Origin: Spongilla lacustris
Taxonomy: Eukaryota; Porifera; Demospongiae; Spongillida; Spongillidae
NCBI GenBank assembly: GCA_949361645.1
Contig: OX442423.1
Location: 1,467,502-1,531,501, forward strand
Length of the DNA: 64,000 bases
Direction of reading: 5' to 3'
The position numbers and the translations under genes were made by a program. Of this stretch, positions 1 to 64,000 are shown piece by piece (the stretch's first letter is position 1; the number at the start of each line of letters is the position of its first letter). Below the pieces are notes generated by a model that was not told the origin of the DNA, searched no databases, and worked only from the letters and a program-made list of their open reading frames with translations.

Positions 1-335
1 GGTACGTTCTGACCATGCAAGTCACATGCATATGACGACGATCTGTATAACTCAGCTCGTTTACCAATAGAAACATCAATAGTGTTCAGTTGGTAACTGT
101 GTAGATATATTCATGCAGAGATCTATCTAATACATCTGGAGATGTCTAGGTATGTCCCAGCGCGCTCACGAATGTCAAACGAATTCGTGTGTCAGTGAAC
201 ACACAGTGCTGGCTAACAGTAGAAGGAGCTGCAAGGGGAAAATGAGATCATGATAAAAGCTTGTAATAACCATCTTATACAAGATTGCCCCCTGCCATTG
301 TCCCCTCTCCTCCCCAGACTTACTCAGATGTGTTA
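1..335. other. Non-coding stretch, nothing recognised
   Basis: No reading frame with family resemblance, no tandem repeat and no clear inverted repeat was seen here. Base composition is AT-rich like the following 10 kb. Confidence 0.5.
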
Positions 336-1072
336 AACCTTAAATCCCCAGGTCCAAGTCCCTACGCATAGGACCAATATTTGAAAATTCTGCAGGTGTT
401 TGGCATCCAATTCTGTACTGTTGTTTGATGTGTCTATCGCGCTAAATTTCAAATCTAATTTTTAAATCACACGCTTGGTTACATGATGTAAAAAAAATGC
501 ATGTGGTTCTTAAAAATGCATTGGAGAATTTAATTCTCACAGAAAAAAGAAAACGTACAACAAGTATAACTTTTTTTGAATGTTTTTTGAAGCGTGATGT
601 GTGTGCTACTTAAAACAGTCTATGGCAGTGATTGGTTTTGCCATATTTACCAAAAACGCACTGTACGTTTTCAAGATTCTGTCCATTCTATTTGCTATTC
701 CAGCAACAAGCGATTGACAAATACCTATCCTTCATACGTTTGTCGAGCTAGCAAATTCCAAATCTACAATCTACATTTTTATTTGCTTAGTGCTGTGTTT
801 CCGTTACCGTTAACACGTTATTCTGCTCTTTGTAACATTATGTGTTGGTACTTGAAGTTGGTTTGCGATTTACCGAAAATGCATCTTTTAGCAATGCACT
901 ATTGACTGTAGTTGAATCTGAATTGCAAGGAAGCACCAGTATTTTCTGAATTGATAACCATTTCTACAATACAATGAGATTTTGATTTGTTCTCTGCTTA
1001 TGTGAGTTTGCTAAAAATTAATTTTTACTTGTGTCCTACGCTTAGGACAATGGGGGATTAAAGGTAAAATTA
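336..1072. mobile_element. Candidate non-autonomous DNA element with imperfect terminal inverted repeats
   Basis: The left end (about 336-385) and the reverse complement of the right end (about 1025-1072) both read roughly ACCTT-AATCCCC, then TACGCATAGGAC or AAGCGTAGGAC, then an AT-rich tail, which gives imperfect inverted arms of about 40 bp. The interior has one 103-residue open frame at 594-905 with no family resemblance, so there is no transposase. This would fit a MITE-like element of about 735 bp. The arms contain gaps and no target-site duplication was recognised. Confidence 0.35.
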
Positions 1073-3330
1073 ATTGGTTGAATATCGCAGTACAATGCAC
1101 TGCAAAGCTAGTGCTAGTATGAGGCTGCATAAACCAACTATCACATTAAAACTTTGTGTGGGAGGGCACATCCCCTCCCAAATCCTCCCCCTGCCTTGAA
1201 ACTGCCCTAATTGAAATCCTAGATTTTTTCCCTCATGAATTGCAAGTAGGTTTTTTAGACATAGAAATAAATACACCCCTGTTCCACAGAAAAAAGAGTT
1301 TACAAGCCCACAGCCTACTCAATCTGGCAAGGACATGCTGCAAACCTACTTGTGTGCTTGGGGTTGGTGGAACCAATGCTGCTTGCAGCTACAGTATCTG
1401 GCTGCCAAGGTAACTGGGGGATGCAGGAACAGCAACTGTTGCCACAGCAGAGCAGTTACCACCTCCACTTGATCTATCCACTGTGAACACCAGGATGATC
1501 CCATTGGGTTCCCACAGCACCACTAGACATCCTCACTGATATATATGATTATGCACTGATGCAGCATAAAAACCATCTCTGCGCTGAAGGAAGAGGGGAG
1601 AATAGGTGATATAATAATACTTGCATATGCGTCTACAATACAACCCACACTACAATAGTACCGTCCAATCCTTTATATTAATCTGCATGCATGCTACATG
1701 TATACTGTACTATGGGTATTATTTGTTTGCACACCCTTACCCAATCAATGATTTTACACCATCCCCACAATATTAGTACACAGAAAACCTACCATCCTCA
1801 TATCCACCTTTATTGGTAGCCATTGGTGCACAATGAATGTGCTCAAGGTGCCCAGCAGGTCACAACATACAATGTTATAGGTGGACTCAATTCCCTACAC
1901 CAACACTGTTTGTGCGGGAGAGGAGGGGGTGAATAAGATGACATCACACAAGAGATTGCATACATTGTATGCTTCTACTCTGTCACACATGCACCATATA
2001 CAAGGTTCATAACACAGCTTCCCCACACTGAACACCTGCTATACTCATACCCACAGTCTGGCACACAAAAATTGTACCATGCAGGTGGTACATTTTTTGG
2101 TAGCCTAAATTACACTACTTGGTACACGCAAAACATTTACCAGGTTTGCCCACAACAGTGGATATGTGGTTTATATATACAATACAGTGTTATTAGGTCA
2201 TATTGGTTTGCCTATAAGGTATACACCCATTTTGAAAGGGCCTACATGATCAAATTCGTGCATTGTTCTATTACTGAAACATCTTTAGAAACCTCAGTCA
2301 TAATATACTTCAACCTTTTTAACCTCCAATCGCCCTAGGACTAAGTAAAGTGCTGAAAATAACAAATGGCTGCTTTTAAACTAACAATGTTTCGTCTTGT
2401 TTAGTATTTAGTGCATGCTACTTGGTTTTCCATTATCTTTCATCTTGTGTCACAAGATGAAAGCATACAGACATTGCACATCCATCAATTTGTGGGCATT
2501 AAAGCGAAAATGGGAAACAACTTCATCGTTGGTGATGCTGTTGTAGGAAAGATATAAAAAGAATCAGAATTGTTCTAGAAGTGTTGCACAGATCATCGGA
2601 GCAGGTCACCAGTGTCGGAATCGCATAAAGTGGTTGGATGGCACAACCATGGATGAAACAGTTCCGGGCATTAATAAATTGTAACCACTTATGTAAACAA
2701 GACTATTATCTTTTTCTACATAAGTGCCTTTGTGACCTTTTTTTTTTTTTACATGCACAGCTGGCATCAATAGCTACCTTCCTATCTTTCAAATTCAGCT
2801 TAGGAACAGATAAGTACGTGCCAATATCAATTTGAAGCCTAGATTTTACTACCAACTATAAATGGACACTTTTTCCTCATTTTTTCTTGAAGCAATATTA
2901 AGTACCTAGTCTTGGTGTCCTATGTTCAAGATTGCTATATGGAATGCCAAGGTGCTATTGAAGTACAACTCTTAAGAATCCTTACAAAGGCTATTATTAA
3001 CCTCAATGCCTCATGTACAAACAATTCCTTTAGTGCTCGTAAAATAAGAAATGTTCAGCGCATACAAGGACGAATGAGATTGGCTTGCATGTGATGCAAT
3101 GACGGGGGGGGGGGGGGGGCACCTTACGATTAACATAGCATGTTGTACATGTCAATAGTGCCTTTTCCTCTGTGAAAACACTGGAGGCTCTAAACAGCCA
3201 TGGAGCAACTTAACGTTTCCCTAAGTATTTATTTATAACCATGTGGGCTACAGGAGAGTCTGAGGATATGAATTGGTGATCACATTCTGCTTGAGGCAAC
3301 AACTGTCCATACAGGCCAAGAAGAACCTCA
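1073..3330. other. AT-rich non-coding region with dispersed repeat segments
   Basis: No supported gene. Segment 1,780-2,060 (motifs such as CACACATGCACCATATACA and CAGCTTCCCCACACTGAACA) recurs in diverged form at about 7,410-7,500 and 7,690-7,770, so it belongs to a dispersed repeat family. A perfect small hairpin lies at 2,437-2,463 (13-bp arms, one-base centre). A run of 16 G lies at 3,104-3,119. Confidence 0.5.
2437..2463. repeat. Perfect 13-bp-arm palindrome
   Basis: CTTTCATCTTGTG is followed by one T and then its exact reverse complement. No T-run or gene end is nearby, so terminator or binding-site roles are not supported. It may be the remnant of a small palindromic insertion like that at 19,017. 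Confidence 0.7.
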
Positions 3331-3860
3331 AATTCATCATATCAAACTGCGGCTCCACAGCCAAGCATTCACCCATGTCACCATAAGAGGTAGCATGTCA
3401 AACGACCGCACATAATTGTGAAAACTTTAGTGTAATTGATATTGCACCAAGGTTCGCTGGCAATGGAATGTGACATGGTACACTGACTGTTGGTGGTATC
3501 ACATGTTTGGAACCATTTTTTGGGATCTGCACTGTCGATGCCTATATGGCCTACAAATATGAGTCTGAGCAGGCTTTATCAGATCCCAAAGATGTTGATA
3601 GCTTTATTGCATTCATTGGCAAACTGGGTCACCAGCTGATTCTTAATGAATTCCTAGAAGATGGGCGAACAGTTTGCCGACATTCAAATGAAGGGGAAGT
3701 CATTGAGGAGGCAACTATAATTCTATTTCTAGATGTACATGTATGTAAATGTATTATTTTTTCTCTGCATTTTAGGCCTATGACGGTCACACTACTCACC
3801 ACTAATTATGTACAACCAATGTATCAGATGAAAACTAAATCAACACCTTATGTGCAATGA
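3290..3860 (+). pseudogene. PiggyBac-like transposase relic (C-terminal part)
   Basis: The readable frame from 3,507 gives FGICTVDAYMAYKYE, then a DSFIAFIGKLGHQLI stretch. This resembles the end of the catalytic domain in PiggyBac-type DDE transposases (usual pattern: W-x2-R-x4-GIC-x-TDA-x2-AYKYE, then a F-x-GKLA-QLI helix). Just upstream the matching W-W-Y-x-M-F segment sits in another frame, and the codons before it suggest an IDxxN-x-RQG-like motif broken by further frame changes. The remnant is therefore fragmentary and inactive. The family call rests on pattern memory only; another DDE superfamily is possible. Confidence 0.45.
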
Positions 3861-4023
3861 AAGTGCACAGCATGCCATTCGAAATGCTCCTACTGTTGTT
3901 GGTTGCAGTAATATTGCTGCAAACACAATAATGGTATTCAATAATCCGTGATGAGAAAGGGTTAACCAATTCAAAGTATGTATGTGTAATTACTATTTTA
4001 TATCCATGTTTAATACTTTATAA

Positions 4024-4939
4024 CACCGCATCCACGAGAGACACGGGGAAATTTTGGGGCATTTGTGAATATTGATAATTCCTTCCTATCGTTTTTTTGA
4101 CTGGAAAAAAATATGATCAGAAAGCTCACCCATTTGTAAATAGTAATTTCTACTTTTTCTGCAATGGTGCTCTATAAATAACTCCCTGTTACATGAAAAT
4201 ATCGAATGGGTACGTGATGTGGTAAATGCCCTCGCATACACTTTTTTCAGGGTCATGTTTCCCACCACCTTGAGTATTACTGAATCAAAATTGCTAACTA
4301 TAGGAGGGTACATAAATTCCTTTTTCAAACAAGCCAAAGCTTCTATTGCACTCGATTTCAGCAGTAAGCTACAAGACATTTTTGCTCGCAGTAGACAGGG
4401 GGCGTGGTCCACTCATCCAAAGTGCCAGCGAAGGCAGGTTTTGCAAGTTCTACCAAAACATACAGTCTGTACCTGTCTGTATAGAGTCATGGTATGTTAT
4501 TTAGTAAAACAGGAAGAAAGATTCTTGAAGTCCGCCCACGCAACAATTCACTCGCGGTAATGCCGTTTTCTTATTTCATTACCTTGCACTGCATATCACA
4601 CTGACCGTGAGAGTTGATAACTTAGAGCCATAATATTAAACCATTTTCACATAGTTTCATACAGTTTTTACGCATTTATTGTAATGCTCTAGAAGCAATA
4701 TGTTATTTTAAAAATCTGTACCTCTTACACGATAACGCTAGAACCAATCAACTATGCAATGATGTTTCGAGCCAATGGTATGTCTGTTTGAGATACAAAA
4801 AAAATGCAACATGCCTCATAATGGTACATGTAGTGAAATCTCCACTTAAAACCAAGCAATTCAATCTAGAGGGAATTAATCATTTTCCGGTTTGCCCCAA
4901 AATAGACTAAATTTCCCCGCGTTTCTCGTGGATGCGGTG
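4024..4939. mobile_element. Terminal-inverted-repeat DNA element, non-autonomous, 4-bp ATAA target duplication
   Basis: The left end begins CACCGCATCCACGAGA and continues with CGGGGAAATTT and TTTGGGGC. The right end is its reverse complement with a few differences (GGGGCAAA to GCATCCACGAGAAACGCGG when read on the minus strand). ATAA flanks both sides (4,020-4,023 and 4,940-4,943). The interior has no transposase; frames of about 110 codons on both strands have no family resemblance. The element is about 916 bp. Confidence 0.65.
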
Positions 4940-4943
4940 ATAA

Positions 4944-6078
4944 ATAACCATACATTTGTGTATTAAAATCATGAAATATAATTGGTTAATGGAAAGAGTG
5001 CTCATAAACTCACAGTGCCAAGTAGAATTGGGTATGGCTAGCTCAAATATAAATTCTCCTCCTGAATGCTAATTTTACTCTTCATGTAAATGCAATCATT
5101 TATAGTTTGAAGCACAATATGCCCCCTGAAATAGAGCACATATGGGTGTGAAGTTAAAAGCAAAAAAAAACAAACAAAAAAAAACAACTGATTCACTTTC
5201 TCCACAAAAAAACCTCATTCTATCGAAAAATAAATGAATTGTTAATGGTAGATCGAACAAACACCTACATGTAGCCTTGTAGGCAAAAAGTGCTGTTTTA
5301 GCCTACGTATTGCAACCTATGGTCCTTGCATTTTAAAATGTTGAACTTGAATAATGTAACATCATAGGGCTTCGTTTTTTATTTGCTGTGGAGCTCATTC
5401 TACCATTGGCTCTTTAAATACACAATTAAGATGGAGGAGTGTAAAAAAATTGCCTACAATCCTAATGAAAGGTAGGAAATCGTGTGTGTTAGGCAAAAAG
5501 AGTTAAAAATTATATCTGCCTAAAAGAGCGAAGAATGCTTCTTGTAAGTTTTTTGCAAATCGGAACAACTCCAGCTAAATGAGGGGCGTGCCCCAACAGC
5601 ATACATAGCACTAGCAGCATGTTGGCATTGTTTTCTGCCGCCACTTTGCAAGTAGCCTTCTTTGGTAAATTGATCCTCATTATTTCAAACGTTGGCTAAA
5701 TTGTTTGTTCACTGTTTGGAAAACAAAAAGTGATTTGCAATACCTACATGTATGCGTAGGTGACAATCTATCATTAAAGTGTTTTCTTCTTAACTACTAT
5801 TTATCCAACTAAGATTGGAGACCATAAGTTGAAGTATACAATGCTTATTTGAATTAATTTCGAAGTTGAAATGTAGTAGTTCTAGATCTAGGACCACTAA
5901 TGTTCTAGATCTAGGACCAATGCCTGGAGATTAACGGTTAGTTAGTGTGAGTAAAAAAAAGCAAATGTGCTAATGTTTCATGCAAGATACAACTCTCAGC
6001 CATTTTTAATGCACTCTATACACAGCCTTTCTCCATTATGTTTGTATACGCTGTGTACATTGGCCCATATATTATTGT
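4944..6078. other. AT-rich non-coding stretch
   Basis: No gene supported. The only structure seen is a short direct repeat of TCTAGATCTAGGACCA at about 5,880-5,920. Confidence 0.5.
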
Positions 6079-6896
6079 ATGGGACAGTTTCCGAGAAAAT
6101 GGCCCTTCATTTATAATTATAAAATCTTATAATATATGAATCATAATAACTTCTGAACGGTTAAGGCTATCGACTTCCTATTGTCAACACTGCATACCAC
6201 GCCATTTCTCTACAGTAAAATACATTTTGGGGTCTTGCACTTGCTCCGCGCCAGTATTGCAACGTCCGATACCCCACCGAGTTCAAACCCGCCATAACTT
6301 TCTGTAGGAGTAATCAAATCACTTCAAATTCGGTTTGTAGGTAGAGAGGTCCTATACCTATCTATTTGCTCTGTTCGTTAATTTTTATCCATCCGTTACA
6401 GAGATACAGTTGAACAAACTACGTGCACATTTTCGCGCTCGATTCGCACCACTGATTTGGGCAAATTGCATTCCGCTCAATGTATGGGGAGGCGAGGATT
6501 ATAACATTGGTGCGAATCAAGCAGGAAAACGTGCACGTAGTTTGTTCAACTGTATCTCCGTAACGGAGGGCATAAAAATTAACGAACAGAACAAATCGAT
6601 ATCTAGATATAAGACCTCTCTACCTACAAACCTAATTTGAAGCAATTTGATTACTCCTACAGAAAGTTATGGTGGGTTTGAACCTGGTGGGGTATCGGAT
6701 GTTGCAATACTGGCGCGGAGTAAGTGCAAGACCCCAAAATGTATTTTACCATAGAGAAATGGTGTGGTACAAAGTGTTGAAAATAGGAAGTCGATAGCCT
6801 TAACCATTCAGAAGTTATAATGATTCAAATGCAAAGCAATTTTATAAGATTTTATAATCATAAACGAAGGGCCATTTTCTTGGAAACTGTCCCATA
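6079..6896. mobile_element. Foldback element with very long inverted arms
   Basis: About 370 bp from 6,079 (TATGGGACAGTTTCC) to about 6,452 reappear as reverse complement from about 6,508 to 6,896, with only scattered mismatches and a few short indels. The unique centre is about 55 bp. Landmarks in both arms are AAATGGCCCTTC, GACTTCCTATT, AATACATTTTGGGGTC, CTGGCGCGGA and ACGTGCAC. The whole unit could fold into a near full-length hairpin. No transposase is encoded. A TA or CATA-like flank is possible but the target duplication was not resolved. Confidence 0.85.
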
Positions 6897-6899
6897 TGA

Positions 6900-8030
6900 T
6901 GTATGTATTCCTTCACTCGCTGTATACCATTTAGTGAATCCAAGTCAAGGAGCTAACTATTGCCTTGGTGAGGACATGACCCATGCTGCATGGACAGTCT
7001 TGTCCAGTATGTGCGCGTGGAGCTTTGAGCACCCCTTAGTAGAATTTACAGGGTTTCAAATATACAGGCTGCTTTTTTCCGCACGCAGGTAGCCCAATAC
7101 TTATACCTGCACTTGGTGCAGGTTGAACATTCTAGCGGTTAATATGCATGCAGCATAAACAATATGCATGTGCATAAGTAATAAGTTACATGGCTTGGTT
7201 AAAAAGTACTGATATGCATGTACGCAAGCACAAGTGAGTACCCACAAGAGTGCTGTCTTGTTCACGTTAAAGTTACTCGCAAGTGCTGTCTCGTTCATGT
7301 TTAGCAACTTTCATCCACACACTTAATAACTCAAAGGTGGACCACATGCCCTACACATCAAATTCATTTCGATACTCTTGAGGGAGAATATCACACAATT
7401 GCACAAATGATGATACCTCACACATGCATCATATACAATATATCACATAGCTTCCCCACACAGAACACTTACCATCCTCATATCCACAACAGTCCCACAC
7501 ACACAATCACTCAGTGGGCATCAACTTGTGTTGTGTAGCCTGACTTTGATGCACACTGAAAGTTCACAATGCTGTAGGTGGATCCCATGCCCTACACTGA
7601 CACAGCATCAAATTCATCTCCTAAGGGGGGGGGGGGGGGGGGGGGGGGGGGGAAGAGATTAGGATGACATCAGACCAGAGATAGCACACAATGATAGTTG
7701 CATGTGCTTCTACCATGCAACCCACATTGCTCATCAATGTCATACAGCCTCCCCAAACTGAAATAGAACACCTAACTTCCAAACAACACAGAAATGATGT
7801 AATCAACTATGTTGTTGCATTGCATGGGTAATGATCAGCAGAAGCTAAGCTCAGAAACCCTACTGCTACGTGCAGTACACTAATAGTGCAGCACCTTACA
7901 TAGTGAAATTAATGAAGGGGAATAATGCACGTAAATCAAGGTGATACCACGTGTCTTCCCTCCCGCTCATTCTAGCTCTCCCCATTTCATCTTTCAGAAC
8001 AACCACTGTCTCTTACATGCGCTTGACTTA
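6900..8030. other. Non-coding region with dispersed repeat copies and a G28 run
   Basis: Two diverged copies of the repeat also seen at 1,780-2,060 lie at about 7,330-7,560 and 7,560-7,790. A 28-base G homopolymer lies at 7,625-7,652. No coding support. Confidence 0.5.
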
Positions 8031-8031
8031 C

Positions 8032-8234
8032 GTCATAGCAAAGCCACATCCATATTGAGCCCTGATGTTGCATGTGATCAGATCCACAAACAAATCTGAG
8101 CCCCTTTCCTCGTCATCTGTTAATATTAAACACGTTACGTCGCTGTGAGCTCGGGTTTCATCATGTACCGTCTTAATGATGACTCCAAATTTCCACAACG
8201 GAGTATTTCTGCAGTGTCCAAGTGCTTTTCGCAC
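8032..8234 (-). CDS. Possible isolated coding exon, unknown protein
   Basis: On the minus strand a 68-codon open frame reads like real protein (WKFGVIIKTVHDE, then LILTDDEERGSDLFVDLITC) and ends in ATGAC followed by GTAAGTC, a good splice donor just after 8,032. The exon start is not resolved; CAG just before 8,234 could be an acceptor. No downstream exon was found in the surrounding repeat-rich DNA and I do not recognise the family. It may be a gene fragment, a transposon ORF fragment, or chance. Confidence 0.3.
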
Positions 8235-11160
8235 CCTGGTCTGTCAGGTCGGACTGCGAGCGTTTGTTGTTATCGCGACGTACGCCATCTTGATACGCGC
8301 ACGTGGCTTTGTGGTCTACGGTGAATTCATTTGATACTGCATGGGCGTACGCAGCCTTCGGGAAAGGGGGGGTCGAAATTTTATACAAGGTGACCTTACG
8401 TCACGCAAAATTATGGATTACGCGATTCGACCGATTCAATGAGCGGGGGGGGGGGGGGGGGGGGGGGGGCTGTCCGCCTTCGGCCGATTCGACGAGCGGG
8501 GGGGCGGCGGGGGTACTGGTAAGTGGATAAAACGTTGAACAGTTCATGTCATGACTGATGTCAAACGTTAACAACTATGGAGCAAACTTGCTTTTTAAAG
8601 TTTAGGCAAGTTTCGAAGCAATATAAGAAGATGATTTTTAAAAAGGCCTTGAATGAGCCGGTGTCATAGATTCATAGTCAGTACTAGTAGCTAAACGCTG
8701 GCCAATAATTTGCGCCAAGATAAATGATATCACAATCTACTTGCTACTTACACAGATTGATAATTAGTGCACATCCATGATGGAGGAACACTTTTTTGCT
8801 GAATGCACCTGAAATCAGTGGTACTGACCACTGTTGGAATTTGTATTACATTGTATTCTGGTAACCTACTTGTGCATAATAATATATTACATTTATTTCA
8901 AAGCTGGAAAACCTTTTATGCAACCCCAATATGATATGGGTATGAAGTGGTGGACTGGTGGTATTTTCGTATCACACACTGTACTCAGCAAGTGGAGGAG
9001 CTCTTGTTCTTTAAATTCTCACCAGTTGAAAGCATTACTTAGCACATACACGAGCATTTCATTAAAAATATATATAATGCATGGCTGAAATCTGATATGA
9101 GAGTCTGAAATATATTGAGATAAATAGGATCCATATAGTCTGAGTGTATATAGTTATGTCACATAAACACAAATTCACATTGTTTGTCGTGCCTGGCATA
9201 CTTCAGGAATAAGGTTATATAATGCAAAGGTTATTCCCAAACTTGGATGTCCTTTTACTACCCAAGCCTGTTCAGTGATACGAAGATAGAAATATTGCAA
9301 CCTGTACCGCCTAAATCCCCCATGTTGCATGGAGTGTTAATTGGACAAGTGGCGAAGATGAACCTTAAGCTTACATGTAATTACCGATCAGTTACGGAAA
9401 GTACACACACGCATTGGAAGTAATTGCCACTTACTGTTACATCCTTTGACAGTGTTGATTAGTTTATAGGTAATTCCCTGATCCATTAATCAGTTTGTTA
9501 TTTAGCATAATCCGCCATATGATTTATAAATTTAATAATCTATATTGCTTGTAAGCATCAGCTTTCCTTGACCAAAAATGTTGCCAGTATGTCCCATTCA
9601 AACGGTACTGAATAATATTATAAGAAACATTCGGATGCAGACATTTCACCGCCTGCCTTTACTTAGCATGATATGTGTCCCAATAATAGATTAATATGCC
9701 TTCTGCACTTCACCTTATCGGCTAAAGATTAGCAAATTATAAAAAGATTGTGAGCTGATTAACTAATAAAGATCTTGTCTGATAGTGCTTCTTTATTATT
9801 GAGACACGTACTTCAGTAATGAGCTATCATTATCATTACTGTTCAGCTGTGCAGATGTTATTAGTTTGGATGACATAATGAGAACGCTGTAGGCAGGAAG
9901 AACAGTATAGGAAAACAATCGGGCGAGTCATCCTAGTGTGGAATGTAGTTACATTCTATACGGGGGGAGGGGGGGGGGGGGACAATTTACCCTCATGACC
10001 TATACAAGTTACGTAACGTATAGATGTCAGTTCAATTCTGAACTAACTCGTAGGCCAAGGAATTAAATGTGTCCCAGGACAGTTTGCTCTTCACCACGAA
10101 TTGATGTGCCCTATGATTTCAATATGAACTGCCATAACATAAATTAATACATCAAGGACAGGAATGAGCAGTATCACAATCAATGTTTATGAGCTATATA
10201 GGTCAGTATTCATATTCAGTTTCATCACTTATCCGTCACACAGTCCACAGTGGTACCACTCCTTGCATCCTGAACAGTCAATCATTTTCCTTTTGTCAAT
10301 AGGCATTCGGAAAATTTCTATACTCATGCAGTTGTTAATTCAGCTAGTTAACACTAACTCTTCTCTTCATTTCTCTCCACTGGAAACTTGCATGGAGAGA
10401 ACCTGTTCTTCAAGGCCTCTTGATAAATTCACTCTGCTGAAGCATACAATGACCATGTTGCATATATTAGCCGGGTGAGCTATAGCTGTTGCAAAATAAG
10501 CCAGGTCATTTTCCCCGTCTTGCTGTTAAACTTTATGCTAATCACTTTCCCTGGACATGCCAAAACAGCTGCCACCTCTCATGCATGCGAGCACCAGCTA
10601 GGCCAGTAAAAACGTTAATTCTGACACCTTGTTTGTAAGCTAGGTTACCAGCAGTATGATCACTGTGGCAGGACTCCATGATTTGCTTCCTCTGGTGTTT
10701 GCTGAATCAGTATCAGTTCCACCCACATGCCTTTCTTTGCATGTCTTGTACTGCTTTCTAAAAACTTCCACTCTGACTCTGTAGTATTAAACACAATTAT
10801 TCCGTAGTAGTCTACTTCACTAAGCATGCATGCATTAAAATATTGCTCAGTTGTAACTCGTGCTACTGAACACTGACGTAAGCGAGTGTATTAACAAGTG
10901 GACGATCTATACCTGTTTGCTTTTCTTCGAGGGATGGATTCTCTTTTCATTAGCGGCGCAGGGTACCTGTGGAGTGTGGACATCAGAAAACTGTCGTTCC
11001 TCGTTGTCATATGCATCTGTCCTCTCATCCATTTAAGCAGCTGTAGTATAAGTCACATGCAATATCTGAAAAGCCAGCTACGCTCCTTAATCCTTATCGC
11101 CTTTATCGGTGTAGTGATTCAAAACTTACACCACCTGGCTGCGGACTATGTATAGTTTGA
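8235..11160. other. Non-coding, AT-rich; homopolymer runs only
   Basis: No gene supported. A 25-base G run lies at 8,445-8,469 between two diverged copies of a CGATTCGAC-type segment, and a G-rich run lies at about 9,961-9,980. From 8,530 to 11,160 no repeat, gene or structured element was recognised. Confidence 0.5.
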
Positions 11161-11206
11161 AATCAAAATTTACGGCACAATGTCGGACCACTTACTCCGT
11201 TGGGGG

Positions 11207-11436
11207 ACAATTTACTCTAGAGTAAATTGTCCGGTTAGGACAATTTACTCCGGAGTAAAACGTCCGGTTATAATTAGGACGATTTACTCCGGAGTAAAAC
11301 GTCCGGTTAGGACAATTTACTCCGGAGTAAAACGTCCGGTTATAATTAGGACGATTTACTCCGGAGTAAAACGTCCGGTTAGGACAATTTACTCCGGAGT
11401 AAAATGTCCGGTTAGGATAATTTACTCCGACGGACA
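11207..11436. repeat. Tandem array of a 16-bp perfect palindrome
   Basis: The palindrome TTTACTCCGGAGTAAA occurs at 11,244, 11,283, 11,316, 11,355 and 11,388. A first copy with a TCTAGA centre lies at 11,211 and a half copy at 11,421. Spacing alternates 33, 39, 33, 39, 33, 33 bp, so most of the array is a 72-bp higher-order unit. Linkers read GTCCGGTTAGGAC or GTCCGGTTATAATTAGGAC. Because 33 and 39 are multiples of three, open frames of 85-90 codons arise on both strands; these are by-products of the repeat, not genes. Confidence 0.9.
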
Positions 11437-11489
11437 CTTTCCTCCGTGACAGCACTATATGTCAAAGCATGTGTACATAAAAGAGGTGT

Positions 11490-13745
11490 ATCGAGCCTAC
11501 ATTTCAGCGATTTCAGAATGGAATAATATAAAAATTGAGATTTCTTTGCGAATGAGGAATAATTATTTTTAAAAAAAAAACTTGTCACCATGTTTTTGGT
11601 CTTATAATGATCGTCCTGGACCAAACATTTGGTGCAATTAAATAATTCATTTTAGATACTATCCCCCCCCCCCCCCCCCCCCCCCCAAATTTTTTTTTTG
11701 TAATGTCATAGCTATATCCCATGGGCATCACATTTGACTCGACTGGTAGGTATGAGTCTCAATTCACCTTTAGCAAGCATGGAGGTACTTCTATAGAGTA
11801 CTAACTTGAGAGATGTCAAGCATGCACTTCTAGCTGCTAGATTTACTGCACTTCAAGCTGCTATAGGATGGAGTATAAAAGACTGCGAAACTAGGGTCTA
11901 ACAATAATAAAGCCCTATATTTAGCAAGTTGTAGTTTATCATAAGCTACATATAGGATAATTTTAAAAACACCAACTTTCTAAAGAATGCTTTTGTACTT
12001 ACTTGTATATGTTATCAGTTGGGAACAATTCCATGCAAAAAGATCTATCAACAATAAAAATGTAGAATTGATTCTTCTCAATTGAGCTGGGTCCATGCAT
12101 AGATCCTGTTCAGTTATAATTATGCCAACATGATCTCGAGCCATTGTCCATTTCTCTTTGTCACGTGCATTGTTTCTAGACGTGTAGTTTACTTATTGCT
12201 AAGATTGTGTGTTCAATTTATGTGTGCATTTCCATTGTATCTTAATGGTGTCATTGTGAGGCCTTTTCATAATCACCCCCAATTATACAATGTATTCACT
12301 TGTTTTTTCACTCGGCACAATTGTCTAGTAACAGTTTGCAAAGCTGACATTAATATTTAATCACCAATTCACTTATCTGTCAACAAATTTATCACTGCAA
12401 AGCTGACAAATGCAATGCTATGGTTGTCAAGAGGATGAACGTAAGTCGTGCTGTACACCATCTGCTATGGAAGGTACTGTGTCGAACCAAGTCATAATCA
12501 TTATTTTATTGTTTGGAAGCAGAAAGTGGACCATTCCATATACATATTCAAATCCTCCTGCATGTAAGTTATCTATATTATTATGCATAATTTAATTTAA
12601 ACAATGATACTGCATGTTAATATTACATAGATTATGCATGCGAAGCAGGGTCACCGAATATTATATATAGGACTGTATGTTTTTCAGTGTATCATGGCCC
12701 TTGCTTTTGCACTGACCAGTGTCAAATTCATCATATACATGTGGGAGTCGGACAACAAAGACCTCACAGCAAATCTGGTGCATGGCCTAAGTGAAGTATA
12801 TGTTGAGCCTTGATCACATGTAGGTTGCATGTATCTACACAGTGCCATTGGGATACAAACCCTGCAGGTTATAAGCTCGCTGTAATTCTAGTCACATCTC
12901 AAAAGTTTTACTTTGCCGGGTGTTTATTCCACATACAATTAAATATTATGCTGCATGCATTATCAGCTAGCAGCTAGAAGTACAGTTCATCCTAGCAGCT
13001 TGAAGTGCAGTGCATCCTAGTAGCTAGACTGAAGTGCATCTCAGAAGTATACCTCCATGCATGCTGCAAGGGACTGATGAAGGTTTTTTGAATTTGAATT
13101 TATGAATGAGACTCATACCTCAGAGTATACCAATTAGTCACAATGGGATCTATAGCTATGACATTAAAAGTGCTATTTGGGGGTAGTATCTAAAATGGAT
13201 CATTTAATTAGAGACCAACAAATTGGCGATTGTGGTCTAGGGTTTGATGATGGAGCAGCAATCAATCCCTGTACACAGACAACAAAGTGACATTTTTATC
13301 ATGTTTTCAGTAATAATTATTTATTATGATGCATATTTTATTATTATTATTGTTACAATTAATAGGACATACAAAACACACGAAAACATGACCAAAACTA
13401 AATAACACTTCAGAGATAATCTTGAGGGCAATATCTGGACATTATAGCCCTCACATTAGCCCTTACAAGGTTCAGATTGAGCCGGCCATACAGCTCTGAT
13501 AGAACGGCAGATTTGGGCCTTGATGATGTTATGGCTAGGTGAGAGGCTAGACTTGAAAATGACTATTGAACTTTGTGTACTATTACATGTATTGTGGATT
13601 CTAAAAAAAAAATTTACAAACCAAGAGACCAAAAAATTAGTGACAAGTTAAGAATAAATCATCATTCACATGCAGAGAAATCTCAGTTTTTGAATTATTC
13701 CATTTGACAATCGCTGAAATGTAGGCATGCATGTATTGCCTTGAT
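11490..13745. repeat. Long interrupted inverted repeat (foldback-type, about 2.2 kb)
   Basis: Sequence at about 11,490-11,900 (GCCTACATTTCAGCGATT, ATTTTAGATACTA, TAATGTCATAGCTATA, ACTTCAAGCTGCTA) recurs in reverse complement at about 12,960-13,250 and 13,590-13,735. The right arm is split by about 340 bp of other DNA (13,250-13,590). The left arm carries a C24 run (11,663-11,686). The interior includes a diverged copy of the 14.35-kb segment. A foldback transposon with a later insertion in one arm is the simplest reading. Confidence 0.7.
12395..13000. repeat. Diverged copy of the 14,345-15,000 segment
   Basis: Matching landmarks in the same order and orientation are GGTTGTCAAGAGGATGAAC (GTGGTCAAGAGGATGAAC in the other copy), ACACCATCTG, AAGGTACTGTG, AAGTGGACCATTCCA, ATTCAAATCCTCCTGCA, then GGACAACAAAGACCTCACAGCAAAT against GGACAGTAGAAAGGACTTCACAGCAAGT. 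The duplicated material includes the last part of the integrase-like relic. Confidence 0.65.
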
Positions 13746-14216
13746 TACTCCTTCCCATATTTAGCCTCCTCATTCATCAGTGTTTTCAATAGTGCAACTA
13801 CTGGCACTATAGTGGAGGAAGCTTCAGATATCTTACTGTATTTGTATTCTACAAGAAGCCATTATTTCATACAAGGTAGATAGATTTGGTGTCTCCATTT
13901 AATGTTAATATGTTCTTTTACAAGGCCAAGTATCCATATATTTAATTTCTGGTGGTGTTTCGGAAATATTGAGCGATCACTCAAGGGAATTGTATTGTAG
14001 CTAGTGCTGCCGCGATATGGTTCTTTGCCGATATCGTCTATAACGCGATATTTCATTGTCGAATTATTTGTCAATAATCACAGTTTTCAAGTTGAAGCTG
14101 CGTTGTTGGTGACACAAGAACCAACACATAAACCGTCCTCAGTATCATGCTGTGGGGCTGCATGCAGGGGAGAGGGAGGGAATCTCCACAACCATGAACT
14201 TTTACGTGACAATATT

Positions 14217-15650
14217 TCATGCAGGAAATAATACGGTGAATAAAAAAGTTTCATTCATGCACATGCATTTTCTTTCTCCACAATCTACTAGTAACAAATT
14301 GCACATTTTAACATTCACTTGCAATCTACTACTAATAAATTGCAAAGCTGTCATGTACAAGTCAATTCGATGGTTACAACTGTGGTCAAGAGGATGAACA
14401 GTATCCTGCAAGTCATGTAATACACCATCTGGTAAAGGAGCTATAGATTGAATACAAGGTACTGTGACTTCATAATCATCATCGTTTCTGGAAACAGCAA
14501 GTGGACCATTCCAGTCGATACCATAAGTATTCAAATCCTCCTGCAAAACAATATATAATTCACATAATCATGTGTGTAAGTATATGTACCAAATTTATTT
14601 CCCTTCCAGTCATATCTGTATACAGTATAGCTGGGGTAAGCATATTATTGTGCGGGCAAGTCTTAGTAACCAGCTATTAGGCATACAATATATTACCTGT
14701 ATGGTGTTGATAGCAAACCATAGAGTAAAGTCATATAGTTTCGGCATGCAGCTTCAGAGCTCTGCAGCTGCATGCCGAAACTATATGACTTTAGAGTGTA
14801 CATTCAAATAAAATTCTACATTCATCAATCAAGGCCATGCTACATGCTGATGCGGGACAGTAGAAAGGACTTCACAGCAAGTCAGGTAGCCTAATGTTGA
14901 AATGAAGTATTTCAGTCAAGTCTTGACCACAGGCATTGCCTGCACGTTATAAGATTGCTGCACATATGCTGAGTTCTGCTAACAAACACACAATTATTAG
15001 GTAGGTGTGAAACATCAGACACCTATAAGCTATCTGGTTTATACAGTGTTGTGTGCTTGTGTCTTGTTTTTAGTGATTTAAAAATGTATGCATAATTTTT
15101 CCAATATCAAAAATGCCATACCTCAGGTATGTTTTCTGTATTGGATTCCCCACTGATCCATAACTGGCATGGTGAAAGGTTGCCTTCAGAACTTAGAAGA
15201 TGCTGATTCCATGCCTCCTTAAACACTTGTAAGCTATTATCGATACGACTTAAAAATACATAATGGAGACAACAGACATGTACTTCATTTTCACAATCTA
15301 GCAGCCCCTCCTCTTCCATGGTATAGAACAGATTGTGTGCACAGTGTAAACACATCTCTCCATAACCTCTCAATACGCTGATTGTGGACACTCTGACCAG
15401 TAATAAAGCTACCTGGTCCATGTCATGGATGTTGTAGCATTAGTTGAACAACTTCTGTATTTTCTCCACCTCTGTCTGCATGGATTTAGGTTGGTAGCCC
15501 AAACTCTCTTACAGATGCAAGAAACAACTGCAGAACTGTGTCTGCTCGATTGTTATTGGAGCAATGTAGGTATATGATTCGACGACTATAGCCATCAATG
15601 CCTCCATGAATAACAAACCACCAGCTGAAAATCAATGATATCTACATTAT
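14217..15650 (-). pseudogene. Decayed DDE-integrase domain protein (transposon-derived)
   Basis: Reading the minus strand downward from about 15,640, the translation carries [12 protein letters not shown], a [12 protein letters not shown] segment, HADRGGEN, then [17 protein letters not shown] residues across a frame break near 15,380, and CLHYVFLSRIDNSL with LSPCQLWISG near 15,150. This is the order of the integrase-core protein family common in cnidarian, sponge and fish genomes: the catalytic triad is the D in GIDGYS, the D in ADRGGEN and the E in IERLWRD. A further piece at 14,380-14,546 (YGIDWNGPLAVS) matches the C-terminal tail of that family. At least two in-frame stops (near 15,512 and 15,425) and a frameshift show it is dead. 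Confidence 0.65.
14726..14793. repeat. Perfect 28-bp-stem hairpin
   Basis: Bases 14,726-14,753 are the exact reverse complement of 14,766-14,793. The 12-base loop itself contains the palindrome CAGAGCTCTG. It lies between the two integrase-relic pieces. It could be a minimal palindromic insertion or a hairpin RNA; no evidence of transcription is visible. Confidence 0.85.
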
Positions 15651-17100
15651 AATTATATACAACATTTGGACATTCTACTAAATTGTAGCATTACATGTAG
15701 GATCACAATTATTTATCATGCAATTTTTTATTTTGATGTCCACCAAGTTTGGTTAAACTACCTAAACAATACAGATTGGAAACTTGGACGACCTGGCAAA
15801 ACTCCAAGTTATAGAATTTTTTAAGAAAGGCAAGAAAGAGAAATGGCACTTTTAAAGATATTCTATTTCAAAAGTGCCACTTTTGCATGTGTGTATAATA
15901 TTTATATATCACTGCATTATACCAGGCAAGTGCCATCATAAATCTAATGAGGCCTCTGCTAAGGATGCAATCAAGGTGTTTGTATATGTACAAATATGTA
16001 TAACTCAGTTAACACCACATGTTATTGTGCAGTTACATGTACATATGTTACTGAACAGTTGTGTACACATGAACGTGTAAGGATGGGTGTGACGTCCTAG
16101 TCAAAATGTTCCTCCTCCCTCCATGCTAGCAGGCTGAACTCTGAGATCCATCCCCCTGCGCCTCAAGTACAGCAGTGTGCGCCAGAACATCACTTATGAC
16201 TGTGGCAGTGGTGTTGATGACTTCATCAAGATGACTCCAGGCAGCTAATAGTACCACCTTTCAGTTTGGAACAGAGGTACATGTACATCCAGTCATGTAC
16301 ATACATGAAAATTAAAACTCCAAATTTTATTATTGTCCTGTTTTCATCCCTCCCCCTCATGACCCCTCCCTCTTGTGGTCCCTTCCTTCTTGACCCCTCC
16401 CTACATCTCTCAACTACTCCCTCTGCTAATTTCCTTCCCTCATACTCCCCACCTACCATCAGACATCTGTAGAGGATTGCTGGCTAGCTCCAGGAAGATG
16501 GTTAGATGCAATCAGACGTATTGCTGTGATGGAACTCATTTTGCAGTTGCTTGCATATACATGCAACTAAAAAAAATTTAATGACACACAAAAATGTTAA
16601 GTCACTTAGGTGTTCACAAACCCCTAACATATGTACTGTCACACAAACACATCTGTGTCGTCGTCAGGCATTCACCGGGTATAACAGAGAAGTATACTAG
16701 AACATGAGAGTACTAGGCCTAATACTATTGTAGGTGGGATGTGTCTGGTTATACACATGATCTGCATGGTACCGGTCTTATTGTTAAATTAGAAGATCGA
16801 TGCAAAGTGAGCAGAGGTCCAAAGGACACGTCACTCTCGGGTTCTCATTGGTGCATGAGCTTAACGACAGTACCCTACGCATGTGTCAGTATGTACTATG
16901 GTCAGAACGTACCGTTCTTACGTACTGTCGAATGCACGAAGAGGAGAGGAAGCTGAGCGTACAGCCGGCGTTCATAAGCATGGCTGATTATATACAAGTA
17001 AAACAAATTCCCTGGATCCAAACCATAGCCTGGTACGGAACGATGGCAATGGTATTATGCAATCACAAATAATTAAACGGCTAAGAGATATCATGTCTGT
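15650..17100. other. Non-coding region with one short conserved-looking fragment
   Basis: No gene supported. At 16,140-16,245 (+) a frame reads IPLRLKYSSVRQNITYD then GVDDFIKMTPGS before a stop, which looks protein-like, but no family was recognised and no splice context was found. It may be a captured exon fragment. Confidence 0.35.
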
Positions 17101-17154
17101 AACGGAGCTGTAACAGAACGTTCTTACCTAACGTACTGTTACGGAGCTGTAACG

Positions 17155-17265
17155 AGATGGCACCACCCAAATACGAAATGGCACCACCCGAATACGAGAC
17201 GGCACGACCCGAATACGAGACGGCACGACTCGAATACGAGATGGCGCGACCCGAATACGAAAAGC
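17155..17265. repeat. 21-bp tandem repeat, five units, open on both strands
   Basis: Units of the form GAGACGGCACGACCCGAATAC give the heptapeptide (MA or TA)(P or R)PEYE on the plus strand. Just upstream ACGGAGCTGTAACAGAAC and ACGGAGCTGTAACGAGAT repeat once. No gene context was found, so it is treated as a short minisatellite. Confidence 0.7.
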
Positions 17266-18285
17266 GAGCGCGTGTCGAATTATGGCAGTGTTCACCCCCC
17301 ATACTAGGAAAGACATTTCTACTCATTTATCATCTTTACTAATATAAATATAATAGTAATTCGCGTGAGATACACCAGAGATAATTTTATATAATAATCT
17401 CTGGATAGTTTGGCCACGTGGGGGGGAGTAATACTAGGCCCTGTTTTTACGCAGGTAATTTTACGCGGGTGTCTCTTTTGCTGGGGATCTGAATGGCTAG
17501 AACTCCCCAGGGGTGGGGGATTTGAACGGCTAGAATGCCCCAGGGGCGGGGAATTTGAAAACCGCACTTGTCAAATCCCCCACCATCGCCCCATCTGTGC
17601 CCGCACTGAGGGGAGTGGGAGAGACCATTGATAGGTGCATTACCCACTGTCTGTTACGACGTTTAGATCAAAGCCATAACCATGGGGGTGAGGTAGCTAT
17701 GTTAAAACAGAATTGTTGGTTGAAGTGCCATGCAGTGCATGTTGTAGTCAACGAAGTTGTGTTTGACACTCGCTATATTGTCTAGCTTTGGGTGGGAATG
17801 GTACCTCCCTTCTTATTTCATTTTGGACTTGGCCCTTGTGACAGCCCCACTTCTGTGCTTTAGTGTCCGTAACGTAGGCGTGTTGACCATGGCTGGCCAC
17901 AGAGAGAGCACCCAATACTTGCAGATCATGTGTTGTGCGACTCCGATTGTAAAATGGGGAGAGGGGGGGGGGGGGGGGGGGGGGTTTGAAGTGTAGGGGT
18001 TACCTCCACCTCCCAGTTAGGGAATGCATGCAGCAAGCATCAGTCACAAATTTGTTGACTCCATCGTGCACTCGCACTATTTACACCAACAATAAAAGTG
18101 GAGGGGGGAGGGAAACTGCATAAGGTACATAGTTCTAAACTTGTTCATTTTCAGGCTTGGCAGATCAATGCATAAACATTATTGTACACACCACAAGTAC
18201 ATTGTGTCAGCAACAATCAATGTTTTAAATAGGGTACATGTACAATTTGTTTGGTTCATGGATTGTTTATGCTTGTTTATGCTAG

Positions 18286-19814
18286 GCAATTTGAAGATTT
18301 ACAGGATAAATGGGAGAGAATCTCCACTGCCATGGAAAAGATTCGAAAGTTGGTAGTATTTATACCAATCAATGTTTCAAATAGGGTACATGTACAATTT
18401 GTTTGGTTCATGAATGATAGGCAATATGAAGATTTAAAGGATAAATGTGAGAAAATCTCCACTGCCATGGAAAAGATTCGAAAGTTGGTAGTATTTTATT
18501 ATGCCAGTAGTGGCTTCATTTTTATAAATGTCTTTTTTCTATAGAGGGTGTGAGGATAGAAAGCTTACCAGCAAGGATATAGAGCAAAAACAAAGTGATA
18601 TAGGAGCAAAACTTGAAAAGCAAGCGAAGGAATTAAGTTGGTAGGTATTTGTACCTAGAAATACTGTATACACCCCTCCCCTTCTGCCCCCATTAGAAAA
18701 AAGGCTAGTTTGTACATGCATATCTCCATTTATGGAGATATGCATATAATTATAGTAACTAGGTCCATAGATGTCTGAACGGCAAAAAAATCTTTTGCTT
18801 TTATATGTTTTTGGGGCACATATATGCAGGTGTACTATTGTACTCTAGCGATGATATTCAGGACAATAGACATTAAAGATCTGAATGTCTGGCTTACATC
18901 ATTTACTATTGGTGTAGTGGTTTAGAGTGACATGTTAGCTAACCTAAAGAAATTATCAAACATTTCATTCACCAAACAATTGCATTGCATTTGATATGTT
19001 GCTAGGGAAGTCATATCATAGATATTATAGTAAATTACTATAATTTACTATAATATCTATGGTCATATAAAATTCTAACCCACCAAGTCAAATTCATAGG
19101 GTTTCTAACTAATACTCATGAATAGCACGGCTTTTAGCGTTTGTGTACTGCACATTCCAAATCTCTTTGCAGGTTGCCACTACCTAAAAGCTGTTTGACC
19201 TTGCTATTGGCCCTTCAGCACGAGCTTTTTGGTCTGCTGCATCCTTAGTACTGACAGTACATGTATTGTGGGTGTATATGTATCAATACCTATGTATAGC
19301 AATACCGTGTCACGTATAGTGTAGTTTTGTGCACCGCATGTAACACCGAATTGCCTGTTACTTGATTTCTACACAAATGTACTACTTTCCTAGGATATCT
19401 TCACAAATGGATTCAAGGGCAGCAATAGCTGGAGTATGCTCATGGATTGTGGAGGCTCGCATCCTGGTGCTGCACAAGCTAGGATATGCTGATGCTGACT
19501 ACGTTACATTATCCACTGAATGGCGTACATTATCAAAAAGAAAGCAAAGTGATGAAGATTTTGGTAAGAAGTTTGATCATGTTATTGGAGAGTTTTTTGA
19601 TCTAAAACCTGATGAATGGAGAAAAGTGTCTTATGACTTCTACCATAAACAACTGGTTATCATTGATGAACGTCCACCAGCAGAGGAGGTTTTAGGACAC
19701 CATTTAGCACTTCTTCCTCAGCCCTTCAACAATGAAGAGTACAAAGAAATATTTACAAAACTCATTGAACGTGTTGCTGAAAGGGTACAAACTGCAGAAC
19801 AAGTTTGTGCATAA
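18286..19814 (+). CDS. Coiled-coil protein of unknown family, copy A (first exon not found)
   Basis: Exons read here: 18,286-18,348, 18,421-18,483, 18,545-18,640, 19,394-19,814 (stop TAA). The first two are duplicates of one 63-base exon encoding 21 residues with hydrophobics spaced a/d (F-L, W-I, M-I), so the coiled coil is extended by exactly three heptads. The third exon is also helical (KDIEQKQSDIGAKLEKQ). The last encodes a 139-residue C-terminal domain (WIVEARILVLHKLGYADADY; DEWRKVSYDFYHKQLVIIDE). The phases join only if the donor of the 63-base exon is GTTGGT, a weak donor. No equivalent of copy B's first exon was found upstream, so this may be 5'-truncated or use a diverged exon. AATAAA lies 55 bp after the stop. 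The family is not recognised. Confidence 0.6.
19017..19062. mobile_element. 46-bp palindromic insertion with 6-bp target duplication
   Basis: A near-perfect palindrome (CATAGATATTATAGTAAATTA at its left end, its complement at the right) is flanked by TCATAT on both sides (19,011-19,016 and 19,063-19,068). The paralogous site in copy B (about 23,994) has a single TCATAT and no insertion, giving a clean empty site. Confidence 0.85.
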
Positions 19815-19868
19815 GTAACTTGTGTATAAGAATTGCTATACAGCAATGTGTATGTGGGTCATGATAGC

Positions 19869-19874
19869 AATAAA
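19869..19874 (+). promoter_or_regulatory. Polyadenylation signal of the copy A gene
   Basis: AATAAA begins 55 bp after the stop codon. The matching place in copy B reads AATGATTTTTAAAG, so the hexamer is lost there. Confidence 0.55.
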
Positions 19875-20529
19875 GTGCTCACAGTGTGATATTCAGCTTG
19901 TGTCTCCCGTGTCTATTATAAGTGCTCTCTCTAGTTTAAAAGCTGGGGAGAAATTACACTTTGTAACATGGTGTAGTCAACACAAACTTGAGTGAGCAGC
20001 CGACACTCATTTGTGCATTTCCATTTTATGAATGCATGCTGTCATGCCTATATCCTCTGCCACTACACACCTGCCATTAAACAAAACATGGGAGACATTA
20101 TCTGATGTCCAAGTCAGTGAAACAGAAATGGCAATATTGCCTGACCCTGAGCTGTTCATGATGTTCCAACTAAAATTCAGGTTGTGTAGCAAACATTGGT
20201 TGACATAATGCCTTAAAGTTAGCCATACATAAACTGAAGGAATTAAAAATCTGGATGATCAATCTAATAGTGGTCAGATGTGTGATTACTGATATGATCA
20301 GGTGTCCATACGTGTACATGTACAGTATCACTAACAATGTGTTCAGTCTTGTGGGCACATGCTGCTTGTGAAGGACTCTGCGTGTTGGTGTGTACATATG
20401 CTGAATGTATCATCTGGTGCATGGAGTGAAGTGACCCCAGTTTTTTTTTTTTGATGTTTTAAACATACAATTTTAATACAAATAAAATAAGAATAAATCA
20501 ACTAGCTAAACTAAAAGTTGACACTGGGA

Positions 20530-20910
20530 CCTGCCTGTGCAAGAAACGCTCTTGCGTTTGAATGGACAGGGCACAGGTTGGCCTCAGCTATGAAGAGAAA
20601 CGAACTTGACCTGCAGACATTTTAGTTAATAACTGGTGCATCAATGGCAAACTGGCTGCATTTGATCTTTCTGTATCCTCTCCACTAAAAACTGACATTG
20701 TTCCCAAAGCAGGACATATGGCTATATGGCTGGTTCAGCAGCAGCTGCCACAGGACAGCGCAGGCTTTTTGAAAATTCCGACATCTGGGACGAGCTTGGT
20801 TGGAGCTGTATGCCCCTGGTAGCTGAATCCTTTGGGGCCTTGGGTCAACTAGCTTCAGGAACTTTGGGTCGAATAAGGCTTTCTTGAAGAGTTGATACAC
20901 AATGCCACGA
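20530..20910 (+). pseudogene. Retroelement C-terminal fragment (copy A)
   Basis: Reading across frame breaks, the plus strand gives NWCINGKLAAFDLSVSSPL, then AAATGQRRLFENSDIWDELGW and PLVAESFGALG. This pattern (RPAD, NW-x-GKPAAFDL-V-SPL, G-AA-AE-RK, ELGW-C-PL-VE-G-WG) is the nuclease-like C-terminal domain of a class of non-LTR reverse-transcriptase proteins common in aquatic invertebrates. Stops and frameshifts show it is inactive. It is related in architecture, not identical, to the element at 55,575. Confidence 0.55.
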
Positions 20911-20939
20911 AGGTGGTTATGTCATGCAATGACATCAGT

Positions 20940-22380
20940 GGTGAGCCTCAAGCGCCGTGGTGGGGCCAAAGGACACATATAGAGCCATTTTCAAATTGGG
21001 TTATAGTTAATAATGCCAGATAAAAGTAAAAAAAAGTACATGCCCAGTAAAAGTTCCATAGCATGCCCAGTAGAAGCTCCATAGCATGCATGCCCAGTAG
21101 AAGACCTTAATCTTACTAGTACAGGAGATTCTTTTAATAGAAAAGTGTGTAAGATCTTGTTCTCAGAAGGAGGGATAATGTATACCTTCAGTTCAGAGGC
21201 AGTAATGGGTCCCACTCTCTATAAATGGCATTCATCAGTGGACATTGGCCATTCAATGACACAAATGGCTCTCAAAGTGAAGTTGCCAAGGAAGTGGTGG
21301 CTGGTCACATCCTGTTGCCAAGGAAGTGGTGGCTGGTCACATCCTGTACACTGCAGCATGGGATAGATAATACTCCTGTCGTCTTACACTCAGGATGCTG
21401 GGGCTTTTCTTGGCTTGGTCATATAAGCAATACAAACTCCAGGATGTTTGCTCTCTCAACATGGCATCAAAGCCCCTCTGTAGCCCACTTAATGGGCTAT
21501 TCCATTATTTTACCGTACACCCCCCCCCCCCCCCCCCCCCCCCCCCCAAGCATTTATCGTGTCTCACCCCCCAGGAGACAGACTTGTAAATGACCCTCTG
21601 GACAAACTTGTTATATGCTCCACCCCCCTGGACAAGTTTCTGTTATACCTTCTAACCCCCCCCCCCCCTCCCCCCCCCAAGAACAGGCATTTAAATTTCC
21701 ACACACCCCGGGACATATTTCAAATACCCCCCCCCCCCCCCCCCCCCCCCCCCCACCCCAGACACCATCCACTGGGCTGTACGGTTAAATAGAGGAGGCT
21801 CCTCCCCATTACTGTGGTTTCCAGTACATGTAATACAACATAGACATTGCGTGTTTGCGGCACGTCGTTCTTCTTTGTTTATTATAATTTCCTTCTCTGC
21901 ATGCATTTATGTTTAGCATTTTGCATTTCACGTATCGCATCAGTGAATTCCACCACGGCAGCTGATCCGAATAGCAAATTATTACAACTGCTCTATTATA
22001 ATTAATTTATGGCATTTGGTATGCTTGTAAACTTTTGCCGTATATGCACTTCGTTTACGCTGCTACACAGCCAACCCTTACCAATATCGGCTCAAGGATG
22101 ATAAACACAAAAACCTTGGTACAATAATGATATGAAACATGACCCAATACTGATAAATTATCTTCATTGCGTCAATGTTGATATAGCAACATGGAGCAGG
22201 TTGATAAAATCCTGGAACAATATCTGAATATCATGTTTACATAAACCATGATATCAATATTGCTTCAATAATGCAATGGCATGATGTACAGACATATATA
22301 TCTATTAATTTAATAATTATTGTTTCCAATGCCTAAAATTTATTAATATGACGGGCATGCACGGCCATAATTTAGATGTA
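20940..22380. other. Non-coding spacer between duplicated units
   Basis: Contains a 33-bp unit repeated twice (TTGCCAAGGAAGTGGTGGC, about 21,280-21,345), C-rich runs (C28 at 21,520-21,547, mixed C at 21,656-21,678, C28 at 21,727-21,754), and the promoter-side sequence of the copy B gene. No other gene supported. Confidence 0.5.
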
Positions 22381-22382
22381 AG

Positions 22383-22711
22383 ATGGCCAATGCCACAGTC
22401 GTCGGTCAGTATACTATGACATGGGCTGTCCAAAACATAGATGGCAAGCCCGTAGTGCAGATGACAACATCACCAATGCCTAAAGACAGAGAGGAAGCTA
22501 TGCAGCTTTGTGCTAACCTCCTTGTACAACGCGATATCTTAATCGCTCGCACGAATCAGATTATTATCCGTCTTTCTCAAGAAAACTTACTTTTACGCGG
22601 AGAGAGGGAAAAACTTTTGAAGGAAAAGAACGAACTCAACCATAAAGTGATGGCACTTCAGACGGCGCTTAAGAATTTAAGGCAGTAAGTCAGGCAGAAC
22701 AACACCTCCTC

Positions 22712-22747
<36 letters not shown>

Positions 22748-24678
22748 GCGCTATTAAATTGTGGCCCTAGGCGTTTTTAACTAGCCAATAGACCGGATGA
22801 ACTATGCGGCCCCAGTTCGAGAACTCTCATGAGCGCACAAGGGACATTGATATTATCAATGGTCTCTCCCCCAGTGCGGGCACAGATGGGGGCATTTGAC
22901 TCTTTACCATATGTCAAGACGCAGTTTTACGCGGGTCTCTTCTGGTGCCATACACAGTATTTATGGAGATTTGAATGGCTAGAATGCCCCAGGGGTCAGG
23001 AATTTGAAAACTGCACTCGTCAAATCCCCCACCATTGCCCCGTCTGTGCCCGCACTGGGGGGACCGTTGATAGGTGCATTACCCACTGTCTGTTACGATG
23101 TTTAGATCAGTGGGGGTGTGCTATATCTTGACTAGTTTCCCCCCCCCCTCCCACCACCACCACTTTAATTTTGTGTACATTGAAGTGCCAGCACATTTTG
23201 TAGTCAACGAAGTTATGTTTGTTGGGGGTTGGACTTGGCCCTTGTGACAGCCCCACTTCTGTGCTTTAGTGTCCATAACGTAGGCGTGTTGACCATGGCT
23301 GGCCACATCTTATTTTCAGAGAGAGCACCCAATACTTACAGGTCATGTGTTGCAGAATGAGAGCGCAACTCCGATATGTAAAATGAGGCGGAGGGCCAAT
23401 CAATGTTTTACATGTACAATTTGTTTGGTTCATGAATTGTTTATGTTTGATAGGCAATTTGAAGATTTACAGGATAAATGTGAGAAAATCTCCACTGCCA
23501 TGGAAAAGATTCGAAAGTTGGTAGTATTTTATTATGTCAGTAGTGGCTTCATTTTTATAAATGTCTTTTTTCTGTAGAAGGTGTGAGGATATAAAGCTTA
23601 CCAGAAAGGATATAGAGCGCAAACAAAGTGATGTAACAGCAAAACTTGAAAAGCAAGCGAAGGAATTAAGTTGGTAGGTATTTGTACCTAGAATTACTGC
23701 ATATACACCCCTCCCCTTCTGCCTCCAAATTATAATAAATGTAACTAGATCCATAAATGTCTGAACGGCAAAAAACATCTTTTGTATGTTATTTGTGCCA
23801 TATACATGCAGGTGTACTATTGTACTCTAGTGATGATATTCAGGACAATAGACATTAAGAATCTGAATGTCTGCTTTACACTATTTACTTTTGGTGTAGT
23901 GCTACATGTTAGATAAGCTAAAAAATTATCTAACCTTTTCATTCACCAAATAATTGCCGCATTACATTTGATATGTACATATTGCTAGGGAAGTCATATA
24001 AAATTCTAACCCACCAAGTCAAATTCATAGGGTTTCTAACTAATACTCATTAATAGTACGGCTTTTAATGCTTATGTACTGCACATTCCAAAGCATTGCC
24101 ACTACCTAAAAGCTGTTTGACCTTGCTATTGGCCCTACGGTACAAGCGTTTTGCTCATTGCTGCTGCCTGTACTCTGTCTTGTATCCTTAGTACTGACAG
24201 TATTTTTGTGCACATGTAACACCGAACTGTCTGTTACTTGATTTCTACACAAATGTACTGCTTTCCTAGGATATCATCACAAATGGATTCAAGGGCAGCA
24301 ATAGCTGGAGTATGCTCATGGATTGTGGAGGCTCGTATCCTGGTGCTACATGAGCTAGGATATGCTGATGCTGACTATGTTACATTACCCGCTGAATGGC
24401 ATGCATTATCAAAAAGAAAGCAGAGTGATCAAGATTTTGGAAAGAAGTTTGATCGTGTTATTGGAGAGTTTTTTGATCTAAAGCCTGATGAATGGAGAAA
24501 AGTGTCTTATGACTTCTACCATAAACAACTGGTTATCATTGATGAACGTCCACCAGCAGAGGAGGTTTTAGGACACCATTTAGCACTTCTTCCTCAGCCC
24601 TTCAACAATGAAGAGTACAAAGAAATATTTACAAAACTCATTGAACGTGTTGCTGAAAGGGTACATACTGCAGAATAA
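22383..24678 (+). CDS. Coiled-coil protein of unknown family, copy B (complete model, 289 aa)
   Basis: Four exons join in frame: 22,383-22,684, 23,454-23,516, 23,578-23,673, 24,270-24,678. The first ATG (MANATVVGQYT) opens an N-terminal region followed by a long charged helix (LSQENLLLRGEREKLLKEKN), a three-heptad exon (FEDLQDKCEKISTAMEKIRK), a helical exon, and a C-terminal domain nearly identical to copy A. The first and third donors (GTAAGT, GTAGGT) are good. The second (GTTGGT) is weak but is the only one that keeps the frame. Intron 1 contains a C33 run (22,713-22,745). The protein probably self-associates through its coiled coil. I do not recognise the family and infer no function. Neighbours are its own duplicate and retroelement debris. 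Confidence 0.65.
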
Positions 24679-26300
24679 GTTTGTGCATAAGTAACTTGTG
24701 CATAAGAATTGCTACATAGCAATGTGTATGTGGGTCATGATAGCAATGATTTTTAAAGTGCTCACAGTGTGATATTCAGCTTGTGTCTCCCATGTCTATT
24801 ATAAGTGCTCTCCCTAGTTTAAAAAGCTGGGGGGAAATTACACTTTGTAACATGGTGTAGTCAACACAAACTTGAGTGAGCAGCCAACACTCATTTGCGC
24901 ATTTCCATTTTAGTGGACACATGCAGTCATGCCTATATCCTCTGACCTACCATTAAACAAAACATGAGAGACATTATCTGAAGTCCAAGTCAGTGGAACA
25001 GAAATGGCAATATTGCCTGACCCTGAACTGTTCATGATGTTCTAACTAAAATTCAGGTTGTGTAGCAGACATTGATTAACATAATGCCTTAAAGTTAGAA
25101 CTGAAGGAAATAAAAATCTGGATGATCAATCTAATAGTGGTCAGATGTGTGATTACTGATATGATCAGGTGTCCATGTACAGTATCACTAACACAATGTG
25201 TTCAGTCTTGTGGGCGTATGCTGCTTGTGAAGGACCCTGCATGTTGGTGTGTACATATCTGGTGCATGGAGTGAGGTGACCCCAATGGTCACATGTGTGA
25301 TGATGACGAATTATCCTGCACCTTCAGGTGAGATGTCCAGTGGGGGTGGCACCCTCATTTTCTGTTTTTGCCTCTACTTGTAATTTTTATTCTAATTGCA
25401 CGCTTCAAGTGTACTGTTATGCAATAAGTTGACATCACAAAGATGGCACATGGTGGTATTAAACTACGAAAGGACCTGGTTAGGTGACCTGCCAGTTAAT
25501 TATCTATTATGTCATGGTCGCTGGTCTGATGTATAGACCCATCAGGGCGAAACAGTGGTGATGTAATCCCATCTGCTGTTGTGAACATGTGGGACTATGC
25601 TACAAAAAGAGTTTACAGCCCCGTATAACATTCTGTTTGAACTTTTGGTTGTGTATCCTTGCTCCTGTGACAGTTATTGCCAGCTGAGGGCTGGAGAAGG
25701 GGACTAACTACGCTAGTTGTGATCTCTCTCCAATGAATGACTGAATGATAGAACTGCCTCTGCATAGGTGATGTTTGGGGTGAGGTGTGGATGGCACCCT
25801 TCTCATTTTTTGGTTTTGCCCTTACCTGTAATTTTTATTTCTATTTCCATATTGCATGCTTTAAGTGTGTTGTACGATTATCCATCAGCTGTTTAGTTAA
25901 TATTAACGTTTTGTATAGCCTCAGTGTATGATGAATGCTGTTATAATAAATTGATTTCAAGATTTTTAAAATAATAATTCTTTTTTGATGTCTAAACTTA
26001 CAATCTTAATAAGATATGAAATAAATCAACAAGCTAAACTGAACTCTGAAACGTTGACACTGGGACCTGTCTGCAAGAAACGCTCTTGCCTTTGAATGGA
26101 CAGGGCACAGGTTGGCCTCAGCTATGAAGAGAAATGAACTTGACCTGCAGACATTTTAGTTAACAACTGGTGCATCAATGGCAAACTGGCTGCATTTGAT
26201 CTTTCTGTATCCTCTCCACTAAAAACTGACATTGTTCCCAAAGCAGGACATACATATGGCTATATGGCTGGTTCAGCAGCAGCTGCCACAGGACAGCGCA
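22850..26300 (+). repeat. Segmental duplication, copy B, running into an assembly gap
   Basis: Pairs with 17,430-20,770. B carries about 680 bp not in A (25,290-25,980). That insert has two diverged copies of a TGGCACCCT / TTTTTGCC / TGTAATTTTTATT segment (about 25,340-25,425 and 25,785-25,880). At 22,855-22,900 a short piece of the block at 23,017-23,078 is repeated in inverted orientation. The duplicated sequence continues to the last base before the gap. Confidence 0.9.
26060..26300 (+). pseudogene. Retroelement C-terminal fragment (copy B, cut by gap)
   Basis: Near-identical to 20,520-20,770, including the NGKLAAFDLSVSSPL segment. The part corresponding to the ELGW and VAESFGALG motifs would lie in the gap. 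Confidence 0.5.
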
Positions 26301-26500
26301 NNNNNNNNNNNNNNNNNNNNNNNNNNNNNNNNNNNNNNNNNNNNNNNNNNNNNNNNNNNNNNNNNNNNNNNNNNNNNNNNNNNNNNNNNNNNNNNNNNNN
26401 NNNNNNNNNNNNNNNNNNNNNNNNNNNNNNNNNNNNNNNNNNNNNNNNNNNNNNNNNNNNNNNNNNNNNNNNNNNNNNNNNNNNNNNNNNNNNNNNNNNN
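26301..26500. other. Assembly gap, exactly 200 N
   Basis: A round 200-N block is a scaffolding placeholder, so true distance and even adjacency of the two sides are unknown. The left side lies inside the segmental duplication, a likely cause of the assembly break. Confidence 0.95.
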
Positions 26501-26965
26501 TATCAAGGATCTATGTGGATTGATTTACATCAGTGGGTCTGAGTAGTTATAGCTAGTAATTTTTTTCAATTAACAACAGAAATAACAATGGTTATCCATA
26601 GGCCATTGGTACCGTGTATTATGACATATTTCATTTGCATGATGTGGTGGACAGTAATTCTGTATTCACGTCGCCCCAATCGAAAAGTCCATAAATAACG
26701 CAAACCGGCAAAATGCCTTATCCCAGACAACAAACGCAGGCGCAACTATGCGCACAATAGGTTTTGAGTCTTTTGACGATGCACTTTTTTTTACGTCTTC
26801 TTTTGTTGCTATAGCAAGAATACTCCCGCGTACCACGTGATCGTATATTGTTAATATCCCATTAATATTATAGCTGTGTATATTATATTATCCGAAGGCA
26901 AGGATCGTGCTGCTGGCGGCTTGATCTGTGTAGGAGTTTTGCATGAAATTGTATGGAAAAAAAAA

Positions 26966-27168
26966 ATGTCGGACGAATCTACGCCTACGAGTCCCAGACC
27001 TGTTCCTCCTACTCCCAAAGACTTTTCTCCGCGCGATGTGGACGCCCGATCGCGCTCAAACACCATCCTTCTCAATAGGGACTCCAGACAGCTGCTAATT
27101 GGGATGGGATTTCCTAGTAGCAGAGCGTAAGTGCAGTCGTTCCCGCACTATGTTGTGCCAGGCCTTTC

Positions 27169-27240
<72 letters not shown>

Positions 27241-30200
27241 TGTGTGAAATGTGCATTCTATACGCGCGCGCGTTTGTGTATGTGTATGTGTGTGTGAAAT
27301 GTGCATTCTATACGCGTGCGCGTTTGTGTATGTGTATGTGTGTTTGCGCGCGCATGTGGTGCGTGCATGCATGTGTGTATGTGTATGTGTGTATATGAAT
27401 GTGTATGTATGTGTGGGTATGTGTGTGTACGTGTGTGTATGTTTGTGTGTGTATATAAGGAGGTAGTACAGGTATGCATGTTTAACATGCATGGCACAAC
27501 ATCCACCCACCCCCACCTTCCCTCTCCCTCCCACCATCATTTGGGGGGGCCTCCTAACACCAGCTAAGGGCTGATGTGTTTAGTGTAGGCATGCATACAA
27601 TGCCCCATACCACTGCTCAACACAGTAAGTGGTTTTTCATCTTCTTGTAGGACTTGACACATTCCTTAGCTGTGTGTGCAATGGCTCATCCAACACACCT
27701 CACCTCACAGGGGTGGTCATTCAACATAGTGGTGGTCATTCAACATACCTCACCTCACAGTTGTGGTCATCCAACACACCTCACCTCACAGTGGTGGTCA
27801 TTCAACAACACCTCACTTACAGTGGTGGTCATCACACCTCACCTCACAGTGGTGGTCATTCAACACAACCTCACCCCACAGTGGTGGTCATTCAACACAC
27901 CTCACCTCACAGTGGTGGTCAACCAACACACCTCACCTCACAGTGGTGGTCATTCAACACACCTCATGGTCATTTAATTGCTCACAAGTCAAACAGCCAC
28001 CACTGTGTTGAATGACCCGCCACAGTGAGGTGAGGTGTGTTGAATGACCACCACAGTGAGGTGAGGTGTGTTGGTTGACTACCCACTGTGAAGTGAGGTG
28101 TGTTGGATGACCACCACTGTGAGATGAGGTGTGTTGGATGACCATCACTGTGAGATGAGGTGTGTTGGATGACCACCATTGTGAGGTGAGGTGTGTTGAA
28201 TGACCACCACTGTGATGTGAGTGTGTGTTGAATGACCACCACTGTGAGGTGAGGTGTGTTGGATGACCACCACTGTGAGGTGAGGTGTTTTGGATGACCA
28301 CCACTGTGAGGCAAGGTGTGTTGGATGACCATCACTGTGAGGCAAGGTGTGTTGGATGACCACCACTGTGACCTTTGTTCTTGTTCCTCTGCAGTGAAAA
28401 AGCGTTAGCTGCAACTGGTGATCAGAACGTACAGGCAGCAGCTGATTGGTGAGTGGGGGGAACGCATGGGAAAGGTGGGGAGGGAGGAAATGTGGGTGGA
28501 AGCGTGTGTGCATGTAGCTTCAGTTTGTTTGGATAACCAAACTTCCCCAGGTGTTGGCGGGAAGTGATCAGCTGGTTTTGTGTGCGTGTTGATACGCATG
28601 TTGGGGTGGAAGGAAACACCTGGGGGTGTCCATGACAAGAGCCCACAGTTGGCTTTTCTAACCAGTGGTTTAAGAACAATGGTTATGTAGGGTATCTAGT
28701 CTGACCTACTATTGGTTACATTATGGCAACATAGTACCTCACCTCACAGTGGTGTGTCATACCAGACCCTATTCATAATTTGAGAGTGACAAGCCATAAT
28801 GCAAAATGACATCATGACATCATAACGACATAATGACATCATAACGACATAACCAGCCTAACTCCCAGCTTCCTAACCTGTGACTTACATACCCTCACTT
28901 TCCCTTCCTCACACCCTCCCTCCTACCCACTTCCTCCGTCTCACCTTCATTGGCTCCCCTCCCACCATCCCTTCCCCCTTTCCCTCCACCTTCCCCCCTC
29001 CCACCATCCCCTCCACTTTCCCCTCCCACCATCCCTTCCCCCTCCCCACCTTCCCCCTCCCACCATCCCCTCCACCTTCCCCCTCCCACCTTCCCTCCTC
29101 CCTACAGGTTGCTGTCACACGTTTTTTGATCCTGAATTGGATGCAAATGCCCCAAGAGAGTTCATCGTCTATGCCTGCCCTCTGGTGTGCTGGGTTCCCA
29201 GGTGGAAGAGTTTGCTGAGGTCACCCTGCTGACCTGTGGACGTAACGCTGTGGCACAAGTCCTTCCCGCACCTCACCCTCTGCCAGTTCTTTCAGGTACG
29301 AAATCTTAGCCTTTTGCCCCTACTAGGGAGGGGGGGGGGGGGCCCTTCCCATTGGCCATCCACTGGGGGCCCCTGCTCATTGCCCCTACTGGGGGGGCCC
29401 CCTTCCCATCGGCCATCCACTGGGGGCCCCTTCACATTGGCCATCCACTGGGGGCCCCTGCTCATTGCCCCTACTGGGGGGGCCCCCTTCCCATCGGCCC
29501 TGTGTTGGGGGCTGGAGCCCCAGGGCATTGTATCTCCACTATGGAGTACTTGCTCTACTTCCTTCACCTTTGGGGGAGGAGGGGGCTCTGCTCAATAACC
29601 TTGGGGAGTGCTTGGTTGTCAATTCCCCCTCTCCCCCTCCCCCCGGGGTGCCTATATAGGTACACTTGTACTGTTAATGCCAGGTAACTTTCCTAACACA
29701 GACCTGTTATGGACTAATGGAGTGCAGGCACATGTGGCATTTTAACTGCAGCTGTTAAATTGAGTGTCACAAAGGTCACTGTTGAAGGCCATTATCACTC
29801 CCTAGTATTTGGAAGTCTACACTGTGTCTGTACTTGTACTAACTTCCAAATTACAGTACATTTTTAAATGTTAAAATAGAAGTCATGTAAAAATAAAAGA
29901 ATGGGCCTGGTTGTAATTCTATGAAAATCCCACCTCCCCTCATGGGCAAATCACACTGTAATAGGGCACCCTTAGAGAAGCTCCGTGTTACACAAATGTT
30001 ACCTTTCTTGTCTCTGAACCTAGCATCTGTAACGTGCGGTAAAACCATTATGTAAACCAGGCATATACAAAGCCAAGCATACACAAAGCCAGGCATATAC
30101 AAAGCCAAGCATTCACTGTTGACAACTTATCGACACAAATCTTCTTGATTTTTGTCGTTCTGAACAGAAAGGCTGTCTATTTTCAGGTGGCATATTGCTC

Positions 30201-33200
30201 AACCACAAGCAGCTAATCACACGGAAGCTATTTGACCACAAAATCCCACATTTAGGACAAGTTTGCTGGGAAATAAAGCCAATCAGTGCGTGTGTGCCAC
30301 TGGGCTTCAGTTGTGATGTGGCTCCTAAAGGTCTATCGCTATACCCTTACAATCATTTTGTGTGTAATAATGGACATTTAATTTTTTTAAAAGCACAAAT
30401 GTCTGCTTAGCACCTTTTAAAAAAAAACAACACAACTGCTTCCATAATATATATGGGACACTGACATTGGGCAAGAGGAAGGGACACTGGACACTGGGAC
30501 ACTGAGTACTGAGTACTGAGTATGAAAATCGATCAGTGCAGTGCATATATCCAAGGAAATATATTTTAGCATTTCTAGCGTGGTGTTGTTACCATGGTTC
30601 GGGTACCATTTGCTATTGTAACGTAAGCAAACATAATGTTACATGTTGTATGAAAACATATGGTTATTGGGTATGAGATGGAGTGGCATTTTCAAGGTGG
30701 ATTTGAATATATTGGGTCTGGGGACTTTGCCCTTGTTATTAGCCATGTGGTGTTAGGAGGCGTGGTCATTACTTTGATGGGATTATCTACATGGGCTCAA
30801 AACTCCAGTGGGCGTGGTCATTAACAGGCATAGCAGGTGTGTTCATTAGGAGTGGGCATTAATAAGTGTAGTGGCCAGATGAGAAAGATATCCCCTTCCC
30901 CTATAGCCCAATAGTACCCCTACCTCTTGCCCAATAGTACCCCTACCTCTTGTCCAATAGTACCCTACCTCTTGCCCAATAGTACCCCTACCTCTTGTCC
31001 AATAGTACCCTACCTCTTGCCCAATAGTACCCCTACCTCTTGTCCAATAGTACCCTACCTCTTGTCCAATAGTACCCTACCTCTTGCCCAATAGTACCCC
31101 TACCTCTTGCCCAATAGTACCCCTACCTCTTGCCCAATAGTACCCCTACCTCTTGCCCAATAGCACCCCTACCTCTTGCCCAATAGTACCCCTACCTCTT
31201 GTCCAATAGTACCCCTACCTCTTGCCCAATAGTACCCCTACCTCTTGTCCAATAGTACCCCTACCTCTTGCCCAATAGTACCCTACCTCTTGCCCAATAG
31301 TACCTCTACCTCTTGCCCAATAGTACCCCTACCTCTTGCCCAATAGTACCCCTACCTCTTGCCCAATAGTACCCCTACCTCTTGCCCAATAGTACCCCTA
31401 TCTCTTGCCTAATAGTACCCCTACCTCTTGTCCAATAGTACCCCTACCTCTTGCCCAATAGTACCCCTACCTCTTGCCCAATAGTACCCCTACCTCTTGC
31501 CCAATAGTACCCCTACCTCTTGCCCAATAGTACCCCTACCTCTTGCCTAATAGTACCCCTACCTCTTGCCTAATAGTACCCCTACCTCTTGCCCAATAGT
31601 ACCCCTTCCATTACCATAACATCCGCCCACCTACCACTATAAGGTCCATTTGTTGGCATGAAGCACACAGTGAGGGGGCGTGGCTGTGTATGTGTGTGCA
31701 CAATACGTGTGAGGATGAATAGAGATTGATCTGAGCAGCAGGAGGAGGAGGAGGAGGAGGAGGAATGAGAACCTTTAAGGGGCATAGAACTTAAGCTGAC
31801 CACACCTTTTCTCTGGGGGAAGGTAGGAAAGGGGAGGGGGGAAGCAGTGACTATGCTTGTGTACAGTCCATGGACGTAATAAATGAAAATCTGAAGACAA
31901 AATAGAGTATCGCTTACGGTGAAGGAATGTTAAGCATCGTAACACTGTGATCAGCTGATCACAACACTGTGATGTGATGATATTATTACCTGAGATGTAT
32001 TGAGAGTAGCCATCATATTTTGGACTGACTTCAAAACCCAACACCACATACCTACATACCTCCCTCCTCCAACACCACATACTCCCATGCCTTCATGCTC
32101 CAACGCCACATACTCCCATGCCCCCATGCTCAACAACACATACCCCACATGCTCCCATGCTCCATTACCACATACCTACATACCTCCCTGCTCCAATACC
32201 ACATAGCCACATGCCCCCATGTTCCAACAACACATACCCCCATGTTCCAATGCCACATACCCCCATGTTCCAACACCACATGCCCCCATGTTCCAACACC
32301 ACATGCCCCCATGTTCTAACACCACATACCCACATATGTTCCAACACCACATGCCCCCATGTTCCAACACCACATACCCACATGCCCCCATGTTCCAACA
32401 CCACATACCCACATGCCCCCATGTTCCAACACCACATACCCACATGCCCCCATGTTCCAACACCACATACCCACATGCCCCCATGTTCCAACACCACATA
32501 CCCACATGTCCCCATGTTCCAACACCACATACCCACATGTTCCAACACCACATGCCCCCATGTTCCAACACCACATACCCACATGTTCCAACACCACATA
32601 CCCACATGTTCCAACACCATGCCCCCATGTTCTAACACCACATACCCACATACCCTGATGTCACATACCTCCCTGCTCCAACACAGTAGAGAGAGAATAG
32701 TAGTCTCATATTGCAGAACTGGTCTTCAACAGATTTTGGAATGATAACACCTCTGTATGATTTTATAACATGTGGCTTATACCATACCTGGTGTAGCTTA
32801 TACCATACCTGGTGTAGCTTATACCATACCTGGTGTAGCTTATACCATACCTGGTGTAGCTTATACCATACCTGATGTAGCTTATACCATACCTGGTGTA
32901 GCTTATACCATACCTGGTGTAGCTTATACCATACCTGATGTAGCTTATACCATACCTGATGTAGCTTATACCATACCTGATGTAGCTTATACCATACCTG
33001 GTGTAGCTTATACCATACCTGATGTACATGTGGCTTATACCATACCATATATCATAATAACTTACTTTCTGTGCCTTTGAACAAATGTATCTTTGGAGAG
33101 TTCGCATTTACAGTACTACTTAACAGCAGAGTAGACACACAAATATGGCATCTTTGCACTTTCTGTTTATGTTATTGTAATGTTTCCACTATGGTGGGAG

Positions 33201-36200
33201 GAAGATCACAGTCCATCTTGCATGTACCACAGATTCCACCATGAACAGCGATTCCATGCAAATCAGTTGTTTAGTCAACTAGCATTAATACATTGCTACA
33301 ATTAAAAGCTCTTTTAATGGTTAATTAACTAAAGTCAAAATGAAACATTATGTATTAGGATGGCATAAGGACTTCATCTTGAAGTGGTGATCTTGATTTC
33401 ACTTAGCCCATATCAACTGTAAAATGTTTCCAACACTACTGTTAGCTCCCACATATCATGCCCTTATGCCATGTCCTGATGCCGTTCTCTTGTCACGCAG
33501 TGTCCTGATGCCATGCTCTTGTCACACAGTGTCCTGATGCCATTCTCTTGTCACGCAGTGTCCTGATGCCATGCTCTTGTTACACAGTGTCCTGATGCCA
33601 TGCTCTTGTCACACAGTGTCCTGATGCCATGCTCTTGTTACCCAGTGTCCTGATGCCATGCTCTTGTCACACAGTGTCCTGATGCCATGCTCTTGTCACA
33701 CAGTGTCCTGATGCCATGCTCTTGTCACACAGTGTCCTGATGCCATGCTCTTGTCACACAGTGTCCTGATGCCATGCTCTTGTCATGCATTGTCCTGATG
33801 CCATGCTCTTGTCACACAGTGTCCTGATGCCATGTTGCCCCACCTTCTTCATACTCTGAAGAGGTGCATCGAAGCGTCCATGTTGATAGCACCAAAGGAA
33901 ATCAAGCTGAAGAGGTACTCTACTCACAGCTATATAGGGCTGTTCATTGACGAAGAATCTGCGTCATGGTTCCGGAACATGATGGATGCGTTTGCTAGTG
34001 AAGCCAAGACGAGTGGTAAGGGAAGTAATCAGAAGGGGTGTGGCCTAAATGTGTGTGATCTGGTTAGAGGCTGTGATGTTACATAGGGAAGGTGGCAGTG
34101 TGTGTTGTTGTGTGTGTCTGTGTGTGTGTTTGTTGTGTGTGTGTTGTGTGTGTTTTGTGTGTTGTGTGTGTGTGTGTTGGGTGTTTTGTGTTTTGTGTGT
34201 TGTGTGTGCATGCACATTTGTGAAAATGATTGGCACCCCACCACCACCCCTTTTCCATCACAGGAAATTATCACTTCTCTGTGAGAAGTGATTATTGTTG
34301 CCTGTTTTTTAAATATATTTGTTCATTCAGCGGCTGGGCTGTTTTCCCTTAACTGTGCAATGTTTACTTGTAAGGGTGTTCAAATATGCATTTGTGGGTA
34401 TGCACACCTGGTACATGGAGAAGTCCTGTGGTCATATTACCAGATATGATCTGTGTGTTGATGCATTGCTTAAAAAGCCTGATAGAATTAAGGCGTCTGG
34501 CTTGGATTTATAGAATTCGTGTCTCTCCAAAAAAATGCAGATATTTGCTTGCTGTATTTCAAACAGCATGGGTGATATGGAATAATAACCACTTGGGCAA
34601 AGGTGTGCTCCAAATCAAGATGTATTGGAGTCACATATTAGAAGATCATTTGCACGGTTTTTTTTTTCTTTCAAAACCACCACCTCTACCCTATTCTAAT
34701 TATCCCACTCCCCACCCCAACTCCACTCTTCCCACTCCCCACCCCAACTCCACTCTTCTCACTCTCCACCCCAGCTCCACACTTCCCACTCCATCCCAGC
34801 TCCACTCTTCCCACTCCATCCCAGCTCCACTCTTCCCACTCCATCCCAGCTCCATTCATCCCACTCCACCCAACTCCACTCTTCCCACTCTCACCCTGCC
34901 CCCCCTCCCCCCCCCCCAACATGTACACGTACCACACAATGTGTTTCAGAATCCATTGTGTTTGAACACTTTTGGTCAACATACACCATGTGAGGGTTAG
35001 GATGGGGGAGGGTAGAGTTATATAGGGTGGGGAGAGTACCGCCCATTTTGAAAGACAATGGTGTGTAGCCAGCTTGTCCAAGCTGTGTGCTCTGTGTGTG
35101 GTTAGTTGTCCGTGTGTGGTCGATGGTTTGTGTCTACTTGTGAGGGCATGTCATCACGTCATCATTCAGGCGTGATTGTGAAGCCACACAGGAAGCAGCT
35201 GCATGTCACACTAGCCCACCAGTATCCCTCCGAACAGCAGTCCCATTTGGAGCAGTTGGCTCTGAACACAGTGGACCCAGCCTCCCCTGTGAAGTGGGAG
35301 CTGACGCTGTATTCCCGTGATCGTCGTCTGGCTTCTGCTGAGGTGGGGTGCGAGGAAGGGAGGATGGCAGGGGAGGGAGGGAGGGAGGATGTAGTGGGGA
35401 GGAGATGGAGTGGTGGTATGGGGAGGAGTGGTGGTATGGGGAGGAGTGATGGTATGGGGAGGAGTGATGGTATGGGGAGGAGTGATGGTATGGGGAGGAG
35501 TGATGGTATGGGGAGGAGTGATGGTATGGGGAGGAGTGATGGTATGGGGAGGAGTGATGGTATGGAGTGGAAGGTTGATGTGGGAATGCGGAGAGAAAAG
35601 AATGGATGGTGGGGAGAGGGAGGTGGAGTGTTGTGGCAAGGTGATATGGGTAATGTAGGAAGGGAGGGTGGACTGGGGAGGGGGAGGTGTGAGGGCGTGG
35701 TTTACTAACCCCGAGTCTCCTATGCTCTCTCTCCTCAGGTGTACAAGGTCTTGTATCCGTACCAGCCTCAGAAGGACGATGAACTGGAGCTGGTGGAGGG
35801 GGACTATGTGTATGTAAGCACTGCTGATGAAGGGAGGACAGGTAAATGTCTCCATTGTGTGTTTTTTTTTTTAATGCTGGGATTGGCCCATTGATGTTTG
35901 TTACCATATGTTGTTGTGTCGGGCCGATTGGTAAGCCATTTTGATGGCTTGGGGCAGATCAGCTCTATCAAAGATTAAAGACAGCTTACGGCCTTTTGTG
36001 CGCACGATTAATCATGCTGATGGAAGATGCTTTATTGAAAGATGCTTTAGTGGGGGGGGGTGTGTTGGCTACACTGCACCTCCCTCTAATTGGACATGAA
36101 TTATGCAGCTGTGGCTGTGTCTATGAGTGTTTGCACCTTTGTATTGACAAACACCACCCTTGCTGAGTGTTATAGCTGCTGCTCTGTTTACGGTCTGTCT

Positions 36201-37628
36201 CCCCTCAGAGAGTGAAGGGTGGTATTATGGCACCTCCCATCGCACTGGGGTCTCAGGCCTGTACCCTGGCAACTTTGTAGAGAAGGCCAAGGACTCTGAC
36301 TGTTGGGTTCTTCACCGGTACGTGATCTTTGGATGACTGCTGTTGTGCTCATCTGTAGTTCTACCCTAACCCCCTTCCCCACCCACCCCTTTACTCCACC
36401 CCTTTATGCCATCCCTCTCTGCTCCACCCCTTCCCCCACCCACCCATTGCTCCACCCCTCTGCTCCACCCTCTTTGCTCCACCCTCCCCATTGTGGTCTC
36501 ACTCCCACAACGTTTCTCCTTACCATGCCCCCTTTTTTGACTCACACCAGCTCGTGGCCTTTGATTGTAAATGCAGGGAAGCCATCTAACAGTAGTACAA
36601 TTGACAAACCGAGCACCCCTTCAGTGGCCGAGAGCAAGGTAGGTGACCCGTCCGCCACGGGTGAAGACAGGAACTCTCTCTACGTGGGGGCTGCCGGGCT
36701 CCTCCCCGATAGGAACAATGTAGAACGCCTCTATGCCAAGGTCGACAAGAAGCGCAAAGACGAAGCGAGCATCAGCTCGGACACAAGCGAGGAAGGAGGG
36801 GAGGGACCCCCACTTCCCGCATATGGTCCAAGAAGACTCTTTATCTGCCGTCACGCGGAGAGGGTGGACGTCACCTTCGGGAAGCAGTGGATATCGCTGT
36901 CGTTTGACACCAACGGGTTCTACACACGCAGGAACCTTAACATGCCAAGGGACATACCGAAGAGGAAGGGTGGACCTAACGACTTTGCCAAGGACTCCCC
37001 CATAACGGAGATGGGCGTGCACCAGGCCAAGCTCACGGGGGAGGGCATGAGGGAGCAGGGGATACGCCTGTCTCACGTCTTCTGTTCCCCAGCCCTGCGC
37101 TGCGTGCAGACAGCAGACGCCATCTTGAAGGGTCTGCAGGAGACCAGCCTGAAGATCAGGATTGAGAACGGCATGTTCGAGTGGCTCGCTTGGTGTCAGG
37201 GGGGTTTTCCCCCTCCCTTCATGACCCCAGCCGAACTGGCCAAGTTTGGTTTGCAGGTTGACACCTCCTACAAGTCCCAAGTTTCCCTCCAGGACCTGAA
37301 GCCCAACGAAACCCACCTTGAGTTCTACAAGAGGATGGTGAACCTGACGAAGCTGTTGTTGAAGATGGTGGGGCCCGCCGCTGGGAATATTATGTTTGTG
37401 GGGCACGCGGCGACCCTCGAGGCCTGCACGCGTCAGCTCGTTGGAGCCCACCCCTGCAGCCTGCAGGATCTGACCAAGCTGGTCCAGAAGGTGCCCTACT
37501 GCGGGATGTGCGTTTGCCAGGAGAGCGAGTCGGGGGGAAAGTCGTCCACGTGGGACTTCATCGATCCACCCATCCCTCCACTTACTCATGCCCCCAACGT
37601 AAGATTTGATTGGCGTTGTATGCAGTGA
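26966..37628 (+). CDS. UBASH3: UBASH3/STS-type protein: UBA, 2H-phosphoesterase-like, SH3 and histidine-phosphatase domains
   Basis: Exons: 26,966-27,126; 28,395-28,448; 29,108-29,295; 33,820-34,015; 35,170-35,342; 35,739-35,841; 36,209-36,317; 36,551-37,628. The expected product is about 686 aa (vertebrate family members about 650). Order: a UBA domain split over exons 1-2 (IGMGFPSSRAEKALAATGD); a 2H-phosphoesterase-like region with HLTLCQFF and KQLHVTLA motifs; SH3 (VLYPYQPQKDDELELVEGD, then GLYPGNFVEK); and a phosphoglycerate-mutase-like phosphatase wholly inside exon 8. The phosphatase keeps CRHAERVDVTFG, SPALRCVQTA and VGHAATLEA, that is both catalytic histidines and the arginines, so it should be active. 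In vertebrates these proteins dampen tyrosine-kinase signalling in the cytoplasm and bind ubiquitin. Exon 3 has three frame breaks, net +1 (see findings). Introns 1, 3 and 5 are filled with tandem repeats. Confidence 0.92.
27171..27460. repeat. GT microsatellite with degenerate tail, UBASH3 intron 1
   Basis: About 30 uninterrupted GT units, then two copies of a unit beginning GAAATGTGCATTCTATACGC, then mixed GTAT-rich DNA. Long open frames on both strands here are artefacts of the repeat. Confidence 0.9.
27695..28372. repeat. Inverted minisatellite (two opposed arrays of one 31-bp-type unit), UBASH3 intron 1
   Basis: From 27,695 to 27,966 about nine units read CACCTCACAGTGGTGGTCATTC. From about 28,008 to 28,372 about eleven units read the reverse complement (GACCACCACTGTGAGGTGAG). 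The centre is about 45 bp. A single stray unit lies at 28,735. In the pre-mRNA the two halves could pair over about 270 bp. Confidence 0.9.
29325..29515. repeat. GC-rich short tandem repeats, UBASH3 intron 3
   Basis: Alternating blocks of GGCCATCCACTGGGGGCCCC and TTGCCCCTACTGGGGGGGCC, about six units. It lies directly after exon 3. Confidence 0.75.
29700..30890. other. Intron 3 unique sequence
   Basis: AT-richer spacer. The only repeat is CAAAGCCAAGCATA / CAAAGCCAGGCATA at about 30,065-30,110. No gene supported. Confidence 0.5.
30893..31608. repeat. 23-bp minisatellite, about 31 units, UBASH3 intron 3
   Basis: The unit is CCCCTACCTCTTGCCCAATAGTA with minor variants. Each unit has a pyrimidine tract followed by CAATAG, so it resembles a weak 3' splice site. 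Confidence 0.95.
32040..32655. repeat. CACCACATACCCACATGCCCCCATG-type minisatellite, UBASH3 intron 3
   Basis: Variable units of about 20-31 bp built from CCAACACCACATACC and CACATGCCCCCATGTT. It gives long low-complexity frames on both strands that are not genes. Confidence 0.9.
32772..33043. repeat. 21-bp minisatellite, 13 units, UBASH3 intron 3
   Basis: The unit is GTAGCTTATACCATACCTGG (T follows), with A/G variation near its end. The length is a multiple of three, so frames stay open on both strands. Confidence 0.95.
33472..33834 (+). repeat. 13-copy 29-bp array of the intron 3 / exon 4 splice junction
   Basis: TGTCCTGATGCC recurs at 33,472 and every 29 bp to 33,820, where it becomes the start of exon 4 (C-P-D-A-M in frame). 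Each unit is the 14-base intron end CTCTTGTCACACAG plus the first 15 exon bases. Eleven copies, including the genuine one, have an AG directly before TGTCC. Copy 1 and copy 12 (GCAT) do not. Confidence 0.95.
34085..34215. repeat. TG-rich microsatellite, UBASH3 intron 4
   Basis: Degenerate GTGTTTTGTGTGTTGTG repeats about 70 bp after the exon 4 donor. No coding support. Confidence 0.85.
34690..34915. repeat. Pyrimidine-rich tandem repeat, UBASH3 intron 4
   Basis: Units of CAGCTCCACTCTTCCCACTCC type, about ten, followed by a C-run. Confidence 0.85.
35408..35572. repeat. 18-bp minisatellite, about nine units, UBASH3 intron 5
   Basis: The unit is GGTATGGGGAGGAGTGAT. It begins about 65 bp after the exon 5 donor. 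Confidence 0.9.
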
Positions 37629-37858
37629 ACCAGATATTTTCCCCACCTCCTTTTTTGTGCACAAAAATGTTTGAATTCTGAGCTGGTTTCAGATGTGAAT
37701 GTATCCATAACTATTTTTAATAACGTTATTTTTATAACTTGTTACCATAGCGCACACATGTTTATATTGTACGTTAATTCATTGAACGATACAAGTTTCA
37801 CTGATTGAGCAAGTCGCTGCGCGGTGTGTATGTACCGTTTCTGTGGGTCTGAGTCTGA

Positions 37859-38489
37859 ATGGCGGGGATTGTTGAGCAGCTGCGCGTGTATAAGCAAGTG
37901 TGCCAGAAGATTCGAAGCATCTTGGTCTCCGGCAGGGGAGATGTCGTAAGCCCGGCTGCCATTGGGAGGACTCTTATCGATATGGATAGACTGCGACCCA
38001 TACCTATTCTCCAAGAGAGCAACGGAGTGGTACCGCCAGCTGAGTTGTCTTGCGACGGAAGGAGCGACGAATGCCCATTTGTCGAACAAGCGGAAGGATG
38101 GACAGTGGAATACCACGAGGCGCGCTGCGAGGTACAGTTAAAGCGCGTCCATTGTATACTCTGCGTGTGTTTACGTAGTTACATGAACTGCCCCCGACTC
38201 CTTTGTTTGATCCTTGCGTGCAAAATTTGTTCTTAGTTGTTTAATTGATCGGTTGTACTTACAAAATCACGCACACGCACTCCACACGCGCGTTTAGGTT
38301 TGTGGAACCTTGGGGGTGTGCTCATGCCCGAGACCAAATCTTAACGTGGACCTCCACCCCCTGGCCGAGGCAGCGTATCGCCTCCATTTCTATCAGCAGG
38401 AGCATTGGAACTATTTTACCGACGAACCAGATATTGGCGCCTGTGTGCTCTCAGTCAAGCAGCAGCCATCAACTGGACATTTTAGGTGG

Positions 38490-38572
<83 letters not shown>

Positions 38573-41500
38573 ATACATTCGGTGTGTGAATGGCGCCTGT
38601 GTACACGACATCTTGCAAGAAGTTAAGGGTTGTGTACAAGTATAACATTATTGCTATATGTGAAAAAATGAAGTCACAATATGGGGCGTAGCAGCCCAGC
38701 GTGCCGTTATCTAATCGGAGGTCAATCCTTCGTGTACACAAGATGCGTCTGAGCGTTGTGGCCAGACCAAAATGTAATATAAGAACCAATTGTGCACCCA
38801 AAAGGTGGACCTCCTTTGAACACATCACACACCCTTTGTGGTGGGTCCGCGACCAATGGTTGCATGATAAGATGTATACATACTTGTACATGTACATGTA
38901 CATTGCACAAGAGCAGTTATGGCGCAAACGAAGTGTGGCTTCGCACTTGTTACCAGCTGCTTAGAGGTGGCGTGTGCTGCTTGCGGAGTTTGTCAAAACG
39001 GAACACCTGCTTTCCTTATTCCATATTTAGAGTGCCATTTTTAGACACTTGTTTACACAAGCTGTCAATACATTCATTCATAAAAACAAAAACAAATGCT
39101 AGCTGTTATTGCTGAATTATAAATTGTCATCCCCTTTCTCCCACATGCAAATCCACACATGCATGCATACATACATACACATATACATGCATGCACGCAC
39201 ACGCACGACATACATACATACATACATACGTACATACATACATACGTACATACATATATACACACACACATGTATACACACACATACATTCACACACATG
39301 CACACACACACACACATGCACACACACACACACATGCACACACACACACATGCACACACACACATGCTTATGTACTCCAGGATTCTCGTGCGTTCATCAG
39401 ACCACTACCTTCATGGTCTAGTCTCAGCTCCCGAGCTAGGTGCTAGCAGGTATGATCGTGAGGAGGTGGTCTCAGCCATTGGGAAGGAGATGAACCTTCT
39501 TGTGTATTTCAAGCCTGCCACTATACCCAACCTCCAGGAGGAGCTGCTCAAGATTGATGAGGTATGCTAAAGTATTACATGATTGTTACATTTACTTATG
39601 AATGTCACCGTTAGACCTTTGTGAAAGCAAATCTCAAGGTGGGCATACTGAAAGTGAAAGAAGGTCAACGCACTGAAGAAGATATATTCGCCAACGGACA
39701 AGAACGTGGCCCATTTGAGGAGTTTTTGAACATCATTGGTAAGATTTTGACTTGGCAGCCTTTGGGGCCTTAGTGATGCTTCACATGGCGTGTGCTTTGT
39801 GTTTGAAGGCAATAGAGTCAAGCTGCGTGGTTTCAAGAAGTTTCTAGGGGGCCTTGATGGAGAGAGAGACATGACAGGGGAGGACAGTGTGTTTGCTGAG
39901 CATGAGGGACTCCAGCTCATGTTCCACGTGTCCCCCCTGATGCCCTTCACGCCTACTGACCCACAGCAGGTGAGTTAAGCATCACTAGTCTGGCTACCTG
40001 GAGGATATTTCGATTTGCTCTTCTTTTTTTGTGGAGGGTGGATGAGGTGTTTTTTTTTTGTGGAGGGTGGATGAGGGGGGAACTATCATGGCAGTGGGTG
40101 CTAAGAGTAACTATTGCATTTTTCTCCCATCTCACCCTTGCCTTTCACCCCCTAGGTCAATAAGAAGAGGCATGTTGGAAATGACATTGTGTGTCTTGTG
40201 TTCTTGGACAATGCTCAAACTGTCTTCAACCCATCCTGGGTTCGCTCCAACTTTATCCATTGTTATGTGGTTGTTCAGCATACCATTGTTGCACATGGCC
40301 AGCCCATGTACAAGGTGCGTGTTTTGTATGTGGTGTAAGCATGTATGCGTGTCGTGTGTGTTTACATCACATTTTACATCACGTTTGCAACCTTTGTCTT
40401 GAATATGTGTGAACTATGTTTGTGGTGAATTCTTGTTGGCATGTTGTGCGAATGCATGTGTACATTGTGTCATGTGGCATGTGTACACGATAAACTGTGT
40501 ACCCCCCATTCTGCAAGCATTATATGTACACTGGGAAGTCTTACATAGGCTTGGGGTCTATGGGTACAGTCATTGGACCAGGATCAAGTTCGGTGGTTTG
40601 TCTTTTGTGTTGCCATTGTACCCGTGACAAATGGATTTTTGTGCTTGCCCATATGGTTGCTATGGATGCATCCTATTCCCCCCTCCATTCAGGTTGCCGT
40701 TACCAGGCGTAGCAATGTGCCTCTCTTCACTCCTGAGCTGAGACACATGAGTGCCTTTGCACACAGCACCACCCTGACTTCCTTCCTGCATGCCAAGATC
40801 ATCAATGCCGAGAGGGCAAGCTATCATGCCCCCAAGTTCATGAGGCTCACTGTGAGTGACTTGTGAGGGGGAGGGGTGGGAGAGGAGGGGTGGGATGGGA
40901 GAGGAGGGGTGGGATAGGAGAGGGGATGGGAGAGGAGGGGTGGGATAGGAGAGGAGAGGTGTGATAGGAGAGGGAGTGGAGGGGTGGGATGGGTGCGATG
41001 GGAGAGGAGGGTGGGATGGGTGCGATGGGAGAGGAGGGTGGGATGGGTGTGATGGGAGAGGAGGGGTGGGATGGGAGAGGAGGGTGGGATGGGAGAGGAG
41101 GGTGGGATGGGTGTGATGGGAGAGGAGGGGTGGATGGGTGTAAGTGATTTGGTGATAGTGATTGTGTAAACTATGGTGGAAGTTGATGGTCTGTGTAAAC
41201 TGTGGTGATAGTGATGGTCAGTGATAACTATGTGCAAGTATGAATTTTATTTGTGAGGCAGCCTGGTGATGTGTGGATATGCTTGTATGGTGGTGGCTGG
41301 CGTATCACACTTGATGTCACATGACTGCTTCCTGACTGATAATAGAATCGCGCTCGTGCTCAGCTGTTGGTGGAGCTTGTGGCCAACCTGACAGAACACA
41401 CCATAGCCTCCAAGCAGGGACGGGCAACTCGCAAACTGTCAAAGCATGGAAACTGGCTACCTCTTGGAGCCAACAGGTCAGCTGGTGGAGGGAGGGAGGG

Positions 41501-43046
41501 GAGGGAAGGGCCAAAGATGGTGTTCACATTTTAACCCCCTTGCAGACCTCCTAGTCCACTTCTAGACAGTGTCAGAGAGAAACACTCCGATTTTGACCAA
41601 CTAGGAACAGATTTTAATGCATCACTTCGAGGATCGGAGCTCACTGATGTGGTCTTTCTTGTTGGTGAGCATGTACCCTCTCCCGTAGGTACCTCCTCCA
41701 TATTCATGAACATTATATCTCTCACCAGGTGAGGATCAGTCACCTATCTATGCTGTTAAGGCTGTTCTCTGCTGTCGAAACCGGTAAGAACCCCATTGGT
41801 GCATGTCAGTAAGAACCCCATTGGTGCATGTAGGTAAGAAGCCCATTGGTGCTTGTCAGTAAGAACCCCATTGGTGCATGTCAGTAAGAACCCCATTGGT
41901 GCATGTCAGTAAGAACCCCATTGGTGCATGTCAGTAAGAACCCCATTGGTGCATGTTGGTAAGAACCCCATTGGTGCATGTCAGTAAGAACCCCATTGGT
42001 GCATGTCAGTAAGAACCCCATTGGTGCATGTTGGTAAGAACCCCATTGGTGCATGTTGGTAAGAACCCCATTGGTGCTTGCCGGTAAGAACCCCATTGGT
42101 CCATTGGTGCATGTAACAAGCAATGAGTATACCATAGTGGCTGTGTTGGGACGTTGGAGTACAACCTTACGGGAGTGTTTTGGATCATCTGTTTGCACAC
42201 TGTGTTGCCTGTAGCTGTGTCGACATCCTGAACCCATATGACCTTCCCAGGCTTTCCCTAGTAGCTTTTTTGGAGCCATGTTTTGAGCTGTTTGCATGTT
42301 CTGTTATTAGTATGTATATGTGACATATCACATGACCGATCCCTGTGGTATCACATGACCAGTATTATCTGACCAATAGTATCTATTACACGAGCAATGT
42401 CTGTGTCCTGACCTTTTTCTTTTGTGTGTGGACAGAGTCTTCAGGCACATGTTAAAAGATGGCAGCTCTCCTTTTAGTCCAATGAGCCGCAAACGTTTTG
42501 CTAGCTCTCCTTCCTCCAACCACCACATGAGTCCTCGGTTCGGCAGAAAGGGGACTGCTCTAGGTGCCAAGCCTTCCCGCCTCCCCCTCTCGGGAGGGAG
42601 GAAGAAGGATGACCTACAGTCCAAGGCACTGCTGAGTGACCTAGCCTCCCCTCAAGAATTGCTGGAGGAGCAATGCAGTCTGATCCCCAAGGATAAGGTG
42701 TGCATGTGACCTTCCCTTACACCCTCCTCCACTCACACCCTTACCCCACTTGCATCCTTTCCCCCTCCCAATACTACACCCTCCCCTCCTCCACTTCAGT
42801 CCTTCACACACAATGACACACACACACAGTGACACACACACACAGTGACACACACACACAGTGACACACACACACAGTGACACACACACACAGTGACACA
42901 CACACACAGTGACACACACACACAGTGACACACACACACAGTGACACACACACACAGTGACACACACACACAGTGACACACACACACAGTGACACACACA
43001 CACAGTGACACACACACACAGTGACACACACACACAGTGACACACA

Positions 43047-43088
<42 letters not shown>

Positions 43089-44659
43089 GACACACACACA
43101 CACACACAGTGACACACACACACACACAGTGACACACACACACACACACAGTGACACACACACACACACACAGTGACACACACACACACACACAGTGACA
43201 CACACACACACACACACAGTGACACAGCACTTGACACACACACAGTGACAAACACACTTGTTCACCGCCTCTTTGTATATGCCTCCCTCTCCCCCTTACA
43301 ATACTGCATCTCCCCTTACAATTCCTTCACACACTCTCTTTGTTCACCTCTCTATGTACCCTCCCCCTCTCACTTCTCCACCTCACCACTATTTAAACCA
43401 ATGTGTTCTCTTTCTTAGTATGTCATTGAAGGCTTCACCAAGGAGGTCTTTGGTGAACTCATCAATTATCTGATGACTGGGTCCTGTGTTATATCGCCTT
43501 CTAATGTGGTTGGGTTGGCATGTGCGGCTGAGAAGTACGAAGCCCCTGAACTGAAGCAGGCATGCACCCAGAGGTTTGTGCAGTGTCTGTCTGTGGCCAC
43601 CGTCTGCTCCATATTGACACAACTGGAGAAATACGTGGCGTTTTCTGCGGCAAAATCGATGGTTGTGAAGTCTCTGGAGTTTGTGGATACGAATGCGGAG
43701 AGCATTCTCACGTCGAAGGACTTCCTTTTCCTGTCTGAAAACATGGTCCATCTGGTGCTGGGCAGAGATGCCAATGTGGAGGAAATAGTGAAGGTCAAAG
43801 CTGCCCTGGCCTGGGGTGAGCAGAATGCTAGACCAGAAGGTAAGAGAGAGTGTGTGATGAGTGAGAGTGAAAGGGTGTGAGTGAGTGGGTTGAGTGGTCA
43901 CCGATGAGCGAGTGAGTGAGTGGTCAGTGAGTAAGAGAGTGAGTTACTAGTGTGTGGATGAGTAGGTGAGGGGGAAGGGAGAGATGAGAGGGGGTGGAAG
44001 GCCACCTTTAAAAGTTTGGTGGTTACCTGGCTGACTGCTGTCTCCTCCTTCCCAGGCCCAGATTTTAAGGCGCTCGTTACACCTCTGGTGAAGCATGTGA
44101 GGCTTCACTTGATTGAAGCACAGGACATTATGAAGGTGTGTGAATGGTGGTGGAGGAGGAGGTGGGAGGCTGGAGGTGGGAGGCTGTGGAGGCTATGGGG
44201 AGAAGTGGGGACTATGGGGAGGAGGTGGTGACGGGGAGGGAGGCAGGGAGGAGGTGGGTTACAGGGAAGGAGGAGGTGGAGTACTACATTACGGAAGAGC
44301 ATTGAAACCTGCACGCATTCTTATTGAGGTACCTTGAGGTGTTGGGAAGGAGGAAGGATCATGATCCACCACAAGCATTTCATTCTGTGTCATGTAGTGC
44401 GTGGTGATGAAAGGCCGAGTGAAGTAAACAGTAAATAGGAGCTCACTCTGTTATGGTTGACCTTCCTTGTAGCTACACAAGTTTATGATATCAGAAATTT
44501 CATCCTTTCCCTCTGCAGGTTATTGTGCCTTCGCAAATATTTGACAATGACAAGGTAATGGCTGCCCTGGCATATCAGGTGGACCCACAGTCAGTGCAGC
44601 TGGACAGCTACACCATGTTTAGGCCCCGCAAAAAATCAACTGTCCTTAGCTCCAGATAA
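37859..44659 (+). CDS. RapGAP-BTB-BACK fusion protein (817 aa)
   Basis: Fourteen exons join in frame: 37,859-38,131; 38,298-38,485; 39,381-39,561; 39,615-39,738; 39,809-39,969; 40,156-40,314; 40,693-40,851; 41,346-41,476; 41,546-41,664; 41,729-41,783; 42,436-42,697; 43,419-43,839; 44,056-44,135; 44,519-44,659. Exons 4-7 encode a Rap/Ran-GAP domain: ILKVKEGQRTEEDIF, GFKKFLGGLD, LMFHVSPLMPF and KRHVGNDIVCLVF. The Asn in HVGNDIV is the catalytic asparagine thumb of RapGAPs, so activity toward a Rap-type GTPase is expected. Exons 9-12 encode a BTB fold (ELTDVVFLVGE, YAVKAVLCCRNRVFRHML) split by a Ser/Arg/Lys-rich insert in exon 11, then a BACK-like helical region. The BTB part suggests dimerisation or cullin-3 recruitment (inferred). 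From memory, similar RapGAP-BTB proteins exist in arthropods as serine-enriched protein. Starts about 230 bp after the UBASH3 stop. Confidence 0.88.
38487..38572. repeat. CA microsatellite next to a splice donor, RapGAP-BTB intron 2
   Basis: About 40 CA units with two interruptions, beginning a few bases after the exon 2 donor GTGGGT. CA repeats in introns are known binding sites for hnRNP L in vertebrates. Confidence 0.95.
39155..39366. repeat. Mixed CATA/CACA microsatellite, RapGAP-BTB intron 2
   Basis: (CATA)n then (CA)n with ATG interruptions, ending 15 bp before the exon 3 acceptor. Open frames on both strands are artefacts. Confidence 0.95.
40863..41140. repeat. G-rich degenerate tandem repeat, RapGAP-BTB intron 7
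   Basis: Units such as GGGATGGGAGAGGAGGGGT, variable length, starting about 12 bp after the exon 7 donor. The plus strand is rich in GGG runs and could form G-quadruplexes in DNA or pre-mRNA. Confidence 0.85.
41784..42108 (+). repeat. 13-copy 25-bp array of a 5' splice donor, RapGAP-BTB intron 10
   Basis: The exon 10 donor GTAAGAA at 41,784 is the first of 13 copies at exact 25-bp steps to 42,084. Each is followed by CCCCATTGGTGCATG. The exonic CCG before the donor is kept only in copies 1 and 13; other copies have TCA, TAG or TTG. Confidence 0.95.
42800..43255. repeat. CA-rich 14- to 24-bp tandem repeat, RapGAP-BTB intron 11
   Basis: About 17 units of CACACACACAGTGA, then longer units with extra CA steps. 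All frames here are repeat artefacts. Confidence 0.95.
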
Positions 44660-44848
44660 ATCATATTCATGCGCAGTTCCTCTGGCAACTAACCATTTTT
44701 ATGCACTTCTTTGATCTCTTATGTATTCATTCTATGTACATGTATATTTGTTGTGTTGCGTATGTGAGAAGAAAATTGTGTGTCAAAAAAAAAGATTGGT
44801 TGCTTAGTAACGTGTTATTGTTGCTGTCTAATTGGAGCCCTCCAAGAG

Positions 44849-53573
<8,725 letters not shown>

Positions 53574-54026
53574 ACGTCATATTAACCCTCTGATACATGT
53601 ATATAATTAACCCTCTGATATATGTATAATTAACCCTCTGATATATGTATATAATGTATTATATGGTGGCCTCCAAGTGTGTGCTTATTTGTTTGCTGTG
53701 AACGTTGCTGTAGCTCTATATGTATACTCTCCACTGATCTCCACTGATACATGTGGAAATATGCATGGTTTTGAAGAGTATCTCAAGTTAATTGTGTAGC
53801 GGAGTTTAGCCTAGTAGCGGTTTCGGGAGTCTTATTGAAGGGACGGGACTTCACCGCTCATGTATCAACAGATCAAAGCTGAGAGGCCACAGCAGCAAAT
53901 ATACGAGAACAGACGGGCTGTCCCCCGCTACCTGTGAAAACAGCAGCTGCTACAATGAATGATTACAACACAGGTGTCAGCACTCATCCAAACATAATAG
54001 ACAGGTCTGAGCTGATCATGCATAGC
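53574..54026. other. Convergent intergenic spacer, CFAP91 and receptor 1
   Basis: Begins with a three-unit AT-rich repeat (ATTAACCCTCTGATA, 53,582-53,660) that probably lies in the CFAP91 3' UTR. No other feature seen. Confidence 0.6.
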
Positions 54027-55186
54027 TTACTCCTGGTCCTTTACACGTACATCAGACACGCTATCCATGTTTTGTATTAGAACTCCCGATCTTCCAAACA
54101 ATCCGACTGGCTCCTTGAAAAAGCGAGTCCGCCTTATCCACGAGCAGAGACGGTCAACAAAGTTTCTCCGTACTTTTCTTGAAAGGAGGACGAAGAGGAG
54201 AGCATTCGTTATTCCTTGACCTGTGTCTCCGACGTCCTGTAATTTTAAAAATTAATTCTCGAGCTCGCATGTTGAGCGAACTTACGGAAAGTAATGCTAG
54301 TGCGTATTTGATCCAATCGGGCACGCTGTGCCTGTTAGGGTTGTAAATTAGTACTGCTATTTGCAGAGAGCGCCAGATACGCAGTGCAATAAACGCTGCC
54401 GGAAAAACGGCAAATTTGGTATCCACTTTTTGTAGGATCGAGCTGCGGGTTGCGTCTGTGTACTGTCTAGACTGACTAGACATCTATACATATTGGAAGT
54501 AAAGTATATGAGCCATGTAGTACAATACTAACAACGATGGTTACCTCATTTCTGATCTCAGTGATCTGGGCGCGAATGGACACGCTCAGTGCACTGATCA
54601 CTATGGCAGCCGTGTACGTCGGCAAATCGTTTCCGAACACGGCCGCTACGATATCTCTTTGTTTTGTTGTAACGTCCTCGTAGATAATGTTGCAGTTGGC
54701 CAGGTGGTTATTGTAGCCTAGCCTCTGTGTGGAAAGCAACCAGATCACGAAGAGGACCGGGAACCCGTAGTCAAAGACGTATGAGAATCTGAGGTGGCGT
54801 GAGACGTCAACGCTACTGGTCAAAACGAAATATAAGTGAGCTGACAAAGTAGCGGACCACAGAATGGAACTGAAAGCACAATAGAGAGAAGCGGACGCCA
54901 GTAACCTGCACACGGTCGCTTTGCTGCTGCTGTTGGCCAAAACGGTATCCTCATAACTCTGGCCAAAGTAGATGGCCCCTCCTAGAAGATCGGAAAGCCC
55001 CGCCCCCAGGTTAACGATTGACAAGTGTACCAGGATCTGCCTGGTTTTGCTGCGGGAATTTTTGAAGCAGGCATAGGATAGCACGATCGACGCGGAGCCG
55101 ACGATTGAGAGCACGCAAGTTAACAGTACCATAACGCGCAGAACTGTTCCCTTTGGCTTGAGTCCAATTGACTCCGCAGCATACAT
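54027..55186 (-). CDS. GPR157: GPR157-like seven-transmembrane receptor 1 (345 aa)
   Basis: Three minus-strand exons, all phase 0: 55,186-54,545 (642 nt), 54,471-54,286, 54,236-54,027. TM1 (VLLTCVLSIVGSASIVLSYA) to TM5 lie in exon 1, TM6 (FAVFPAAFIALRIWRSLQIA) in exon 2, and TM7 (DTGQGITNALLFVLLSRKV) in exon 3. The CRLLASASL Cys at TM3 and the NCNIIYED Cys in loop 2 would form the usual disulfide. The pattern R-x-W-x6 in TM6 with GxxxQGxxNxxxFV in TM7 matches GPR157, a receptor of the cAMP-receptor-like or adhesion/secretin-related type that couples to Gq at primary cilia in vertebrates. The ligand is unknown. It is head-to-head with receptor 2. Confidence 0.85.
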
Positions 55187-55574
55187 TGTTGCTATCCAGC
55201 ACTATACTCTTCTTGCTGATGCGAAGTCAGTTGGCACATGGCGCATACCAGCATATATAATTCTACTTGTCACGTGCTATGGAGCGATGTACATGTACGT
55301 GTACGTACGTGTATTCTTTTTAAAAAAAATTGATTACAAATTACCTCAGTTGGATGAATTTAGTGCCGGGTCCCCAGACTACTTTTCATTGTGGGATACC
55401 CACACCTTTAATATACGCGCGTAACGCAAGCAACTGTTGTGTATGTTCATTAACCCTAAAAATAATCCTGCTCTGAATGTTGAAACACAGATAGATGTAA
55501 ATGCAAGTACAAGACAATACTATACCCTCATCACACCCACACTCTGCCCATACTATACATACTAAAACAATATG

Positions 55575-57590
55575 TGACCAATTGCAGTGGGATGTACCTT
55601 TCGTCGTCTAGCTGCTAAGTGTGCTAGCATGACAGTTATGGAGCGCACGGGTGCTTTACTATCCCCAGTTCAACTTGGGTATGGCACTCCCCTGGGTGCA
55701 GAAGCTGCTGCCCACTCTGCTAGACGTTACCTTGCTGACCTCCATCCAGATCATGTCATCCTCAAGCTAGACTTCAAGAATGCATTTAACAGCATAAGGA
55801 GGGATAAAATGCTTGAAGTTGCTAAGCTACACACCCCAGAGCTGTTCCCCTTTATCTACCCTGCTATTCAGCCTCTTCTTCCCTCTATTTTCATGACACC
55901 ATCATCAGCTCTGCAGAAGGGGTACAACAAGGTGACCCTCTTGGTCTTTTGTTGTTCTGCCTTGTTATCTTTCCTTTGACACAGATGTTACGTTCTGAGT
56001 TTTGTATATTCTACCTTGATGATGCAACCTTAGGTGGCAATGAGGCAGATGTATGTGATGATTTTAAGATGATTGAAAGAGAAGCTGCTGCCGTTGGTCT
56101 GGAGCTTAACCATCACAAATCAGAACTCATCTGTGCAGATCAAGCTGGTCTTGCTCTTTTGCAGCTGGCACCTGACCTTTGTAGAGTCAGGCCCAACACT
56201 GCCACTTTGCTGGGCTCACCAATTGGTTCGTCTGTTGATGAAGCATTGCTCGATATAGTGGAAGCACTCAGGAAAATGAAATCTCGCCTGAGCCTCCTGA
56301 GCAGCCAGGATGCCTTGATTCTGCTCCGCCACTCATTTGCCATCCCTAAGATTTTGTATATCCTCAGGACAGCTCCTTGTCTTACATCTCCTTGCTTGGC
56401 GGTTTATGATGCTGAATTGCGCAGCACTCTGACTGAAGTTCTGAATATTGATTTTTCTTGTGAGTAAGCTTGGTCCCAGGCCACTCTGCCAGTCTGTTTT
56501 GGTGGTATTGGGGTTCGTAGAGCTTCTCAGCTTGCACCTTCTGCCTTCTTGGCCTCAGCTGCTGGTTCCTACGACCTCATCAACCAAATTTTGCCTGCTC
56601 GGTTTTCTGACATTCCATACTTAGCTGTTGATGCCGCTGTTATTCAGTGGAGAGAGGGTCACAACAATCCACCTCCTGTTTCCCCTTCATCTTCCAGACA
56701 AAAGGCATGGGACCTCCCTCACGTGGAAGAGACATATGTTCAGCTCCTACAAGGTGCCTCTGACTGCAGGTCTCGTGCCAGGTTACTGGCTGCAGCCACT
56801 AAAGAGTCTGGGGCCTGGTTGCATGCCCTCCCTGTCTCTTCCCTAGGCCTGCGAATGGATGATCACACAACCAGGATAGCTGTTGGTCTCCGTCTGGGTA
56901 CACCTGTCTGCCAACCCCACATCTGCCACCACTGTGGAGGCCATGTTGATGCCCTCGCTACTCATGGGCTCAGCTGCATCAAAAGCCAAGGTCGTTTTTC
57001 AAGACATGCTGCTATCAATGCCATCATACATAGGTCTCTAGCAGCAATTAATGCTCCATCCACACTTGAACCCATCGGCCTATACAGATCAGATGGCAAG
57101 CGACCTGATGGTTGTTCCATTGCCCCATGGAAATCTGGCCAGTGTCTTGTTTGGGACTTTACTTGTGTGGACACCTTCGCAGCCTCATACATAGCAGATG
57201 CCACAAGGGAAGCTAGAGCTGTAGCCACAGCTGCTGAAGCCAGGAAGAAGGAGAAATATGCTCTGCTATCCAAATCCCACCATTTTGTACCAATTGCGAT
57301 TGAGACCTCAGGTGCCCTTGGCCCTGATGCTCTCAGTTTGCTCACTGATATAAGCAGGCGTCAGCAGAGCATCACACACAATCATCAGTCCCTCTCATTC
57401 CTTCTCCAGAGAGTATCAATTGCACTACAGCACGGCAATGCTGCCTCTGTATTGGGCACCACAATTAGCGTGTAGTGTATATAGTGCATGTATCCCTATA
57501 TCAGTGTATTTGTGTATGTCCATTTATCCCGTTTCTAATTTAAAAAAATAAAAAAATAAAAAGTAAATTCATTTATTTATTTATTTATAT
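55575..57590 (+). pseudogene. 5'-truncated non-LTR retroelement: reverse transcriptase plus zinc finger and nuclease-like domain
   Basis: Homology starts abruptly inside RT motif 1 (PIAVGCTFRRLAAK, preceded by TGA where Arg is usual). It continues through KLDFKNAFNSIRRD, VQQGDPLG and the catalytic FYLDDATLGG. A frameshift near 55,912 separates the KLDFKNAF part from the VQQGDPLG part, and a TAA at 56,465-56,467 interrupts the frame before LPVCFGGIGVRRASQLAP. The C-terminal part has a C-x2-C-x8-H-x4-C knuckle (CHHCGGHVDALATHGLSC), then KRPDG and VWDFTCVDTF, like the PD-(D/E)xK endonuclease of R2/NeSL-type elements. It ends in a short 3' UTR with an A-rich tail (57,540-57,565) and (TTTA)n. The 5' truncation plus A-rich end fits target-primed insertion. 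This copy cannot be autonomous. Confidence 0.85.
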
Positions 57591-57757
57591 ATTTTTGCAT
57601 TGTGTTCTAATTGTGTATCTCTAGATCATAGTAGTTACTGCTGTATTATAATAATGATTATTTTTAAAGATATAACACTAGTACAAGTTAGTTACAGGAT
57701 AACATGAAATAATTTTTTTATTATTATTCGCTTAATAATCTCTACATGTACTAGTAC

Positions 57758-59342
57758 ATGGCCTACAGCGACGAAAACACAGGAGTCCGTGTTGTCGTAG
57801 GGATCGTGTGTGCCCTCACCATCCTCGGCTCCGTTATCATCATCGTCTCCTACCTCTGCTTCCGCTCCCTGCGCACCAAAGCCAGACTGATCCTCCTCCA
57901 CCTCTCCGTCATGGACCTTGTCGTCGGGGCGGCCAATCTCATAGGCTTGCTGGTCTTCTACCGCTACTACGACGTGACCAGCAACTCTTTCCCACCGCCG
58001 CTGAAACACTTCTGCAAGGTGCAGGCATTCGCAGCGGAATATGCGACTATCTCATCCGTGCTATGGACGGTCAGTCTAGGAGTGTATATGTACGTCTTGA
58101 CGTCTCCCTCCATGGTCACGCGCACGCTCGACAAGCGGTTCGCGTCTCGTTTCGTGTGGATCTCGTGCCTCGTCAGCTACGGCCTGCCCATGGTGGTTAC
58201 TCTGTGGTTGCTTCTGACTGAAAGGCTCGGATACTCTCCGGAGGACTCTGCCGGTTGGTGTACGGTGGTTACGTACGACAACTTCACGAAGACAGACAAC
58301 ACATTCGTGTCCTTCATTGGATACGACATGTGGATGTACCTTGCCATCCTGCTCATCACGCTACTCTACATCGCAAGCAAAATAAACCTGCGCTACCAGG
58401 TGGGTATACAGGGGCGGATGCAGGAATTTGGCGAGGGGGGGTCCGACATGAATAATTGATGAGGGGAGGGGCGCGCGCGAAAATTTTTGTGGTGTGCATT
58501 CCTATTTTTCCACAGATTGTATATACAGGGGGATTGTATGCGTGTATTGACACGTGTAGTACGCTAATATACATTAATTATATTCATCTACAGGTTCGGG
58601 GGGGGGGGGGGGGGGGGGTCCGGACCCCCCGGACCCCCCCCCTGCGTCCGCCCTTGGTATAGCAGCTATACCTGGTGTCTTGTAGTAGTACCTACAGTAA
58701 CAGTGCTTAAAAATTAACTGAATCGCGACAAGCTCAAGTTCATTTTAAAAATTGCAGATGGCATTCGTCAAAGGGATGCAGGATCGCTCAGTATCTGATT
58801 ACAAGTTTGCACTGATTCCAGTCATTTTTCTGTTCCTCCGGATGTGGACCGCCATTCAGTCACTCATATTGGAAATTTCGTCCAGCCCCCCTCCGAACTG
58901 GCTCGCTCTACCTCTGTTGTACCTTACGGTTAGTGCCACAGCGAGGGACGGAGCTGGGGTGCATGGCTGGGCGCGCCTAGTGTTGTTGAGCACTGCATGG
59001 AGATAGAATTGTGCAACATATAGTACATCCGCCGTGTGTGATGAAGTTTCTGGGTGGTGTGACAGTTGCACAGTTGGGGTTATACACAAGTGGGTGGAGC
59101 TGACCATGTCCTTACTTGAGGATGTTCTCCTCCTTCCTCCTCTTTTTCCTCAGGGCATTGGTGACTCAGCTCAGGGGTTTGCCAATGCTGTGCTATTTGT
59201 ATGCTTCACCAAGGCAGTCAGGGATGCCTTTTTGCGATCAATCGCATGCAAGAGTTGTCGAAAGCCCGCGGGGTTGTACCAAAAGAAACCTTTGCACACC
59301 GCACCTTTTGCTGACCCTCTAACTGCCAGTGACATAACATAG
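57758..59342 (+). CDS. GPR157: GPR157-like seven-transmembrane receptor 2 (333 aa)
   Basis: Three exons, all phase 0: 57,758-58,399 (642 nt, same length as in receptor 1), 58,758-58,928, 59,154-59,342. TM1 is VVVGIVCALTILGSVIIIVS. The TM3 Cys is in HFCKVQAFAAEY and the loop-2 Cys in SAGWCTVV. TM6 DYKFALIPVIFLFLRMWTAI and TM7 GIGDSAQGFANAVLFVCFTK match the vertebrate GPR157 pattern closely (GIGN-x2-QG-x-AN in TM7). The C tail is short and basic and rich in Cys (RSIACKSCRK), so palmitoylation is possible. Intron 1 holds a 248-bp MITE. G-protein signalling at the cell surface or cilium is inferred from the family. Confidence 0.87.
58409..58656. mobile_element. MITE in receptor 2 intron 1
   Basis: Terminal inverted repeats CAGGGGCGGATGCAGG and CCTGCGTCCGCCCTTG are flanked by the 5-bp direct repeat GTATA (58,404-58,408 and 58,657-58,661). 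There is no coding capacity. It includes a G21 run and a GGTCCGGACC palindrome near the right end. It starts 10 bp after the exon 1 donor. Confidence 0.85.
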
Positions 59343-60597
59343 CAGGGTAAAATTATTGCCAATCTATTGGGCCAGGAGCCTTCAGTTGTGTGGTCTTCTC
59401 ACCTCTCCAGGTTATATCAACAAACTGGTGTTCATGTTTGATAAGGATTGAACTATCACTGTTCTGGACTCCATATGGAAGCATTGTTCAATGTTTGACG
59501 AGCGTGTAAATGCTTTCTCTCCTGTTTGTGTGTATGTGTGTATGTGTACATCTACTGCTGATGCTTATTCAAATTTAGATGTCTTTTTGATCTACAGATG
59601 ATGCACGCACATGCACAACACATACACACACCTTTATCTCTCTAGCCCACCACACAGCACATGTCCACACACCAGCACGATGAGTTTTAAGGTAGGACAA
59701 ACTACATACACACACATTACATACACACCACCTACCACAATTACCACACACACACACAATAATACATGTATTACATACAACAAACTCCTATATCATGCTT
59801 GCTTCACCCAACCCACTGTGCATGTCACTGTCATGACCAACTAGAAAATTTTACAACTTGTCAATGCCACCGTCATCCTACACACAGCAGGGGCCAGCTA
59901 CCTATAGCTAATTTTGACCCACACCACCTCAAGGGAATAAAACCTCACATCACATAGTGAGGAAAAAACCATGTTAACACAGCTCTGCCCAATGATGATA
60001 GAACAAGTAGTGACTTTTGTACCACCTGGGACCACTTGATCCCTTGTGGCTGGCCTGCCTCATTTCTTAGTACAGGGCTGCCACATTCTCATACTTCTTA
60101 CTCAGAGCCAGCATGCGTAAAGACATCAAACCACCACCAATGTTGGCTTGGGGGGGGGGGGGGGACACACAATGCCTAGAATGCTTACATACACACAAAA
60201 ACCATCTCTTGTACTACCAAACCACATGGCCTCAGTCCCACCCCCTTTACCTTGCATCAGCATACCAGCATATCAACACCCATCAACAGAGGACCTTCCA
60301 CAGACAATATTGCATCAGCATACCTGCACATATTAGCACCCACCAACAGCTATATACCCCAACGCTTTTGGCTACACTCGAACTGCATTCGTATAGGAGC
60401 ATATTTTCTGTCTAATTCGTTCCTCAAACGACAGAAAGGCGCACTGTACTTGTGCAGACTGTATCCAAATAGCCATATGATATGCACTTCACCTCACACA
60501 TAACACAGAGCTGTTGAGAGACTTGTGATGACTTTGTAACATGACATCATATAACTGAAGGGAATTATGCAAATCTGTTAATAACTATATTTTAAAT
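59343..60597. other. Convergent intergenic region between receptor 2 and UFC1
   Basis: No gene supported. CA-rich patches occur at 59,600-59,790, a G14 run lies near 60,151, and two copies of GCATCAGCATACC-x-GCA-ATAT-AACACCCA-CAACA lie at 60,255-60,290 and 60,311-60,350. Confidence 0.5.
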
Positions 60598-63500
60598 TCA
60601 TTTCTTTTCTGTCGAGTCCTTTTCCTCATGGCATATAAGACCTTTCTCTATCAGGTCAGGGACTTCTACAGCCAACCAGGGACCAAGCTTTAGGAAGAAC
60701 ACATTAACATTACACACTGCACCCCCACCCCCACCAAACCACTACAAGCACACACACATAGTCCTTCTGGTAACGTACCCCAAGAGCCATTGCACCCCCA
60801 CCCCCCACCACCACAAGCACACACACATAGTCCTTCTGGTAACGTACCCCAAGAGCCATTGCGTGGGCTATTCCAAATTTGGGGACATTTCTAGCCCACA
60901 AAGGCTTGAAATGGTCCGTCAAACAAATCTTTCCACCCCTGAAAACATAAATTATTAACATTATTAACACACTAATTTACCAGTGCACAAAACATGGAAA
61001 TTAATGATCATTATAATTGCTGAAGCATTGAACCACACAGCATTCACCACAATTAGTGTTACATTTAATAGTTAGTGGATTGAATCAAGTACATAAATTC
61101 AAGCCAATCTTGTGGATTATGTTCCCATGACTACCACCTACCACTCCATGAGTGCATAACCTCCATGTGTGTAAAACAGCCCTCGTGGGTGTAACTATGA
61201 CTACCACTGTAACTTGAACTCACCTATACATTTTGGCTGTCTTTCCATCCAGCTCAGGAAGAGCTATCTCGGGGGCAGTGGTAGGGTAGGTCACTGGAAT
61301 CTGATGGTATGAGGGAGGTGTACATGAGGTGTACATGAGGTGTACATGAGGTGTACATGAGGTGTACATGGGGTGTACATGAGGTGTACAAGAGGTGTAC
61401 AAGAGGTGTACAATAGGTGTACAAGAGGTGTACAAGAGGTGTACATGAGGTGTACAAGAGGTGTACGTGAGGTGTACATGAGGTGTACGTGAGGTGCACA
61501 TGAGGTGTACGTGAGGTGTGAACATAAGGACAGCAGCAGTAGAATGGGATAAGAGGTGGGGACAGAGGACTGGGGATGAGAGTGGTGTAGTGGACTGGGG
61601 ACGAGAATGGTATAGTGGACTGGGGATTGGGGATGAGAGTGGTGCAGTGGACTGGAGGTGGTACAGTGGACTGGGGACGAGGTCAAATACCACTCCTACC
61701 TCAAATTCAACATCAAACTCATATTTGATAAGACTGTGGATGTACCAGCACTTCCCAAACCACCTGCCAACAAAAGGTAGATAAGATTAGCCACAGTGTA
61801 GCTGCAAATTGTTAGTTCACTAGACCAATTGATACTAGTATACTAGACCCCAGTGTTTCAAGAAAATTAAACACGCAGGCTAACCTTATTTTAAGTAATA
61901 TATACATGTGTATTGCTTACACACTAGAAACATAGGAACAACAAGATTTACTGAGAGAGGCAAGTCCAAGCTTCTATGCATGCCAGTGTGGGTATGAAGG
62001 TACTACAGTGTGGGTATGAAGGTACTACAATGTGGGTATGAAGGTACTACAGTGTGGGTATGAAGGTACTACAATGTGGGTATGAAGGTACTACAGTGTG
62101 GGTATGAAGGTACTACAGTGTGGGTATGAAGGTACTACAGTGTGGGTATGAAGGTACTACAGTGTGGGTATGAAGGTACTACAATGTGGGTATGAAGGTA
62201 CTACAATGTGGGTATGAAGGTACTACAGTGTGGGTATGAAGGTACTACAGTGTGGGTATGAAGGTACTACAGTGTGGGTATGAAGGTACTACAGTGTGGG
62301 TATGAAGGTACTACAATGTGGGTATGAAGGTACTACAATGTGGGTATGAAGGTACTACAGTGTGGGTATGAAGGTACTACAGTGTGGGTATGAAGGTACT
62401 ACAGTGTGGGTATGAAGGTACTACAATGTGGGTATGAAGGTACTACAATGTGGGTATGAAGGTACTACAGTGTGGGTATGAAGGTACTACAGTGTGGGTA
62501 TGAAGGTACTACAGTGTGGGTATGAAGGTACTACAGTGTGGGTATGAAGGTACTACAGTGTGGGTATGAAGGTACTACAGTGTGGGTATGAAGGTACTAC
62601 AGTGTGGGTATGAAGGTACTACAGTGTGGGTATGAAGGTACTACAGTGTGGGTATGAAGGTACTACAGTGTGGGTATGAAGGTACTACAATGTGGGTATG
62701 AAGGTACTACAGTGTGGGTATGAAGGTACTACAGTGTGAGTATGAAGGTACTACAGTGTGGGTATGAAGGTGCTACAATGTGGGTATGAAGGTACTACAA
62801 TGTGGGTATGAAGGTACTACAATGTGGGTATGAAGGTACTACAGTGTGGGTATGAAGGTGCTACAGTGTGGACCATGCCTTTTTTTTTTCTAGATATATC
62901 CAAACTAACTAGAAAATTTCTGTTTTGCATATGTTGCTAGGCAACAAATGCAGAACATAAATTAATCTTGTGCATACACATACTGGCTGTAAAAATAACT
63001 GGTTTTCTATCACAGAGGGGTAGTGATCCAGTCATTGATTAATTCATGGCAGAACCGCAGACCCTAGCTGAGAGAATTGAACACTTCCCAAAATGCCTAC
63101 CCACTTTGGAGGGAGCCAAAAAAATGCATATGTAGAAACATCCTAAAAAGTCTGGGCCCCACCCACCTCCACACTCAATCACACCCTAGCCACGTCCATG
63201 AATACTGCTTTGTAGGAGTACATAAGTACTATCAATTCTGCATTGGGCTACATCATTGATAAATACTTCAGGAGCTGCTAATTTCATTACATCGGTTCAA
63301 AAATAGCCTGACGATGATTAGACTGCTAAGGTAGTGCCCATTCCACCCTGCTAAGGTAGTGCCCATTCCACCTGCTTCACCAAGGTGCACTGGCTACATG
63401 GCGATGCACAGGGGGGGGGGGGGGGGAAAGCTGCCAGATTCGAGTTTTTGAAACTTTTCATACCCCATCGGACACCTCTCCCACAGATAGATCTATGCAG

Positions 63501-64000
63501 CCACAGTGCCATCAATGCTTTATCACCTGTCCAAAGGAGGTCTGCATTATGTTACATTGTGTTACGTTGTGTTACATAATTACACTACACTCCTTGTAAA
63601 CGTACGACCATATTTAGAATGCTCGCATAGTCTCCCCTGCTTCCTCATTATGTCCCCTGCCCACCCCCATGATAACTGGATAATGGTTTGAAACATCCTC
63701 TACAAAATGGTTCTTATGTGCTGAGAATCAAGACTACACGTATCTGTCGCTGAGTTATCAGTCAGCCATACATATGTACTCTTCAACATAAGCGTTGTTC
63801 GCCATTTGCTTGTCCTGGGAAGTCGAAGAACTTAGAAGCATGCTGTAAGTCACTATGTCCCTTCCCCAGTTACACAGCAACGCCCGCACGGTGATTTCGA
63901 TTCAATATAATGCCCATCGGGTAACTCGAGACCCTTGCGTGCAACACGCTAGCCGCCTGATGAACAGTATTACTTACTTTGTACCATCTTTGTTCGACTC
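60598..64000 (-). CDS. UFC1: UFM1-conjugating enzyme UFC1 (5' end outside window)
   Basis: Minus-strand exons, all joining in phase: 64,000-63,978 (ESNKDGTK, cut by the window edge), 61,763-61,700 ([20 protein letters not shown]), 61,300-61,224 ([20 protein letters not shown]), 60,938-60,848 ([20 protein letters not shown]), 60,687-60,598 ([17 protein letters not shown], stop TGA). This covers roughly the last 110 of about 167 residues and is highly conserved. The catalytic Cys is in GKICLTDHF, with the TAKMY motif just before it. UFC1 is the E2 of UFMylation, taking UFM1 from UBA5 for transfer with UFL1, mostly on ER-bound ribosomes. The 2.2-kb intron holds a 40-unit minisatellite. The exon 60,938-60,848 has a tandem second donor 69 bp downstream. 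Confidence 0.94.
60720..60860 (-). repeat. Two-copy 69-bp duplication of an exon end and its splice donor, UFC1
   Basis: On the minus strand, GCAATGGCTCTTGGG then GTACGTTACCAGAAGGACTA appears twice, the genuine exon end at 60,848 and a copy ending at 60,779. The 69-bp step is a multiple of three with no stop between. Confidence 0.9.
61310..61515. repeat. 11-bp minisatellite, about 18 units, UFC1 intron
   Basis: The unit is GAGGTGTACAT with CAAG and CGTG variants, lying directly before (in gene direction) the exon that starts at 61,300. Confidence 0.95.
61800..61975. other. UFC1 intron, unique part
   Basis: No recognised feature between the 61,763 exon and the minisatellite. Confidence 0.5.
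61982..62873. repeat. 22-bp minisatellite, about 40 units, UFC1 intron
   Basis: The unit is TACTACAGTGTGGGTATGAA plus GG, very homogeneous. ACAA/ACAG variants recur in blocks, showing recent block duplication. Confidence 0.97.
62880..63975. other. UFC1 intron, unique part
   Basis: No further exon was recognised. CTGCTAAGGTAGTGCCCATTCC is repeated at 63,325-63,370. A G16 run lies near 63,411. A 30-codon frame at 63,046-63,135 (+) has no splice or family support. Confidence 0.5.

Follow-up and report, generated by a model that had tools for sequence, protein, structure and literature searches.

A 29-bp minisatellite across the intron 3 acceptor of a sponge UBASH3 gene, probably a tolerated repeat expansion

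Introduction

Minisatellite-like duplications of intron-exon boundaries are described for the globin genes of amphioxus, where they were named mirages after those of Adh3; they occur at either boundary, many of their units keep AG or GT, and splicing was found to be regular by RT-PCR (PMC3087553). Further amphioxus mirages are described in TnC and PGBD5 (PMC3902484), and regular splicing of such genes is the picture given by both accounts (PMC3087553, PMC3902484). Internal tandem repeats at exon-intron boundaries are also described for human genes in segmental duplications (PMC2812944). Short direct repeats near introns are the subject of another account (PMC11782384). No report of boundary-spanning arrays in sponges was found in the open-licence literature.

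The window analyzed here (the whole stretch of 64,000 nucleotides of Spongilla lacustris DNA) contains a UBASH3 gene, and the acceptor of its intron 3 lies in a tandem array which, as judged from the nucleotide sequence, has the structural features of a mirage. The short units contain the boundary together with bases of both sides (14 of the intron and 15 of the exon), and the genuine boundary, as placed by the protein join, falls into the last copy at the edge, the other copies lying in the intron. As in BflGb6 of amphioxus, the tandem units span the splice boundary so that intron tail and exon start are repeated together; as among the amphioxus mirages in general, donor and acceptor cases both exist, AG or GT is present in many units, and the genuine site is found at the edge of the array. 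The unit size differs, being 29 bp in sponge UBASH3 versus 150-160 bp in BflGb6 and 10-72 bp in Adh3. Moreover, the amphioxus genes belong to another phylum, and regular splicing as well as length instability were shown there, whereas the sponge array is known from DNA alone; homology between the two is not expected. With the human boundary repeats, the sponge array shares the principle that extra splice sites can arise from repeats across a boundary. There, however, alternative transcripts and new introns are described in duplicated genes (PMC2812944), whereas the extra sites of the sponge gene give stops, and UBASH3 is not known as such a duplicate.

Tandem duplication of a stretch holding AGGT is a known route of intron gain, which the sponge array resembles in that the duplicated stretch holds a splice signal. 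It differs in that UBASH3 has not acquired a new intron and in that the donor of intron 3 (TTTCAG/GTACGA) is, by eye, unlike the unit. With CAGTTCTTTCAG flanking GTACGA at this donor, intron gain by tandem duplication, which would require that both ends of the intron stem from copies of one unit, was rejected as a description of the locus.

Results

Position of the genuine junction

UBASH3 was found to comprise eight exons when the window was searched (tblastn) with the homologue P0060 (Table 1). This protein (685 residues, full length, 82% identical) is encoded on a contig of 2,895 bases from the source 'lgn'. Judging by its length and its open frame, this contig appears to be a transcript assembled from a related freshwater sponge. 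The three parts that define membership in UBASH3, namely UBA, SH3, and histidine phosphatase, were found to belong to one gene: His_Phos_1 and SH3 were recognized in the window exons (exon 1 alone gave no family), and each of the eight exons matches P0060, for which UBA, SH3, and PF00300 are among the Pfam domains listed and UBASH3B is the best PDB match. Exon 4 alone gave no match when compared with solved structures.

P0060 is contiguous across the junction of exons 3 and 4 (CQFFQ/CPDAM; CQFFQCPDAMLPQLL). Of the 59 homologues returned by the search, 38 contain both a CQFF-like and a YIGLF-like motif; the other 21, many of them partial, were without one or both. Among the 38 with both motifs, the spacing between them is 38 residues in 33, and a cysteine stands two residues after FF in 32. 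The join of exon 3 to exon 4 in the window results in a spacing of 38 residues as well. Exon 4 begins at TGT (Cys) of the last copy, and its first 15 bases are the final half-unit of the array. A preliminary description of this DNA had placed the conserved Cys after CQFF at exactly this TGT, with the consequence that the repeat includes coding sequence, and both the spacing and the uninterrupted P0060 bear this out. By protein conservation, only the last copy is predicted to give the normal UBASH3 protein. The UBASH3 model of E. muelleri (P0062, Em0006g1174a) has its first residues (MPCYPQLL...) precisely where exon 4 begins, as though this junction had defeated gene prediction there, too.

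Table 1. Features of the UBASH3 locus and of the BTB gene (window coordinates)
Feature	Position	Strand	Remarks
UBASH3 exons 1 and 2	about 26966-27126, 28395-28448		tblastn, P0060 versus window
UBASH3 exon 3	29108..29295	+	tblastn; ends HLTLCQFFQ, then donor GTACGA; reading frame interrupted in this assembly
29-bp tandem array	33472..33834	+	12 full units plus 15 bases; each unit is the exonic half (15 bases), then the intron tail (14 bases)
Decoy AG acceptors (n = 10)	33499..33761	+	one closing each of units 1 to 10, spacing 29 bases
End of unit 11	33789..33790	+	AT replacing AG; decoy closest to the genuine acceptor lost
CTGAT, candidate branch point	33795..33799	+	21 nt before the genuine AG, no AG between; CTGAT in all units
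Genuine AG acceptor, UBASH3 intron 3	33818..33819	+	end of unit 12; placed by protein join and spacing
UBASH3 exon 4	33820..34015	+	tblastn; CPDAMLPHLL..., then donor GTAAGG
UBASH3 exons 5 to 8	about 35170-35342, 35739-35841, 36209-36317, 36551-37625		tblastn, P0060 versus window
5′ splice-site array, BTB gene	41784..42104	+	GTAAGAA 13 times, 25 bp apart; first copy is the donor

Structure of the array

The array was scored by TRF at 12.5 copies (score 649), and its 29-bp register is free of indels throughout, as had been claimed. The 13 copies counted before hold for the exonic half of the unit, whereas the full units number 12. Nor are the copies exact: the consensus (TGTCCTGATGCCATGCTCTTGTCACACAG) is matched fully by 7 of the 12 full units, while units 1, 3, 4, 6, and 11 carry 3, 2, 1, 2, and 3 changed bases, respectively (11 substitutions in total). 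With 11 mismatches in 348 bases and a score of 649, the similarity from unit to unit is far beyond chance. AG closes 11 of the 12 full units (1 to 10 and 12), in agreement with the eleven AG-retaining copies reported before, the genuine one included; because unit 11 lost its AG and ends in AT, the next AG upstream of the genuine acceptor is 58 nt away. A search that scores the best candidates only, and skips common words, found the array sequence at one place in its own genome. The copy number is that of one assembly alone. Just before the array (33455-33471), an apparent degenerate and shortened extra copy of the unit (ATCATGCCCTTATGCCA) was noticed by eye.

Predicted consequences of using the upstream copies

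When translation is continued from 33820, the correct frame is open. When it is continued from the 10 upstream starts preceded by AG, or from the first start (after CA), the 22nd codon is a stop in each case, and for the upstream start after the AT of unit 11 it is the 23rd. The premature stop previously predicted for any upstream acceptor was therefore encountered from all 12 upstream starts, and since any upstream choice meets a stop, only the last copy is expected to be productive. CTGAT occurs 13 times in the array; it is a candidate branch point on the basis of the animal consensus. Of 25 introns, 12 had a branch-point motif (YTNAY) 12-42 nt upstream of their end, compared with 6 of 17 at a control distance, which is not a clear enrichment. 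RNA of the array folds more weakly than 100 out of 100 shuffles (z 6.8). Thus, the decoys look accessible, and their masking by RNA folding was rejected.

A donor array and the gene neighborhood

An array at a 5′ splice site is present in a BTB gene of the same window (Table 1). The join RNR/VFRHML restores the reading frame and sits inside the BTB match; any later donor would lead to an immediate TAA. A GPCR reading frame of the window best matches Em0006g1169a (79% identical), UBASH3 matches Em0006g1174a, and CFAP91 matches Em0006g1171a. As 'Em' loci are those of Ephydatia muelleri (PMC7385117), the neighborhood is common to both species. Intron 12 of CFAP91 (49361-49438) is 78 nt long, a multiple of three, and stop-free; its retention would add 26 residues, which the E. 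muelleri protein does not have. Between two GPCR genes, long open frames (55578-57472) resemble, in our reading, reverse transcriptase; Pfam gave no family for 56468-57472.

Minisatellites in the surrounding introns

Within the 25 mapped introns of the window (7 of UBASH3, 17 of CFAP91, and 1 of the BTB gene), 27 arrays cover 6,645 of 15,801 bases (42%; 38 bases are counted twice owing to two overlapping arrays). UBASH3 introns 2 and 3 and CFAP91 introns 2 and 3 were set by eye, and three of these four exon ends were one base off in this coverage count. Lengths range from 48 to 524 nt among the 10 introns that are free of arrays and from 100 to 4,524 nt among the 15 that contain them. In a sample of the genome (20 stretches of 10 kb), 62 arrays extend over 27,528 of 200,000 bases. 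Splice motifs were not clearly enriched in array units generally: among 76 arrays, 21 contained the 5′ motif (15.8 expected, P 0.06) and four the 3′ motif (5.5 expected).

Placement of the arrays relative to the splice sites was compared with random placement, for which one of the two overlapping arrays was left out and the UBASH3 array was truncated at the exon boundary. An array edge was found within 3 nt of the donor in 3 of the 15 array-bearing window introns (0.47 expected, P 0.009), or in 4 of 17 (0.70 expected, P 0.004) when two introns of a sampled stretch (L014, contig C5) were added. The corresponding acceptor-side count of 1 was not significant (0.47 expected in the window, 0.70 with the added introns). 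As four distances were tried and the donor excess fades at 8, 15, and 25 nt (P 0.05 to 0.41), array edges hugging the donor are a hint only. Among the mapped junctions, the UBASH3 array is the only counted array entering an exon. A weak array of 2.4 copies (35343-35404), which is below the copy-number limit and in none of the counts, coincides at its start with the intron 5 donor of UBASH3, and in CFAP91 intron 6 an array of GAGTGTGGAGCATGG (46177-46477; 19.9 copies, 97%) begins at the third base of the intron.

L014 had been chosen as the array-richest of the 20 sampled stretches and as one with coding frames; parts of an ankyrin-repeat gene were mapped in it, for which ZDHHC17 is among the PDB matches, behind designed and other ankyrin proteins. 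In this gene (L014:2618-3601), one array has the A of an acceptor AG as its last base and another starts at base three of an intron. A third ends 8 nt before an acceptor; its units, by eye, repeat CTGAC and a pyrimidine stretch without that AG.

Discussion

The UBASH3 array is probably a minisatellite expansion that serves no function in itself, with the last acceptor kept in use by exon definition and by the stops. In a genome with many arrays in its introns, the 29-bp stretch across the acceptor would have undergone tandem duplication, and slippage or unequal exchange would then have raised the number of copies. All units have the candidate branch point CTGAT and a stretch rich in pyrimidines, and all but unit 11 have an AG; each would thus be a complete acceptor. 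In S. lacustris, splicing would mainly use the last copy, which adjoins the body of the exon and its donor; as the local signals are alike in most units, this position is the likeliest reason for its use. RNAs with a premature stop are usually degraded, and RNA mis-spliced at upstream copies would presumably decay in this way. A tolerated expansion with only the last copy productive was one of two options offered in the preliminary description, and it is favored by the spacing (33 of 38 homologues and the join in the window), the contiguous P0060, and the stops after the 10 AG decoys. The abundance of minisatellites in the mapped introns and the sampled stretches, the multiplied donor of the BTB gene, and the regular splicing of amphioxus mirages (PMC3087553, PMC3902484) point the same way. 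The branch-point reading is weak, which was counted against this explanation, as were the lack of a clear enrichment of splice motifs in array units, a donor excess confined to the 3-nt distance, and the interrupted exon 3.

The other option was that decoy acceptors tune UBASH3 output. Upstream splicing would then claim a considerable proportion of the transcripts, depending on copy number, and these would meet the stop and be lost; UBASH3 output would fall as repeats are added, perhaps under selection. In favor of this are ten intact decoys that match the genuine site in their local signals, are each followed by a stop, and lie in RNA less structured than any of 100 shuffles. Arrays fill many introns of this region, however, so no special cause is needed and the case for a purpose of this one is weakened; duplicated acceptors of amphioxus, furthermore, are described as leaving splicing undisturbed (PMC3087553). 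We therefore regard this option as very unlikely. Were the repeat number to set the share of UBASH3 pre-mRNA lost to stop-containing splicing, the unstable minisatellite would be a heritable, perhaps somatically varying dial on a sponge phosphatase gene, and splice-site arrays genome-wide would amount to a whole class of splicing dials that vary in length. This reading as a whole appears highly improbable.

Exon 3 occupies three different frames relative to P0060, which may reflect either consensus errors or a decaying gene. If the latter applied, constraint on UBASH3 would be relaxed, with a decaying gene or a non-productive allele carried by this individual and the array as debris in an unselected gene. 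The other seven exons, however, are open and close to P0060, and an assembly gap (26301-26500) lies about 2.6 kb from exon 3, which makes consensus errors plausible despite the high stated quality of the assembly (QV 53.6; PMC12141999); decay is thus an unlikely origin of the array. The same gap, about 7 kb from the array, and a copy number taken from one assembly only might also raise the suspicion that the repeat or its copy number is erroneous. Yet the units are distinguished by individual substitutions, and the array, at 363 bp, is part of an assembly described as built from HiFi long reads (estimated 34x; PMC12141999), so an artefact is extremely unlikely.

Taken as a tolerated expansion, which it probably is, the array represents a case of an already described kind, the boundary-spanning minisatellite known from lancelets. 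With a sponge now added to amphioxus, for which they are described, such minisatellites have probably originated more than once, and they may be a general feature of genomes in which introns are rich in minisatellites. Eleven acceptors of the same local sequence, with position alone differing, also offer a natural experiment on acceptor choice by the splicing machinery.
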